NCBI GenBank assembly: GCA_024280855.1
Contig: JAJRPG010000019.1
Location: 1 to 56,303, forward strand
Origin: Planctomycetota bacterium
GTDB taxonomy: Bacteria > Planctomycetota > Phycisphaerae > UBA1845
Direction of reading: 5' to 3'
DNA length: 56,303 bases
This document shows positions 1 to 56,303 of this stretch, piece after piece; positions within the stretch are counted from its first letter, which is position 1, and every line of letters begins with the position of its first letter. The notes beneath the pieces are model-generated. The model saw only the letters and a program-made list of their open reading frames with translations, had not been told where the DNA came from and ran no database searches. Made by a program: the position numbers and the translations under genes.

Positions 1-601
1 GACTGGTTACGCGAGTTTCTAGTTCATCGAATCCAATTGCCCAATTTTTGGCCTCAGAAATTGAAATGGGCTACGCCAGCTTACACGTCCGCCCATATCT
101 GAACGATGGCTGAAAATGAGGATTCTTCAACAGGCTGCTAGACGTGTAATCAAGAAAATTCCAACAATGTGCGTTAATAGTCTTGCCGTATGCGTATCGA
201 TTGAAGGTAGGGGGATCCGCGTAGTTAAATAGAGACTTGCTGGCGATTAATTCGTGGTCCTTACATTCTTACTTAAATCTTAAAGACCGATTGAATTGGC
301 ATGGATGAGATTCTGGCCTCGATAGTATTTTACTCATTTTTCAATTTTCGGCGTACCGGAATTATTTTTTCTATTTCAAAATAAATGTCTTTTAGGATTG
401 ATGCTATTGCGGTACAAAGGGTCGTGGTGGATTTGGAACAACTTGCGTTCTGCAAGTGTCAGCTAAGTCCATATCAATTCGGGAGTGTAGATGCACTCGT
501 GTTCGTGCGTTTGGGTCTGAAAATTTTATGCCACATAGCCGTGGTAAGTAAGTGGCGTTGAAGATTTTGACCCTGGAATTCTTACATATGGAGGGTTCGT
601 A
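1..601. other. Leading intergenic stretch, no gene supported
   Basis: I see no convincing coding region here. The only open frame of note is a short minus-strand one with no recognisable features. The last bases matter: GGAGGG at 590-595 sits six bases before the ATG at 602 and is a strong ribosome binding site for the following gene. No clear sigma-70 promoter stood out. Confidence 0.5.
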
Positions 602-2908
602 ATGTTGACTTATCAAGTCTTGAGGTCAAGGGAAAGGAATGCTGGGATGAAATTAGGAGCTAGAGGTATGTCCAGGAAACTGTGGTGCGTTGCAGCGGCC
701 TTGTGTTTGGCTAGCTGGGCTGGCCCGGCGATGGCGCAATGTGTGGATAATTCGGATTGCACAAGCCCAGTAGATTGTGCACAGCCGCAATGTGTCGCGG
801 GTACATGTGTACTTAATCTGTTACATGGGGTTTGTGATAATAGCTTGTACTGCGATGGCGCTGAGACATGTGATCCTGTAAATGGCGATCCTGAAAACCA
901 AGGTTGTTTAGATGGCCCGCCGCCATGTCCACCTCCATCTGCTTGTGATGAGGCTGGTGATTTTTGTTACACTTGTTTGAGCAACTCAGATTGTGATGAT
1001 GGGGCGTATTGCAACGGTGCTGAAACCTGCGTCAATTACGGTTGTGTAGCTGGAACGCCTTTTGATTGTGATGATGGTTTTACATGCACAATCGACAGTT
1101 GCAATGACACTACCGGCACATGTGACAATACGCCTGACAATGCCGGTTGTGATGATACTATTTGGTGCAATGGCGATGAGGTTTGCGATCCCGCTAATGG
1201 AGCTGCAGACATGTATGGCTGCGTTGCGGCAGGACCGCGTTGTGTCGATGGCTTGAATTGTACCTACGACCATTGTGTCGAGTATAGCCAACAGTGCTAC
1301 TTCTATGTTGATTGTTTTGGTGGTGTTGCGTGTACGATTGGTGCGTGTGGGGCAGATGGTGAATGCGAGTACACCAATAATGACGCCTATTGTGATGACG
1401 GTGATTTCTGCAACGGCGCACAAGTCTGTGACCCACCTAACGGAGGGGCTGATGGGTGTACAGTGGCAGTTCCCGAGGATTGCGACGATGGGCAGTACTG
1501 TACAGTTGATTCGTGCGATAGTGTGGCAGGTGCATGTGTGAATACGCCTAATAATGCTAATTGCGATGACTTTAATCCGTGTACGGATAACATATGTACG
1601 GCAAGCGGCTGTATTTTTGTGCCTAATCACGGTCTGTGTGATAACAACGTTTTCTGTGATGGAGTTGAAGTGTGCGACCCTGTGCTTGGGTGCATTGATG
1701 GCCCAGACCCATCGTGTGATGATGGCGTTGGTTGTACTGGCGACATTTGCAACGTGTTTTACGATGCGTGCGAGTATACCCCCTCTGACATTTGGTGTAA
1801 TGACAGCGCTACTTGTTCTACGGAGGTATGCGATCCAGTATTTGGCGAGATTGGGTCAGGTTGCTTGCGTACATTTGATGATTCTGCATGTGATGACGGT
1901 CTGTGGTGTACGGGTGTTGATACCTGCGATCCCGCGAATAGTGCGATTGCATCGGGGTGCGTGATTAGTCTTATACCTTGTATTGATGGTGTTGATTGTA
2001 CCGATGATGACTGCGATGAGGCGACACAGACTTGTGATAACCCTAACAATTGTGATGATCTAATCGATTGTACTACCGACCTCTGTCATTATGCCTCAAA
2101 TGCCTGCATTTACTCTTTGAATCACACTATGTGCGACGACGGTGAATTTTGCAACGGTGCGGAGACTTGTGACCCTGTTAATGGAGCACCCATGAGCGGG
2201 TGTCTCGCAGGGACTCCGGTGGATTGTGACGACGGGGCCACTTGTTCTACGGACATTTGTAACGAGATAAATGACACATGTCTAAATATCGTTGACCATC
2301 TCATGTGCGATGACGGTTATTTTTGCACAGGCGCGGAATTATGTGATCCTCCAAATGGCGCCGTTGGCACGGGCTGTACAGATGGCGCTGATCCAACATG
2401 TGATGATGGATTGAGTTGTACCATGGATTCTTGTGATCCAGTATCTGATTCTTGTGTTAATACTGACGACTGTACCGGTGGTGTGGCATGTGCCATTGGC
2501 ACCTGTGAAGCGTCCGGTTGTACATACACTTCTGACCATACTTTGTGCGACGATGGCTTGGATTGTACGCTAGACCTATGCAATCTTAGTAGTGGATGCG
2601 GGAGCTTTGTTTCCGATGAATACTGCATGAATTTGAATACGGATTTTTGCGATGGAACCGAGTCTTGCGACCCTGTTTTTGGGTGCGTGTCGTCCGGTAA
2701 TCCTTGTGCCGCTGGCACTAATTGTGACGAAGTCACAGATACTTGTGCCCAGTGTTCTGTAGATTCAGATTGTAGTGGCGTAGTAGCTAGGCCTTTCTGT
2801 TGTGGCAATCAATGTAAAGGGTGCTGCGATGATAGTGACTGTGGACTATTTGCGATCTGCGATCCAATAAGAGGATTTTGCTTGTTTAATACCGGGGGCA
2901 TTGAATAA
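602..2908 (+). CDS. Secreted Cys-rich repeat protein (CDDG / CNGAETCDP repeats)
   Basis: A 768-residue protein made almost wholly of Cys-rich repeats. Two unit types alternate: a CDDGxFCNGAETCDPxNG unit (about nine copies) and a CDDGxxCTxDxCDxxxxxC unit (about eleven). Cys and Asp are very abundant, which suggests a disulfide-knit, perhaps calcium-binding, extracellular rod. A signal peptide is visible (positive MSRK, hydrophobic stretch, AMA then Gln at residue 46). The start at 602 has GGAGGG six bases upstream; the ATG at 668 also has GGAG at good spacing and would give a more ordinary signal peptide, so the start is uncertain. The last 60 residues are a different CC-rich tail. No catalytic domain is visible. 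Repeats of this kind are common in secreted proteins of Planctomycetes and Myxobacteria; the role is unknown and I do not assign one. A terminator follows, so it is probably monocistronic. Confidence 0.85.
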   Translation: MLTYQVLRSRERNAGMKLGARGMSRKLWCVAAALCLASWAGPAMAQCVDNSDCTSPVDCAQPQCVAGTCVLNLLHGVCDNSLYCDGAETCDPVNGDPENQGCLDGPPPCPPPSACDEAGDFCYTCLSNSDCDDGAYCNGAETCVNYGCVAGTPFDCDDGFTCTIDSCNDTTGTCDNTPDNAGCDDTIWCNGDEVCDPANGAADMYGCVAAGPRCVDGLNCTYDHCVEYSQQCYFYVDCFGGVACTIGACGADGECEYTNNDAYCDDGDFCNGAQVCDPPNGGADGCTVAVPEDCDDGQYCTVDSCDSVAGACVNTPNNANCDDFNPCTDNICTASGCIFVPNHGLCDNNVFCDGVEVCDPVLGCIDGPDPSCDDGVGCTGDICNVFYDACEYTPSDIWCNDSATCSTEVCDPVFGEIGSGCLRTFDDSACDDGLWCTGVDTCDPANSAIASGCVISLIPCIDGVDCTDDDCDEATQTCDNPNNCDDLIDCTTDLCHYASNACIYSLNHTMCDDGEFCNGAETCDPVNGAPMSGCLAGTPVDCDDGATCSTDICNEINDTCLNIVDHLMCDDGYFCTGAELCDPPNGAVGTGCTDGADPTCDDGLSCTMDSCDPVSDSCVNTDDCTGGVACAIGTCEASGCTYTSDHTLCDDGLDCTLDLCNLSSGCGSFVSDEYCMNLNTDFCDGTESCDPVFGCVSSGNPCAAGTNCDEVTDTCAQCSVDSDCSGVVARPFCCGNQCKGCCDDSDCGLFAICDPIRGFCLFNTGGIE

Positions 2909-2961
2909 TTTTGACGTTCGGCGTTATCGAAGTCTAAAGCTTCAAATATGAGTAAATAACA

Positions 2962-3008
2962 GCCACGGGGGCGAGCATCATTAGCTCGTCTCCCGTGGCA
3001 TTTTTTTT
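2962..3008 (+). terminator. Rho-independent terminator of the Cys-rich gene
   Basis: The outer stem GCCACGGG (from 2962) pairs with CCCGTGGC (ending 2999), the inner stem GCGAGC pairs with GCTCGT around loop ATCATTA, and a run of eight T follows from 3001. It lies about 50 bases after the stop codon of the Cys-rich repeat gene. Confidence 0.85.
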
Positions 3009-3308
3009 GGGAGACTTGCTCTAAGAAGCAAGTTGTATTCGAATCCTTAGTTCAGCTTTGAAAGCTTGCGGCTATTGGTTTAGTAAATAAGTTGCTTGGC
3101 AGTTAGGCTCGATTCGTCCTATTTCGCACGACCACGACGCGCACAAATGGCGTATGCGATGCAAATCCTGCGCGAAAAATCACAACGCTGAACATCTGGA
3201 TATCGTCGATCATGAAATACATGGTGTTCCTGTAACCTTATGTTATTAAAGGGTTTATGTGGTGATATGGGCGACGGGTTGTTTGGTTTTCACTATAGAA
3301 AATGAATC

Positions 3309-3325
3309 CTGGCACGGGCGTTGTT
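3309..3325 (+). promoter_or_regulatory. Candidate sigma-54 (RpoN) promoter of the flagellar operon
   Basis: CTGGCACGGGCGTTGTT matches the sigma-54 consensus YTGGCACGRNNNTTGCW at every defined base except the C of the -12 element, which is T. The GG and GT doublets are ten bases apart, as sigma-54 requires. Transcription would start near 3336, about 50 bases before the small ORF and 235 before flgF. Sigma-54 control of rod and hook genes is common in other phyla. The imperfect -12 dinucleotide is the main reason for doubt. Confidence 0.55.
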
Positions 3326-3385
3326 ATAGATGGACGCTGACGGCGGTGTGTGTCTAGGTTGATGCCGCGTCGTTGGGAGATGGCT

Positions 3386-3574
3386 ATGCGTAGTAATGAA
3401 CAGATGAAGCAGGCTTCGAGTGGCGAGTCGCTACTGGCGTTGGATTGGAGCGCTCTGGGGAATCTCGTTCGCGCTCGCTCGGCTATGTCGGTTAGCGAAA
3501 CTTTTCTCGCAGTGGCTGAATCCGATGGAGAAAAACAAATGGCGGTCATTGATCAAAGGTGCGAATCGCTATGA
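3386..3574 (+). CDS. Small hypothetical protein coupled to flgF
   Basis: A 62-residue ORF that starts at an ATG with GGGAG six bases upstream (3375-3379) and ends in an ATGA overlap with the flgF start at 3571. That overlap is the arrangement used by other gene pairs in this operon (flgA/flgH, flgJ/flgN). The product, starting MRSNEQMKQASSGESLLALD, has no signal peptide or membrane segment and matches no family I recognise. It is the first gene after the candidate sigma-54 promoter. It could be a small flagellar chaperone or regulator, or only a leader ORF that couples translation. The frame is open further upstream from a GTG at 3350. Conservation in relatives would decide whether it is a real gene. 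Confidence 0.45.
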   Translation: MRSNEQMKQASSGESLLALDWSALGNLVRARSAMSVSETFLAVAESDGEKQMAVIDQRCESL

Positions 3575-4338
3575 GTGGATATGGGTTTTGGCTATCGGCT
3601 GCGGGTATGAAGGTGAACGAACACCGGCAGGCGGTTCATGCCAATAACATGGCTAACTCCAATACGACAGGATTTAAGCAAGATCTGGCTATGGTAATGC
3701 AACGAGATATTGAAAGTGTTGAGAATGCAGGTGGTGCGAGATTGAGGCATCCAGTATTGGACCAGCTGGCTGGTGGGTTGAATGTTCGGCAGAGTACAAT
3801 TGATTTCTCGCAAGGGCCAATTGAAAATACAAGAAAACCACTCGATGTAGCTTTGCAAGGCAAAGGTTTTTTCTCAGTGAGTGACGGTAAGACGACACAA
3901 TATACTCGCAACGGTGAATTTGCCATCAACAGAGAAAGCGAATTGGTGATGTCGGGCGGCGATGGGAAATGGCGCGTGTTGGGTGATGATGGTAGACCTA
4001 TTTCGCTAGCGAGCGATGGCGGCCCTCTACGGATTGCTGATGATGGCACGATACGACAAGGTAAAAACGTCGTGGCTAAGCTCGGATTCTTCGTGGCGGA
4101 TAATGAAAAGGCGATGCGCAAAGCCGGGGAGAATTTATTTGATGCATCGAAAACCGAAATGAAATCGATCAATGCTACCGTGCGTTCGGGGGCGATTGAA
4201 GGCTCCAATTTTTCGGCGATTAAAGGCTTGTCCGCCATGATAGAAGCGACGCGGGCGTATCAGTTGAACGCCACGATGATTCAATTGCAAGATCAAGTTA
4301 CCGGCCAGGCGGTTACGACCGTTGGACGTGTTGCTTAG
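3571..4338 (+). CDS. flgF: Flagellar proximal rod protein FlgF
   Basis: 255 residues, close to the usual length of FlgF (about 250). The N terminus has the rod/hook-family helix with the signature Ans-type stretch NNMANSNTTGFKQD near residues 28-42, the middle carries LDVALQGKGFFSV and the YTRNGEF motif, and the C terminus has the conserved helix MIEATRAYQLNATMIQLQD. These terminal helices polymerise to form the proximal rod in the periplasm. The start at 3571 is chosen because it forms ATGA with the small upstream ORF and has AAAGGTG upstream; an in-frame GTG lies at 3559. It could be called FlgG-like, but with a second, more typical FlgG next to it FlgF is the better name. It is exported by the flagellar type III system, so no signal peptide is expected. 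Confidence 0.88.
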   Translation: MSGYGFWLSAAGMKVNEHRQAVHANNMANSNTTGFKQDLAMVMQRDIESVENAGGARLRHPVLDQLAGGLNVRQSTIDFSQGPIENTRKPLDVALQGKGFFSVSDGKTTQYTRNGEFAINRESELVMSGGDGKWRVLGDDGRPISLASDGGPLRIADDGTIRQGKNVVAKLGFFVADNEKAMRKAGENLFDASKTEMKSINATVRSGAIEGSNFSAIKGLSAMIEATRAYQLNATMIQLQDQVTGQAVTTVGRVA

Positions 4339-4350
4339 GAGTAATCGTTT

Positions 4351-5160
4351 ATGGCTATTATGGCCTTACATTCTGCGGCTTCTGGTATGCGAGCGCTCGA
4401 CGAGAAGCTTAACGTCGTGGCTAACAACCTTGCGAATATCAATACACAAAGCTTCAAACGTTCTCGTGTAAACTTCGAGGATTTGTTGTACCAGGTGCGA
4501 CGTGAGCCAGGTGTACCCAATGCCAATAATGAGGCTATTCCTCACGGGATTATGGTTGGTACAGGGGTTCGGGTTTCTGGTACGCAGTTAAATTTTGAGC
4601 AGGGTTCTGTGGATACGACCAATAAGCCACTTGATTGGATGATAGAAGGTGATGGGTTTTTCCAGGTGACAACCATCAGTGATGGAAGCGAAATCATAGC
4701 CTATACACGAGCTGGAAATTACGTCATAAATCCTGAGGGTAATGTGGTTCTTGGAGATAGCAGCGGCGCGATTTTAGAGCCTCCGATTACAATTCCCAAT
4801 GATGCACTGGATATTACCGTTGGGCGAAACGGCGAGGTGAGGGTTAGGCAGCAGGGTACGAGTACGCTAAGCACGGTTGGTCAGATTGAATTGGCTCGCT
4901 TTGTTAATGTCGAAGGCCTGGCATCTATTGGTCGGAATTTGTATCGCGAAACGGATGCCTCGGGTACGCCGATTACTTCGCAGCCCCAGGCGGACGGTAT
5001 GGGCGCGATTAGTCAGGGTAACTTAGAGCTTAGTAACGTAGACCCTGTGCGTGAGTTGATTGACTTGATTACGACGCAGCGGGCTTTTGAATTGAATAGC
5101 CAAACGATTCAGAGCGCGGATGAGGCGCTGCAGATCGTGGCGAACTTGAGAAGGTTCTAG
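4351..5160 (+). CDS. flgG: Flagellar distal rod protein FlgG
   Basis: 269 residues, near the usual 260. It starts with MALHSAASGMRALDEKLNVV and the rod-family signature NNLANINTQSFKRSR, followed by LDWMIEGDGFFQV and YTRAGNYVIN in the core, and ends with ELIDLITTQRAFELNSQ and the terminal helix. FlgG subunits stack to make the distal rod that crosses the P and L rings. AGGAG at 4337-4341 sits nine bases before the ATG, overlapping the flgF stop. The gap to flgF is only 12 bases, so the two are cotranscribed. A second in-frame ATG at 4360 is a possible alternative start. Confidence 0.93.
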   Translation: MAIMALHSAASGMRALDEKLNVVANNLANINTQSFKRSRVNFEDLLYQVRREPGVPNANNEAIPHGIMVGTGVRVSGTQLNFEQGSVDTTNKPLDWMIEGDGFFQVTTISDGSEIIAYTRAGNYVINPEGNVVLGDSSGAILEPPITIPNDALDITVGRNGEVRVRQQGTSTLSTVGQIELARFVNVEGLASIGRNLYRETDASGTPITSQPQADGMGAISQGNLELSNVDPVRELIDLITTQRAFELNSQTIQSADEALQIVANLRRF

Positions 5161-5250
5161 AAGTGACACGGTAGCGGCATGACGTGAAAACACGTTGGGC
5201 TTAGCGTAGGGCCATGGCGCAGGATGCGACCAAAGATGTGCAAGGATTGC

Positions 5251-6441
5251 ATGATGGATTGTCATAAAGACATAGCGAAGGGAACTGCGACAGCGATGGG
5301 TCGAGGTGTAACGCTTTGGCACGCTGTGGTGATGGGTGCCTGGGTATTGCTGCTTGCTCAGCCGGGATACGCCGGTCGCATTAGCACTTACGAATCAGCC
5401 GTCGTGACCAGTGATGAAGTTCGGTTGAGCGATGTGGCTTCGCTGTCCGGTTTTCCTGTCTCGCAGGGGCAAAGCCTGTCGGATTTGGTTATTGCCAGTT
5501 CGCCAAAGCCTGGAAAAACAAGTGTTATTTTACTCGGGACGATTCGTGATGCGATTCGTAATCATGGAGTGAACTTTGCGCAGTTAACGATTCATGGGGC
5601 TACGCGGTGTCAGGTTTCGCGGATGGTTGCGAATACTCCCGCCACTGTGAACGCCATGGCGGATTTGCAGGTTTTATCTTTATTACCGTTGCGGCAGGCT
5701 AAAGTAAAAGCCAATTCGCCATCTGAATTAGTCATTGGTGACAGCTTTCTGTCGGCCAATTCTAATGGCACGCTGCGAGAAGCTGTGGTCGAATTTTTTC
5801 AGAAGGAATTGGAATCTTATCACGGCGCTGTAAGCGTATTGTTTGATAAGCATAGTGAACAAATGTTGGGGCTTAGTGGGCCTGGCTATCAATTTCGTAT
5901 TTCACGATCATCCAAAGCGATGATTGGTTTGACATCAGTTGGTGTAGATGTTGTTACCGGGGACAAATTAATTCAGACAATCCCGCTTGCTGTTAATGTG
6001 ACTTTAACTCGGTCACTACTGTCCACCAAACGAGCGATCAACGCAAAAGCTACGATTCGTGCTGCGGATATTGAGATTGTTCCTATCGTGGTGACCGATT
6101 TGGATTTAGACATGCTTGATGATCCGAATATGGCGATCGGTCTTCGTGCCAATCGGTTTATTTCACAGGGGACGTTGGTGAAGCCAGCGATGTTGGAATC
6201 GGTTCCTCTTGTGACGCGCGGGCGGCTTGTGCGTCTGACTTCCGTAGCTGGAGGTGTCAGTGTCGTGACAGCAGCTAAGGCCAGTGAGAGTGGGCATCTT
6301 GGTGAGACGATCGCCGTTCGGTCGGTTGAAAATAAGCGAGTAGAGTTTCCGGCGACGGTGGTTGGTCCAGGGCGTGTTCAAATCGGTGGGAAGTTGCCCA
6401 AGGTGATGGGCGTGGTTGAGTCGAGGGGGAAAAAGCCATGA
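5251..6441 (+). CDS. flgA: Flagellar P-ring assembly chaperone FlgA
   Basis: About 396 residues, longer than enterobacterial FlgA (about 220) because of an extended N-terminal half. A signal peptide is visible (TLWHAVVMGAWVLLLAQPGYAG). The C-terminal half has the SAF/FlgA pattern: TKRAINAKATIRAADIEIVP, then LRANRFISQGTLVKPAMLES, then RGRLVRLTSVAGGVSV. FlgA is a periplasmic chaperone for assembly of the FlgI P-ring around the rod. I chose 5251 because AAGGA lies just upstream; the frame is open to an ATG at 5224, whose AGG is too close. The end overlaps flgH by ATGA (6438-6441), suggesting translational coupling. Position between flgG and flgH/flgI supports the call. Confidence 0.85.
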   Translation: MMDCHKDIAKGTATAMGRGVTLWHAVVMGAWVLLLAQPGYAGRISTYESAVVTSDEVRLSDVASLSGFPVSQGQSLSDLVIASSPKPGKTSVILLGTIRDAIRNHGVNFAQLTIHGATRCQVSRMVANTPATVNAMADLQVLSLLPLRQAKVKANSPSELVIGDSFLSANSNGTLREAVVEFFQKELESYHGAVSVLFDKHSEQMLGLSGPGYQFRISRSSKAMIGLTSVGVDVVTGDKLIQTIPLAVNVTLTRSLLSTKRAINAKATIRAADIEIVPIVVTDLDLDMLDDPNMAIGLRANRFISQGTLVKPAMLESVPLVTRGRLVRLTSVAGGVSVVTAAKASESGHLGETIAVRSVENKRVEFPATVVGPGRVQIGGKLPKVMGVVESRGKKP

Positions 6442-7154
6442 TGTCCTTGCGTTTGATAATAATGGCCATCTTGGTATGGATGTCACTGGCGACCGCGGCT
6501 AATGCACAAACGTCTTCGTTGGGCGTGAAAAATAGAATTGCGCTGAAGCAGCGTCCGCCTGTCAAGCCAACGAGAGAGAAACCGCTTCAGGAACATCATA
6601 TTGTTTATGATACATATTCCTGGACTGCGAAAAAGCCGCTGCATCCGAAAACGTATCGACCCGGAGATTTGATTACCATTATTGTCAGGCAACAGCGACA
6701 ATACGAAGCCGATGCGGATTTGCAATCTAGAAAGAAATGGGAGATTACCAGCGAATTAGAAGCGTTTGCGAATCTGGTTTCTGGTGGTCTGGGGGCTGCG
6801 GCGTTTCGACGTGGGAAACCTAGTATTGATTATAAATTTGAAAGCCGGTTGCGAAACCGGGGAGATACCTCGCGTGAAGATCGGCTTACGACCAGGCTGG
6901 CTGCGAAGATTATCGACGTCAAGCCAAATGGTTTACTTGTTATTGAGGGGCGGGCGCGTGTTAAGCATGATGATGAAGTAAGTGCCATATCCGTGACAGG
7001 TATTTGTAGAAAAGAAGATGTTACAGCGGACAATACTGTGTTGAGTACGCAAATTTCTGGGCTTGACATTGTTGTTGATAATGAGGGGGCCATGAGAGCA
7101 ACTACGACACGCGGGTGGCTGCCAAAATTGATGGATTGGCTAAAGCCGGTATAA
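6438..7154 (+). CDS. flgH: Flagellar L-ring protein FlgH
   Basis: 238 residues, typical length. The family motifs are visible: YRPGDLITIIV near residue 76, the KWEITSELEAF and RGDTSREDRLTTRLAAKI regions, NGLLVIEGRARV, and the end TVLSTQISGLDIVVDNEGAM. FlgH forms the ring in the outer membrane through which the rod passes. In most bacteria FlgH is a lipoprotein. Here the N terminus reads as an ordinary signal peptide (LVWMSLATAANA then Gln) with no Cys after it, so it seems not to be lipidated. Basic residues follow in the mature N terminus. The gene overlaps flgA by four bases and is three bases from flgI. Confidence 0.9.
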   Translation: MMSLRLIIMAILVWMSLATAANAQTSSLGVKNRIALKQRPPVKPTREKPLQEHHIVYDTYSWTAKKPLHPKTYRPGDLITIIVRQQRQYEADADLQSRKKWEITSELEAFANLVSGGLGAAAFRRGKPSIDYKFESRLRNRGDTSREDRLTTRLAAKIIDVKPNGLLVIEGRARVKHDDEVSAISVTGICRKEDVTADNTVLSTQISGLDIVVDNEGAMRATTTRGWLPKLMDWLKPV

Positions 7155-7157
7155 AGT

Positions 7158-8300
7158 ATGAAAAAATTTAGTAAAACATTTTGTACATTGATTATCTCGT
7201 TTAGTGCGATGGATGCCTTCGGACAGCTTCCCGTTGCCCGCGTTGGGGACGTGACTCACTTGCAGGGTGAAGGCACAAACGTGCTGGTGGGTTACGGATT
7301 GGTCACAGGCCTTAACGGAACTGGTGATGGTAAAAAGTCGTTGGCGACGATGGCTGCGCTGGCTACGACGCTGGAGCGATTCGGCCAATCTTTTCCATCT
7401 CTGGATGATTTGGGTAATCCTAAAAACGTAGCTGTCGTGATGATTGAAGTTGTCGTTCCCGACCACGGTGTACGTGAGGGTGAACGGCTTGAAGTGTCTG
7501 TCACGGCATTGCAAGCCAAGAGTTTGCTGGGTGGTCGATTGCTTTCGACGCCGTTGGTATATCACGACCGTACTGTCGAAGGGCTGTTTGGGTTTGCTCA
7601 AGGCGGTATTGAAATTGATGAGGAATCGGATACGCAAACCAATGGTTTGATTCGTGGTGGGGCACGCATGGAGCGCGATGTTTTGATGAACGTCGTGGTT
7701 TACGGCTCAGATATTTCAGCCTCAGGATTCAGGAACAATTGGATTAAGCCTGGGCAGACTTATATGACGGTAGTATTGGATGAGCCTCACGCTGGTTGGT
7801 CGATGGCGGCTGCGATTTCGCAGGCGATTGATAAGGAACTCAGCGTCTCGGCTAATGTCGAGCGGGTCGCCTTGGCCGTTGATAGTAAAAATATTATTGT
7901 TTTGATTCCAGAGCATCAGCGAAACGACGCGGCTTCGTGGATTCGTGATGTGGAACGCACGCCGATTCTTATGGAGTCAAATGAGGCTCGTATAACCATA
8001 AATCGGCGGTCGCAGACTATTGTCATTTCGGGAGACACTCGCATGTCACCAGTAATAATTTCGCAAGCTGGCTTGACTGTCACTGTGGCTAGCCCGTTGG
8101 CAGATGGGACGATTCCTCGACCTCCTTTTACACAGGAAAATTTTATAGCTTTGGATGTGGCTGATAAACGTATGCCCAATGTGAACGATCTTCTTGAAGC
8201 GTTGAACAGGCTAAAGGTTTCGTTCAAGGATCGTCTTGCGATTATTGAAGAAATACATCGTGCTGGGAAACTGCACGCAAAAATTATGTACGAAAGTTGA
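7158..8300 (+). CDS. flgI: Flagellar P-ring protein FlgI
   Basis: 380 residues, as expected for FlgI. After a signal peptide (MKKFSKTFCTLIISFSAMDAFG) come the family blocks RVGDVTHLQGEGTNVLVGYG, LVTGLNGTGDGKKS, PKNVAVVMIEVVVPDHGVREG and, at the end, NVNDLLEALNRLKVSFKDRLAIIEEIHRAG split over two helices. FlgI polymerises in the periplasm around the rod, associated with peptidoglycan, with the help of FlgA. It follows flgH at three bases and is followed two bases later by the flgJ-like gene, so the rings and rod-cap genes are one transcription unit. Confidence 0.95.
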   Translation: MKKFSKTFCTLIISFSAMDAFGQLPVARVGDVTHLQGEGTNVLVGYGLVTGLNGTGDGKKSLATMAALATTLERFGQSFPSLDDLGNPKNVAVVMIEVVVPDHGVREGERLEVSVTALQAKSLLGGRLLSTPLVYHDRTVEGLFGFAQGGIEIDEESDTQTNGLIRGGARMERDVLMNVVVYGSDISASGFRNNWIKPGQTYMTVVLDEPHAGWSMAAAISQAIDKELSVSANVERVALAVDSKNIIVLIPEHQRNDAASWIRDVERTPILMESNEARITINRRSQTIVISGDTRMSPVIISQAGLTVTVASPLADGTIPRPPFTQENFIALDVADKRMPNVNDLLEALNRLKVSFKDRLAIIEEIHRAGKLHAKIMYES

Positions 8301-8302
8301 TT

Positions 8303-8638
8303 ATGGAATTGTTGTCAGTCAATAGTATTGCGCCAGAAAAAGCCAGTGATTCGCCCGACTTGAAAAAGTTGCGGGATACGGCAGAGCATTTGGTGGGTAA
8401 TGTATTTTATGGCACGCTGTTAAAGGCTATGCGCGAAAGCTCATTGCAAGGGAAATATGGTCACGGTGGGCGTGGAGAAGAAGTCTTCAATGCCCAGTTA
8501 GATCAGGTATTAGCTGAGCGTATGGGTAAGGCGTCACACGGCGGGCTGGCAGATTCGATTTACAACACGATGAAAAAGCAGCAGGCCAGTAGGTATAAAA
8601 ATCCAGCTACGGAAACATTATTGGAGCCAATACGATGA
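8303..8638 (+). CDS. flgJ: FlgJ-like rod-binding protein without muramidase domain
   Basis: 111 residues that match only the N-terminal rod-binding part of FlgJ: AEHLVGNVFYGTLLKAMRES, a Gly-rich GHGGRGEEVF loop, then the helix LDQVLAERMGKASHGGLADS. In gammaproteobacteria FlgJ carries a second peptidoglycan hydrolase domain; it is absent here, as in many other phyla, so another enzyme must open the wall for the rod. The ATG at 8303 follows the flgI stop by two bases; a TTG at 8297 is an alternative. The 3' end overlaps the next gene by ATGA. The symbol is by homology to the rod-binding domain only. Confidence 0.82.
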   Translation: MELLSVNSIAPEKASDSPDLKKLRDTAEHLVGNVFYGTLLKAMRESSLQGKYGHGGRGEEVFNAQLDQVLAERMGKASHGGLADSIYNTMKKQQASRYKNPATETLLEPIR

Positions 8639-9153
8639 AACCAACGCAGACCCGTCGCATTAAAGATCTCGTAGTTTTGCTAAACGATTTGGAGCAATTG
8701 TATAAACGTTTGTTAATGCAAATCGAGAGGAAGCTGTATGCTCTGCGTCATGCCAAGCTCGAAGACATTCCAGAGTTGGGCAGAGAAGAGCAGGCGCTGG
8801 TAGCTAGGATTGATGAGCGTGATGGTCTTCGTGTTCAACTTATTAAGGCTATTGCTGTAGATTATGGCTGGCAGGATCGCATGGCTAATTCCTTAACGAT
8901 TAGTCAGATAGCGCAGCCTCTTGAAGATGATGGTCGTCGTCAATTGTTTGAGGCCTCGACGCGCCTTCGTAAAGCACTTTTTGAAGTTGCGCAGGCTAAT
9001 CGTATCGCCGGAGCGGTCGCACGGGAGATGAGCCATCATATGAAATGGGTCTTTGATTCAGTCAGGCCTCTTGAAGGCGAATTTTCAGGGTATTGCAATC
9101 GTGGCCAAAAATTGCCGCAACGAGAGACGCGGCTTGTGGATGCAATGGGATAG
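8635..9153 (+). CDS. FlgN-like flagellar export chaperone (predicted)
   Basis: 172 residues, mainly charged, with predicted long helices (for example LNDLEQLYKRLLMQIERKLYALRHAKLEDIPELGREEQALVARIDE split over residues 15-60), the coiled-coil pattern of FlgN-type chaperones. It lies directly before flgK and flgL, whose products are the usual FlgN clients, and overlaps flgJ by four bases. The assignment rests on position, size and helical character; sequence conservation in this family is weak, so I leave the symbol empty. It would act in the cytoplasm, holding hook-filament junction subunits before export. Confidence 0.6.
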   Translation: MKPTQTRRIKDLVVLLNDLEQLYKRLLMQIERKLYALRHAKLEDIPELGREEQALVARIDERDGLRVQLIKAIAVDYGWQDRMANSLTISQIAQPLEDDGRRQLFEASTRLRKALFEVAQANRIAGAVAREMSHHMKWVFDSVRPLEGEFSGYCNRGQKLPQRETRLVDAMG

Positions 9154-9159
9154 CTAATC

Positions 9160-10890
9160 ATGGGACTCTTAAATTCAGCATTGCAGATTGGTCGTAGCGC
9201 GATCTTGAGTTATCAAGGTGCGTTGCAAGTGGTTGGCGATAATATCAGTAACGCCGCAAACCCCAATTATGCCAGACTCACACCGGGTCTCGACGCGCAG
9301 CAGGGCGTGTCCCTTGGGCGAGGTCTTCAAAGTGGGGCGGGCGTTACGCTAAGCAGTATACAGCGTAATATTGACGAAGCATTGGAAGGGCGAATCCGAT
9401 TGGCTATCGGTGCCACCGAATCTGCAGCGGCTCAACAAAGCACTTTGTCCAGGATTGAAGTTTTATTTGATACGGTAAGCGGGACAGATATTTCCGCTCG
9501 TCTGTCAACTTTTTACCAGGCGTTTGATAGTCTTCAAAACACGCCCGAAGAACCAGCCACGCGCGACTTAGCCGTGACTGCTGCTTCTCAATTAGCTGAG
9601 TCGATTCAATTTACAAGAAGTGAATTGACTGCAATAGCGGCTGATATCGACGCTCAAATTGCACCCCTAGTTAAGAATGCCAATGACCTGGCAGATCGTA
9701 TCGGTTCGTTGAGCGCGCAGATTACGGCAGCAGAAGCCGGTCGTAGCGGGCAAGCTACCGCGCTTCGAGATAAACGTGATTCACTGTTGCGTGATCTAAG
9801 CACGCTTTTTGATGTGACAGTTAGAGAAGAGCCTGATGGTAGTAGTAACATATATATTGGTAGTGAGGCCCTTGTTCAGGGAGACCGCGTTCGTCGATTA
9901 GAAGCCGTGGCGACGACGGATGGGACTTCTGAGCGGACATCGATTCGATTTGCCGACACCAATGGCGAAGTTGATATTCGAGGCGGCGTCGTGGGCGGGC
10001 TGTTTATTGCACGCGATACGCAGGCTTTGGGACAGGTAGCTGCGCTGGACAATCTGGCGTCAAACATTATATCCGAAGTGAATCGGCTACACGCTAATGG
10101 CCAGGGACTAAATGCTTATACGCAAATTACAAGCACGAGCGCCCTACTTCAATCTGATATTGCGTTAAATGATGTGGCATCCGGTCTCGCTCAAACGCCC
10201 AGAAGCGGTAGCTTTTTCGTGACCGTCATTGATGATACTACGGGGACGCCAAATGCTTTCCGGGTCGATATCACGTTAGACGGGTCAGATAATGATACAA
10301 CTTTAGATTCACTCGTTGCACAGATCAATGACCAAGTGACAGGGCTGTCAGCTTCTGTGACCAGCGATAATCGACTTGCTTTGACTTCGGACGCTGGGCA
10401 ATCTTTTGTGTTTGGTTATGACGGACAGTCGCAGCGTGAAGATACATCCGGCGTATTATCCGCGTTAGGTGTCAATACCCTGCTGACAGGTAAGGATGCA
10501 AGTGACATTAACGTATCAAGCTTGATTCGTGGGAATTCTCAGCTACTTGCCTCAGCTGGTGTGCTGGCGTCTGGTGATGGATCGACCGCTGGCCGCATTG
10601 CCGGGCTGGGTGAAACCATTGTGCGCGATGGCTCTAACCTGACAATATCTGATATGTATAACCAAATCGCTGGCGAAGTCGCGGTGACGGCTGGGGCGGC
10701 GAATGATGCGTTTGAAGTGTCTGCTATAGTGCTTGAATCCCTACAGATACAGCGGGAAAGCATTAGCGGTGTGAATCTGGACGAAGAAGCGATTTCTCTC
10801 GTGAAATATCAAAGCGCTTTTGAGGGTTCCGCGCGGTTTGTGTCGGTGGTGAATGATTTAATAGATGAATTGCTGTTGCTGATTAGATAA
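9160..10890 (+). CDS. flgK: Flagellar hook-filament junction protein FlgK (HAP1)
   Basis: 576 residues. The N terminus MGLLNSALQIGRSAILSYQG plus VVGDNISNAANPNYAR is the FlgK/hook-family helix, and a long coiled region follows. The middle has ALDNLASNIISEVNRLHANG, characteristic of FlgK, and the C terminus ends NLDEEAISLVKYQSAFEGSA and VVNDLIDELLLLI. FlgK forms the first junction zone between hook and filament. It starts six bases after the flgN-like gene and is followed 53 bases later by flgL. Length is in the usual range (about 550), with a moderately extended central domain. Confidence 0.94.
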   Translation: MGLLNSALQIGRSAILSYQGALQVVGDNISNAANPNYARLTPGLDAQQGVSLGRGLQSGAGVTLSSIQRNIDEALEGRIRLAIGATESAAAQQSTLSRIEVLFDTVSGTDISARLSTFYQAFDSLQNTPEEPATRDLAVTAASQLAESIQFTRSELTAIAADIDAQIAPLVKNANDLADRIGSLSAQITAAEAGRSGQATALRDKRDSLLRDLSTLFDVTVREEPDGSSNIYIGSEALVQGDRVRRLEAVATTDGTSERTSIRFADTNGEVDIRGGVVGGLFIARDTQALGQVAALDNLASNIISEVNRLHANGQGLNAYTQITSTSALLQSDIALNDVASGLAQTPRSGSFFVTVIDDTTGTPNAFRVDITLDGSDNDTTLDSLVAQINDQVTGLSASVTSDNRLALTSDAGQSFVFGYDGQSQREDTSGVLSALGVNTLLTGKDASDINVSSLIRGNSQLLASAGVLASGDGSTAGRIAGLGETIVRDGSNLTISDMYNQIAGEVAVTAGAANDAFEVSAIVLESLQIQRESISGVNLDEEAISLVKYQSAFEGSARFVSVVNDLIDELLLLIR

Positions 10891-10943
10891 AGAGTTCTCG
10901 GATAAGTTGGTTTATTCTGTAAGCCTTTGGAAAGATTGATTTT

Positions 10944-12887
10944 ATGGCGATTAGCCCAGTAAATGTGTCTCGCATAAGTAATAATTTGCGATCCAATACA
11001 GTATTGAGTTCGCTTCGGCGTAACCAACTTGAAGTGTTCCGCGCCCAAACGCGGGTAGCTACTGGGCGATCGTATTTGTCGCCAAGTGAAGACCCAGTAC
11101 GAGCGGCGAGGGCACTCAACCTAACACAAACGTTGGCTGGGCAAATTCAATTTGTAGAAAACCTACGTCATGGCGATGACACTTTAGCCGCGGCGGATCA
11201 ATCTTTGACAGAGCTTAACAGTCTACTGATTGAAGCCAACGAAATTGCCAGCCAAAATGTCAGTAATCTTACGAGCGCAGCCGAGAGGGCGGCCGTAGCT
11301 GATATTATCACTGGCATTCGTAATCAATTACAGATAGTTGGTAATAGAGAATTCAACGGACGATTTTTGTTTGCTGGTCAACAAACGACCGAACGGCCAT
11401 TTATCGATGCTTTGGGCGGCGTGGCTTATGTAGGCGACACGCGCGATTTATTTACGCGGACCAGTCCGGATTTAGAGGCTGTCCTGAATGTGACGGGGAG
11501 CGCTTTGTTTAATGCCTTGTCTCCACCGGCGGCGACAGATGTAGATTTATCGCCAGCGGTCACGGCTGATACTCGTTTGGATGCATTGCGCGGTGCGACG
11601 GCACAAGGTATTCGTGATGGCGTATTGGTTCTTAATGAGATAGGTGGCGCGGGTGCGATTTCAGTTGATCTAACCGGCGTTGATACGGTTGGTGATGTGG
11701 TGACTCGAATCAATGATGCGGCTACGGCTTCTGGCTCTACATTGACGGCTTCAATCACAGACGCAGGTTTGAGCATTCAGCCTGGTTCTGGCGCATTAAC
11801 GATCAGCGATGCAAGTACAGGAGTCATCGCTTCCGATTTAGGCATCCTCGCTGTTCAGCCTACAACCGATCTCATCGTTGGTTTGGCGCTAGAAGCTAAA
11901 ATTACGCCTTTGACTTCAGTCGCGGCGCTGAGCGGAAGCCTTACGGATATTGACGTTGCAAGCGGTATCATTTTAACTAACGGAGCCAATTCCGCGACGA
12001 TTGATATAAGCGATGCGGAGACGGTCCAGGATGTTCTCAACCGTATAAATAATTCGGAGCTTTATGTCTGGGCGAAAATTAGTGACGATGGCTCCAGCAT
12101 AGAAGTGCTGAACCGCGTGTCCGGTACGTCGCTGAGTATTGGTGAAAATGGTGGCACGACAGCCTTTGATTTAGGCATTCGGACGCTATCAACCGCGACG
12201 CCGCTGGATCAACTTAATTTTGGTCAGGGCGTGATTCGTGCGGAGGGGCTTGACGATTTTCGCATCACCGCATCCGACGGCAAGGCGATCGATTTGAACA
12301 TTGATGCGATCAAAACCCTAGGCGAATTGATAGACTTAATCAATCAAACAGCTACGACTGATGGTGTCAGCGTCACGGCATCATTAGCTACGGTTGGCAA
12401 CGGTATTCGTCTCACGGATCAGTCTGCCGGGACGGGGTCACTGACGGTGACTGCGCTGAATTTGTCGCAGGCTGCTTTGGACCTGGGATTAACTACGCCG
12501 ACCGTGTCTAAGACTGACGAAATTGTAAGTAAGGATACCAATCCGATTCGTACCGACGGTGTGATCGATGCTTTGTTTGATCTGGAACGCGCGCTCCGAA
12601 GCGATAATACGCAGGATATAACGATTGCGGCTGACCGACTGAATCCTTTTGTTCAGGATGTGACACGGGCACATGGCGTGATAGGCGCCCAGTCGCAGGC
12701 ATTAAGTGCCAAGCGCAATCAAATGATAGATGCAGCCGCTGCTACCGAGATATTCTTGTCGGAAGTGCAAGACCTCGACTATGCGTCTGCGATTACGAAA
12801 ATGCAAGCAGCCTCAACCCAGCTTCAGGCCGGTCTGCAGACAAGCGGGTTGTTGTTGAGTGTATCGTTGTTAGATTTTCTACGATAA
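10944..12887 (+). CDS. flgL: Flagellar hook-filament junction protein FlgL (HAP3), enlarged
   Basis: 647 residues, about twice the usual FlgL length (about 300). The flagellin-like N-terminal helices are present: NLRSNTVLSSLRRNQLEVFR, YLSPSEDPVRAARALNL and FNGRFLFAGQQTTERPF. The C-terminal helical part begins near residue 540 and ends LQAGLQTSGLLLSVSLLDFL. Between them about 300 residues hold three related units, at roughly 225-303, 338-412 and 428-516, each with a hook-IN-like core such as DTVGDVVTRIND, ETVQDVLNRINN or KTLGELIDLINQ and each ending in DLGI or DLGL. These would project as extra surface domains. The C-terminal helix and order after flgK support FlgL rather than flagellin. AAAG-type purines precede the ATG, but no strong ribosome binding site is clear. 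Confidence 0.88.
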   Translation: MAISPVNVSRISNNLRSNTVLSSLRRNQLEVFRAQTRVATGRSYLSPSEDPVRAARALNLTQTLAGQIQFVENLRHGDDTLAAADQSLTELNSLLIEANEIASQNVSNLTSAAERAAVADIITGIRNQLQIVGNREFNGRFLFAGQQTTERPFIDALGGVAYVGDTRDLFTRTSPDLEAVLNVTGSALFNALSPPAATDVDLSPAVTADTRLDALRGATAQGIRDGVLVLNEIGGAGAISVDLTGVDTVGDVVTRINDAATASGSTLTASITDAGLSIQPGSGALTISDASTGVIASDLGILAVQPTTDLIVGLALEAKITPLTSVAALSGSLTDIDVASGIILTNGANSATIDISDAETVQDVLNRINNSELYVWAKISDDGSSIEVLNRVSGTSLSIGENGGTTAFDLGIRTLSTATPLDQLNFGQGVIRAEGLDDFRITASDGKAIDLNIDAIKTLGELIDLINQTATTDGVSVTASLATVGNGIRLTDQSAGTGSLTVTALNLSQAALDLGLTTPTVSKTDEIVSKDTNPIRTDGVIDALFDLERALRSDNTQDITIAADRLNPFVQDVTRAHGVIGAQSQALSAKRNQMIDAAAATEIFLSEVQDLDYASAITKMQAASTQLQAGLQTSGLLLSVSLLDFLR

Positions 12888-13115
12888 AGGTCACTATTGT
12901 GGCACTTGTGAATAGGAATCGACATGGGAAAATATAGGCGAGCGACCTCAATGACCGAGGCGATTGCCGAAAAAACCGTCTGAGTGGGAGACGCTTAGTA
13001 CCGCTGCTTTGATGGCAGGGTGTTTTGTGGTGAACAGTGCAAGCGACGTCGATGATAGCATCACGTTCACTGCAAGGCCGGTTGAAGACTTTGGAATGGT
13101 CATAGGAGATACGCG

Positions 13116-13565
13116 ATGATTTTGGAAACGTCGCGCTTTGGACAGTTGGAAGTGGATGAGTCTCGGCTCATTTGTTTTGAAGAGGGCGTACTTGGATTCC
13201 CTGATGAAAAAAAGTACGCGCTAATTCAAACAGGTGAGGGTAGCGGATTCTATTGGTTGCAAGCAGTCAATGTGCGGGATTTAGCCTTCGTGGTTTGTGA
13301 TCCCCGACTGTTTGTGCCTGATTACCAGGTTCCTGTCAAAGCTGAAGAATTGCAAACGCTAGGACTAGATGATCCCACGCAGGGACAGGTTTTCGTGATC
13401 GTCAACAAGGTGGACGATCTGCTGACCGGGAATTTTCAAGGGCCTGTGGTGGTGAATGTTGAAAATCGCAAGGCGCGTCAGTTGGTGCTGTCTGACAAGC
13501 GATATTCCACGCGACATCCGCTTATGCGGATACCGAAACCAGAGACGATGAGCAAGACCGCCTAA
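13116..13565 (+). CDS. fliW: Flagellar assembly factor FliW
   Basis: 149 residues, the usual FliW size. Family pattern is clear: LEVDESRLICFEEGVLGFPD at the start, then YALIQTGEGSGFYWLQAV, LAFVVCDPRLFVPDYQV, and the end RKARQLVLSDKRYSTRHPL. FliW is a small cytoplasmic protein that binds either flagellin or CsrA. When flagellin has been exported, free FliW binds CsrA and lifts its block on flagellin mRNA. AGGAG at 13104-13108 is seven bases before the ATG. csrA follows 228 bases downstream and flagellin after that. Confidence 0.95.
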   Translation: MILETSRFGQLEVDESRLICFEEGVLGFPDEKKYALIQTGEGSGFYWLQAVNVRDLAFVVCDPRLFVPDYQVPVKAEELQTLGLDDPTQGQVFVIVNKVDDLLTGNFQGPVVVNVENRKARQLVLSDKRYSTRHPLMRIPKPETMSKTA

Positions 13566-13793
13566 TCGGAATAGGGTAGTCAAGGGCAAACAATGGCTAA
13601 TCGCATGTCATTGGGCTAACGCAGCAGTTATGCGTCGGCAATTGTCCTTATGTGTTTCGCCTTTGCAAGTAGATGTCGTTGGTTTGTCACTATTGACAGA
13701 TACGGTGTCTGCCATAATACGCCTGGCTTGAAAAGGTCAGGCTGCGGAGGCGATGGAATCGTCTCATTTAAGCGCGATGGAAGGAGCCAGCTA

Positions 13794-14048
13794 ATGTTAG
13801 TACTCTCCAGACAGCGCGATGAGACCATCATGATCGGCGACGACATTGAAATAACAGTCGTCGATATTCGAGGTGATAAAGTAAGAATCGGAATTACAGC
13901 ACCTCGGTCTATACAGGTCCATCGCAAGGAAGTGTATGACGCTATTAAGAAAGAAAATGAAAATGCCTCTAAGCTTAAGCCGGATGACGTATCAGACGTG
14001 GTCCAGCGAAATAGCAACGGGGCTAACGACAGTGCCGCGAATTCGTAA
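13794..14048 (+). CDS. csrA: Translational regulator CsrA
   Basis: 84 residues starting MLVLSRQRDETIMIGDDIEI, the classical CsrA N terminus, followed by VRIGITAPRSIQVHRKEVYD with the RNA-contacting Arg near the end of the fold. The CsrA core is about 60 residues; here a further 25-residue tail rich in Asn, Ser and Asp is present, as seen in FliW-linked CsrA, where an extension can take part in FliW binding. AAGGAG at 13781-13786 with a seven-base spacer fixes the start; the frame is open further upstream but that part is not CsrA. It acts by binding GGA motifs in mRNA leaders; the flagellin leader just downstream is the obvious target. Confidence 0.95.
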   Translation: MLVLSRQRDETIMIGDDIEITVVDIRGDKVRIGITAPRSIQVHRKEVYDAIKKENENASKLKPDDVSDVVQRNSNGANDSAANS

Positions 14049-14101
14049 ATGTCGCGGCATATGATGAATTTGCAATGAAATGCAATGATGTTGCACGAAG
14101 G

Positions 14102-14187
14102 CAAGGAACGACGTCGGTCCTTGTGACAAACAGAATGTAGAGAATCCATGCTGGTGAATGTGTTGTTCACCAAGGTAATCAAGGAGG
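14102..14187 (+). promoter_or_regulatory. Flagellin 5' leader with two hairpins and GGA motifs
   Basis: The leader between csrA and flagellin holds two inverted repeats. The first is CAAGGA (14102-14107) with TCCTTG (14118-14123), around an inner CGA/TCG. The second is TGGTGAA (14152-14158) with TTCACCA (14166-14172), only nine bases before the ribosome binding site AAGGAGG (14181-14187). AAGGA-type motifs, which CsrA prefers, occur in the first hairpin and in the ribosome binding site itself. The arrangement fits CsrA blocking flagellin translation, as described for hag in Bacillus subtilis. The hairpins are seen; the regulation is inferred. Confidence 0.5.
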
Positions 14188-14194
14188 ATTGCTC

Positions 14195-15649
14195 ATGTCA
14201 AGAATAAACAGTAATGTCCCGTCGCTTATTGCGCAGCGATACTTAGCCAAGTCGCAGCAATCGTTAGGGCTATCGCTCGAACGCTTGTCCAGCGGCCTAA
14301 AAATTAGTCGTGGTAAAGATGATCCCGCCGGTTTGATTGTGTCTGAGCGTTTGCGCGCAGAGATTAGTGGAGTCAACCAGGCTGTTGATAACTCACTGCG
14401 GGCTATCAATGTTATCGCCACGACGGAAGCCGCGCTCGATGCGGTGGCTACCATTCTAAACGATATTAACGCACTCGTGATTGAAGCGGCTAATAAGGGA
14501 GCGTTTTCCGATGAGGAAATCGCCGCTAACCAACTACAAATTGATGCTTCTATTGATTCGATTACGCGTATCGCCAATACAACCGAGTTCGCAGGCAGAA
14601 AGCTGCTGAACGGTCAGCTTGATTATGTCGTCAGTGGTGTCACGACCACCCAATTAGCTGACGTCAAAGTGTTAGGGGCCAAATTTGGCTCTCAGGCCTT
14701 CGTTCCCGTGCGTGTCAACGTGTCAGCATCCGCACAGCAGGCTCAACTACGTTTCCTAGGCCCTGGCATTAGCACCACGGCTGCGTCGGTCAACATTACC
14801 GGTCCGGATGGTGTGGTCACATTAAGCTTCCCGGCTAGTGCTACCAGTAACGATATTGTTACAGCTATCAACACGCGATCGGATTCTACTGGCGTAAATG
14901 CTACTGCGTTGGGAACCGGCGGTGCCAGTGGTGTGTCAATCCAAACGGTTGAGTATGGCACGAACGCCTTTTTGAGCGTGAAAGAATTGAATAACGGGAC
15001 AGGTTTATTCAATGTGATTGACCGTGCCAGCTCGACTGTAACGCGTACTGTAGGCCGGGATGCTACGGCTTCCATTAACGGTGTGGCGACCACGGCTGAT
15101 GGGCTGAGACTCAAAGTCAGCGATTCATTCCTAAGTGTTCAAATGACCCTGGCGGAGAACTTTGGCAGCGGGGCTATCTCGCTGGGTACATCCAATTTCG
15201 CCATTACGGATGGCGGAGCGCTTTTCCAACTAGGCCCTGAGGTCAATACGAATCTCCAGGAAAACATTGGTGTTCAAAGTGTTCAGGCCAACCAGTTGGG
15301 CAACGCGATTATTGGATTTTTGTCGCAAGTCAAGAGTGGGCAGAGCTTCTCATTGATTTCTGAAAAATTCAAGGAAGCGTCCCAGGTGATTGACGAATCT
15401 ATCACGCAAATTTCGACTTTGCGTGGGCGATTGGGAGCCTTTGAACGTAACACGTTGGAGCCTAACATTGCCCAGTTGCGAATCACGGCTGAGAATCTTA
15501 TATCCTCGCAGTCGGTTATTCGTGACACAGATTTTGCGCAGGAAACCTCCGAGCTAACGAGGTCTCAAATTCTCGTCCAGGCAGGTAACAGCGTGTTAGC
15601 CATCGCCAACGCGCAATCGCAAAGCGTACTGTCGCTACTCGGTGGATAA
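14195..15649 (+). CDS. fliC: Flagellin
   Basis: 484 residues. The N-terminal D0/D1 helices are typical: MSRINSNVPSLIAQRYLAKS, LERLSSGLKISRGKDDPAGL and VIATTEAALDAVATILNDIN. The C terminus matches as well, with LRITAENLISSQSVIRDTDF, AQETSELTRSQILVQAGNSV and the last helix AIANAQSQSVLSLLGG. The central part (about 150-390) is variable and contains a flagellin hook-IN-like unit near SNDIVTAINTRSD. It forms the filament. The start at 14195 follows AAGGAGG by seven bases; a TTG at 14189 is not used. It is followed by a strong terminator. Only one flagellin lies in this window; others could exist elsewhere. Confidence 0.96.
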   Translation: MSRINSNVPSLIAQRYLAKSQQSLGLSLERLSSGLKISRGKDDPAGLIVSERLRAEISGVNQAVDNSLRAINVIATTEAALDAVATILNDINALVIEAANKGAFSDEEIAANQLQIDASIDSITRIANTTEFAGRKLLNGQLDYVVSGVTTTQLADVKVLGAKFGSQAFVPVRVNVSASAQQAQLRFLGPGISTTAASVNITGPDGVVTLSFPASATSNDIVTAINTRSDSTGVNATALGTGGASGVSIQTVEYGTNAFLSVKELNNGTGLFNVIDRASSTVTRTVGRDATASINGVATTADGLRLKVSDSFLSVQMTLAENFGSGAISLGTSNFAITDGGALFQLGPEVNTNLQENIGVQSVQANQLGNAIIGFLSQVKSGQSFSLISEKFKEASQVIDESITQISTLRGRLGAFERNTLEPNIAQLRITAENLISSQSVIRDTDFAQETSELTRSQILVQAGNSVLAIANAQSQSVLSLLGG

Positions 15650-15687
15650 TATGTAAGAAGCTTCAATAACTTTTATAAGCATATTGC

Positions 15688-15724
15688 GGGCGACGTCTTG
15701 ATTTTCAAGGCGTCGCCCTTTTTG
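15688..15724 (+). terminator. Rho-independent terminator after flagellin
   Basis: GGGCGACG (15688-15695) pairs with CGTCGCCC (15711-15718), continued inward by CTTGA/TCAAG across a T-T-T loop, and is followed by six T. It lies about 40 bases after the flagellin stop. Confidence 0.92.
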
Positions 15725-15811
15725 TGTCTTAAGTGATATTTTCACGGTGATGTAAAAGATATACTGTCAAACTATGCTCCCCAACTGAGTGCAAGAGAAA
15801 GCCCCGGCGCA

Positions 15812-15840
15812 TAAAAAAACCGCCTCGAATACGAGGCGGT
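15812..15840 (-). terminator. Rho-independent terminator (minus strand)
   Basis: ACCGCCTCG (15819-15827) and CGAGGCGGT (15832-15840) form a perfect nine-pair stem with an AATA loop. On the minus strand it is followed by a run of seven T. It terminates the exported-protein gene that ends at 15917. Confidence 0.9.
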
Positions 15841-15916
15841 TCGAAAAATACTTGAGAAAGCTACATGGCAAATAACCGGTCAGCCATTATCGTAGCCTTA
15901 TGTTCGCAGCCGGAAA

Positions 15917-16498
15917 TTATCGAGTGCTACGACCACGTTTGATGGTTCGCACGCGGTCGGTGATGACTTCTACAGTCACAGGGCTGCCGACAGTATATGT
16001 CATTTCTGCGCCGCTAGAAGCAAGAAGCATAGTCTCCTGGCCTTCAGCAACACCAACACTAACCGGGCCAACAGCATTTGCAGGAATGGCTAGAGAGAAG
16101 GTTCCAACATATCTGGGCTTAGCTGCTGGAGCCGTCGCGCCACCATTATATTTGACTAAAGCAAGGCGTTTACCGTTCATGTCGATTGCTTCGACGATTT
16201 GATCGAAACCAAAAATGAATGTTGGCAGATTTTTGTCAACACTGATGTCAGTAATGGCTAGTTTATTGTTTTGCTGGTCAGTGCCGGCAACCTGGACTTG
16301 AACGGCACCGACGTCGGTAGCGTTAGCCAGATAAACATTGACCACCAAGGTGCTACCAGGTGTAATCGATGTCTGTACCGGCTTGACGAAATACGTTGGC
16401 TGCGTAGCTGAAACAGCGTTCTGAGCATACGCCGAAGTGGCAGCTAGTGTGACAGCTACTGCACATCCCAAATTCAAAGCAAATCTCATGTTTCTCAT
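15917..16498 (-). CDS. Exported protein, possible cohesin-like fold
   Basis: 193 residues. On the minus strand AAGGAG sits six bases before the ATG at 16498, which fixes the start (MRNMRFALNLGC); the open frame extends further but without a ribosome binding site. A signal peptide ends at SAYA then Gln. The mature part is beta-rich and reads like one cohesin or related CBM-type domain: ITPGSTLVVNVYLANATDVG, then GAVQVQVAG, then GTFSLAIPANAVGPVSVGVA. It ends with a basic tail RVRTIKRGRSTR. No catalytic motif. The cohesin reading is a weak structural guess. It stands alone with its own terminator. Confidence 0.75.
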   Translation of the reverse strand: MRNMRFALNLGCAVAVTLAATSAYAQNAVSATQPTYFVKPVQTSITPGSTLVVNVYLANATDVGAVQVQVAGTDQQNNKLAITDISVDKNLPTFIFGFDQIVEAIDMNGKRLALVKYNGGATAPAAKPRYVGTFSLAIPANAVGPVSVGVAEGQETMLLASSGAEMTYTVGSPVTVEVITDRVRTIKRGRSTR

Positions 16499-16854
16499 AC
16501 CAGACTCCTTGTGTGTCCATCTAACCCCAGACAAGTAATTTTACACCGCTCAACCTCTACCAAAACAACTGAGAAAACAGTTGGTAGAAGGACGAAATGC
16601 ACGCCATGAAAGCAGGCCGAGTTATCGGCATCCACCAACGCACCTATCTCTTTTACCACTATAACAGCCGTGCATCAAGAAAAAAAAATATTTTTCGCAA
16701 AGTTTATACCTTATGAATAAAATGCAATTCTGTGTGGTGAAAAGATTGTAAATGGTTATTTTGCAATAAGTTATGGGCGACTTGGATGGTTTGAGCTATC
16801 AGGGCCGTTCTTATGGGCATTTGCCGTGATTAGTTGGCTCAGCGGTGTGTCTGG
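16499..16854. other. Intergenic region with one hairpin
   Basis: This AT-rich spacer separates two minus-strand genes. CTACCAA (16557-16563) pairs with TTGGTAG (16581-16587), or alternatively CAACTG (16566-16571) pairs with CAGTTG (16578-16583). On the minus strand this lies 60-90 bases before the start of the exported-protein gene and may be part of its leader. Nothing else was recognised. Confidence 0.4.
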
Positions 16855-18300
16855 CTATCTCAATTTAACCGCAGATGAAGAAATGTTCAGGGGGACTGTA
16901 ATATCCTGGCGTAGATATTGGCACTGGTCACCAGTCTTTTCGCATACATAATACAAGGCGTATCCGGGCATCATAAAAACGGCTTCCTTCATTTTTGATG
17001 AAAGAGCTAATTCGATATCAACGGTTCGTTGTTCACTGCTTTCCGGCATTTGTGGGTTGCTATAGGTCCATTGGGCTTCACTTACGCTTACGCCGTTTGG
17101 CAGGGTAAACCAGACGTACAAATCTTCCGCTTCGTTATTCCACACGGCTTTTTTATCTGCAAGTCGGAAATTGATTTGCACGCGTAAGTGGCTACCGGGG
17201 CGAGCCATGGCAGGGGTTAAAATTGCTTCCATGTCAACAAGATGTAGGTTGTCGCGTGCGATCTGGCCTGATCGATCGACGTTTATCCTTAGGGCGCTTT
17301 TGTTATCCTTTTTATTGGCTTTCAATGGGCCGGCTAATTCTGATCCAGTTGGTTCTATAGGTAATTCAATGGGCGTATCGCCGCGCTTAACGATTTCGGT
17401 TCGTGCTTGTTCGACCCAATAATAAAAGTTATATGGCTTGTCGAGTCTTGGCCCGTATTGCTGAATGCGTCTACGCCAAATGTACTGATTGGGATTTATC
17501 GCCAATGCCCGGACCCATCGAATGACGGCGTTTTGGCCATCGCCGGGCTGATGTTGCGGAGATTCGAAGCGGCGGCGAAGGGCGACGCCGGATCGAAAAA
17601 AAGCTCGGCCATCCATGGGGTTTAGGGTGATGGCTCGGCGGTAGGCGTTGATGGTTTGGGTGTCTTTGTCCTTGCTATCGGAGAGGAATATCGCGTCGCC
17701 AAGGTTACGCCAAGCCGAGGCGGTTCCTTGTTGTTGGCTTAGGCTACGAAGTTGCGCGAGGGCTGGTTGATTGGCTATGTTATAATCTTTTGAAATGTTA
17801 ATGCGCGGGTAGTTTTGATTGAGAAAATCAGCCACAAATTTATCGGGCATAATCGAGGCATGTTGAACTACGCCCGACTCATCAATGGCTATCGGGATGG
17901 GGACTACAGAAACATTTAGTGTGTTGAGCGAGTCAACGAAGATAGGCCAATCTAGTTGCCGCCATTGTCGATAGAGCATAGCCCGCTCTGGATGTTGTTC
18001 TTGAACCACGCCGATGACGGTCAGGTTGTTAGCTTGTATAAAGGGGGCGACGAGTTTCTGCCACACTGGCAGTTGTCTTCTGCAGCCTGCTCACCAGGAG
18101 GCGAAGTTGATGAGCAGAACTTTTTTTCCGCGAAAATCGGATAATTTTCCGTTCTTTCCATCTAGTGTGGGCAATAGAAAATCGGGATACATTTGCCCGA
18201 CGTTTGTGCCAATTTCAGGCGGAGGGGCTTGCGAGGCACCGGACTGTTCGGCGGGGAGGACGTATAGGGCGATTAACATTGATCCGAGAATAAAACGCAT
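16855..18300 (-). CDS. Predicted selenoprotein: redoxin with UxxC motif, TPR-like region and C-terminal beta domain
   Basis: The frame starting at 18300 (AGGAG five bases upstream on the minus strand) has a signal peptide and a TlpA/AhpC-type redoxin domain: PDFLLPTLDG, LSDFRGKKVLLINFASW. It then meets a single TGA at 18093-18091 and continues in the same frame as AGCRRQLPVWQKLV for 411 more codons. Family members have Cys at this exact place (WCxxC), so the codon reads as selenocysteine 70 of 481, giving SWUAGCRRQLP. The cis-Pro loop VVPIPIAIDESG follows. Residues about 185-300 look like TPR helices. The C-terminal 150 residues are beta-rich with a Cys pair (CEKTGDQC) and faintly recall the DsbD N-terminal domain. 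A SECIS-like hairpin lies 18 bases after the TGA. The protein would act in the periplasm as a thiol oxidoreductase. The alternatives are a nonsense mutation or a sequencing error. TGA is used as a normal stop elsewhere in the window. Confidence 0.75.
18058..18072 (-). promoter_or_regulatory. Candidate bacterial SECIS hairpin
   Basis: On the minus strand CTGCCA GTG TGGCAG forms a perfect six-pair stem with a three-base loop whose first base is G. It begins 18 bases after the in-frame TGA, and its loop begins 24 bases after it. Bacterial SECIS elements are described as a stem-loop just downstream of the UGA, about 16-37 bases to a small apical loop with G among its first two bases; this fits. 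The stem is short and no bulged U is evident. Confidence 0.5.
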
Positions 18301-18444
18301 GTTGACTCCTGAATATCCATAGCTCGGCTCAAATCTTATAGTGCGGATGGGGGTATGTTGTCCAATTGGAAGCGGTTGTACTAGTTTTTTAGTTCATGGC
18401 ACTAGAAAAGCACGGGTACAAGACAGGGTTGGCGGCGAGTCATG

Positions 18445-18541
18445 TCAGAGCACCTGGCGCAAGCCTGGTGACATACAGCGTATGGATACAATTGGACATG
18501 TTGATTCATTCGGCCCGCAGGCTTGCGCCATGCGGCTCTGA
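18445..18541 (+). repeat. Paired-hairpin repeat family 1, copy A
   Basis: A 97-base element bounded by TCAGAGCACCTGGCGCAAGC at the left and GCTTGCGCCATGCGGCTCTG at the right. The ends are imperfect inverted repeats, and each arm can also fold on itself. Further copies lie at 43394-43496, 46335-46437 and 48998-49108. It is not coding. Confidence 0.85.
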
Positions 18542-18677
18542 CCCCGCTCGGTGTGCCCATCCCGGCGAAACGGTCTTGCACCAGAAACATACTGGCACGC
18601 TGGTGCTTGAGGCTGTCCGGTGATTTGGTTCTAGTAATAAGGCGTCTTATGGAAATCCGGTAGCGAAATGATATGCC

Positions 18678-18755
18678 GTCATTCCCGCGCAGGCGGGAAT
18701 CTAGAGCGAGGCCTCATGCGGGTTAAGACTGGATTCCCGCCTGCGCGGGAATGAC
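18678..18755. repeat. Inverted pair of ATTCCCGCGCAGGCGGGAAT element
   Basis: GTCATTCCCGCGCAGGCGGG begins at 18678 and its reverse complement ends at 18755, with about 30 bases between. Each half is itself an imperfect palindrome, so the unit can form a long cruciform. Elements of this sequence are widespread intergenic repeats in many Gram-negative genomes. Together with copy A of family 1 it fills much of the 18301-18814 gap, where I see no gene. Confidence 0.8.
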
Positions 18756-18814
18756 AGAGTCGCGACTTCGACTATGAATCATCGCCGGATGACTTCAAGC
18801 TGGCGAAAACCATG

Positions 18815-19834
18815 TCACTCGATTCGATGTTGTTTTCCGTTGGTTGGGACGGTTTGGTTTTTGGTGGGGATGGCTCTTATGCGGCGGCGCAGGGTCTCGA
18901 ACATGGTGTCGATGGGACCGTAGAGTGAAACCAGGTTTTTTCGGATGGTATCCAATTCTTTTTCGGTTCCAGGATTTTGGCGTATAGAAGTTTCTAGCGC
19001 GTTGATGGCTTCACGGTTGTGGTCTCGGTGGGCTAATGCTCGTTGTTTCATTTCGGTCAGGATTGAGCGGGCGGCGTCTTGCTGGCTTTCGTTGAGCGCG
19101 TAGCGTTTGATAAAATTCAGTACGAATTCGTCCCAGACGGATAATTCTTTTGTGATCTGATCGATTGGGATTAGGGCGTCCATGTTTGGTAGTACGGAGG
19201 TCGGGGGCGCTGGCGTACCGGATGGGCTGTCGTTTGATTGTGTCCGGGCCTGAGGCGTGGGTTGCCAGAAATCGGTAGGCTCTATGTCACCTTTTTCCCA
19301 TGCCTGTATTTTTGTGCGGGCTAATTGTAACCCTGCGGCTAATTGGAGTTGGTCTGTGTCGAAGATTATGCGTTGGTCGGGGGTTAAGACGCCACGGACC
19401 TCGGTTGCCCCTTCTAAGATTTGTTGGGAAATACCTTCGAGTATAGGTTGAGCGTGCTTGGCCCATAGCTGCACGTCCTCTTTGCGAGGGGGTTCCATAG
19501 CCATGCGCATTTCAAGAAATTGGTTGACGAGTGGCTGAATGTTACGGCGATTTTCCTGGAGAAATGCTGGCCAACGTTTGAGAATTTCTTTTTGTAGTTC
19601 TTCATGTTGCGCATCGTCTAGTTCATATTGCTGGCTAAGCTTCGCGGTCCAGCGGAGTAGCAAGGAATTCATGAGCTTGGGCGTTGGCCAAAGACCGTCC
19701 TGGTTTTGAGAGGAAAGATGCGGCGGTGTTTCTTGAGTTTGTTGAAGATTATTCGCTGAAGGCTTATGTTGGTCTTGTGCCAAAGTGCCTGCGGTGGGCA
19801 TTATGGCTATAAGTATGAGTATCGCGGTTTTCAT
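18815..19834 (-). CDS. Exported helical protein of unknown function
   Basis: 339 residues. A signal peptide is clear (MKTAILILIAIMPTAGTLAQ). The rest is mostly predicted helix, rich in Gln, Glu and Arg, without Cys. Two stretches resemble each other in outline: KLSQQYELDDAQHEELQKEI (after residue 60) and FIKRYALNESQQDAARSILT (after residue 235), each followed by further charged helix, and one contains VRGVLTPDQRIIFD. This layout recalls the LTxxQ/Spy-type periplasmic helical proteins, but I do not claim membership. A Pro-rich linker (residues about 190-215) separates the halves. No operon partner is evident; the next gene upstream is divergent. Confidence 0.7.
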   Translation of the reverse strand: MKTAILILIAIMPTAGTLAQDQHKPSANNLQQTQETPPHLSSQNQDGLWPTPKLMNSLLLRWTAKLSQQYELDDAQHEELQKEILKRWPAFLQENRRNIQPLVNQFLEMRMAMEPPRKEDVQLWAKHAQPILEGISQQILEGATEVRGVLTPDQRIIFDTDQLQLAAGLQLARTKIQAWEKGDIEPTDFWQPTPQARTQSNDSPSGTPAPPTSVLPNMDALIPIDQITKELSVWDEFVLNFIKRYALNESQQDAARSILTEMKQRALAHRDHNREAINALETSIRQNPGTEKELDTIRKNLVSLYGPIDTMFETLRRRIRAIPTKNQTVPTNGKQHRIE

Positions 19835-19906
19835 GAGTGTACTCTATTTCCTTCGGGCGAACGTGGCCGTTTTAGTTATTGTCGCCGTTCTTAAGATCGA
19901 CCTACT

Positions 19907-20662
19907 ATGTCGCATATTGTCACCATTGTGATCCCAACTTTCAACCGCTTATCAAAATTGCGTCGTTGTATAGAAAAGATTCGGCTACATGTGACTCATC
20001 CCCATGAGGTGGTGGTCGTAGACGGCGGGTCTGAGGATGGGGCGAGGGAATGGCTGAGCGAGCAGGCTGATCTTCGTGTGATTTATGAGAAGGAGCGAGA
20101 GGGGGCGGTTCGGGCGTTTAACAAGGGGTTTCGGGCTGCGACGGGGCATTATGTGATGTGGCTTAATGATGATGCGTATCCTCTGGCTGGCAGCGTTGAA
20201 GCGGCAGTGGATATGCTGGAGCGGCCTGAATTAACTGATGTGGGGATGGTGGCCTTTTATCATAATTGGCATAGTGAGCGAAATGTGTTGGACCGGGTGA
20301 TGCACGAGGGACGGTCGTATGAGCTTTGCCATGTTCGTGGGTATCCATATGCCAATTTTGGCTTGCTTCGACGCTCACTGTTGCAAGATGTGGGGTATGC
20401 GGATGAGCGGTATTACTTTTTCGGGTTCGACCCCGACCTTTCTTTGACGCTGCAAATAGAGAAGAAACTCGCGGTTTTGGGGTGTCGTGAGGCGTTGATA
20501 CATCATGACGAAGTTCACGACGAGCGTAAAACAGATGATCTTAGCCGGGGGGATGAGGATAATGCGAAATTATTTGCCAAATGGGATTTACCCGCGCCAG
20601 GCAGCTATCCTGACCCTGGTCCGGGGTATCTGGACATGCTCGCTTCGCGCGGGTTGATATAG
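19907..20662 (+). CDS. Family 2 glycosyltransferase
   Basis: 251 residues with the GT-A fold pattern of GT2: IVTIVIPTFNRLSKLRRCIE at the start, VVVDGGSEDGAREWL (the nucleotide-binding Asp), REGAVRAFNKGFRAATGHYV, then WLNDDAYPLAG, where NDDA takes the place of the usual metal-binding DxD. Later comes FFGFDPDLSLTLQIEKK, a plausible acceptor-side Asp region. No membrane segment is seen, so the protein is cytoplasmic and would transfer a sugar from a nucleotide donor, perhaps for surface polysaccharide or protein glycosylation. The substrate cannot be told from sequence. It stands alone between a divergent gene and an ACT protein. Confidence 0.85.
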   Translation: MSHIVTIVIPTFNRLSKLRRCIEKIRLHVTHPHEVVVVDGGSEDGAREWLSEQADLRVIYEKEREGAVRAFNKGFRAATGHYVMWLNDDAYPLAGSVEAAVDMLERPELTDVGMVAFYHNWHSERNVLDRVMHEGRSYELCHVRGYPYANFGLLRRSLLQDVGYADERYYFFGFDPDLSLTLQIEKKLAVLGCREALIHHDEVHDERKTDDLSRGDEDNAKLFAKWDLPAPGSYPDPGPGYLDMLASRGLI

Positions 20663-20803
20663 GTGTTCGACATGCGTTGATTTTGTTGGGATAAGTGGGG
20701 GCGAAGTTAGCCGCTTGAGTAGTAGGTCTATCTTCCGGTATACTAATGGCTTGTTACGCAAGGGTAGTTCCAGATCGTAGTTTTTTAGGGTGAGGTATTC
20801 GCG

Positions 20804-21391
20804 ATGACGACGAGTCCGTCAGCAAATCTTGAAAAGCAGCACGCGGCGCTGTGGCTTATTGGTTCTGATATGCCGGGGCTGTTGCGTTTGGGGGCGGAGT
20901 TTGTTCGCAACCACAATGGCAACATCGATAAGGATATTGCGGATAAGTTTGGCGAAAGCGCCGTGGTTTTTATGAGCGTTACGGCTGACCCTAAAGATAT
21001 CGAGCAAATGGATAAGGACAAAGGCTCGCTCAAGGATGCCAGCGGATGTGGGGTTGTGTTTCAGCCTATGCAAGAGCCTACGGTTCCAGAGGGTTATCAG
21101 CCTGACTTGTATGGCTTTGATATTGTGACTGATGATAAAGCCGGTTTGATCGCTGAGATTTCTGAAATTGTTGACCAATTTGGGATGCTGATTGTTGGTC
21201 ATACGGGCGAGCGTCGGGTGGTTCCAGGGCCTAGGCCTTTGATACAGGGTGGTCAGAAGTTTATTGTGATGCTCCCTGGCGAATTTGATTATGCGGGATT
21301 TAATCAAAAGCTTGGTGATATTGTTAAAAATCATAATGGCCAGACGGTGACGCCGCTGCGTGTTGTGCCTGGCTTATTGTGGTGGTGGTAA
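20804..21391 (+). CDS. Two-ACT-domain protein, GcvR-like
   Basis: 195 residues comprising two ACT domains: ALWLIGSDMPGLLRLGAEFV with NIDKDIADKFGESAVVFMSV, and then YGFDIVTDDKAGLIAEISEI with FIVMLPGEFDYAGFNQKLGD. Gly and Asp at the ligand-binding turns are in place (SDMPGL, TDDKAGL). Stand-alone double-ACT proteins of this size resemble GcvR, which senses glycine, but many are of unknown role, and no glycine-cleavage genes are near. GAGG lies about ten bases before the ATG. The protein is cytoplasmic. It ends in Trp-Trp-Trp, which is unusual. Confidence 0.8.
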   Translation: MTTSPSANLEKQHAALWLIGSDMPGLLRLGAEFVRNHNGNIDKDIADKFGESAVVFMSVTADPKDIEQMDKDKGSLKDASGCGVVFQPMQEPTVPEGYQPDLYGFDIVTDDKAGLIAEISEIVDQFGMLIVGHTGERRVVPGPRPLIQGGQKFIVMLPGEFDYAGFNQKLGDIVKNHNGQTVTPLRVVPGLLWWW

Positions 21392-21448
21392 TCACGGCCT
21401 TTGTCACGGTCGGCGAATTATTGGCATCATCTCTGATGGAAAGCGGTG

Positions 21449-21688
21449 TTATGCTTCTTCAGGTTCTTCATCCTCGTATTCGTCGTCGTCTTCATATTCG
21501 CCTGGTAATAGCCAAAGATGGACTAAGTAGGAAAAGATGACGGCGCTGATGAACGAGCCGACATAGTCCGGTGTTATCATTTCATAGGCCATCAACTTAA
21601 CGGCCGCGACCCATGCGATTACCACTAATGTAAATATGGTGAACAGACATTTCCAGAAGAGCGGGGCTTCAAAGGGTAGTTTACTCAT
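21449..21688 (-). CDS. Small two-segment membrane protein with acidic tail
   Basis: 79 residues. Two hydrophobic segments are visible, FWKCLFTIFTLVVIAWVAAV and YVGSFISAVIFSYLVHLWLL, followed by a strongly acidic C-terminal tail in which nearly every residue after LPGEYE is Asp, Glu or Tyr. GAAGG precedes the ATG on the minus strand. The tail could bind metal or interact with basic partners. I do not recognise the family. It lies between the ACT protein (convergent) and the copper ATPase (same strand, 183 bases away). Confidence 0.65.
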   Translation of the reverse strand: MSKLPFEAPLFWKCLFTIFTLVVIAWVAAVKLMAYEMITPDYVGSFISAVIFSYLVHLWLLPGEYEDDDEYEDEEPEEA

Positions 21689-21786
21689 ATTGTACCTTCT
21701 GTGTCCTGTGTTGTTTTGGAAATCTAATTCGTCAATTAGTCTGATGTAGCTTTATTATCGTCTGAACCGCATTTCATATCTTGACT

Positions 21787-21841
21787 CCGCGCAAGCTGAA
21801 GCATGCGGCTCGATAGTCGCGCAGGCTGTCGCATGCGACTT
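21787..21841. repeat. Family 2 hairpin repeat, two tandem copies
   Basis: CCGCGCAAGCTGAAGCATGC followed by GGCTCG (21787-21812), then a related unit TCGCGCAGGCTGTCGCATGC followed by GACT (21817-21840). Other copies lie at 26294-26319, 46495-46519 and 55828-55853. All follow the pattern CCGCGCRRGYTRAARCNYGC plus GGCTC. Confidence 0.75.
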
Positions 21842-21871
21842 GTTATTTAGTAGATTAAATGTTTGTATTCG

Positions 21872-24088
21872 TCAAGAACGCAGCCGGAGTGAGTTCAGTA
21901 CGACGCTGATGGATGAGCACATCATGGCTATGGCGGCTAGGCCTGGCGGGATTATGCCCAGGACGGCGAGGGGAATGGCTAATAAGTTGTAGAAAAACGC
22001 CCAGAACAGGTTTTGCTTGATGATGCGCACGCTACGTTGTGACAAGTCGATGACGCATTGGATGTTTCCAATATCATGATGCACAATGGTGATGTCTGCG
22101 GCGCTGGCGGCGATGTCGGTGGCGCTGGCGAAGGTGAGGCCTACATGGGCGGCGGTGAGGGCGGGGGCGTCGTTGATGCCGTCGCCTACAAAGCCAACGC
22201 GAAGCCCGTTTTCCTGCCTGCGACGAACTTCATCTAGTTTGTCGGTTGGCGTCATTTCGCTGATGACGTCGGTTATGCCAAGTTGCAGAGCGATGGCTTT
22301 AGCATTTGAGGCGTTGTCGCCAGTGAGCATAGCTGTGGTGATGCCGCGCTTGTGGATGGCGGCGATGGCAGCGGCTGCGCCGTTTACGATTTTGTCTGAT
22401 AGACCGATGACGCCCACGCAGCGATTCTCTACGGCGAGGAGGACGGCTGTTTGTCCGGCGGCAGCTCTAGCCTCTACGAGCGGAAGGGCGGCGGTTAGGT
22501 CTATGTGGTTGTCCGCGAGAAAGCGCGCACTTCCGACGAGAATATGCTGCGAATCAAGCTTGGCTGATACCCCTCGGCCTGGCGTGGAGGAAAAAGTTTC
22601 CGGGTCAGCTAGGGAAAGGTTTCGTTTTTTGGCTTCTGCGACAAGGGCTTTGGCGATGGGGTGTTGGGCGTATTGGTTCGCGGCGGCGGCGAAGGTGAGG
22701 ACGTCGTTTTCTGTGAAGGTGGCGTCGTCGTGGAGTACGTCAATGTGCGTGACTGCGGGCTGGCCGACGGTAAGTGTTCCTGTTTTATCAAACAAAATAC
22801 AATCGAGCTTGGCGGCTCGCTCTAATCCGGCGGCGTCTCGCACGAGGATGCCGCGCAGTGCGGCTGAGCTGGTGGCGACCATGATGGCGGTGGGGGTGGC
22901 GAGGCCCATCGCGCAGGGGCAGGCGATGACGAGTACGGCGACGGCTCGGTTGATGGCAGTGCCTAAGGTGGCGTCAGTTATGAGGAGCAGTCCAACAATA
23001 GTGAGAAGGGCGATGGCTATGACTATGGGGACGAACACGCCAGCTACCTGGTCAGCGATGCGCTGCATTTTGGTCTTGCCAGCTTGGGCATCTTCCACGG
23101 CTCGGATGATGCGGCCCATAGCGGAGTCTGCGCCGACGTGAGTGGCTTGTATGGTGACAAGTCCTTCAGCGATGCGTGAGCCAGCCAGGACGTTGTCGCC
23201 TATTTCAAGTGGTTTGAGGGCAGATTCTCCGGTTAAAACGCTTTCGTCTACGCTACATTGGCCTTCAATGATTTGTCCATCGATGGCTATGATGGTGTCC
23301 TGGGCTGCGCGGATGTGGTCGCCAATGTGGATGCGTTCGATGCGCACTTCTTGTGGACCGTCGTCTTCGATGCGTAGTGCGGTGAGTGGAATGCGCTGGA
23401 CTAACGCGCTGATGGAGGACGCGGCACTGTGCTTGGCGCGGATTTCAAGGTATCGACCTATGTTGATGAAGGTGAGAATCATGGCTGCGGTGTTGAAGTG
23501 CATGGTGGGGGCGTGGGCGATGAATAATTGCCATAAGCCTGACAAGACCGCCGCAGTAACGCCGAGTGAGATGAGCAGGTCCATGTTGCCTCTGCGAGCG
23601 ACTAGAGCGCGAAACCCACCGGCAAGGATGGGAGCGCCTGCGGGTGAAGCGAGCAGTAGTAAGCAAAGGATAGCCTGGACGACGACCGGCCAAATGGGTG
23701 AATCTTGATGGCCACCCTGGAGAATGGGGGCCAGCCAATGTAGTGCGAAAATGGGGACCGCAAGGCCAATCGCTTGTCCGAGTGCCTGCCGCTGTTGTCG
23801 AAGTGTTGATTGTTGTGTGTGTTGGAGGCCTGAGGCGATTCGGTCTCCCTGGCGAAAAGTTTCGGCGTCATAGCCAACACGGCGGACGGCTTCGATGAGC
23901 TGCTGTTTTGTGACGCCAGATTCGACGGGGGTGACGGTGGCGATTTCGGTGGTCAGGTTGACCTGGGCAGCGGCTACGCCAGGTACTTTGGAGAGGGCGT
24001 TTTCAACATGAGAGACGCAGCTTCCGCAGGTCATGCCCTCGATGCGGAGGCGGATGGTGTCAAGGTTGGTTGGTGGGGGGGGAGCCAA
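21872..24088 (-). CDS. copA: Copper-translocating P1B-type ATPase
   Basis: About 738 residues. In order: a heavy-metal domain with EGMTCGSC near residue 20; membrane helices; DESVLTGES in the actuator region; ACPCAMGLATPTA, whose CPC motif marks Cu(+)/Ag(+) transport; DKTGTLT with the phosphorylated Asp; QHPIAKALVAEA with the HP motif; TPGRGVSA; and GDGINDAPALTAAHVG. It pumps Cu(I) out of the cytoplasm. The open frame reaches an ATG at 24199, but that would overlap the upstream chaperone gene by 110 bases; a TTG at 24088, one base after the chaperone stop, is a more sensible start. A run of C codes PPPP right after it. The gene forms an operon with the preceding HMA gene. Confidence 0.92.
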   Translation of the reverse strand: MAPPPPTNLDTIRLRIEGMTCGSCVSHVENALSKVPGVAAAQVNLTTEIATVTPVESGVTKQQLIEAVRRVGYDAETFRQGDRIASGLQHTQQSTLRQQRQALGQAIGLAVPIFALHWLAPILQGGHQDSPIWPVVVQAILCLLLLASPAGAPILAGGFRALVARRGNMDLLISLGVTAAVLSGLWQLFIAHAPTMHFNTAAMILTFINIGRYLEIRAKHSAASSISALVQRIPLTALRIEDDGPQEVRIERIHIGDHIRAAQDTIIAIDGQIIEGQCSVDESVLTGESALKPLEIGDNVLAGSRIAEGLVTIQATHVGADSAMGRIIRAVEDAQAGKTKMQRIADQVAGVFVPIVIAIALLTIVGLLLITDATLGTAINRAVAVLVIACPCAMGLATPTAIMVATSSAALRGILVRDAAGLERAAKLDCILFDKTGTLTVGQPAVTHIDVLHDDATFTENDVLTFAAAANQYAQHPIAKALVAEAKKRNLSLADPETFSSTPGRGVSAKLDSQHILVGSARFLADNHIDLTAALPLVEARAAAGQTAVLLAVENRCVGVIGLSDKIVNGAAAAIAAIHKRGITTAMLTGDNASNAKAIALQLGITDVISEMTPTDKLDEVRRRQENGLRVGFVGDGINDAPALTAAHVGLTFASATDIAASAADITIVHHDIGNIQCVIDLSQRSVRIIKQNLFWAFFYNLLAIPLAVLGIIPPGLAAIAMMCSSISVVLNSLRLRS

Positions 24089-24089
24089 T

Positions 24090-24332
24090 TTATTTGGTGT
24101 CTCGCTCTGTGGAAAAAGCCGTGACGGTGAATTGTCCACCTTGGGTGATGGACTCGATGATTTCACGTTTGGTTGTTTGTGAGTCGTCCAGCGTGACAAC
24201 GACTTGGCCTAGCGTGACCTGGATGGATGGCAGGCCCGTTATTTTTCCGAGGGCGGATTCGATGCGTTGGATGCACGAGTCGCAATGCATGCCGTTAATG
24301 TCGAGCGTTAGTTTTGTTGGGGTGTTGTCCAT
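24090..24332 (-). CDS. Copper chaperone-like HMA protein (CopZ-type)
   Basis: 80 residues, a single heavy-metal-associated domain: LTLDINGMHCDSCIQRIESA with the metal-binding MxCxxC, then ITGLPSIQVTLGQVVVTLDD. CopZ-type chaperones carry Cu(I) to the CopA ATPase, which is encoded immediately downstream on the same strand. Its TAA stop and the probable ATPase start are separated by one base, so the two are translationally linked. It is likely induced by copper, though I found no operator. It could equally be seen as a split second HMA domain of the pump. Confidence 0.85.
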   Translation of the reverse strand: MDNTPTKLTLDINGMHCDSCIQRIESALGKITGLPSIQVTLGQVVVTLDDSQTTKREIIESITQGGQFTVTAFSTERDTK

Positions 24333-24426
24333 GAAGTTCTCGCAAGGTATCCAGATCGTATATCTACGCTATTGTAGCTAGCTTAGGAGTAAGGACCAGT
24401 GTGGGCGACCCATTTGGGAATGTCCG

Positions 24427-24463
24427 TCCCCCACCCTTTGCCAGTAGGCAAACAATGGGGCAC
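24427..24463. repeat. Family 3 hairpin repeat, copy 1
   Basis: TCCCCCACCC, then stem TTTGCC AGTA GGCAAA, then CAATGGGGCAC. Both the inner stem and the outer CCCC/GGGG can pair. An identical copy lies at 43327-43363, and a diverged inverted copy at 43184-43220. Confidence 0.8.
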
Positions 24464-24515
24464 CCGCTTAGAGATTAAGGGTCAGTAGGGACGATGGTTG
24501 GTCGTTTGGTCTGGC

Positions 24516-24575
24516 TTGAGATAATATCTCTTGAGATAATATCTCATGGGATAGCATCCCTTGGGATAATGTTCG
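24516..24575. promoter_or_regulatory. Four tandem 15-base palindromic units before nadE (operator array)
   Basis: Four adjacent units: TTGAGATAATATCTC (24516), the same again (24531), ATGGGATAGCATCCC (24546) and TTGGGATAATGTTCG (24561). The first two contain GAGATAATATCTC, a perfect palindrome about a central A. In unit 3 both arms changed together (GGGAT/ATCCC), so the symmetry is kept; unit 4 is degraded on the right. The array ends seven bases before the first nadE ATG. It looks like binding sites for a dimeric regulator. The identity of the regulator is unknown. Confidence 0.7.
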
Positions 24576-24581
24576 TTTGAT

Positions 24582-26243
<1,662 letters not shown>

Positions 26244-26293
26244 GTTTTAAGTTTCGGGGCTGATAACTGACTGTACCAATTACAGTCTTGCGT

Positions 26294-26319
26294 CCGCGCG
26301 GGTTGAAACCCGCGGCTCG
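26294..26319. repeat. Family 2 hairpin repeat
   Basis: CCGCGCGGGTTGAAACCCGC followed by GGCTCG. CGGGTT and AACCCG form a strong stem around GA. It lies between the convergent ends of nadE and the rubrerythrin-like gene and could act as a terminator in both directions, but no T run follows closely. Confidence 0.75.
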
Positions 26320-26325
26320 TTTCTA

Positions 26326-26790
26326 TTAATCGTGGAAGATGGCTTTTAGTCTTTCGGCGTGTTCGAAGCATTCGTCGGCCATTTCTTTAAGTAATGGCTT
26401 GAGTTTTTCTAGTGACACGCAGTCGTGGAATGCGGCGTAGAAGTGGCCTGTCTTATGTTCGGATGCGTATATTTTATCGATGGCTTTTAGCAAGGATTTT
26501 TTGTCTGAGACGTTTATTTGTCGAGAGCCGACAATGACGAGGTCTTTGTCAGCCTGTGATAGAACGAAGTCGCTTTGCGGAAAATGTTGGGTGATTAGGC
26601 CCTGAATCATTTCATGGTGTTCTTGCTCTTCGTCAGCCATTTCGGTGAGTGTTCGCCGCTGGTCGGGGTCTTCGACCTTATTGACGAGCGTTCGGTAGCG
26701 GTAAGAGGCTACGGACTCGCCATAGGCGGCGACAGCTAGGGCTTTTTCGGTGGAAAAAGATCGAATGGTTAGCTTGATGTCTTTCGGCAT
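26326..26790 (-). CDS. Rubrerythrin / ferritin-like diiron protein
   Basis: 154 residues, all helical. Diiron-carboxylate style motifs occur in two helices: MADEEQEHHEMIQ near residue 60 and MADECFEHAERLK near the C terminus, each with an ExxH-like pair, with further acidic and His residues at YASEHKTGHFYAAFHD. It lacks the C-terminal rubredoxin domain of classical rubrerythrin, so it is of the erythrin or ferritin-like kind. Such proteins detoxify peroxide or handle iron, in the cytoplasm. I chose the ATG at 26790 (MPKDIKLTIRS); the frame is open to 26832, but that part looks non-coding. The upstream gene is divergent. Confidence 0.78.
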   Translation of the reverse strand: MPKDIKLTIRSFSTEKALAVAAYGESVASYRYRTLVNKVEDPDQRRTLTEMADEEQEHHEMIQGLITQHFPQSDFVLSQADKDLVIVGSRQINVSDKKSLLKAIDKIYASEHKTGHFYAAFHDCVSLEKLKPLLKEMADECFEHAERLKAIFHD

Positions 26791-26945
26791 GGGCCATGTT
26801 GTATCATAGGCCCTGCTGGCGGACAAGGGCACTGGCTGGGGTGAGAGATTCTCCGGCTTCCAGTTGGGGGATGTCTGGATATAATGCCTGGAGTGGATAT
26901 GTTCGCATTTAGGCGAGATGTCCGGCTAACGGATGGACGAAATCT

Positions 26946-27893
26946 ATGCAGACTTCGCATGGCATGTTGTATCGTAATTGGCTTCACTGTGATGGCGTTT
27001 TGCGCAGCCAGCAGAATTGGGCGCAAGGTCTATTGTGGTTAGTGTTGTTAGGTCTGGTGAGTCTTGCGGGTTGTCAGCCAGCGGGGAAGGTAGTTTCGCT
27101 GGCGGATAAGTCGACTTCAAATGTTGGGGCGGCGGATGCCTCACTTAGCGCACTGATAGGCTCATCGCCACAAGGTGTTGGCGTACGCAGGCAGCGGTCT
27201 GACGCTACGGTTGTAGAGTTGACGTTCGATGTGATGCGGGTGACGCTGCCGATTGGGACGATGCGCCATTCTCGTAAGATCTGGAATCATGTAGACGAAT
27301 TAGCTGTTGACGCGACGCGAATTTCTTTATTGGCTCGTAACGGTTTGCGAGTAGGCGCTGCTTCGCCGGATGCCTGGCCTGCGATTCGCACGGTCCTGGT
27401 GGCTTGTGATGCGGGCATTCGTAAGGATCAATTTCGATCGTTTGGCGGCTTGCCTCTGGTCGTTGAGACGAGTGAAATTACTGATACGGAGTCCTTTTTT
27501 GCCTATGCTGCCAATGACCGTTTAGATGGTAAGTCTTTTACGCAGGGCAAAAAGCTGGTGACTCTTGATTACATTGTTTACGCCGCGATGGGCGGATTGG
27601 TGGATGTGAAGCTGACTTTTGAGGTTCGCCATGACCGAGGTACGATGACCTGGGAAAATGTGAATGGCGTTATTACGCCAGCCCCCGCATTTGATCGCCA
27701 TGTTTTTGAGGATTTGACGACGAATTTGTCGATAACCCCTGGTTCGATGCTAATTCTCGGCCCTAGTGATGAGGCGGATAATGAATATCTCGTCGGTAGC
27801 CGATTTTTCATGGAACGCCGTGGGGCGGACCGATATGAAGTGTTGTATATGATTACGCCGATTGCTCGAATGAAACAAGACCGCAGGAAGTGA
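26946..27893 (+). CDS. Predicted lipoprotein of unknown function
   Basis: 315 residues. A hydrophobic signal WLVLLGLVSLAGC ends in a lipobox with Cys 43, so the protein should be lipid-anchored. The n-region before it is unusually long (about 25 residues), and the true start may be further in. The mature part has no motif I know; it is mixed alpha/beta, with VVELTFDVMRVTLPIGTMRH near residue 90 and NLSITPGSMLILGPSDEADN near the end. It ends one base before the histidine kinase gene, so the two are in one operon, and it could be a sensory partner of that kinase. Conserved planctomycete lipoproteins of this kind are often unnamed. Confidence 0.7.
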   Translation: MQTSHGMLYRNWLHCDGVLRSQQNWAQGLLWLVLLGLVSLAGCQPAGKVVSLADKSTSNVGAADASLSALIGSSPQGVGVRRQRSDATVVELTFDVMRVTLPIGTMRHSRKIWNHVDELAVDATRISLLARNGLRVGAASPDAWPAIRTVLVACDAGIRKDQFRSFGGLPLVVETSEITDTESFFAYAANDRLDGKSFTQGKKLVTLDYIVYAAMGGLVDVKLTFEVRHDRGTMTWENVNGVITPAPAFDRHVFEDLTTNLSITPGSMLILGPSDEADNEYLVGSRFFMERRGADRYEVLYMITPIARMKQDRRK

Positions 27894-27894
27894 C

Positions 27895-28980
27895 ATGTCT
27901 ACTGCACCCTCTGGCGATTCACGGCTAGCCTCTTTGCTCGATCTTTTTGATCACATCGATTTGGCTGTCGTAACGATTGACGAAAATCGAAAGGTGGCGA
28001 CGTGTCTAGTGGGTGCGAAGATGTTAGGTTTCACGTCACAATCGATCATCGGTATTGATGCAGGGGAGTTAGTTTGCCCGCAGACCAGGCAAGCTTTGCT
28101 TGATGCCTGTCAGCATTTACAAGCGGGGGGCAAGCAGTCGTTTGGGTTTGAACGCTACGATGATGATGGACATCGGCGGGAAATGTCGGGGACGTTGCAC
28201 CGCCAATTGGGGGATAGTCAGACGCTGTGGTTTGTCGTGTGCGATGTGACACATTCGAGGACGCACCCACCTGTTGAAAGTGTGTCGGAGAAGATGTCTG
28301 CCTTGCGAGACCTTTCGGGTTCGGTGTCGCATCATATGAACAACGTGATAGGAGGTGCGTTGACAAGCATTGATTTCGCCCTGGATAGTCAGGACGAACA
28401 GCGCATGAAGAAGACTTTGATACAGGCTAGTCAATTGATGGTCAAAGCAGGTTCGATTATTGGTGGTTTGCAAATTTTTGCGGTAGGCGATCAGCATAGC
28501 CAGGATTTGCGCGGCATATCAGATATTATTGACGATGCGATCGGATCAATGGCCGAGGATTTTTCGGCTTCGGGCGTGCTGGTGAAAAATGAAGTACCAA
28601 CTCGGATAAAAGAAGAAGCGGGGTCGCAACAGTTGACTACCGTATTGCGCATCCTGATTAAAAATGCCATAGAGGCGACATCAAGAGATTCTGCTGTGCG
28701 AATAAGCGCATCAGAAGAAATGCCCTGGGTCGTTTTGCATGTGATAGATGAAGGTTGCGGTATTGCTCCGAAATCTTTACCGCATGTTTTTGAGCCTTTT
28801 TGGACGACCAAAGAGCAGTTTACGACGACCGCCGGCGAAGGGACCGGTCTGGGATTAGCCATGGCGCATGGAATTGTCACGTCGATTGGCGGTAAGATTG
28901 AAATTGCTTCCAAGATGAATCTGGGAACTCAGGCGACGGTATATTGGCCTATAATTGGAGGCGTGGACGAGGGCGAATGA
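27895..28980 (+). CDS. Soluble PAS-domain sensor histidine kinase
   Basis: 361 residues. Residues about 15-120 read as a PAS domain (IDLAVVTIDENRKVATCLVG at its start, WFVVCDVTHSR at its end). The H-box SGSVSHHMNNVIGGALTSID has two adjacent His (146, 147), the NtrB/PAS-type pattern. The catalytic domain has N-box LIKNAIEATSR, G1 DEGCGIAPKSLPHVFEPFW and G2 GEGTGLGLAMAHGIV. No membrane segments, so it senses a cytoplasmic signal or a partner. No response regulator is adjacent, though a Fis-type HTH protein is encoded 1.3 kb away. It overlaps the next gene by ATGA. Confidence 0.9.
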   Translation: MSTAPSGDSRLASLLDLFDHIDLAVVTIDENRKVATCLVGAKMLGFTSQSIIGIDAGELVCPQTRQALLDACQHLQAGGKQSFGFERYDDDGHRREMSGTLHRQLGDSQTLWFVVCDVTHSRTHPPVESVSEKMSALRDLSGSVSHHMNNVIGGALTSIDFALDSQDEQRMKKTLIQASQLMVKAGSIIGGLQIFAVGDQHSQDLRGISDIIDDAIGSMAEDFSASGVLVKNEVPTRIKEEAGSQQLTTVLRILIKNAIEATSRDSAVRISASEEMPWVVLHVIDEGCGIAPKSLPHVFEPFWTTKEQFTTTAGEGTGLGLAMAHGIVTSIGGKIEIASKMNLGTQATVYWPIIGGVDEGE

Positions 28981-29828
28981 AAATCGCGTTACTCACCAGT
29001 GTAGATGTACGTCATCGATATGTCGCGCGCGTTTTAGCTAAGCGATTTGAAGTCGTAGCGGTGGGTTACGAGCAGACGGGATATCATCCGATTGATGCGC
29101 GTTTAAATGAGTTGTCTACTTCGGAAAAAGAAGTGGCGCTCGCTCATTTCGCAGAGCGATCTCGGCAGGAGGAGATTTTTTTTGGTCATGACGCAGTGTT
29201 TCTTGATCCGTCAGAGGGGGCTGCGGTTTTTCAAATAGAGCCGGGTTGTCTCAATGACGAGCCTACGCTGAAGTTTCTTGACCAGCATGAACCAGAGGTT
29301 GTCGTTATTTATGGCACGAATTTAATTAAGTCTGAGCTGTTGACTCGCTGGTCGGGCAAGCTAATCAACATGCACCTTGGCTTGTCTCCTTATTACAGGG
29401 GGACAGCTACCAATTTTTACCCGCTTCTTAATGATGAACTGGAATTTATTGGTGCGACCATTCATGCCATTGATGCTGGTATTGATAGTGGGGCGATTTA
29501 CGCTCACGCCAGGCCTATCATTGTGACTGAGGACATGCCACATACGATTGGATGTAAAGCTATTCTGGCCGGGCTGGATGCGTTGGTTGAAGTTCTATCG
29601 CGCATGTCGCGCGGCGAAATAGCGGCTGTTCCACAATGGGAGCAGCCAGATGCGAAACTTTATCTTCGTAAGGATTATCATCCTCGACAAGTCGCGCAGT
29701 TGTATCAGCTCATCGAAAATGGTTTGATTTCTCGGTATGTGGCAAATGGGGCGAAGGCCGCTTCCCGTGTTCGGTTGGTTTCGCTGCAAGAAGCTTCGTC
29801 AAAAACAGGCATGACAGCTGAGTCTTAA
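28977..29828 (+). CDS. Formyltransferase-family protein (Fmt/PurN fold)
   Basis: 283 residues. The catalytic core is recognisable: INMHLGLSPYYRGTATNFYP, with His in the place of the usual HxSLLPxxRG motif, and ATIHAIDAGIDSGAIYAHAR, with the catalytic Asp. These motifs occur in methionyl-tRNA formyltransferase, GAR transformylase and sugar N-formyltransferases. The order and the GTNLIKSELL stretch before it resemble Fmt-like or sugar N-formyltransferases rather than PurN. The C-terminal RNA-binding domain of true Fmt is not evident, so I do not call it fmt. The substrate is unknown. It overlaps the histidine kinase by four bases (ATGA), and its stop overlaps the stop of the convergent gene. 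Confidence 0.78.
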   Translation: MKIALLTSVDVRHRYVARVLAKRFEVVAVGYEQTGYHPIDARLNELSTSEKEVALAHFAERSRQEEIFFGHDAVFLDPSEGAAVFQIEPGCLNDEPTLKFLDQHEPEVVVIYGTNLIKSELLTRWSGKLINMHLGLSPYYRGTATNFYPLLNDELEFIGATIHAIDAGIDSGAIYAHARPIIVTEDMPHTIGCKAILAGLDALVEVLSRMSRGEIAAVPQWEQPDAKLYLRKDYHPRQVAQLYQLIENGLISRYVANGAKAASRVRLVSLQEASSKTGMTAES

Positions 29829-30196
29829 CTTAGGGCGACAGTTGTATGTTCATATCCCAGTATTTGATATTGTTGTTCGACATCTTCCGTGGCGACCTTG
29901 GTGAATCCCAGGTCGAACATGCGCTCGTCGAGGCCCAGCCAGGTTGATGGTTGTTCGTTTGCGAGTTGCGTAGGCGTGAGTATCCACAATCTTTTGCCCG
30001 GGCCTAGTCTGGTGCTTAGCTTTTGAGAAAAATGAATGGCTTCGTCCATGCTTTCCGGCGTGATAAATGCGGCATCGATGGGGCCTATGGGCGGCCTGGG
30101 CATGTCGATTAGTTGCTGATGGAGCAGACGCTTGCCCTCCGTTGCGTGGCCACCCAGCCAGATGTTTGCCCCGGATTGTAAATTCCAACGAGTCAT
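29825..30196 (-). CDS. Hypothetical protein
   Basis: 123 residues with no signal peptide or membrane segment. The sequence runs from MTRWNLQSGANIWLGGHATE through IDAAFITPESMDEAIHFSQK and RLWILTPTQLANEQPSTWLG to a short end. The alternating hydrophobic strands and helices suggest a small alpha/beta, perhaps Rossmann-like, domain. I do not recognise the family. It converges on the formyltransferase gene with overlapping stop codons (TTAA), and the Fis-type gene lies 62 bases upstream on the same strand, so the two may be cotranscribed. Confidence 0.6.
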   Translation of the reverse strand: MTRWNLQSGANIWLGGHATEGKRLLHQQLIDMPRPPIGPIDAAFITPESMDEAIHFSQKLSTRLGPGKRLWILTPTQLANEQPSTWLGLDERMFDLGFTKVATEDVEQQYQILGYEHTTVALS

Positions 30197-30258
30197 AAGG
30201 TGAGGGTGATGGCCTTTAGCTTTGCAGCGTAGATGTTTTGTATAGTTATGCCTGACGC

Positions 30259-30522
30259 TTATACATCCGTCTGCTGGTTGATCAATCGGGGGTCGATTCC
30301 GAGTGCTTCCATACGTCGGTATAGTCGGCTGCGCGAAATGCCGAGTAGTTTTGCCGCTTGAGTGCGCTGACCCTGAACCTGCTTGAGCGCGCCAACGATT
30401 TCGCGCGTTTCGATGGAAATAAGAATTTCGTCCAATGACTTACGAGCCACGGGGCCTATGCGTTCGGGAGAATTGTTTGGTACAGTGACAGCGTCATGGC
30501 CCTGTGGGTTTTCTTGCATCAT
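30259..30522 (-). CDS. Fis-type helix-turn-helix protein
   Basis: 87 residues. The C-terminal part has the Fis/NtrC DNA-binding pattern: EIVGALKQVQGQRTQAAKLL, then GISRSRLYRRMEALGIDP. It has no receiver or AAA+ domain, so it is a stand-alone HTH_8 protein of the Fis type. GGAG on the minus strand with a nine-base spacer favours the ATG at 30522 over the GTG at 30537. It could be a nucleoid or response-type regulator; the proximity of an orphan PAS histidine kinase is suggestive, but without a receiver domain it cannot be a direct phosphorelay partner. Confidence 0.82.
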   Translation of the reverse strand: MMQENPQGHDAVTVPNNSPERIGPVARKSLDEILISIETREIVGALKQVQGQRTQAAKLLGISRSRLYRRMEALGIDPRLINQQTDV

Positions 30523-30709
30523 GATTTTCTGCTCCACTGGGATGGATTTGTATCCCTACTACTGACGTGCGTTAATCAACGGAAATGGTAATACATTAAC
30601 GACATCGTCGAATTATTCGCTTTACGACTACCTTGGAATTGTAGCAAAGCTCAACATGGCTATCAACTCGATTTTTTCACTCTGGAATAGCGGGAGGCTA
30701 GATTATTAA

Positions 30710-31717
30710 CTAATCATGCCAGAATGAGGCTACTCGTTCAACTTCCTCTTTACTGCCTAAAATAAGGGGCGTTCGTTCGTGTAATGCAACTGGTACTTTA
30801 TCTAAGATGCGTTCCCGGCCATCGGTCGCCGCTCCGCCCGCTTGTTCGGCGATGAAGGCCAATGGATTTGCTTCGTAGAGTAAACGCAGTTTTCCCTCGG
30901 GAGATTTTTTAGTTGGTGGATATAGGAAAACGCCACCTCGTAGCAATGTGCGATGAAAATCGGCAACGAGCGAGCCGATGTACCTATGGCTATACCCTGC
31001 TTCTTCGGTTTTCGTCCAATCAAGATAATCCTGTACGCCCTGTGGGAATTGCGAGCGATAGGCTTCGTTGACGCTGTACATTTTTCCAGAAGTCGGCATG
31101 GTAACCGACTCTCGCGTGAGGCGAAAAGCGCCGATGGTGGGGTCCAAAGTAAACATGTGAACGCCGTGCCCGGTGGTGTAAGCCATGACGGTGCTGGAGC
31201 TGTAAATGACATAGCCTGCGGCGACTTGTCGGTAGCCTGGTTGGAGAATGTGGTCCATGACTTTAGAGGAATCTATGTTCTCCCGGTGTTGTAGAATCGA
31301 AAAAATCGTGCCGATGGAGACGTTGACGTCGATATTGCTGGAGCCATCTAATGGGTCGAACAGGACGATATACTTTGCGCTACCGTCAAATTCCTTGATG
31401 ATATGCGGTTCGTCATCCTCCTCAGAAACCATGATCCCCACACTGTCACGATAGCCCAGACAGGCCAGGATTGTTTCGTTGGCTAAGTCGTCGAGCTTCT
31501 GCACTTCTTCGCCCTGGACGTTTACCTCGCCTGTGTCGCCGAGTAAATTATTCAGGCCCGCGCTGCGCACCTGATCCGAGATGATCTTTGTGGCTAGGAT
31601 AATCCCTGACAATAGCCAAGTGAATTCGCCGCTGGCGGTGGGATGCTCTTTACGTTGACGTTCGATGATATGTTGCTGCACGGTCTGCATATTTAGCCGG
31701 CTTTTTGGATTGGTCAC
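30710..31717 (-). CDS. fbp: Fructose-1,6-bisphosphatase, class I
   Basis: 335 residues, as expected. The metal and phosphate site FDPLDGSSNIDVNVSIGTIF is present, with upstream Glu pair SEEDDEP, and the substrate-binding region RYIGSLVADFHRTLLRGGVF and KLRLLYEANPLAFIAEQAGG near the end. It hydrolyses fructose-1,6-bisphosphate to fructose-6-phosphate in gluconeogenesis or the reductive pentose cycle. It stands alone, with a 230-base gap in front in which I see nothing else. Confidence 0.96.
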   Translation of the reverse strand: MTNPKSRLNMQTVQQHIIERQRKEHPTASGEFTWLLSGIILATKIISDQVRSAGLNNLLGDTGEVNVQGEEVQKLDDLANETILACLGYRDSVGIMVSEEDDEPHIIKEFDGSAKYIVLFDPLDGSSNIDVNVSIGTIFSILQHRENIDSSKVMDHILQPGYRQVAAGYVIYSSSTVMAYTTGHGVHMFTLDPTIGAFRLTRESVTMPTSGKMYSVNEAYRSQFPQGVQDYLDWTKTEEAGYSHRYIGSLVADFHRTLLRGGVFLYPPTKKSPEGKLRLLYEANPLAFIAEQAGGAATDGRERILDKVPVALHERTPLILGSKEEVERVASFWHD

Positions 31718-31948
31718 TTAGAAAATCTCCTTGGCCTGGCTGTTGCGGCAACTCAGGTCTTACATCCATAGATAATTCGCTATTGCGAATGTAGTCACAT
31801 CTGACTACTGCATATTCCCCATCCAATGGGAGAAATAATTTCGCCCAGTGTAACGCCTCGACTTTGGTGTGTAAAAGAATTTTTCGCGCCAGGTCGGCGG
31901 AAATTAGAAGCGTCTAAGATTGAGACTGCCGTCAGTATTTTTCAGGCA

Positions 31949-32566
31949 CTATTGAAGACCCTGGCCTGTGAATGATTCCAATTTGACGACTTCGGATAGA
32001 GATAGCCGCTGGGAGCGAGGCCTCATGTCGCCAACTTGCTCGCCTAGCACGATCATGACCACGGGGATGAGGGATTCTGGGAGGCTGAGAATCTGACTGA
32101 TCTGAACAGGGTCAAATCCAATGAGCGGGCCTGAGGCGAGGCCCATGTCGGTGGCGGCGTACATGAGCGACATAGCGGCGAGTGACCCGGAGCGGATGGC
32201 TTCGTCGCGTTGGATTTGTGGCTTGTCGGCGTAGAACCCGTGAGTCATTTTTACCATCTGCTCGCGCACATTATCTGGTGCATCGCTGAAAATTTTCTCG
32301 GCATCGTCGTAGGCGTTTAGTTTGCCAGCTACGGTGACTACGGCTGATGCCTTCTCAACTTGCTCCTGGTTCCACGAAGCCTTGCGCAGTTCGGCCTTGA
32401 TTTTCGCATCTCGAATGACAACGAATCGCCAATGTTGCAAATTGAACGATGACGGGGATAACGTCACAATAGTAAATAATTGGTGCAATTCATCATCGGT
32501 GATGCTGCGATCGGGATTGAAAGATTTTACCGATCTGCGTTGTTGAGCAATGTCTTGAAATTCCAT
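31949..32566 (-). CDS. Nitroreductase-family flavoprotein
   Basis: 205 residues starting MEFQDIAQQRRSVKSFNPDR, with the FMN-binding RRSVKSF and then SPSSFNLQHWRFVVIRD, the standard nitroreductase N-terminal pattern. Later SLAAMSLMYAATDMGLASGP and VMIVLGEQVGDMRPRSQRLS follow the NfsB-type layout. It uses FMN and NAD(P)H to reduce nitro compounds or quinones; the natural substrate is unknown. AAAGGA lies seven bases before the ATG at 32566 on the minus strand; an upstream in-frame start at 32584 overlaps this site and is less likely. The methyltransferase gene ends 28 bases upstream of the start, so the two may be cotranscribed. Confidence 0.88.
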   Translation of the reverse strand: MEFQDIAQQRRSVKSFNPDRSITDDELHQLFTIVTLSPSSFNLQHWRFVVIRDAKIKAELRKASWNQEQVEKASAVVTVAGKLNAYDDAEKIFSDAPDNVREQMVKMTHGFYADKPQIQRDEAIRSGSLAAMSLMYAATDMGLASGPLIGFDPVQISQILSLPESLIPVVMIVLGEQVGDMRPRSQRLSLSEVVKLESFTGQGLQ

Positions 32567-32594
32567 CGTCATTTCCTTTGTCAAATTGATAGTT

Positions 32595-33776
32595 CTAGCT
32601 AGCGCTCAAAATCAACACTGTTTCTCGCGGGGCGACGTGACCAATATGGCCAAACTTTCTGCGGGGTGAGACTAGCTCTCTCGCGACGCAGAGCGACTCA
32701 ACTGTGAAACCACTTTTCTCGGCCATCTCTGCTAAAATTAAGTCGGAGGGGATATATACGCCTTTAGGTCTGGCACCGCCAATGACGATCCAGCATTCCG
32801 CGCCATCAACCACCACACGTCTTAAAGCTTGAAGAAAATCTTTCATGTCGTGAAAATATTCGTCTACCACGCGAGCGATTTTTTTCTCGCCGATATAGAT
32901 AAGATGATCGCGAGCTTCTGCCTGAGCAGAGTGATGTAATTCGCTTCGCTTGTGCCGAGGAGAAGATTTCGGATGCGAAGCCATGAGATTGGTATCGTCG
33001 GGACTCGCAATCGACTCGTTATACCAAAGCTTGTACACCGTCTCGTATGGCGATGCGATTTTTCGGTAGTCGTGTTGCGATATATAAGGTGGTGAACAAA
33101 GCACACTACCGCAAGAGGCGTCGTCGAAAGATGCCAACGACCGTGCGTCATCAACCTGGCAGTCAGGCTGTGATGGCAAAGGTGTCGTTAAATCCTCTTG
33201 CATGGTGGCGATTATCTGCTCGAACAGGCCAGAAAGTGGTGGTGCGCCTTTATTAATTTTCCCCGCAGTAGTGAATTGACGCACGACGGCTAACATCAGC
33301 GCGGCTCGGTGAATGTCTTCTTCGAGGACATTCGCAAGATTTTCGCATGTTTTATCCGGGTCGAGATCGGGTAGGGGTGGGAAAAGGCGTGAGCCAGTCA
33401 TGCGGGTTAAGAATGTTAGCCAGGGTAGGGCGTCAGTCCCGATGGCACTGATCTTACGCCGGGCACATTCAATCACCGTTGTTCCTGATCCCGAAAAAGG
33501 GTCCAGCACTTGGTATTGGGCGTCTTGGCTGACGGTGTCGGCTGTTTGTTTGAGGAATAATCTGACCAAGCCGGGCGAGAATCCTTGCTTGTAGTGCATC
33601 CAGCGATGGTAAGGTTCGTGCTGGGCAAGATTAGCGGTGACCAGGGTGGCAAGGTGTGGCATTTCGGTGAGGCGGTCATACCAGCGCCGTTCCAGCGCCT
33701 CGCGCATGCCCGTAGGCTCGCGGGCTGATTCGTATAATGCGGCTTTGTCTCCTCGTCGTCCCATGCGCACCATCAT
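32595..33776 (-). CDS. DNA methyltransferase (probably N4-cytosine type), no restriction partner seen
   Basis: 393 residues. Motif I VLDPFSGSGTTVIE lies at about 91-104 (SAM binding), and motif IV SPPYISQHDY at 228-237. SPPY rather than DPPY is typical of N4-cytosine methylases, although N6-adenine enzymes cannot be ruled out. Target recognition is presumably in the region between motif IV and the C terminus, which ends in a conserved-looking VAPRETVLIL strand. No endonuclease gene adjoins it, so it looks like an orphan methylase with an epigenetic or housekeeping role. A start further inside (residue 24) is possible. The hexosaminidase gene is divergent, 85 bases away. Confidence 0.8.
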   Translation of the reverse strand: MMVRMGRRGDKAALYESAREPTGMREALERRWYDRLTEMPHLATLVTANLAQHEPYHRWMHYKQGFSPGLVRLFLKQTADTVSQDAQYQVLDPFSGSGTTVIECARRKISAIGTDALPWLTFLTRMTGSRLFPPLPDLDPDKTCENLANVLEEDIHRAALMLAVVRQFTTAGKINKGAPPLSGLFEQIIATMQEDLTTPLPSQPDCQVDDARSLASFDDASCGSVLCSPPYISQHDYRKIASPYETVYKLWYNESIASPDDTNLMASHPKSSPRHKRSELHHSAQAEARDHLIYIGEKKIARVVDEYFHDMKDFLQALRRVVVDGAECWIVIGGARPKGVYIPSDLILAEMAEKSGFTVESLCVARELVSPRRKFGHIGHVAPRETVLILSAS

Positions 33777-33861
33777 AGCTGCTGACAGGGCTGCGACTAG
33801 GGCGGGCGAGATTGTTATGGCGTGGTTGTATTTGGATTGATCTTGCCGTAAGACTCAGGTC

Positions 33862-35691
33862 ATGTCTGAAGAGTCAAAGCCGTTGGATATTTTGGTATTG
33901 CCTCAGCCTCGACGTGTGGTGCGTCTTCGAGGTTCGTGTCGTCTCTCACCGGGGGCATCAGTTGAAATTAGGGTGGATGATGGCCGCATCGACAGGCACG
34001 TCGCGTCGTGGTTGTCTCAATTGCCAAAAGAAGAGCAGCTGACCAGCGAAGTTGCGGTTAATCTCGTCATTGGTATCGACTCAGGTTTGACAACGCAGGC
34101 GTACAAGCTGTCTATCACTCCTGAGAAAGTGTTGCTCGAAGGCGGTTCGGCTGTTGGCTGTTTTTATGGTTTGCAGACGCTAAGGCAGATGTCTGCGACG
34201 ACCGGAGGCTTGCTGCCATGCTGCGCAATTGAGGATGAGCCTGTTTTCCAAACGCGAGGCGTGTTGCACGATATCACGCGCGGAAAAGTGCCGACGCTTG
34301 AGACATTAAAACATCTGGTCGATCGGTTGTCGCTGCTCAAAATAAATCAGCTTCAGTTGTATATCGAACATGCTTTTGCGTACTCGTTTGACTCGGACAT
34401 TTGTGGAGATGCGGACGGGCTTACGCCAGATGACGCGCGGGCGATGGATGAGTATTGTCATGAGGGGTTCATCGAGCTCGTCCCAGCCGTGGCAAACTTG
34501 GGGCATATGGGCCGCATTCTTTCGATGCCTAAGTATCGAGAATTGGCTGAAATTCCGGCTAATTCCACCTGGCAAGATATGCCTTGGCCTGCGCGGGCGA
34601 GGGGGTTCACGCTCGACGCAGACCATCCGGCGTCGATTGAATTAGTAGAAAAAATTTGGCGAGATATTTTCGCGGCTTTTTCTAGTCCGGTTGTCAATAT
34701 ATGCGGAGATGAGCCTTGGGATTTAGGTCGAGGTCGAGAAACGCTCTCTGACGAAGCCCGCATGGAAAAATATTTTGGCCATGTATGTCGGGTGGCAGCG
34801 CTTTGCGAAAAAGAGGGGCGGCGCGTGCAAATGTGGAGCGATGTGCTGACCAAATACCCTGGATCCAGAGGCCAGTTGCCCAAAGATATAACTATTCTTC
34901 ACTGGGGCTATGACGAAACGGCGGATTATGCGGCTACGGCTTCGTTCGTGGATCGCGGGTATCGCACCTTCGTTTGTCCGGGCACGATTGGGTGGAAACG
35001 TATCATTAACGCAATGGATGCAGCCGAGCATAACATCCAGACTTTTGCAATAGTGGGAATGAAAGCCGGCGCTCACGGACTCATCAACACAGACTGGGGC
35101 GATCATGGGCATTTCAATTTACTTGCGTGTTCGTGGCACGGCATAACGCTAGGGGCGTCATTGGCGTGGGACGCGGACCATGTCACTGGTGCGGCTTTTG
35201 ATGCTCTTTTCGCACATGCTGTTGAGGGTGATAGCGGGCGAGAATTCGTATCGGCGCTGCGGCAGGCAAGTGCGATTGGTGGGGTGCATGAAACGTGGCG
35301 TCTGCTCTGGCAATCGGAGGATATGCGAAAGGATCAGGAATATTGGCCGACGGCTGATGAATTGGAAGCGTGTATAGAATCTTCTCAGCAAGTGAGTACG
35401 TTGAAAAATGATATGCCGGTGATGACGCATTTGAACCGCGTTGATCTTGATGAGTTAGCTATGGCGTGCATGTTTAATGGGATAGCTGCGCGACGCATGT
35501 TGTGGGAAGTTAGACGTCGAGCTGGATTGTCATCTCCCGATTCTAACGAGCGAATCGCGTGGGCCGATGAACTGCTTTCATGTTTACCAGATTACGAAGC
35601 TTGCTGGCGTGAACGAAATAAAGAAACGGGATTGGCTGATATTCGTGCGGCTATCATGCGCGTAGTTGACGAAGCAAGGATGCGGAAATAG
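33862..35691 (+). CDS. Cytoplasmic beta-N-acetylhexosaminidase, GH20-like
   Basis: 609 residues. The N-terminal 130 residues form a GH20b-type domain ending in GGSAVGCFYGLQTLRQM. The catalytic barrel starts FQTRGVLHDITRGKVPTLET, continues KINQLQLYIEHAFAYSF and has NICGDEPWDLG with the catalytic Asp-Glu pair. LHWGYDE and GLINTDWGDHGHFN follow on later strands. There is no signal peptide, so it acts on imported sugars, removing terminal GlcNAc or GalNAc (or GlcNAc-MurNAc) residues. Its TAG stop overlaps the GTG start of the symporter by one base, which suggests the symporter brings in its substrate or product. Confidence 0.85.
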   Translation: MSEESKPLDILVLPQPRRVVRLRGSCRLSPGASVEIRVDDGRIDRHVASWLSQLPKEEQLTSEVAVNLVIGIDSGLTTQAYKLSITPEKVLLEGGSAVGCFYGLQTLRQMSATTGGLLPCCAIEDEPVFQTRGVLHDITRGKVPTLETLKHLVDRLSLLKINQLQLYIEHAFAYSFDSDICGDADGLTPDDARAMDEYCHEGFIELVPAVANLGHMGRILSMPKYRELAEIPANSTWQDMPWPARARGFTLDADHPASIELVEKIWRDIFAAFSSPVVNICGDEPWDLGRGRETLSDEARMEKYFGHVCRVAALCEKEGRRVQMWSDVLTKYPGSRGQLPKDITILHWGYDETADYAATASFVDRGYRTFVCPGTIGWKRIINAMDAAEHNIQTFAIVGMKAGAHGLINTDWGDHGHFNLLACSWHGITLGASLAWDADHVTGAAFDALFAHAVEGDSGREFVSALRQASAIGGVHETWRLLWQSEDMRKDQEYWPTADELEACIESSQQVSTLKNDMPVMTHLNRVDLDELAMACMFNGIAARRMLWEVRRRAGLSSPDSNERIAWADELLSCLPDYEACWRERNKETGLADIRAAIMRVVDEARMRK

Positions 35692-37148
35692 TGGGCATTG
35701 CGGACGTAATAGTCTTAGTCGTTTATTTTGTTGGCGTCGCCTTCACCGGGTTTTGGGTGGGAAGACGCGAACGGACAACGCATGACTTTTTTCTAGGCGG
35801 GCGTCAGCAGCATTGGCTCATAGTTGGCCTGTCCATCGTGGCTACGGAAGTTAGTGCGCTGACATTTCTGATAGTCCCCGGTCGATCTTTTCACGAAAAC
35901 TGCTGGTATTTACAGCTTTATGCGGGCGCGTTCGTTGGTCGGGTACTCATCGTCTATTTACTATTGCCGTCGTTTTATGGCTCTAACGTGACGACAGTTT
36001 ACGAATATCTAGGCATTCGTTTTGGCCCGGTGACGCGCATGACGGCTTCGCTGATGTTTTTCGCTTCAAGGCTTGTCGGTAGTGGCATCAGGCTGCTCGC
36101 GGCGTCGCTAGCGCTGGCCCTGATTTTCGATTGGCCTTTGGTGTGGGTTGTGTTAGGGGTGACAGGGCTTGTCACTGCGTACTCAGCATTTGGCGGCATT
36201 AAGTCGATCATTTGGACCGATGCCCTGCAAGCGATGGTTTTCATGGCGGGGGCGATAGCTACGGTTGTCTATTTGTTCGTGAACATTCCCGGTTCTTATT
36301 CCGAAAACTTGGACCAGGCAGTAGCGATGGGGCGGTTGCGTGTGTTGCATTGGGGGACGGATTTTAACAATGATCGACTTTTTTGGGTCTTAGCCATTCA
36401 CGCCGTTGTGCAGAATATGGCTGCGTTGGGTACGGACCAGGATTTGACGCAGCGCATGCTCACCTGCCCCGATTTGAAACGAGGTCAACGTTCGCTGATG
36501 TTTAATGCGTTCGTGGGTTTTCCGGTTGTTTGCCTGTTTTTGCTGATAGGCGCTTTGTTGTATGTTTACGCCGAGGTTGTTTCGTCGGTGCTTCTCGAGC
36601 AACCAGCTGATGAAGTTTTTGCTTATTTTATTGGGCATGTTATCGAAGCCGGGTCCGGTTTGAAGGGGTTATTAGTGGCCGGTGTCGTAGCCGCGGCTAT
36701 GTCGAGTTTGGATTCTGCGCTGGGTTCCATGTCGTCGACTGCGGTGACAGATTATTATCGTTTATATTTCAATCGAAACGCCTCAGCTGAGCATTATCTT
36801 CGGGCGGCGAGGTGGTTTTCCGTGGGTTTTGGCGTGTTGCTTGCCGCGATTGCATTAGCCTTTGCCGGAGCAGAAGATTTGTTGACGGAGGCTTTTGGCT
36901 GGGTAAGTTTGATGTTTGGCGGCATGTTGGGCGTGTTTTTGCTTGGCACGATGACGAAGACGCGCGGCCATGATTGGCTTAATGGATTCGCTATGGTGTC
37001 TTCGGTTGCTGGATTAGCTACGTTGAAATTCATTCAAGAAGCTTCTGGAATTACCTATATAGCTTGGCCTTGGTGGGTGGTGATTGGATGCTCATGGACG
37101 ATGGGCATCGGCGCGTGCGTCAAAACGAGTCGAGCTAAGCCTGCATAA
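35691..37148 (+). CDS. Sodium:solute symporter (SSS family)
   Basis: 485 residues with about 13 hydrophobic segments. SSS family features: WVGRRERTTHDFFLGGRQQH near residue 23, then IVATEVSALTFLIVPG, the YSAFGGIKSIIWTDALQAMV stretch in helix 6, and AAAMSSLDSALGSMSSTAVT late in the protein, the conserved Na(+)-site region. It imports a solute with sodium. The start is GTG, overlapping the hexosaminidase stop. Coupling to a GH20 enzyme suggests an amino-sugar or oligosaccharide substrate; sequence alone does not settle this. The gene is followed by a convergent Mla operon 23 bases away, with no obvious terminator. Confidence 0.9.
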   Translation: MGIADVIVLVVYFVGVAFTGFWVGRRERTTHDFFLGGRQQHWLIVGLSIVATEVSALTFLIVPGRSFHENCWYLQLYAGAFVGRVLIVYLLLPSFYGSNVTTVYEYLGIRFGPVTRMTASLMFFASRLVGSGIRLLAASLALALIFDWPLVWVVLGVTGLVTAYSAFGGIKSIIWTDALQAMVFMAGAIATVVYLFVNIPGSYSENLDQAVAMGRLRVLHWGTDFNNDRLFWVLAIHAVVQNMAALGTDQDLTQRMLTCPDLKRGQRSLMFNAFVGFPVVCLFLLIGALLYVYAEVVSSVLLEQPADEVFAYFIGHVIEAGSGLKGLLVAGVVAAAMSSLDSALGSMSSTAVTDYYRLYFNRNASAEHYLRAARWFSVGFGVLLAAIALAFAGAEDLLTEAFGWVSLMFGGMLGVFLLGTMTKTRGHDWLNGFAMVSSVAGLATLKFIQEASGITYIAWPWWVVIGCSWTMGIGACVKTSRAKPA

Positions 37149-37171
37149 AATAATTTGCTATTGGCCTGCTG

Positions 37172-38443
37172 TTATTTAATTTTCATCGCATCCCACAGTG
37201 CCTGCTCTGCTTGGGTGAATTTTTCCGAAGCTGCGATGAGCGCGTCGTTGATTTTTTGCAGGTTGGGGTCATCGGTCGCGATGTTACCGTCGTATGCTTT
37301 TAGCAGCGATTGGAGCCGAGAGGTCGCGTCATCAAGCCCGGCTGCAGCGTCTGCGAATTCCCGCGCGGTATTGAAAATGTGCAGCTCTCGTCTTTCGGCA
37401 TCAGACGGTTTGAATAAAACTTTCCAGGGATGCGTTTTAATATCTTTGACACCTTGTTTAAGATGCGCACTTGCTTCGGCTGCGTTTTCTACAATTTCGC
37501 CAATGCGGTCCTTGTTTAGCACGATCACATCTTTAGCCTCTTTTGAAAGCGTTTTAATCTCGCTCATCGAATCATTGAGTTTGGCAAAGGCCTCCTTGAT
37601 GGTGGTGAGCATGCTCTGATCTGATTTTGATTTCAGTTCCAGTTCTTTGGATAGCACGGTAGCGATGTCTTTGTCGAACGTGGTCATGGCGCTTTGCATG
37701 GAAAGTACAGATTGATTTATCGGCTGGCTATTTTCTTTCACCACCGTGTCCACCTGACTCAGGCTGCTATAGAGTTTATCGAGAGAGGCGTGAACTTTAT
37801 ATAGAATATGTCCATCCACTTTTTCAGATAACTCTGCAGTAAGTGACTGCGTCATGTCATTCAGGTCGTCTAGTGAGGTATGGATTTTGGCGACGAGAGA
37901 TTTCTTGTCGTTGACATTTAATTGCACTTTTATACTGCCGAGTAATGAGTCTGGCACGTTCGGGTTGAATTCCTTCGCAATCATGTCTAGCGCGGCATCG
38001 AAGCCGCGTACATTCGCGTAGATTGGCTTGTCTTGGGAATAGGTAGCCGAATCAATACCACGTTCAAGAATGGTTAGCGTGCCTTTACCGCCGAGCGGTG
38101 GCCCTGATGCCGTGACGCGACAATCCTTTCGTAATCCCAAATCAGTGCGAACATCTGCGCTAACTTCCAAGAAAGATCGGTCGGTGATGGTCGAGTCAAT
38201 GGGGTCCACGTCTTCGACAAAATCAATAGCTGTCACCTGTCCGACACTTTGGCCAAGATACATGACGAGCGAGCCTATGCTTAGTTGGGGGATCGTGCCG
38301 CCAGAGGCAATGCGAACCCGCAGCGGCGAAGTGTCTGGCGCATTAAATTGGCTACCGCTGATAAACATAATCAACGCCAATAACAGCGTGAACATGATAA
38401 TTACCGCTACGCCTAGTCGAAAAGTGTCGTGTTTCTTAGCCAT
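37172..38443 (-). CDS. MCE/MlaD-type lipid transport protein
   Basis: 423 residues. One N-terminal membrane segment (FRLGVAVIIMFTLLLALIMF) anchors it in the inner membrane. An MCE domain follows: LRVRIASGGTIPQLSIGSLV, MYLGQSVGQVTAIDF, ending near residue 145. The rest is long predicted coiled coil, much longer than E. coli MlaD (183 residues). MCE proteins form hexameric rings that pass phospholipids across the periplasm, and the coiled-coil tail may make a longer tube. It is the last gene of the locus, 16 bases after the ATPase gene, which favours an MlaD-like role. Confidence 0.88.
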   Translation of the reverse strand: MAKKHDTFRLGVAVIIMFTLLLALIMFISGSQFNAPDTSPLRVRIASGGTIPQLSIGSLVMYLGQSVGQVTAIDFVEDVDPIDSTITDRSFLEVSADVRTDLGLRKDCRVTASGPPLGGKGTLTILERGIDSATYSQDKPIYANVRGFDAALDMIAKEFNPNVPDSLLGSIKVQLNVNDKKSLVAKIHTSLDDLNDMTQSLTAELSEKVDGHILYKVHASLDKLYSSLSQVDTVVKENSQPINQSVLSMQSAMTTFDKDIATVLSKELELKSKSDQSMLTTIKEAFAKLNDSMSEIKTLSKEAKDVIVLNKDRIGEIVENAAEASAHLKQGVKDIKTHPWKVLFKPSDAERRELHIFNTAREFADAAAGLDDATSRLQSLLKAYDGNIATDDPNLQKINDALIAASEKFTQAEQALWDAMKIK

Positions 38444-38459
38444 CTGTTATCGTCCGATC

Positions 38460-39356
38460 CTATCCGGTAATAAGTTTTTCAAATTCACTAAGACCGTCAG
38501 CGTTGGTTAACGGTCCTTTGTTATAGCCATTGAGAAATTGATTCATTAATTGATCCTCGTATCGCGTCAACGAAGCCGGGTCCGCATCTCGAAGCACTTC
38601 ATATTCCTGCCTCGTACCAATTTTTAATACCCGCCCTTTTTCCAGCATGACCATACGATCCGCAATGCGAAAGGCTGAGTCCATCTCGTGTGTCACGACG
38701 ATACTGGTGACGGCCAACTTTTTCGATAAATCCATCATCAGTTCGTCGATAGCTGTAGACGTGACAGGATCAAGCCCGGCGGATGGTTCGTCGTAAAAAA
38801 GAATCTCCGGGTCCATCGCCGTCGCGCGGGCAAGGCCTGCCCGCTTTTTTTGTCCACCAGATAGTTGAGAAGGAAGCTTGTCGCGGTGGGGGAGCATATG
38901 CACCAACTGCAGCTTCAACGCGACGATCATATCAATCACTTCAGGGGAAACGTTAGAATGTTCAGACAGAGGCAAAGCTACATTTTCACCCACGGTTAGC
39001 GAATTAAACAGCGCACCACTTTGAAATAAAATGCCGAATCGCTTTCGCAGCGCATTTTTCTCGTCCGGGGACATCGTGGTGAGATTCTTAGGGGCGCTGA
39101 GGTCTTTCGTTTGATAATGAATTTCACCCAGGTCTAATTCGTATTCGCCGATCAAACAATTCAGGAGGGTGCTTTTACCGCAGCCGCTACCGCCCATGAT
39201 GACAATCGTCTCGCCGCGAGCTACGTCGAACGAAACAGAATCGAGAACTGTGACGTCTTTGCCAGCGGAGTTGGTGAACGTCTTGCGCAAATTTCGCACA
39301 CTAATGATCGTCTCTCGATCAGGCTTAGATTTGGATGATGAAGATGATTTAGTCAT
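38460..39356 (-). CDS. MlaF-type ABC transporter ATPase
   Basis: 298 residues. Walker A GGSGCGKST, signature LSGGQKKRAGLARA, Walker B EILFYDEPSAGLDP and the switch His in SIVVTHEMDSA. Spacing and the KKRAGLARA form are typical of MlaF/TtgA-type ATPases. It powers the MlaE permease. A Ser-rich stretch (TKSSSSSKSKPD) precedes the domain. The start is chosen at the ATG 39356, though a TTG at 39380 would overlap the permease gene. Confidence 0.92.
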   Translation of the reverse strand: MTKSSSSSKSKPDRETIISVRNLRKTFTNSAGKDVTVLDSVSFDVARGETIVIMGGSGCGKSTLLNCLIGEYELDLGEIHYQTKDLSAPKNLTTMSPDEKNALRKRFGILFQSGALFNSLTVGENVALPLSEHSNVSPEVIDMIVALKLQLVHMLPHRDKLPSQLSGGQKKRAGLARATAMDPEILFYDEPSAGLDPVTSTAIDELMMDLSKKLAVTSIVVTHEMDSAFRIADRMVMLEKGRVLKIGTRQEYEVLRDADPASLTRYEDQLMNQFLNGYNKGPLTNADGLSEFEKLITG

Positions 39357-39373
39357 GCCTGTCAACGCCTGTG

Positions 39374-40240
39374 CTACCAACCTAATGAATAGAAAGTAGC
39401 CGTGAATACCGCATCGGTGCCAATGATCGCTACGATAGATTTGACGACAGTGGTCGTCGTTGCCCGGCCAACACCCGCTGCGCCGCCGTGTACATTAAGC
39501 CCTTCATAGCAGGCAATCATCGCGACCAACCCGCCGAAGACCGCAGCTTTGAACAATCCCGTGATGAGGTCCGGCAAGACTAACGCTTGTTGGGTTGCGT
39601 CCAGATAGGCGTTCGGCGAAATATCTAACACGCCCCAAGCCGTGAGAAGCCCGCCGGTTATGCCAATGACATCGGCGATTACCGTCAAGCCTACGATCAT
39701 TACTACAGACGCCCAAAAGCGTGGAACGATTAAAAAATGTATCGGGTCAAGCGCATGAGCACGCAAAGCTTTAATCTCTTCAGACTCGACCATCGCAGCT
39801 ATCTCTGCTGCGATAGACGCGCCAGCGAATCCGCTTAACACGATAGCTGTGAGCATAGGGCCGAGTTCTCGAACGATGGCAATAGCTACGATGTCCGCAA
39901 CTTTTTCGACTTGTCCGTATTTTTCTAAGGTTGGCGCAATTTGAAGTGCGAGGATGCCGCCAATAAACACTTGAACGATCATGACGATGGAGATGCTTTC
40001 TACGCCAATGCGTACCATTTGCTCAAACAGGGCTTTTTTTCGTAGTCTAACACCGGATTCAAATACGCTGCGCCAAGACCACTTGAGTGTTTGGGCTAGC
40101 AGTAGTGTAACGCCTCCGACGCTGCTGACGCTTGTATGTGCTTTGTTAAGCTGATGGTCCGCGAGTTCGCCGATCGAAGAAACACTGCGCGTAGCTAGCG
40201 ATTCGGAGCGCGTAGAATTGGCTGAAGGGGTGTCGCTCAC
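39374..40240 (-). CDS. MlaE-type permease
   Basis: 288 residues. The conserved permease core is present: EQMVRIGVESISIVMIVQVF, GQVEKVADIVAIAIVRELGP with the REL-GP coupling motif, VLSGFAGASIAAEIAAMVES and EEIKALRAHALDPIHFLIVP. Five to six hydrophobic segments are seen. A 50-residue N-terminal extension precedes them. It binds MlaF in the inner membrane for phospholipid traffic. The start is GTG, four bases inside the STAS gene (GTGA). Confidence 0.92.
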   Translation of the reverse strand: MSDTPSANSTRSESLATRSVSSIGELADHQLNKAHTSVSSVGGVTLLLAQTLKWSWRSVFESGVRLRKKALFEQMVRIGVESISIVMIVQVFIGGILALQIAPTLEKYGQVEKVADIVAIAIVRELGPMLTAIVLSGFAGASIAAEIAAMVESEEIKALRAHALDPIHFLIVPRFWASVVMIVGLTVIADVIGITGGLLTAWGVLDISPNAYLDATQQALVLPDLITGLFKAAVFGGLVAMIACYEGLNVHGGAAGVGRATTTTVVKSIVAIIGTDAVFTATFYSLGW

Positions 40241-40575
40241 GCAGCCAAGGCCTCCTCTTCGGTGGCATAAATTGAAAACACCTGATTCATTTTTGTGACA
40301 TCGAAAATGTTCGTAATAAAATCAGTGAGCTTCACAAGCGATAATTTTCCGCCCGCGCGGGTAAGGCGTCTCATAATCTCCAGGAGCGTACCAATCCCGG
40401 TCGAATCCATAAATGTCAGCCCGCCTAAATCGATGACCACATGCTTGGGGGCATCGGCGCATTCTTCCAATACGCGCGTATGAAAATTGGGCGCGGAATT
40501 GATATTCATCTCACCGGCTACGCGAATAATAATTGCCTCGCCGTTGCGAACCACTTCTGAGACTAGATCATCCAT
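40237..40575 (-). CDS. STAS-domain protein (MlaB-like)
   Basis: 112 residues, one STAS domain: IIIRVAGEMNINSAPNFHTR, HVVIDLGGLTFMDSTGIGTL, then LVKLTDFITNIFDVTKM. DSTGIG holds the Ser that is phosphorylated in anti-sigma factor antagonists. In isolation it would be called such an antagonist; between a permease and a lipoprotein in an Mla locus it more likely corresponds to MlaB, which binds MlaF. It overlaps the HEAT gene by eight bases and the permease gene by four. The start at 40575 is preferred, since the frame upstream encodes only a basic stretch inside the HEAT gene. Confidence 0.85.
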   Translation of the reverse strand: MDDLVSEVVRNGEAIIIRVAGEMNINSAPNFHTRVLEECADAPKHVVIDLGGLTFMDSTGIGTLLEIMRRLTRAGGKLSLVKLTDFITNIFDVTKMNQVFSIYATEEEALAA

Positions 40576-41005
40576 TTTCTTTCTTATCCTCTTCTTGAAC
40601 CTGCGTCGCCGCGCGACCCTCCATAGATGTAATGTCGGGCGAAGCTGTTGCACTTGTTGTAGGTTTTGGCGTCACGCCAATTTCTATGAGATATTTCTGC
40701 CAATTATTGACTGCTGCCACGCGTTCCTTTCGCGTGCCATGATAGGTGTATCCGCGTCGATCGCCCGTAAGTCGCTCCAGTCCCATGATGGCGTAAAAAC
40801 GCACAGCCGTATCTTCATCTTCGAGGCATGTCACCAAATGAGACGCGAGCTTAATATCACCTGCATCAGTTATATGTTTGACCGCCCGGATGCGCTCAGC
40901 CGGGTCGTCAGAGGTAAGCCTCGTCTGCCAAGAGCCATGCGACGCGCACGACGTCATCAGCGCCATCATAAAAGAAGCGAAAATATATACCGATAGTTTA
41001 TTCAT
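40568..41005 (-). CDS. HEAT-repeat-like lipoprotein
   Basis: 145 residues. A lipoprotein signal (MNKLSVYIFASFMMALMTSC) gives Cys 20. Two HEAT/PBS-lyase-like repeats follow: DDPAERIRAVKHITDAGDIK and LEDEDTAVRFYAIMGLERLT, then a region with WQKYLIEIG and a low-complexity tail. It overlaps the STAS gene and is the first gene of this operon; as a periplasmic lipoprotein with a helical scaffold, it may take the place of a missing MlaC/MlaA partner, but this is only inference. Confidence 0.75.
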   Translation of the reverse strand: MNKLSVYIFASFMMALMTSCASHGSWQTRLTSDDPAERIRAVKHITDAGDIKLASHLVTCLEDEDTAVRFYAIMGLERLTGDRRGYTYHGTRKERVAAVNNWQKYLIEIGVTPKPTTSATASPDITSMEGRAATQVQEEDKKENG

Positions 41006-41166
41006 TGGCTCGACCGCGTATGCCGCTCTCCACTATCTCACGATTGTGCTATCCGACGTCGGTCGAGATTGTATCCATCCAAGGGCACATGGCCAAGTCA
41101 TGAACTTTCGGCATGGTAATCGATCAATGACACAAGCGAAAATTGTGTACTGTGAGGAGATTTCTG

Positions 41167-43101
41167 TTATTTTCCGCTATTTTTCGCCGCGAGAATATCT
41201 TGGAGCAACGCTTGTGCGCCATTATCATCCGGAGTTAAAGTGAGAACTTGCTCAATTTGTTGCAAGGCTAGGTCCATTTTTTTTTGTCGATAATAGAGTA
41301 TGCCCAAATTAAACCTCGCCCTCACATTGTCTGGGCGAAGGTCTACCGCTTGTTGAAGATGCTCGATAGCCTCCACTGTCCGGTTAAAGTGGAGCAGGAC
41401 CGTAGCCAAGTTGTTTTGTGCATCGGCATGTTCGGGCTTTAGTCGGACAGCCGCTTGGTATTCTTTGAGTGCTAGCGACATATCGCCAGTTTTCACACTA
41501 GCTAAGCCAAGCAAATAATGGGCATCAACATGGCTCGGATTAGATTTTACGACCCTCTGGAGCATGTCCTTTGCCAAGGCATATTGCCCGTGCTTTCCTT
41601 TGATGACAGCTACACCAAAATTTGCCTGTGTAAGATTGGGCGATAGCGCCAGGGCTTTCTGATGGTATGTCAGCGCCTCATTCAGCCGGTCCACTTTGGT
41701 CAACATTTCGCCAAGATTGGTAAAAGTATAAGCCGCTGGTTTGTAATCCTCTGGGACCACATTAATTCGAGACACGAAGAAGGTGCATAAACCAATCGAA
41801 ATGGCAATGAGCGCATGAAGATATTTTTTAGACCGCGCATTATCCACCAAGCTAACCATGCCGACCGCAGCGAAGATGGTTACTATAGGCAGACTTGTGT
41901 GACGAAAACGAGAGAATACAAAAAAGAGCGTAATGCTCACCGCTATGGCCAGCACGTTTCCATATAGCAGCGCATGACGTCGCCAATTCCGCCGAGAAAC
42001 CCATACGCCTGCGGCTGCAAATAACAGAAGTATATCAAAGCGAAGCCCCGTGCTAAGCGTTTTTAATAGCCCGGACGCATCGGCATAGGCTTCAAGACTT
42101 TCCGTGTCGGCGATTTCTGTGGGACTCCAAAACATCCGCCATTTGTGAAATAATAGCCCGGCCCAATGACCAGGCGCTGACGAAATATCTTGCCAGGTCC
42201 GCTTGAGCCAATACCGATTGACTTCCGCATCACTAAGCGATTTACCTGTCTTAGTCTCAGCAATTTCACGGGCATCTTGTCGCTCATAGTCCGCACTGCC
42301 ACGATACGGACGCAACGGCCTATACACCCCCGACGCGCCTTGGCCATTACCAATATAAAAATTGGGACCTACGTTCGAAGTGGTAAGCAGCACCGAACTG
42401 CCCACATACCAATTCCTCAGACCAACCGGCGCAAGGACAATCATCATGCCCATGACAAAACTAAGACCAGCCAGCGTGCGTCGCCGCCAGGATTGAGGCC
42501 TGAAATAAGTGCATAGCCAAATGATGGTGATAATCAAAACGACCAGCAGGTTTTCGCGCGTCAAGCAGGCTAGCCCCAATGCGCTGCCTGCTATGATGAG
42601 ATAGATAGGTCGAAGTCGTTGCAGATTTTGCCCCATACAGGCTAGATAAACGCACATCAGAAACAGGCTCAGCACAGATTTTTGCACCAAGGCGTCAAAG
42701 AAAATTGCCGTGGGATATATAGCTAAGATAACCCCCGCAATAATGCCCACGCGAAGTGAAGCGAATTGACGGCCAACAACTACGAGCAAAACACACGATA
42801 GCGAACCAATGATAATTTGAACGAGACGAACCGCGTCATAGTCATAGCCGAACGCCGTGAAGCTTGTAGCTAAGAAATAGGGGTACAACGGCGCTTGATA
42901 AAAAGTTTCACTGCCAAGCCAATCTCCGCCAGCGATTTCCTGTGCCCATTCATCGAAGACTTTTGCGTCTCCCATGTGAACACTAAGCAGGGGTGAGTCG
43001 CTAAGTTGATGAACATAAATCGCCCGCGTACCTAGCGCAAGCCCGAAGACGAGCAGCATCGCAATAATGAAGGGCTTGTTGGTTTGTAGCGTTCGCTTCA
43101 T
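41167..43101 (-). CDS. Membrane glycosyltransferase (PMT/ArnT-like) fused to TPR repeats
   Basis: 644 residues. The first 440 have about ten hydrophobic segments and the GT-C pattern: TRAIYVHQLSD with the first-loop acidic residues HMGDAKVFDEWAQEIAGGDW, then QAPLYPYFLATSFTAFGYDY. Residues about 455-640 hold five to six TPR units such as EALTYHQKALALSPNLTQAN and ALKEYQAAVRLKPEHADAQN. It likely moves a sugar from a lipid-phosphate donor to a protein or lipid in the periplasm, with the TPR part binding partners. Flagellin glycosylation is a possible use, not shown here. No operon partner is visible. Confidence 0.85.
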   Translation of the reverse strand: MKRTLQTNKPFIIAMLLVFGLALGTRAIYVHQLSDSPLLSVHMGDAKVFDEWAQEIAGGDWLGSETFYQAPLYPYFLATSFTAFGYDYDAVRLVQIIIGSLSCVLLVVVGRQFASLRVGIIAGVILAIYPTAIFFDALVQKSVLSLFLMCVYLACMGQNLQRLRPIYLIIAGSALGLACLTRENLLVVLIITIIWLCTYFRPQSWRRRTLAGLSFVMGMMIVLAPVGLRNWYVGSSVLLTTSNVGPNFYIGNGQGASGVYRPLRPYRGSADYERQDAREIAETKTGKSLSDAEVNRYWLKRTWQDISSAPGHWAGLLFHKWRMFWSPTEIADTESLEAYADASGLLKTLSTGLRFDILLLFAAAGVWVSRRNWRRHALLYGNVLAIAVSITLFFVFSRFRHTSLPIVTIFAAVGMVSLVDNARSKKYLHALIAISIGLCTFFVSRINVVPEDYKPAAYTFTNLGEMLTKVDRLNEALTYHQKALALSPNLTQANFGVAVIKGKHGQYALAKDMLQRVVKSNPSHVDAHYLLGLASVKTGDMSLALKEYQAAVRLKPEHADAQNNLATVLLHFNRTVEAIEHLQQAVDLRPDNVRARFNLGILYYRQKKMDLALQQIEQVLTLTPDDNGAQALLQDILAAKNSGK

Positions 43102-43183
43102 GGATAGCTTCGGTACGAATAGTCGTTCCTCATAGGCATTAGCCCCTCAAAATGTAAGCGAAGCCGCCATCGTTGCAAGCCGG

Positions 43184-43220
43184 GTGCCCCATTCTTCGGT
43201 TACTGCCGAAGGGTGGGGGA
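43184..43220. repeat. Family 3 hairpin repeat, inverted diverged copy
   Basis: GTGCCCCATTCTTCGGTTAC, then TGCCGAAGGGTGGGGGA. Read on the other strand the stem is TTCGG...CCGAA where the other copies have TTTGCC...GGCAAA, so both sides have changed together. Confidence 0.75.
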
Positions 43221-43326
43221 AGGATTGGTCGTTCAATTAACCGTTAAATTTTAGTAGATGACCAATAGTTGTAATCGAATTAAGTTCCGGCACTGCGTTC
43301 TCATCTTCTCATCAGCACTTTCCGTC

Positions 43327-43363
43327 CCCCACCCTTTGCCAGTAGGCAAACAATGGGGCACCG
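43327..43363. repeat. Family 3 hairpin repeat, copy 2
   Basis: Identical over at least 37 bases to the copy at 24427-24463 (TCCCCCACCC, TTTGCCAGTAGGCAAA, CAATGGGGCAC). It lies with the inverted copy and family 1 copy B in the 43102-43513 gap, where no gene is seen. Confidence 0.8.
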
Positions 43364-43393
43364 CGCAAGCGAAGGACATGATATGTGCGTCAA

Positions 43394-43496
43394 TCAGAGC
43401 CGCACGGCGCAAGCCTGCGGGCATGTGATACGAGGTTGGTTTTGACTCACGGATGCTGCCTTCTGTTTGCCACCAGGCTCGCGCCAGGTGCTCTGA
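43394..43496 (-). repeat. Paired-hairpin repeat family 1, copy B
   Basis: Reverse orientation relative to copy A: TCAGAGCCGCACGGCGCAAG at the left, AGGCTCGCGCCAGGTGCTCT at the right, length 103. It contains one arm that differs at single bases from copy A. Confidence 0.85.
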
Positions 43497-43513
43497 CCAC
43501 ATCCCCGACACAA

Positions 43514-45658
43514 TCAATTACAAGTGATTTCCATTTGACCTGACCCGAAATCGCCACCCCATCCGCCAACTCGAATAAGATATTTCGTGCCAATAGTCAC
43601 ACTGGTCGTAGCCGAGCTGGGCACACCTAATGTCGTACAAGCACCTTGTCCCGGGCCGCAAGTGCCGACTACTCCGACAGTGCAATCCGTGAAACTTATG
43701 TCGCACTTAGCGCAATTGACATCATCGTCCGCACACACTCTTTGTATGAATGGTGGGCAGGTTGTTCCCTGATATATTTGTATAGTAGTATCAAAATTAC
43801 TGTTGCATGTACTGACAGTCAGTTGACCACTGCAGGTGGCTTGGTAGTCAAACCATACATCGTTCGTGCCTACGAAGCAGTCGCCTGGGCAGTCTGGCTC
43901 GCCATCGGTCGTGGCAAATACAGTGCGATAAGACGTAATGCCATCAAGTGCGATAGCTGCATTATCGCAGTCGTCATTAAGAGAGCATTGAACATTTACA
44001 TATTGTTCTATGCAAAAGCTATCCCAAGAGCCGGTACAGCAAAAAGGGTCAAATCCGCAAACGCTTTGCGTACATTCCATATTATTACAGCCGCCGGATG
44101 CGCTAGTCACATCGCATGAATTAGTAGCAGTAAGACCAGCGCAGAAACCACTGCTGCAAGTTGAGCCTTGTAAGAAAGTTCCGTTCAGTCCTCGCGATTG
44201 GCCAAACTCACTCTGGAAAATGCTAATGTCATTCAGGTCAACATCGCCATCATCATCAAGGTCTCCGGCTGCAAAGTCGTTGGCGGAACATGTAGCCGGT
44301 GGCGTTAAACTTCCGGGGCCACTGAAGCAATTGACGAAGAGAGATAAATTGTCAACGCAGCCCGGGCCAGAAACGCCATCCACGCAACCATTTCCTGTGC
44401 AACACGCGCCAACGGGCAATCCGCTTGGCGTCGTGACAATGGGATAATCCCAGCCCATCGCGTCCAGCACTTCTAAATCTGGTAATCGGTAAAAGTTAGG
44501 GTAAAAAGATTCGCCCGTTGAAAATGTGGGGTCCATAATCCCGATGCTGGCATTATCGAGAAAGTGGCTGGCCTGTTGAGGCATGGCATCTTCCATCCGG
44601 TATTCGCCATTAAAAATACCAGGAGCAAACACGTCCAAAATAGCCTCAGTACCCACGACCACATTTCTTGGAGTGGCCATGAATTCTGCAAGCGTGTCAG
44701 GGTTATAGTCGCCCAGGCCATCGAACCGCTCGAACCGAAATAAGTCCATTGTGTCCATACTACCAGCTGCGCCCGTGACAACGCCGGTGGTGAACCCAAG
44801 GGCGTGCCCGACTTCGTGTACCACGACGGATTGAAAATCAATTTGGCCTGCGCCAATGCCATCGCTAGGATCAAAATCAAAACTAAATGTGTTGCTAAAC
44901 TGCATAAGCGCCGCCCGGCCATCAATACGGCCAATGCCTGCACTAAGGTTCGCCCGGGTTAGGAATATCGTAGCTTCATTTGTTATAAAAGAAGAAGTCG
45001 AATACCGAACTGGTATTGTCGTGCTGTTGGGCAAAAAATCCTGGATGAAGTCGTTTGAATCTTTGGAGAGAATTAAGCCCGCTCGGACTTCATCGTAATT
45101 AAGATTGAAAAATACGCTGCCTGTTCCGCCGATGATGCCAAGATCGAGGGCCGAGAAAACTACTAAAATACGAACTTCGATAGGGTTGCCTAATTGAGAT
45201 TCAATATAGGTCGCCGCAGATTCCAATGCCGCAGCTGCGCCAGGTGGAAAATTACTTGTGCAAGGCATCTCAAACACAATGTTAAGCCCGCCCGATGAAC
45301 TGGCATTGCCTGCTGCGCTAATAACGATATTAGATTTTGGCTTGAGTCCCGCGATTTCGCCGCGCGTGATTTCAGCCATTTTCTGAAGGTCGCCAATCGT
45401 AGCGTTGCTCGTATCGCTTCCACACATATATGACCAGCGCGTGTGCGATGGCATCGAGACTTTCGACCGATCAGTATATAGCGTGATTGACTCAGCCGGT
45501 CGCTCTTCTATGAGAATGAGCGAGCTTCCCGCTTGACGGAATGCGCCAACTTTGCTGTCAGTTTCCAGGTCTGCCGAAAACGCGAATGGCGACCCAGCCG
45601 TCGCCAGCATGGATAGCGCAATCACAACAGCGCTGCTCATCAATTTACAATGTTTCAT
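43514..45658 (-). CDS. Secreted zinc metalloprotease with dockerin-like loop and Cys-rich C terminus
   Basis: 714 residues. A signal peptide ends near residue 28. The protease part has VVVHEVGHALGFTTGVV at 278-294, a HExxHxxGF zinc site. After about residue 420 comes a GACC-type Cys motif (GACCTGNGC), then DFAAGDLDDDGDVDLNDISI, an EF-hand-like type I dockerin repeat (one only), and then Cys-rich modules that end near residue 715. The Cys-rich section contains VWFDYQATCSGQLTVSTCNS. The start is the ATG at 45658; 45673 is a TTG. It would be exported and could degrade protein or process surface proteins. Such multi-part secreted proteins are typical of Phycisphaerae. Confidence 0.82.
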   Translation of the reverse strand: MKHCKLMSSAVVIALSMLATAGSPFAFSADLETDSKVGAFRQAGSSLILIEERPAESITLYTDRSKVSMPSHTRWSYMCGSDTSNATIGDLQKMAEITRGEIAGLKPKSNIVISAAGNASSSGGLNIVFEMPCTSNFPPGAAAALESAATYIESQLGNPIEVRILVVFSALDLGIIGGTGSVFFNLNYDEVRAGLILSKDSNDFIQDFLPNSTTIPVRYSTSSFITNEATIFLTRANLSAGIGRIDGRAALMQFSNTFSFDFDPSDGIGAGQIDFQSVVVHEVGHALGFTTGVVTGAAGSMDTMDLFRFERFDGLGDYNPDTLAEFMATPRNVVVGTEAILDVFAPGIFNGEYRMEDAMPQQASHFLDNASIGIMDPTFSTGESFYPNFYRLPDLEVLDAMGWDYPIVTTPSGLPVGACCTGNGCVDGVSGPGCVDNLSLFVNCFSGPGSLTPPATCSANDFAAGDLDDDGDVDLNDISIFQSEFGQSRGLNGTFLQGSTCSSGFCAGLTATNSCDVTSASGGCNNMECTQSVCGFDPFCCTGSWDSFCIEQYVNVQCSLNDDCDNAAIALDGITSYRTVFATTDGEPDCPGDCFVGTNDVWFDYQATCSGQLTVSTCNSNFDTTIQIYQGTTCPPFIQRVCADDDVNCAKCDISFTDCTVGVVGTCGPGQGACTTLGVPSSATTSVTIGTKYLIRVGGWGGDFGSGQMEITCN

Positions 45659-45882
45659 ATTCTTGCCCCCCAAAGGCTATTGAACGGCCCCAATCATTGG
45701 CTGCCCAAAGTCGAAGCTTCCCCTTAGTTATCTTTCCCACGAATTCGCCACAGGTCCAGCGCGAATGCGACAAGGCTCCAAATTTCTCGCTCGCAGGCGT
45801 AACAAGGGCGACATTATGCCCCTAATCACCTATTAGCACCATAAAGGACAGGAAATAGTGTCCGATAATCGTTTTCACTCGA

Positions 45883-46305
45883 TTATGGAGGCGAAATTAG
45901 TTTTTCGCTGGTTTCAACCGGAGCCTTGGCCGAAAATTCCGCAGCTAACAAAATCCCGCCAAGTGTGGTCAATACGATAATCAATATCATCACGCCATAT
46001 AATGTTTTAATGCTGCTAGTCATGGATGCGTTCGTGTTAAAGCGGCGGGCTAATCTTGTGGCGACGAATCCGTAAACCCAAGTCCAATGGAGGATGAGAT
46101 GGACGATAACGCAAATCGCAAACAACGCGACAGCTATGAATTCCGCGTTAGACCATGTGTCATATGACCAGCCCCAAACCGTCCAGCCGCTAGCTTGTGA
46201 TGCAGGGGGAAAGGTGAGGTGAACGACGCCAACTACCGTGAGTACGAATAGAAAGAGGCTGGCTAGTAATAAATCAACGAAGAAATTTAGAGTTGATCGA
46301 GACAT
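45883..46305 (-). CDS. Membrane protein, DUF4405-like
   Basis: 140 residues with three hydrophobic segments: FFVDLLLASLFLFVLTVVGV, AEFIAVALFAICVIVHLILH and SIKTLYGVMILIIVLTTLGG. The VIVHLILHWTWVYG stretch with two His looks like a b-type-heme cytochrome segment, as in DUF4405 proteins, though heme binding is not shown. The start at 46305 (MSRSTLNFFVD) is preferred because the longer frame to 46380 runs into a family 1 repeat copy. It stands alone. Confidence 0.7.
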   Translation of the reverse strand: MSRSTLNFFVDLLLASLFLFVLTVVGVVHLTFPPASQASGWTVWGWSYDTWSNAEFIAVALFAICVIVHLILHWTWVYGFVATRLARRFNTNASMTSSIKTLYGVMILIIVLTTLGGILLAAEFSAKAPVETSEKLISPP

Positions 46306-46334
46306 TAATTCCAGTCTGGAGAAAAAGTCGACAC

Positions 46335-46437
46335 CAGAGCCGCACGGCGCAAGCCTGCGGGCATGTGTTTCGATGTTCATTGTGAATTACGGACACTGCC
46401 TGTCAAATTGCCACCTGGCTCGCGCTAGGTGCTCTGA
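46335..46437 (-). repeat. Paired-hairpin repeat family 1, copy C
   Basis: CAGAGCCGCACGGCGCAAGC at the left, GCTCGCGCTAGGTGCTCTGA at the right, about 103 bases, in reverse orientation. It overlaps only the extended, unlikely N terminus of the membrane protein frame. Confidence 0.83.
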
Positions 46438-46494
46438 CGTCATTCAATAGAAATCTGCGCCATGAAATACAGGAAACAATAAACAATCTCACCA

Positions 46495-46519
46495 CCGCGC
46501 AAGCTAAAGCATGCGGCTC
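46495..46519. repeat. Family 2 hairpin repeat
   Basis: CCGCGCAAGCTAAAGCATGC followed by GGCTC. It lies just after the end of panD on the minus strand. Confidence 0.75.
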
Positions 46520-46526
46520 TCTGGAA

Positions 46527-46922
46527 TTACTTTGAACAAGAATCAACCGGTGTGAGCATGAGGTCTTCTTCGAGATTATTGTGTACATCAAGCCGGGCGA
46601 TTCTGGGGCGATATCGTCCTTCACGAATGAAGGCTTCGTCCACCAAATTGAAGGACATGATAATGACCCGGTCCCCAACTTCGCCGTGATGAGCAGCCGC
46701 GCCGTTAAGCACCATCCGTCGAGACCCAGCTACCTCTGGAATAACATAAGTCTCCAGCCGGCTGCCATTATTGATATTGGAAATCAAGACTTTCTCGTAG
46801 GGGTAAAAGCCGACCAATTCCATCAATTCTGTGTCAATGCCGAAGCTGCCTTCGTATTCAACATCTGAGTGCGTAATGCACGCCCGGTGAAGCTTCGATT
46901 TTAGAATTTCGATCTGTGCCAT
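46527..46922 (-). CDS. panD: Aspartate 1-decarboxylase
   Basis: 131 residues. LKSKLHRACITHSDVEYEGS leads to Gly25-Ser26, the bond at which the proenzyme cleaves itself to make the pyruvoyl group. GAAAHHGEVGDRVIIMSF is the second hallmark. It makes beta-alanine from aspartate for pantothenate and CoA. The start has no alternative nearby. No other pan genes are in the window. Confidence 0.94.
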   Translation of the reverse strand: MAQIEILKSKLHRACITHSDVEYEGSFGIDTELMELVGFYPYEKVLISNINNGSRLETYVIPEVAGSRRMVLNGAAAHHGEVGDRVIIMSFNLVDEAFIREGRYRPRIARLDVHNNLEEDLMLTPVDSCSK

Positions 46923-47122
46923 GCTACTTTCGTCCGACTGCTGCTACCATAAATCCCAAACAAGCGACGCCGCACAGGCCAGGCTTTCAGAGGGAACAAG
47001 CTCCCAGTTGCTACAATAATTCAGAACTATTCCTAGCCCTTTAGCTCGTGCAAGGTTATTGTTGCGAGGAGGCTGTGAAAAGTCAAAAAATTGGCTCACT
47101 TAGCCAGCGAGAATTTCACCTT

Positions 47123-47983
47123 ATGCAGGACAACACGGAACAAATTCAAACGGGCAGGGGGCGTCGCCGCTGGATGCGCCGACTTGTGCTGATTGTCATA
47201 GCCACTTACGCTGGCGTGTGCATGATGTTTGCAGCCTTTCAGCGTCAATTGATTTACTACCCGACCAGGGAATATGAAGGTACGCCACGAGATTTGGGCA
47301 TGGCCTACGAAGACGTAGCTATGACCACCGGAGACGGTGAGAAAATCGCCGGCTGGTATGTGCCCGCGCCGGATGCTCAAGCCACGGTGCTATTTTGTCA
47401 CGGCAACGCCGGCAATATCTCCCACCGCCTACACGGGATTCAACTGTTGCATCACGCGGGTTTCAACGTGTTTATCTTCGATTATCGAGGTTTTGGCCAA
47501 AGCACAGGAACGCCAGATGAGGCGGGCTTATACATTGATGCCGTCGCCGCGTGGGATTATCTCGTAAAAACTAGAAGCGTCCCGAAGAATAAGATCATTA
47601 TATTAGGACGTTCTCTAGGTGGGGCGGTGGCCATTGAATTGGCTACCAGAGTCAAGCCAGTCGGGCTGATAGTCGAGGCGACATTCACCAGAATGGCTGA
47701 GGTCGCCCGTCATCTCTATCCGTTGATACCCACAAGCTTATTTTTGTCAGATCGATACGACTCCATCGACAAGATAGCCCAGATTGCCTGCCCCAAGTTA
47801 ATTCTCCACGGTTCCCAAGATACGCTCATTCCGTTCGATATGGGCCGCAAACTTTTCGAAGCGGCGATTGAACCAAAGCAGTTCATTGAAACGCCCGGCG
47901 ACCACAACGAATCCGGATATACCTATTCCCCAGCTTATACGGACCAACTGGTTTCGTTTATTCATGATACATTAGGGTTGTAA
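47123..47983 (+). CDS. Membrane-anchored alpha/beta hydrolase
   Basis: 286 residues. One N-terminal hydrophobic segment (RRLVLIVIATYAGVCMMFAA). The hydrolase fold has oxyanion FCHGNAGNISHR, nucleophile GRSLGGAV (Ser), Asp in HGSQDTLIPFD and His in PGDHNESG. It resembles YfhR/BEM46-type serine hydrolases anchored to the inner membrane. Substrate unknown. The frame is open to 47048; the ATG at 47123 gives the shorter n-region, but no ribosome binding site is strong. Confidence 0.82.
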   Translation: MQDNTEQIQTGRGRRRWMRRLVLIVIATYAGVCMMFAAFQRQLIYYPTREYEGTPRDLGMAYEDVAMTTGDGEKIAGWYVPAPDAQATVLFCHGNAGNISHRLHGIQLLHHAGFNVFIFDYRGFGQSTGTPDEAGLYIDAVAAWDYLVKTRSVPKNKIIILGRSLGGAVAIELATRVKPVGLIVEATFTRMAEVARHLYPLIPTSLFLSDRYDSIDKIAQIACPKLILHGSQDTLIPFDMGRKLFEAAIEPKQFIETPGDHNESGYTYSPAYTDQLVSFIHDTLGL

Positions 47984-48172
47984 CGGCGCGACCATATCGG
48001 ATGTACCTGAGTTGGGCATCATGTTGCTTTGCGAGTCTTTGTATCGGACAGTTAAATCGTGCTTGAACCGGGGGCAGAGTCGGCCTACAGTACCCCGGTA
48101 TTGGCGAGCGAGGTTTCTGTTCAGCGGCGCGGCTGATAGACACAGCGTAGCAGATACCACGGGGGAAAAAAC

Positions 48173-48916
48173 GTGGATCAGATTAAGACGCTTATTCATT
48201 TCCATACGGATTATTCTTACGACAGCAATATCTCTATTGATACGCTGCTGGATTTTGCCAAGCGTGAAAATTTTGGTTGTCTTGCCGTTACCGATCATGA
48301 TACGATCGAAGGGGCTAAGAGACTTCAATCGATGACTGATATTAAGGTTATCGTGGGCGAAGAAATTACCACCAGCGATGGCCATCTGATCGGACTATTC
48401 CTCGAAGAACATATTAAGCCAGGTATGACAGCCCGTGACACCGCCCGTGCAATCCGTGAGCAAGGCGGTTTGGTCTTTTTGCCACATCCGTTTGTGCGCG
48501 CGTTTAGCTGTGGTGTGGGTAAAAAATCCTGGGACATGGTCGATCTGGTCGACGCGGTTGAGATTAACAATGCTCAAAATCTCATCAGTTGGCCTGACTA
48601 TCTCGCGGCGAAGTTCGTAGCGAAGACGGGATTGACGGCTTATGTTGGTTCGGATTCTCATATGACTATGAGCATTGCCCCTTGCTATCAAACGATGCGA
48701 GATTTTACAGGCCCGGCAGATTTTCTTGATGCACTGCGGACTGCACAGTTGCACACAGGTCGTCATTCATTGTCGTTTTTCGCGGCGACAGGATATCGCA
48801 TTATTCGTCATATGCTAGGTCTGAAACTTGGCGGTAATTTTGGTAGCAACTACCAACGTATGCACGAAGCTGGGGAAGTTCATTCACCAGTGGCTCGGCC
48901 ATCGATTGCGGCTTGA
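48173..48916 (+). CDS. PHP-domain metal-dependent phosphoesterase
   Basis: 247 residues with PHP motifs: LIHFHTDYSYDSNISIDTLL, VTDHDTIEGAKRL, VIVGEEITTSDGHLIGLF, LPHPF and YVGSDSHM, which hold the His and Asp metal ligands. The start is GTG with GGGGGA upstream. It may be a nucleotidase, a TrpH-like RNase/exonuclease or another phosphoesterase; the motif set does not separate these. It is alone. Confidence 0.86.
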   Translation: MDQIKTLIHFHTDYSYDSNISIDTLLDFAKRENFGCLAVTDHDTIEGAKRLQSMTDIKVIVGEEITTSDGHLIGLFLEEHIKPGMTARDTARAIREQGGLVFLPHPFVRAFSCGVGKKSWDMVDLVDAVEINNAQNLISWPDYLAAKFVAKTGLTAYVGSDSHMTMSIAPCYQTMRDFTGPADFLDALRTAQLHTGRHSLSFFAATGYRIIRHMLGLKLGGNFGSNYQRMHEAGEVHSPVARPSIAA

Positions 48917-48997
48917 GTATTTGTATCTCCGCGAATTATAAATCAACAAATGTATTGAACCATTGCGCACAAATTTATTGAGTGAGGATAGGATCCG

Positions 48998-49108
48998 TCA
49001 GAGCACCTGGCGCAAGCCTGGTGGCAAACGCGTGACAGCCGGGTTGCAACGACCATGGCTCGCAACCCTCATGTGACATGCCCGCAGGCTTGCGCCGTGC
49101 GGCTCTGA
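48998..49108 (+). repeat. Paired-hairpin repeat family 1, copy D
   Basis: TCAGAGCACCTGGCGCAAGC at the left, GCTTGCGCCGTGCGGCTCTG at the right, 111 bases. Forward orientation, like copy A, with an unrelated centre holding its own inverted pair GGGTTGC/GCAACCC. Confidence 0.85.
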
Positions 49109-49131
49109 TTGCGTGTGACTCTGTCACAAGT

Positions 49132-50028
49132 TTAGTCTGATTTTTTCAGGAAGCCTACGCTGGATTGAAAGAATCGATCGGAGTCGAGGTTCGCTGGGTC
49201 GTCTTGTTCGGTTTCCAAATCGCCGAGGTTCGCCAGGCACATGGGGCAGGCAACGACGTCCAGGTGGAATTGAGTGTAATCGCTCCACGGCTCTTCTAGT
49301 ACGCCAAGCAGATGAGAGCCTAGCGTGCTTCGCTTAAGGCAGGTTAATCGCTGCTCACGCCACACGTTTGACACCGTTATTTCAGCTTTTGATTCGTCTA
49401 AACACGCGACGGCTGAGGAGTCTCGCTCGGCTAGGTATTTTTGCAATTTTTGGATAGCGCGAAATTTGATACCCGCGACGGATTTCTGGTCGATGTCTAA
49501 GAGTTCCGCGATGTCGAGGTTTCGTTTGCCGCCGAAAAAGATTAGCTCGATAACCTGTAAATCTTCAAAGGCGCTGCGATCACGAAAGTCGTGGATTAGC
49601 TCTCGCAGCAATTCGCTCAGTAACTGTGATTGCTGCTTGGTCGCTTCAGCCTGAGCTGCGACGACGCTTGGCGTTTCCAGGTCTCCAGGAACAATGCGGT
49701 CCCACCATTCTGTCGCATCCTCTGGTTCGGTAAGCACATTGGGTCTGCGTTTTCGGAGCATGTCATAAAGCTTATATCGCAAGATGGTAAATAAGTAAGT
49801 CTCAAGCGAGCGGGCCGGGTCATAATGGCTGAGCGAATTGAGAAATCCGACGAAGGTGTCCTGCACAAGGTCTTCGGCGTCACTCAGGCTAGACGTGCGA
49901 GCGCGGGCGAAAGCAAGCAATCGACCGGAGTATTTTGAAATCAGGTCGCGCCATGCGGATTGGCTACCTTTTTGAATTTCTTCAACTAAGTAAGTGTCAG
50001 CGTTATTTGTACTCATAGGCCCAGCCAT
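49132..50028 (-). CDS. ECF-type RNA polymerase sigma factor with C-terminal extension
   Basis: 298 residues. Sigma region 2 is clear: RLLAFARARTSSLSDAEDLV, then QDTFVGFLNSLSHYDPARSL. Region 4 reads LQVIELIFFGGKRNLDIAEL and DIDQKSVAGIKFRAIQKLQK. After this comes a further 90-residue extension with VVACPMCLANLGD, perhaps a zinc or sensory domain that might replace a separate anti-sigma factor. ATGs at 50028 and 50016 are both possible; neither has a good ribosome binding site. It follows the kinase gene by 157 bases. Confidence 0.88.
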   Translation of the reverse strand: MAGPMSTNNADTYLVEEIQKGSQSAWRDLISKYSGRLLAFARARTSSLSDAEDLVQDTFVGFLNSLSHYDPARSLETYLFTILRYKLYDMLRKRRPNVLTEPEDATEWWDRIVPGDLETPSVVAAQAEATKQQSQLLSELLRELIHDFRDRSAFEDLQVIELIFFGGKRNLDIAELLDIDQKSVAGIKFRAIQKLQKYLAERDSSAVACLDESKAEITVSNVWREQRLTCLKRSTLGSHLLGVLEEPWSDYTQFHLDVVACPMCLANLGDLETEQDDPANLDSDRFFQSSVGFLKKSD

Positions 50029-50185
50029 AGATTGCTTATTGTAGACGTAACGCACGGCGCACGAAAACAAAGCACCCGTTCGCCCTTATCTGGACCAGTG
50101 TATGTCGATAGCCTGCATTACGCTACCGGAGTGTCAGCAACTCCATGTCAGAGTTTGTCTGTGATGGCGGGTTTCAGTCTTATGG

Positions 50186-52636
50186 CTATACCGCCCGGTC
50201 ATTTTCAGGGGGCGTTGAGTATGTCGGCGGTTCTGACGATGCGCCAACGTCAGGCTGCACAAAAGCTGGCTGAGGTCGGGACTTTTGCCCTGTAAACAAC
50301 ACGATGACTATCCATGCGATTGAGGTGGTCACTAACCCAAATATCAGAGCGATTGATGCCTCTTGCTGTTCTTCCATATAGTGCCAATTTCTGGATATGC
50401 CGGTAATCAAAGCGCCGATACCAAAGGTCAAGATGGTCAACATGAAAGGTTTGAAGGTGTTTAGCCAGAAGCCCTCCTTGCATAGTGGCCCAGTTTTGCT
50501 TGCTGCGTATAGTGAGAACACAACGCATGCAATTAGCCCGATGATCATACCAGTGACGTCATCGTAGTTACCACTATTGAAGCTGATCGTATGCGATGAT
50601 GAGGTCACGCTGCTAATGACATGACCAAACTCGCTAGTACTTTCGGAAATATGGATGGGTGCGAATTGGCTGGGATTGAAATCATCGTGCAATCCCATCA
50701 CCAGAGAAAGAGCCAACGCACCACATGCCGAGCAGAATGACATCATGCCCCACATCACTCGCGTGATTCCCCATCGTCTAAGGTGAACCGTAGGATCAAT
50801 CGTGCCACGATCTGATGTTCGTACAGGTACTGGTCTCTTCGCGTCTGAGCCTGCGCCAATGATTAGCCCGGCGACAAGTATGCCGCTGTCTTCGTCTGTC
50901 GAGGAGGGCGATTGATCTTGTTCGTCGTCGTCCACTCCGGTTAAAACAGGGCGGCTAGTTCCTATCCACCAGGAACTCATTTGGATTATAAGAGATACCG
51001 AGCCAGCGATGACGGCTGCCGTTGGCATCACGATCTCATCTGTATTGCATTCCATAATAGCAATAACAATGCCCCCGGCCATCATGCCGCCAAAACCTGT
51101 CCAGATGGCTGTGCCCAAGCTCAACTCACCTGCGTAACCACGTTCAAATGGTTTGTTCCAGTTACCAAGCCAAACGACGATAAGCATAGCAAAAATGACA
51201 GCTAACCCTTCGTCATTAGTCGAATGTTCGGCTAGCATGGGAATTCCAGCGAAAAACAACAACGGAGCGCATGACCCGATACGAAGCAATGCATTGGCCC
51301 AACGAGGACCATCTTCTGCGGCAAACCATCGCACGGCTTTTCTACCAATGCCGATGCCACCAGACATAGCTATTATCATCATGCCAGTTGCTATTCCATA
51401 TGGTGCGTTTTGCGCATTGCCAAAGGCAATGGCTGCCCCGAAAGCCAGTGCCGCTGAGGCTAACATACAGAGCAACATACGTTTTCTGCGTGATTGCCGG
51501 GCGACAAAATCACCCGGTGATTCACCAGATCTTCGTGACGCAGCGCTATAAGCCTGCGTCTGATTTTTTGGCAATCTCCCGCCAGACAATTTAGCCATTT
51601 TCTTGTCGATTTTTCTGGCAATGCGGTCTTGTCTTTTACTGACTCGCTTTGAGATAAGTTCACTAACTGGCTTTCTAACGCGGCGGTGTTTTCTATCACG
51701 CTGTGGCGGAGGCGGCGGGTAATTTCCTTGCGCCTGACGTGGCATGGGATTCGGCGAAGGAATCGGCGAAGACGCCCCGGCTACAGGGCCGTGATGGACC
51801 GCCCCTGCCAGGCTTTTCACGCTAAAACCAGCCAGGCTTTGTCGCACTTCGTCTACATCCAACAGCGCCTCAATCATTTCGTTGGCCGACTGATATCGAT
51901 CCTTGGGGTCTTTTTGTAATGATTTACGAATCACCTCGCCAAACGGATGAGGCAAGTCATCCAATTCCGGCTGAGCGGTCAGGTGCTTCATCAGGATTTC
52001 GCCCATGGACGAACCTTCGAAAGGCACGCGACCCAACAGCATTTCATATAGCATCACGCCAAGCGCGTAGATGTCCACGCCAGCCGAGTAATTTCCGCTA
52101 CCGATTTCCGGAGCCATGTAATGTACGGTGCCGACGCTGGCGGTCTGAGCGCTATGCCTGGATACGGAGATGAACTTACTAAGCCCGTAGTCGCCAATTT
52201 TTACATAGCCATCGTCGAAGAAAATGTTTCCCGGCTTCATGTCGCGATGAACAATTCCCTGGTCGTGCAAGTAGGCTAAGCCTTTGGCGATTTCACGCAC
52301 GAAAAAGGCTGATTTTTGAGGGCCAAAACCGTCTGGTTCAGCTATCATCAGATCACGCAACGATGGGCCTGAGCAGTATTCCATGATGACGAAATATTCG
52401 CCGTCGGTATTTTTCTTGACGTCAAAGATGGAAACCAGGTACGGACTCTTGAGGTTGATACAATGGCTAACGCCGCGAAGCTCTATCGCGGGGTTAGACT
52501 TTAAGTATTTGAGCGCGACCTCGCGTCCGCCGTCACTGAGCGCGTAATAAACTTCGCCGAACCCGCCGCATCCGACTGCACGCTGGATGGTGTAGCCGTC
52601 GAGAGGTCGGTCGCCATGTTTGAATGTATATGCCAT
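50186..52636 (-). CDS. Membrane Ser/Thr protein kinase
   Basis: 816 residues. The kinase domain comes first: GCGGFGEVYYALSDG (P-loop), Lys 43 in VALKYLK, HRDMKPGN with Asp 132, DYG in place of DFG at 149-151, and TVHYMAPEIGS. A Pro/Arg-rich linker follows, then about eight hydrophobic segments from residue 400 to the end. There are no PASTA repeats, so the sensor is the membrane part. The start at 52636 (MAYTFKHGDR) has AGG nine bases upstream. It lies 84 bases after the FHA gene and before the sigma gene on the same strand. Confidence 0.92.
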   Translation of the reverse strand: MAYTFKHGDRPLDGYTIQRAVGCGGFGEVYYALSDGGREVALKYLKSNPAIELRGVSHCINLKSPYLVSIFDVKKNTDGEYFVIMEYCSGPSLRDLMIAEPDGFGPQKSAFFVREIAKGLAYLHDQGIVHRDMKPGNIFFDDGYVKIGDYGLSKFISVSRHSAQTASVGTVHYMAPEIGSGNYSAGVDIYALGVMLYEMLLGRVPFEGSSMGEILMKHLTAQPELDDLPHPFGEVIRKSLQKDPKDRYQSANEMIEALLDVDEVRQSLAGFSVKSLAGAVHHGPVAGASSPIPSPNPMPRQAQGNYPPPPPQRDRKHRRVRKPVSELISKRVSKRQDRIARKIDKKMAKLSGGRLPKNQTQAYSAASRRSGESPGDFVARQSRRKRMLLCMLASAALAFGAAIAFGNAQNAPYGIATGMMIIAMSGGIGIGRKAVRWFAAEDGPRWANALLRIGSCAPLLFFAGIPMLAEHSTNDEGLAVIFAMLIVVWLGNWNKPFERGYAGELSLGTAIWTGFGGMMAGGIVIAIMECNTDEIVMPTAAVIAGSVSLIIQMSSWWIGTSRPVLTGVDDDEQDQSPSSTDEDSGILVAGLIIGAGSDAKRPVPVRTSDRGTIDPTVHLRRWGITRVMWGMMSFCSACGALALSLVMGLHDDFNPSQFAPIHISESTSEFGHVISSVTSSSHTISFNSGNYDDVTGMIIGLIACVVFSLYAASKTGPLCKEGFWLNTFKPFMLTILTFGIGALITGISRNWHYMEEQQEASIALIFGLVTTSIAWIVIVLFTGQKSRPQPAFVQPDVGASSEPPTYSTPPENDRAV

Positions 52637-52720
52637 GATCGTGAGCCTATATTCTAACCGTATTGGCTTATCTCTGTCACTTATAAAAACCAAGACTATT
52701 CATAGCCTGGCTACAAAATC

Positions 52721-54334
52721 TTACGCATGTCGCCCGCCGGGCGAACGCACTATCCACGGACTCAGGACCAATGTAACGCCTGCGATTTCGATGGATTCGC
52801 CCAAGGGAAGTCGTTGCGCTTCGGTGTCAACGTGGCCATCATTTTTCGCACGAACCCAAATTTCTCCGCCCCGCTCGAACAATATCAACGGTACGCCCGC
52901 GTGCCGACAAAGAATGTGGGCGTTTGGGGAAGAACCAAGAATCGCGTGTCGGTCAAACAGGACAACGCGCCGCACATCGTTGGGCATCTTAGTTGTATCG
53001 CTTAAATCGAGTACGGCTGAGGCGCTGCGCCGGCTTGGTGTTCGGAAAGTGAACTTAGCCTTGCGACCTAGAACAATACGCTCGCCGTCACGCAATAGCT
53101 TGTGCGTGGTAGGCTGACCGGAAATCTCAACTGTTTTAGTAGCTGAGAAGAAATAATCATCCTCGACGCGCTGCACGGTCGCATGTCGCTCCGCGATGTC
53201 GCTTAGTAGCGGGATATCGGATGGGTTATTGCACGCCGCTCGGCCAATCGAGGTTTCGTTCCCGCGAAGAATTAAATAGCTCCCGCCGCCATCAAGCAAA
53301 AGTAAAAGTTGATTAGCCGTTGGTTCAGCTACGTTTGCTGGTGTATGGCGATTGGGGATGGCGATTGTCTCGTCGCTAACCGGCTGATTCATTAGCTTAC
53401 GGGCATTGGCTAATCCCGCGTCAGAACTTCCTTCAGAAGCTTCACCTAAAGGCCCTGCGAGTAGTGTCATCGCACCTTGCTCCATATCCGACAGCATTGT
53501 TATCGCCTGTGAAACCCACTTGATTTTCGGCAATACTCTGTCCAAAGACATCAGGTGGCGACGAGCATCCGCATAAGCATAAGCCCGTAGCGATTGAGAT
53601 GCCTTGCGCGAAAGTCTTATCGCTTCAAGGAGGTCTCGCTTTTTAGAATCGCTCTCGCCGATTTTTCCTAAGCTAGCAAGTTCTGTCTCGGCCCGTTTAA
53701 TACGTCCTTGTTGAAGGGAATCGTTAGCCGTCTTTAGGACTTTTACGCATAGCTCTTGTTCAAGCTTCATGGCCTGCTTGGCGTAGGCATCAATTCGTTT
53801 CGCGCGGAGCAAATGCTTCGCAGCTTCGGCGAATTGCCCTTGTGCGATGAGCGGCTTAGCTGTGCGAATGAGTTCTTCTGCGTCTTCTTCGCGATGGTCG
53901 ATGTCACTATTCAACGCCTTGGCAGTAGCGTCATGAACGCTGGCTTGTTCGAGAATCTTTCGACCGGCGATGAGTGAGCCATCTTCGATCCGGCGACGGG
54001 CGTTGATAATTCGGTCGTGACGCGATTGCTGGTTGCGATGAAGTTCCTTAGAGACCGTTTGAATTTGCCCGCGAAGCTCATCGATTTCTTCCATCATGAC
54101 TTGGCCTGTCTGTGCCCGATCAAGATCGGAAAGTGCTTCAGCGAATCGGTCTGCGCGGTAATGCTCCCTGGCTCGTTCCAGTAATGTGGGGGCGAGCGAT
54201 TTTAGGATAGCTTGGGCACGCTTATGAGTACGAAGGTCTTGAGCGCAGGCTAATCGGAAGGCTTCATCGAGTCGGCCATCCTTGGCGGCCTTCTCTGCTG
54301 CCCGTAGTCGCATGAATGTTAGTTGGCTGAACAT
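52721..54334 (-). CDS. FHA-domain protein with long helical N terminus
   Basis: 537 residues. The first 300 residues are predicted helix and coiled coil with TPR-like pieces (AEALSDLDRAQ, AEAAKHLLRAKRID). Near residue 360 comes an FHA domain: YLILRGNETSIGRAACN, LSDIAERHATVQRV. A second FHA-like region follows (RHAILGSSPNAHILCRHAGV). FHA domains bind phosphothreonine, so this is a likely substrate or reader for the kinase encoded just downstream. AGGAG six bases before the ATG at 54334 sets the start. Confidence 0.88.
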   Translation of the reverse strand: MFSQLTFMRLRAAEKAAKDGRLDEAFRLACAQDLRTHKRAQAILKSLAPTLLERAREHYRADRFAEALSDLDRAQTGQVMMEEIDELRGQIQTVSKELHRNQQSRHDRIINARRRIEDGSLIAGRKILEQASVHDATAKALNSDIDHREEDAEELIRTAKPLIAQGQFAEAAKHLLRAKRIDAYAKQAMKLEQELCVKVLKTANDSLQQGRIKRAETELASLGKIGESDSKKRDLLEAIRLSRKASQSLRAYAYADARRHLMSLDRVLPKIKWVSQAITMLSDMEQGAMTLLAGPLGEASEGSSDAGLANARKLMNQPVSDETIAIPNRHTPANVAEPTANQLLLLLDGGGSYLILRGNETSIGRAACNNPSDIPLLSDIAERHATVQRVEDDYFFSATKTVEISGQPTTHKLLRDGERIVLGRKAKFTFRTPSRRSASAVLDLSDTTKMPNDVRRVVLFDRHAILGSSPNAHILCRHAGVPLILFERGGEIWVRAKNDGHVDTEAQRLPLGESIEIAGVTLVLSPWIVRSPGGRHA

Positions 54335-54515
54335 GAAAAACTCCTGCAGGCCCACAATCGCCTGATGGATAATAAGCTGCCTCGCCAGGCCGTCAAAACG
54401 CCTGCTGGTCGTCCGATACATAACAAGTTGTACCGGCCAACGTTACTGTTACTGATGAATTCGGCCTTGCGGGCAGATTATTCGCGTTCAATGAAAAGCA
54501 CTTTACCAACAGGGG

Positions 54516-54782
54516 CTATCCTTTGCCTTTGAGCCAGTTTTTGAGGTTTTGGGCAAGGATTTCGGGATTTCGAGATTCGAGGATGTGATCGCTGAGATTA
54601 GGAGGAATCTTCAGCTTTTGCATAGCCTTATCCGCCCGTTCCCAAAGACGCTTCTTCTGAGGCTCCGTTTCAGCGAGATATAGCTCCGTAGCAATTTCGC
54701 TTAGCCGGTTCAGGACAATCTGATCCAGATTGGCGTAATAACGACTAATGATCTTCTTTTGATTTTGCGAGTAATCGGCCAT
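54516..54782 (-). CDS. Small hypothetical helical protein
   Basis: 88 residues, starting MADYSQNQKKIISRYYANLD, fully helical, charged and without Cys. Continues LYLAETEPQKKRLWERADKA and ends LAQNLKNWLKGKG. I do not recognise the family. The start at 54782 is chosen over 54818, because the earlier part is Pro-rich and looks non-coding. It is 181 bases upstream of the FHA gene start on the same strand and could belong to that operon. Its size and charge would suit a small regulatory or nucleic-acid-associated protein, but nothing shows it. Confidence 0.6.
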   Translation of the reverse strand: MADYSQNQKKIISRYYANLDQIVLNRLSEIATELYLAETEPQKKRLWERADKAMQKLKIPPNLSDHILESRNPEILAQNLKNWLKGKG

Positions 54783-54900
54783 GAGGCTATTTTGAGGTGA
54801 AGGGCGGTGGGGCGTCAAGTTATCTGTTCAGCCGATATTCGATTTGAATTAAAGCCCATGCTATGATCTCGATTAACGATTATTGTAAGCGAACTAATAA

Positions 54901-55818
54901 ATGACATCAGAAAACATAACTACATCTCCCAGCCGCGGCGACTTAACTACCGAACAACGGAACCCGCGATCGGAGAATTTGAGTAGCCTTAGCATTTCCC
55001 AGACGCTCGATCTTATAAATAGTGAGGATGCGACGATCGCGCAAAGCGTTAAAGCCGCTGGGCCGGAAATCTGTCAGGCGATCGAATTGATTGTGCCTCG
55101 GTTGCGAGCTGGCGGTAGATTGATTTATGTTGGAGCAGGGACCAGTGGCCGACTCGGTGTGTTGGACGCGGCTGAGTGTCCGCCGACGTTTATGACAAAT
55201 CCCAACGATGTTCAAGGCGTTATAGCGGGTGGCAATGAGGCCCTCGTGTGTAGCGTCGAAGGTGCAGAAGATGATCCCACAGCCGGGGCAGCAAAAATGA
55301 TCGCCCTGAAAATTTCTGATCGTGATGTTGTCTTTGGCATATCAACCAGCGGAACAGCTAAGTATGTTCACGGCGCACTACACGAGGCTAAGCATCTCGG
55401 CGTGGGTGTCATTATGTTGTCATGCGTTTCCCGATCGGACGCTACGGTCGAGGCCGACGTTTCCATTCGCGTTATCACAGGCCCGGAGGTATTAACAGGC
55501 AGCACGCGCATGAAAGCAGGAACAGCTACGAAAATGGTACTTAACATGATTTCGACAATCACCATGGTGCAACTGGGCAAGACATATAATAACCTGATGG
55601 TCGATTTGAACACCAAGGGGAATACTAAGCTGGTCGATCGCGGTATTCGCATTATACAAGAAGTCACGAAGCTTGATCGTGACAACGCGCAGGCACTACT
55701 CGACCAGGCAGATGGCCTTGTGAAAGTAGCGATTGTCATGCACATGAAATCTGTCAATCGAACGTCAGCGGAGGCACTCCTGGCTGGCGTCGATGGACAT
55801 CTTGATCGATTATTATGA
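54901..55818 (+). CDS. murQ: N-acetylmuramic acid 6-phosphate etherase
   Basis: 305 residues. The signature YVGAGTSGRLGVLDAAECPP (residues about 75-95) is that of MurQ, with the SIS-domain sugar-phosphate site GISTSGTAKYVHGAL and LTGSTRMKAGTATKMVLNMI. It splits the lactyl ether of MurNAc-6-phosphate to give GlcNAc-6-phosphate in peptidoglycan recycling. No MurNAc kinase or PTS gene is adjacent. With the GH20/symporter pair elsewhere in the window, it supports amino-sugar recovery from cell wall. The ATG at 54901 has no clear ribosome binding site. Confidence 0.95.
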   Translation: MTSENITTSPSRGDLTTEQRNPRSENLSSLSISQTLDLINSEDATIAQSVKAAGPEICQAIELIVPRLRAGGRLIYVGAGTSGRLGVLDAAECPPTFMTNPNDVQGVIAGGNEALVCSVEGAEDDPTAGAAKMIALKISDRDVVFGISTSGTAKYVHGALHEAKHLGVGVIMLSCVSRSDATVEADVSIRVITGPEVLTGSTRMKAGTATKMVLNMISTITMVQLGKTYNNLMVDLNTKGNTKLVDRGIRIIQEVTKLDRDNAQALLDQADGLVKVAIVMHMKSVNRTSAEALLAGVDGHLDRLL

Positions 55819-55827
55819 CTCCGGCGT

Positions 55828-55853
55828 CCGCGCGGGCTAAAGCCCGCGGCTCG
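55828..55853. repeat. Family 2 hairpin repeat
   Basis: CCGCGCGGGCTAAAGCCCGC followed by GGCTCG, with a stem GCGGGCT/AGCCCGC. It lies between the convergent ends of murQ and the peptidase gene and may help end both transcripts. Confidence 0.78.
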
Positions 55854-55876
55854 TTCCGGAAATAGTATAAAATTTC

Positions 55877-56303
55877 CTACGAATCCTCGGACTTTTCATC
55901 CTCGTCATCTTTATCTAACGCATAGTCAATATCAATATTCGGCGGGTCTCCGCCATCGCCTTTCAGGTAATGCTCGAACCAACGCATCATGCGCAGATTA
56001 TAATCGTAACGAGCCGCAGCTTTGCGGTTGCCGTGCCCTTCGCCAGGATATAACACCAGTCGAACGGGAACCTGGCCTAGTATTTTTATATGTCGATAAA
56101 GTTCCATCGACTGACCGGGATGAACGCGCGGGTCGTCCTTGCCGTGCATAATCAACAGCGGCGTCTTCGCTTTTTCGACATGGAAGAGTGGGCTACGTTC
56201 TTTGAAGAAATCCCACGAGTCTTGTAATTTTCGTCTAGCGTGAACCAGAAACATTTCGTTGGGAATGTCCGTCGTGCCTGACTTTGATATATGGTTACTA
56301 ATA
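55877..56303 (-). CDS. S9 prolyl-oligopeptidase-family peptidase, C-terminal fragment
   Basis: The 3' part of a longer gene that continues beyond the window edge at 56303; the frame is open to the edge, so the 5' end is missing. The visible part has WDFFKERSPLFHVEKAKTPL, then HGKDDPRVHPGQSMELYRHI with the catalytic Asp, then LYPGEGHGNRKAAARYDYNL with the catalytic His. The Ser nucleophile lies outside. This end matches S9C-type acylaminoacyl or dipeptidyl peptidases. The tail is acidic (DDEDEKSEDS), with no membrane anchor. It would cut peptides in the periplasm or cytoplasm. Confidence 0.88.
   Translation of the reverse strand, partial: ISNHISKSGTTDIPNEMFLVHARRKLQDSWDFFKERSPLFHVEKAKTPLLIMHGKDDPRVHPGQSMELYRHIKILGQVPVRLVLYPGEGHGNRKAAARYDYNLRMMRWFEHYLKGDGGDPPNIDIDYALDKDDEDEKSEDS

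Follow-up and report, generated by a model that had tools for sequence, protein, structure and literature searches.

The window analyzed here, a stretch of 56,303 nucleotides from a Planctomycetota bacterium (GenBank assembly GCA_024280855.1, contig JAJRPG010000019.1), harbors a gene whose single in-frame UGA, at codon 70, is almost certainly read as selenocysteine (Sec). A preliminary description of this DNA had called the gene a real selenoprotein, a proposal that is strongly supported by comparison: the host has the Sec machinery, the TGA is found at 108 of 108 distinct homologous sites, and a hairpin next to it covaries. The whole explanation, which we hold to be very probable, is that of an exported selenoprotein in which a TlpA/ResA-like domain, whose active site is W-Sec-Ala-Gly-Cys, is followed by TPR-like and Ig-like domains, and which probably acts as a disulfide reductase. 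SelB, together with Sec-tRNA, would read UGA70 as Sec, directed by the hairpin that lies 18 nt downstream in the coding sequence.

In agreement with the preliminary description, the minus-strand frame from 18300 to 16855 is open apart from the TGA at 18093-18091, which is preceded by 69 codons and followed by 411. It ends at a TAG (16857-16855; Table 1). An annotation stopping at the TGA had been expected to leave fragments of 69 and 403 residues; only the latter, a GTG-started piece at 16855-18066, is present in the list of open reading frames. The site reads FASW-U-AGC-RR. The TGA had been assigned to the resolving position of the redoxin motif, and this part of the description had to be reversed, as the TGA occupies the N-terminal position of CxxC in WUxGC. 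Reading of the motif in the gene and in its homologues rules out Sec as the resolving residue, and, by that reading, Sec70 is the attacking residue of WUxGC. A GGAG is found at the same place upstream of the ATG in two relatives of the genus. Residues 1-16 form the low-confidence end of the structure model. We infer that the selenoprotein is exported, which would place it in the periplasm.

Table 1. Coordinates in the window of the selenoprotein gene and of its features.
Feature	Coordinates	Strand	Basis or remark
Selenoprotein gene	16855..18300	-	481 residues with UGA as Sec; TAG stop
AGGAG, Shine-Dalgarno-like, 5' of ATG	18306..18310	-	sequence read; putative function
Probable signal peptide, about residues 1-22	18235..18300	-	read from sequence
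TlpA/ResA-like thioredoxin-fold domain, residues 31-165	17806..18210	-	Pfam and fold match
UGA codon 70, Sec, N-terminal residue of WUAGC motif	18091..18093	-	codon read and homologue conservation
Cys73, second (resolving) residue of UxxC	18082..18084	-	invariant in alignments A1 and A4
SECIS-type hairpin CUGCC-AGUGU-GGCAG, 18 nt 3' of UGA	18058..18072	-	covariation, 104 sequences
TPR-like helical domain, residues 181-305, seven helices	17386..17760	-	profile and model fold
C-terminal Ig-like beta domain resembling the DsbD N-terminal domain, residues 345-481	16858..17268	-	model and profile comparison
Cys453 of C-terminal Cys pair	16942..16944	-	invariant in A1 and A4; absent from non-Sec homologues
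Cys460 of C-terminal Cys pair	16921..16923	-	invariant in A1 and A4; pair absent from non-Sec homologues

An alignment of homologues at codon 70, which had been proposed as a check, revealed that the TGA is kept across the family. In a set of 60 genomes, composed of the window's own genome and 59 relatives, 15 matches extend over 420 query residues or more. A single in-frame TGA is present in 14 of these, each time at WUAGCR, and the remaining match, L035, is free of in-frame TGA. Matches were found in 26 of the 114 genomes of the order, 19 with the TGA type and seven with degenerate types only, and, counted by locus, the site is visible in 27 of the order's loci, 19 with TGA and eight degenerate. 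In the phylum sample, 43 of 392 genomes match, all 43 with a TGA within the matched stretch; it was located at the site itself in 29/29 fetched loci besides the window's own, the fetched loci accounting for all but 13 of these genomes. A scan of GTDB contigs with a single protein query gave nothing, and the same scan with alignment A1 gave 194 loci. The best 80 of these were kept, some of which are also phylum-sample loci, and all 80 have TGA at the site; their named phyla include Planctomycetota, Acidobacteriota, Verrucomicrobiota, Gemmatimonadota and others. In a 396-genome sample of the phylum of Acidobacteria bacterium Mor1, 19 genomes match, and 18 of 20 fetched Acidobacteriota loci show the site, with TGA in each (18 loci representing 17 distinct genes, as two are overlapping stretches of one genome). 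Over all loci read, TGA is present in 108/108 distinct sites of the form ASW-x-xGCR, where x may be any residue, of which 98 are followed by an exact QQYGP and 10 are not.

An in-frame UGA at a redox-active site that is conserved in homologues is one criterion for a selenoprotein, and this is the pattern observed in the family. Sec70, Cys73, Cys453 and Cys460 are moreover invariant together in alignments A1 and A4, and the frame is open across the UGA in nearly every member read. In one copy, from a Gemmataceae MAG (L135), the UGA is followed four codons later by a TAG; this copy is either a recent pseudogene or the result of an assembly error. The nearest named relatives belong to Phycisphaerae and Planctomycetota MAGs, with which the window's row groups in the tree. 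Phyla are clustered but mixed in this tree (changes needed: seven for Planctomycetota, one for Gemmatimonadota); the gene may have undergone horizontal transfer. No constant gene partner was found, in that no Pfam family occurs in more than three of 86 same-strand neighbors (drawn from 71 upstream and 69 downstream neighbors computed).

The hairpin reported in the preliminary description, at 18058-18072 and 18 bases from the TGA, is exactly there, as a perfect CTGCC-AGTGT-GGCAG. For the RNA alignment, 104 of the 105 distinct TGA windows were used, one with a broken frame being left out. The five stem pairs are formed in 520/520 cells of these 104 sequences, as against 93.4% in shuffles. The covariation score is 0.194, compared with 0.064 for shuffled alignments, and 0/500 shuffles score as high; sliding the partners by 1 to 3 columns yields at most 0.089. 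Two pairs covary, each to an extent that is found in 0/100,000 shuffles, while the count of pairs changed on both sides (two) is, taken alone, reached by 137/500 shuffles and not unusual. The outer pair occurs as G-C, C-G, G-U, A-U and U-G, and the third pair as G-C, G-U, A-U, C-G and U-A. The latter joins the third base of codon 77 to the first base of codon 81, and these two bases pair in 87/87 sequences with a valine codon: codon 81 begins with C or T where codon 77 is GTG, with T where it is GTA, with G where it is GTC and with A where it is GTT, as exemplified by GTC-GAC, GTT-AAC and GTA-TAC/TAT. Selection on the protein is not expected to couple a synonymous base to a neighboring residue, so it is apparently the RNA stem that selection acts on. 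A synonymous position and a neighboring codon that together keep an RNA stem make this covarying SECIS an unusually clean natural data set.

The published rules for bSECIS elements call for an apical loop of 3-9 nt, a stem of 4-16 bp, a G in the first two loop positions, a UGA-to-loop distance of 16-37 nt and a minimum free energy (MFE) of -7.5 or lower (PMC13188914, available to us in part). They were applied with our own script. The hairpin has a 5-nt loop, a 5-bp stem, 23 nt between UGA and loop, and a G at loop position 2 in 104/104 sequences, the apical loop being xG[G/U]xU in all 104. An MFE of -7.5 or lower was obtained in 104/104 sequences for the stretch from UGA to +45, and in 94/104 for the 29 nt around the hairpin, where the window's own value is -8.2. 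The window's hairpin region alone folds no better than shuffles (z -0.32), and a search of the window against Rfam yielded nothing at gathering scores. Single-sequence energy being unremarkable, the RNA evidence is therefore the covariation. The earlier proposal of a SECIS near the UGA thus gains support from compensatory changes, in a hairpin that conforms to the published rules.

Searching the genome for selA, selB, selD and a tRNA-Sec had been suggested as a further check, and all four were found in the host assembly (4.56 Mb, 112 contigs, 96% complete), of which the window is contig 43. SelA scores 569 bits, above the cut-off; SelB, 342 bits, is encoded by a gene adjoining selA on contig 102; SelD scores 368 bits; and the tRNA-Sec, at 61 bits, has the anticodon TCA (ARAGORN). 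The set of SelA, SelB, SelD and tRNA-Sec, which serves as a criterion for bacterial selenoproteins, is thus complete in the host genome. The host SelD gene has one in-frame internal TGA (L018; G000 contig 39, 6050-6973), and on this ground SelD itself is probably a selenoprotein. A second redoxin-type gene of the host, on the minus strand (L213; G000 contig 25, 16800-18600), has an in-frame TGA in the context FWGHG-U-GPC and GTGAGG-AGGCT-CCTCAC shortly 3' of it; its product is probably another selenoprotein, of the UGPC type. Short homologues with a single TGA were seen in several relatives.

The gene is also linked to the Sec trait across genomes. In the phylum sample, selA is present in 39/43 genomes with the gene and in 203/349 without it (Fisher p 8.5e-6). 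Within the order only, the figures are 16/19 and 79/95 (p 0.61, not significant), a test that is uninformative because selA is nearly universal there. The genomes with the gene in which selA is missing, 4/43 in the phylum sample and 3/19 in the order, are all multi-contig drafts, 63-92% complete. Among the genomes of loci chosen for titles naming phyla other than Planctomycetota, 26/29 have selA, and completeness is not given for the remaining three. Either selA or selB lies on the same fetched stretch as the family gene in 5/80 GTDB loci (L128, L142, L162, L181 and L185): selA and selB are found upstream of it on the same strand in L181, and selB alone in L128. In another genome (G416), selA is located 1.4 kb from the family gene, on the same strand.

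Two other explanations of the interrupted frame have to be weighed at this point. If UGA were read as another amino acid, by virtue of a changed genetic code or of simple stop-codon readthrough, the frame would likewise be open past the UGA, as it is in nearly every member read except for L135 with its early TAG. However, a reassigned code is rejected, as TGA terminates 9 of the 37 main ORFs of the window and appears to end 5 of the 14 genes of the first homologue set. The presence of the full Sec machinery and of a covarying SECIS-type hairpin, and the location of the UGA at the nucleophile position of a CxxC motif, also speak against such readings, which we regard as very improbable. Even more improbable is a sequencing error or a decaying pseudogene. 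In favor of either is that the frame is open but for a single apparent stop; both are nonetheless ruled out by the homologues, since 108 distinct sequences, taken from various assemblies and phyla, have TGA in this very position, together with invariant catalytic residues and a conserved RNA stem. Decoding of UGA70 as Sec is hence the reading retained below.

The architecture of the protein was approached with Pfam and with an AlphaFold2 model built from a 77-row alignment (pLDDT 92.0, pTM 0.90). The succession of redoxin, TPR-like and DsbD-like beta domains in the preliminary description was largely upheld, with the qualification that the likeness to DsbD lies under the Pfam cut-off. For the first domain, the Pfam matches are AhpC-TSA (6.2e-14, the best) and Redoxin (2.5e-11). 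Residues 31-165 of the model superimpose on 3gl3 with Z 15.4 (rmsd 2.0, 131 aligned), and the best fold matches are thiol-disulfide oxidoreductases of the ResA, DsbE and Etrx2 type (Z 14-15.4). The predicted fold and the position of the active site are those of a TlpA/ResA-like domain, and Pro134, in a VVP segment, is invariant. Residues 181-305 match TPR by profile and by fold, the Pfam match (TPR_11, E 0.0017) being weak and below the cut-off.

The C-terminal domain was folded alone because thioredoxin-fold and TPR chains filled the fold list of the whole model. Its 137 residues are predicted to form an Ig-like beta sandwich (pLDDT 95.2). Foldseek matched it to DsbD N-domains (6dps, E 8.1e-4; 1jpe, 1.0e-3; 1l6p, 1.5e-3), which rank 24, 29 and 48 among many Ig-like matches. 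With a second aligner, the best match is a sialidase (Z 9.9, rmsd 2.9, 110 aligned), and DsbD is not among the best 50. Profile comparison by hhalign with DsbD N-domains from four genomes of the order gave a score of 41.9 and a probability of 89.5%, with the Cys pairs aligned; the controls scored 13.6 for the reversed profile, at most 18.6 in 60 column shuffles and 26.8 with the Cys masked. The Pfam family DsbD_N (PF11412) remains below the cut-off: 5/77 members match (best E 0.005), L183 reaches 15.2 bits for a cut-off of 25, and the window's own domain has no match at E 0.1. A PDB sequence search with the C-terminal domain returned matches at chance level (best E 0.64). Based on the model and the profiles, the domain is called DsbD-N-like, not a member of DsbD_N.

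Homologues without Sec are few and degenerate. All eight (L070-L077) come from family f8 of the order; listed from L070 to L077, the residues are C, S, S, D, H, H, H and S at the Sec site and S, C, C, S, S, S, S and S at the second position, so that the lone one with Cys at the Sec site is missing the second Cys. The C-terminal domain is kept in six of them, with the Cys pair at its place in 0/6 (in L073 a Cys lies close to the second position of the pair), and in the other two (L072 and L074) the frame ends before it. Since selA is present in 8/8 of these genomes, the Sec trait itself has not been lost there. One degenerate copy (L077, in G109), with Ser at both active-site positions, is found beside a Sec-type gene in the same genome and may be a non-catalytic paralogue.

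The preliminary description had stated that relatives have Cys at the TGA position, which holds for generic TlpA/ResA-type domains but not for the family, where this is true of one of the eight non-Sec homologues. No intact Cys form was found among the family loci read, the GTDB part of which consists of the best 80 of 194. The existence of Cys homologues is the usual criterion in selenoprotein searches, and all known selenoproteins now seem to have them, according to the portion of PMC12013277 available to us. For bacterial selenoproteins this criterion is common, not defining, and at the level of the family no intact Cys homologue was seen among the loci read. The arguments appear evenly balanced as to whether the family is Sec-obligate over several phyla, with Cys being no substitute and loss of Sec leading to Ser, His, Asp or an orphan Cys and to loss of the C-terminal pair or domain. 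The family would then be an exception to the published statement at the level of orthologues, ResA and TlpA being its Cys homologues at the level of the thioredoxin fold. If it is Sec-obligate, pipelines that require Cys homologues might miss it, and if Cys cannot replace Sec, it lets one test why some enzymes need selenium.

As for function, the protein might be a periplasmic disulfide reductase, a proposal to which we give about an even chance. In this model, the Cys453/Cys460 pair would take electrons from the host DsbD and pass them to Sec70/Cys73, which would reduce the disulfide of a substrate held by the helical domain. We infer this path from the fusion of an N-domain-like module to a Sec domain, the joint invariance of the four residues and the presence of DsbD in the host. 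A DsbD-type membrane domain is encoded by the host and by 55/59 relatives, and the Cys pair is present in 123/124 Sec-type rows covering the C-terminal domain (these sets overlap). In E. coli DsbD, electrons from the thioredoxin-fold C-domain reach periplasmic partners by way of the Ig-like N-domain, which has a Cys pair on a hairpin (PMC7347389, in the part available to us).

Alternatively, the selenoprotein could be a peroxidase or another redox enzyme that works through Sec70/Cys73 alone, its C-terminal Ig-like domain and Cys pair being structural. This is conceivable but rather unlikely. The best Pfam match of the first domain is to a peroxidase-type family, the fold matches include several AhpE and Bcp peroxiredoxins (Z 13.0-13.9), and DsbD_N scores below the cut-off. 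In addition, one Sec-type member (L105) has a C-terminal domain without the Cys pair; keeping Sec in the absence of the pair, it speaks against a strict need for the latter. On the other hand, structures of the ResA, DsbE and Etrx2 type outrank the peroxiredoxins, the WUxGC motif is combined with the invariant Pro134, and the C-terminal Cys pair is absent wherever UxxC is degenerate. A disulfide reductase thus remains the preferred reading.

A 2026 review (PMC13188914) lists more than 110 prokaryotic selenoprotein families, including, in its Table 1, an entry 'Redoxin family protein, PF08534, UxxC', which is also listed in PMC9312934. The window protein resembles it in being of the UxxC redoxin type, with 44 bits to PF08534 (cut-off 26.6) and the motif UAGC, and the published label, a PF08534 match plus a UxxC motif, applies to it. 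The rows of both sources, as far as these were available, differ in that they mention neither a TPR nor a DsbD-like domain and are silent on Cys forms. This entry (HEU0032618.1, MBA3499694.1), compared by its table label only, that is, Pfam family and motif, may be the same family. In the literature searches and in the portions of papers covered (PMC13188914, PMC9312934, PMC12013277, PMC2398784 and PMC4807772), no description was found of a family with the TPR or DsbD-like architecture, nor of such a Sec-only family. Where gene calling ends a frame at UGA, the members are split, and a family present in several phyla can thereby stay hidden as fragments. When three members were scanned with the NCBIfam models, no model attained its cut-off. 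NF041054 (WAxxUGC_long, ResA-like) came closest; it describes a related thioredoxin-fold domain, but 66.1 bits falls far short of the 300 bits required, and its motif is, by its name, UGC, whereas that of the window protein is UAGC.

The thiol-disulfide oxidoreductases ResA, TlpA and CcmG share the fold and the position of the active site with the first domain. The listed structures match this domain only, whereas the window protein has Sec in place of the attacking Cys and two further domains. The N-terminal domain of DsbD (nDsbD) may be matched by the C-terminal domain in its Ig-like fold, predicted for the latter, and in a Cys pair with one member on each strand of a hairpin close to the end of the domain (PMC7347389, in the part available to us). 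The two differ in the spacing of the pair, C-x6-C in the window protein and Cys103/Cys109 in E. coli, and their sequence similarity is below the Pfam cut-off. In contrast to nDsbD, which is fused to the membrane domain of DsbD, the domain described here is fused to a thioredoxin domain, an arrangement that suggests a single-chain version of the electron relay from DsbD to its partners.
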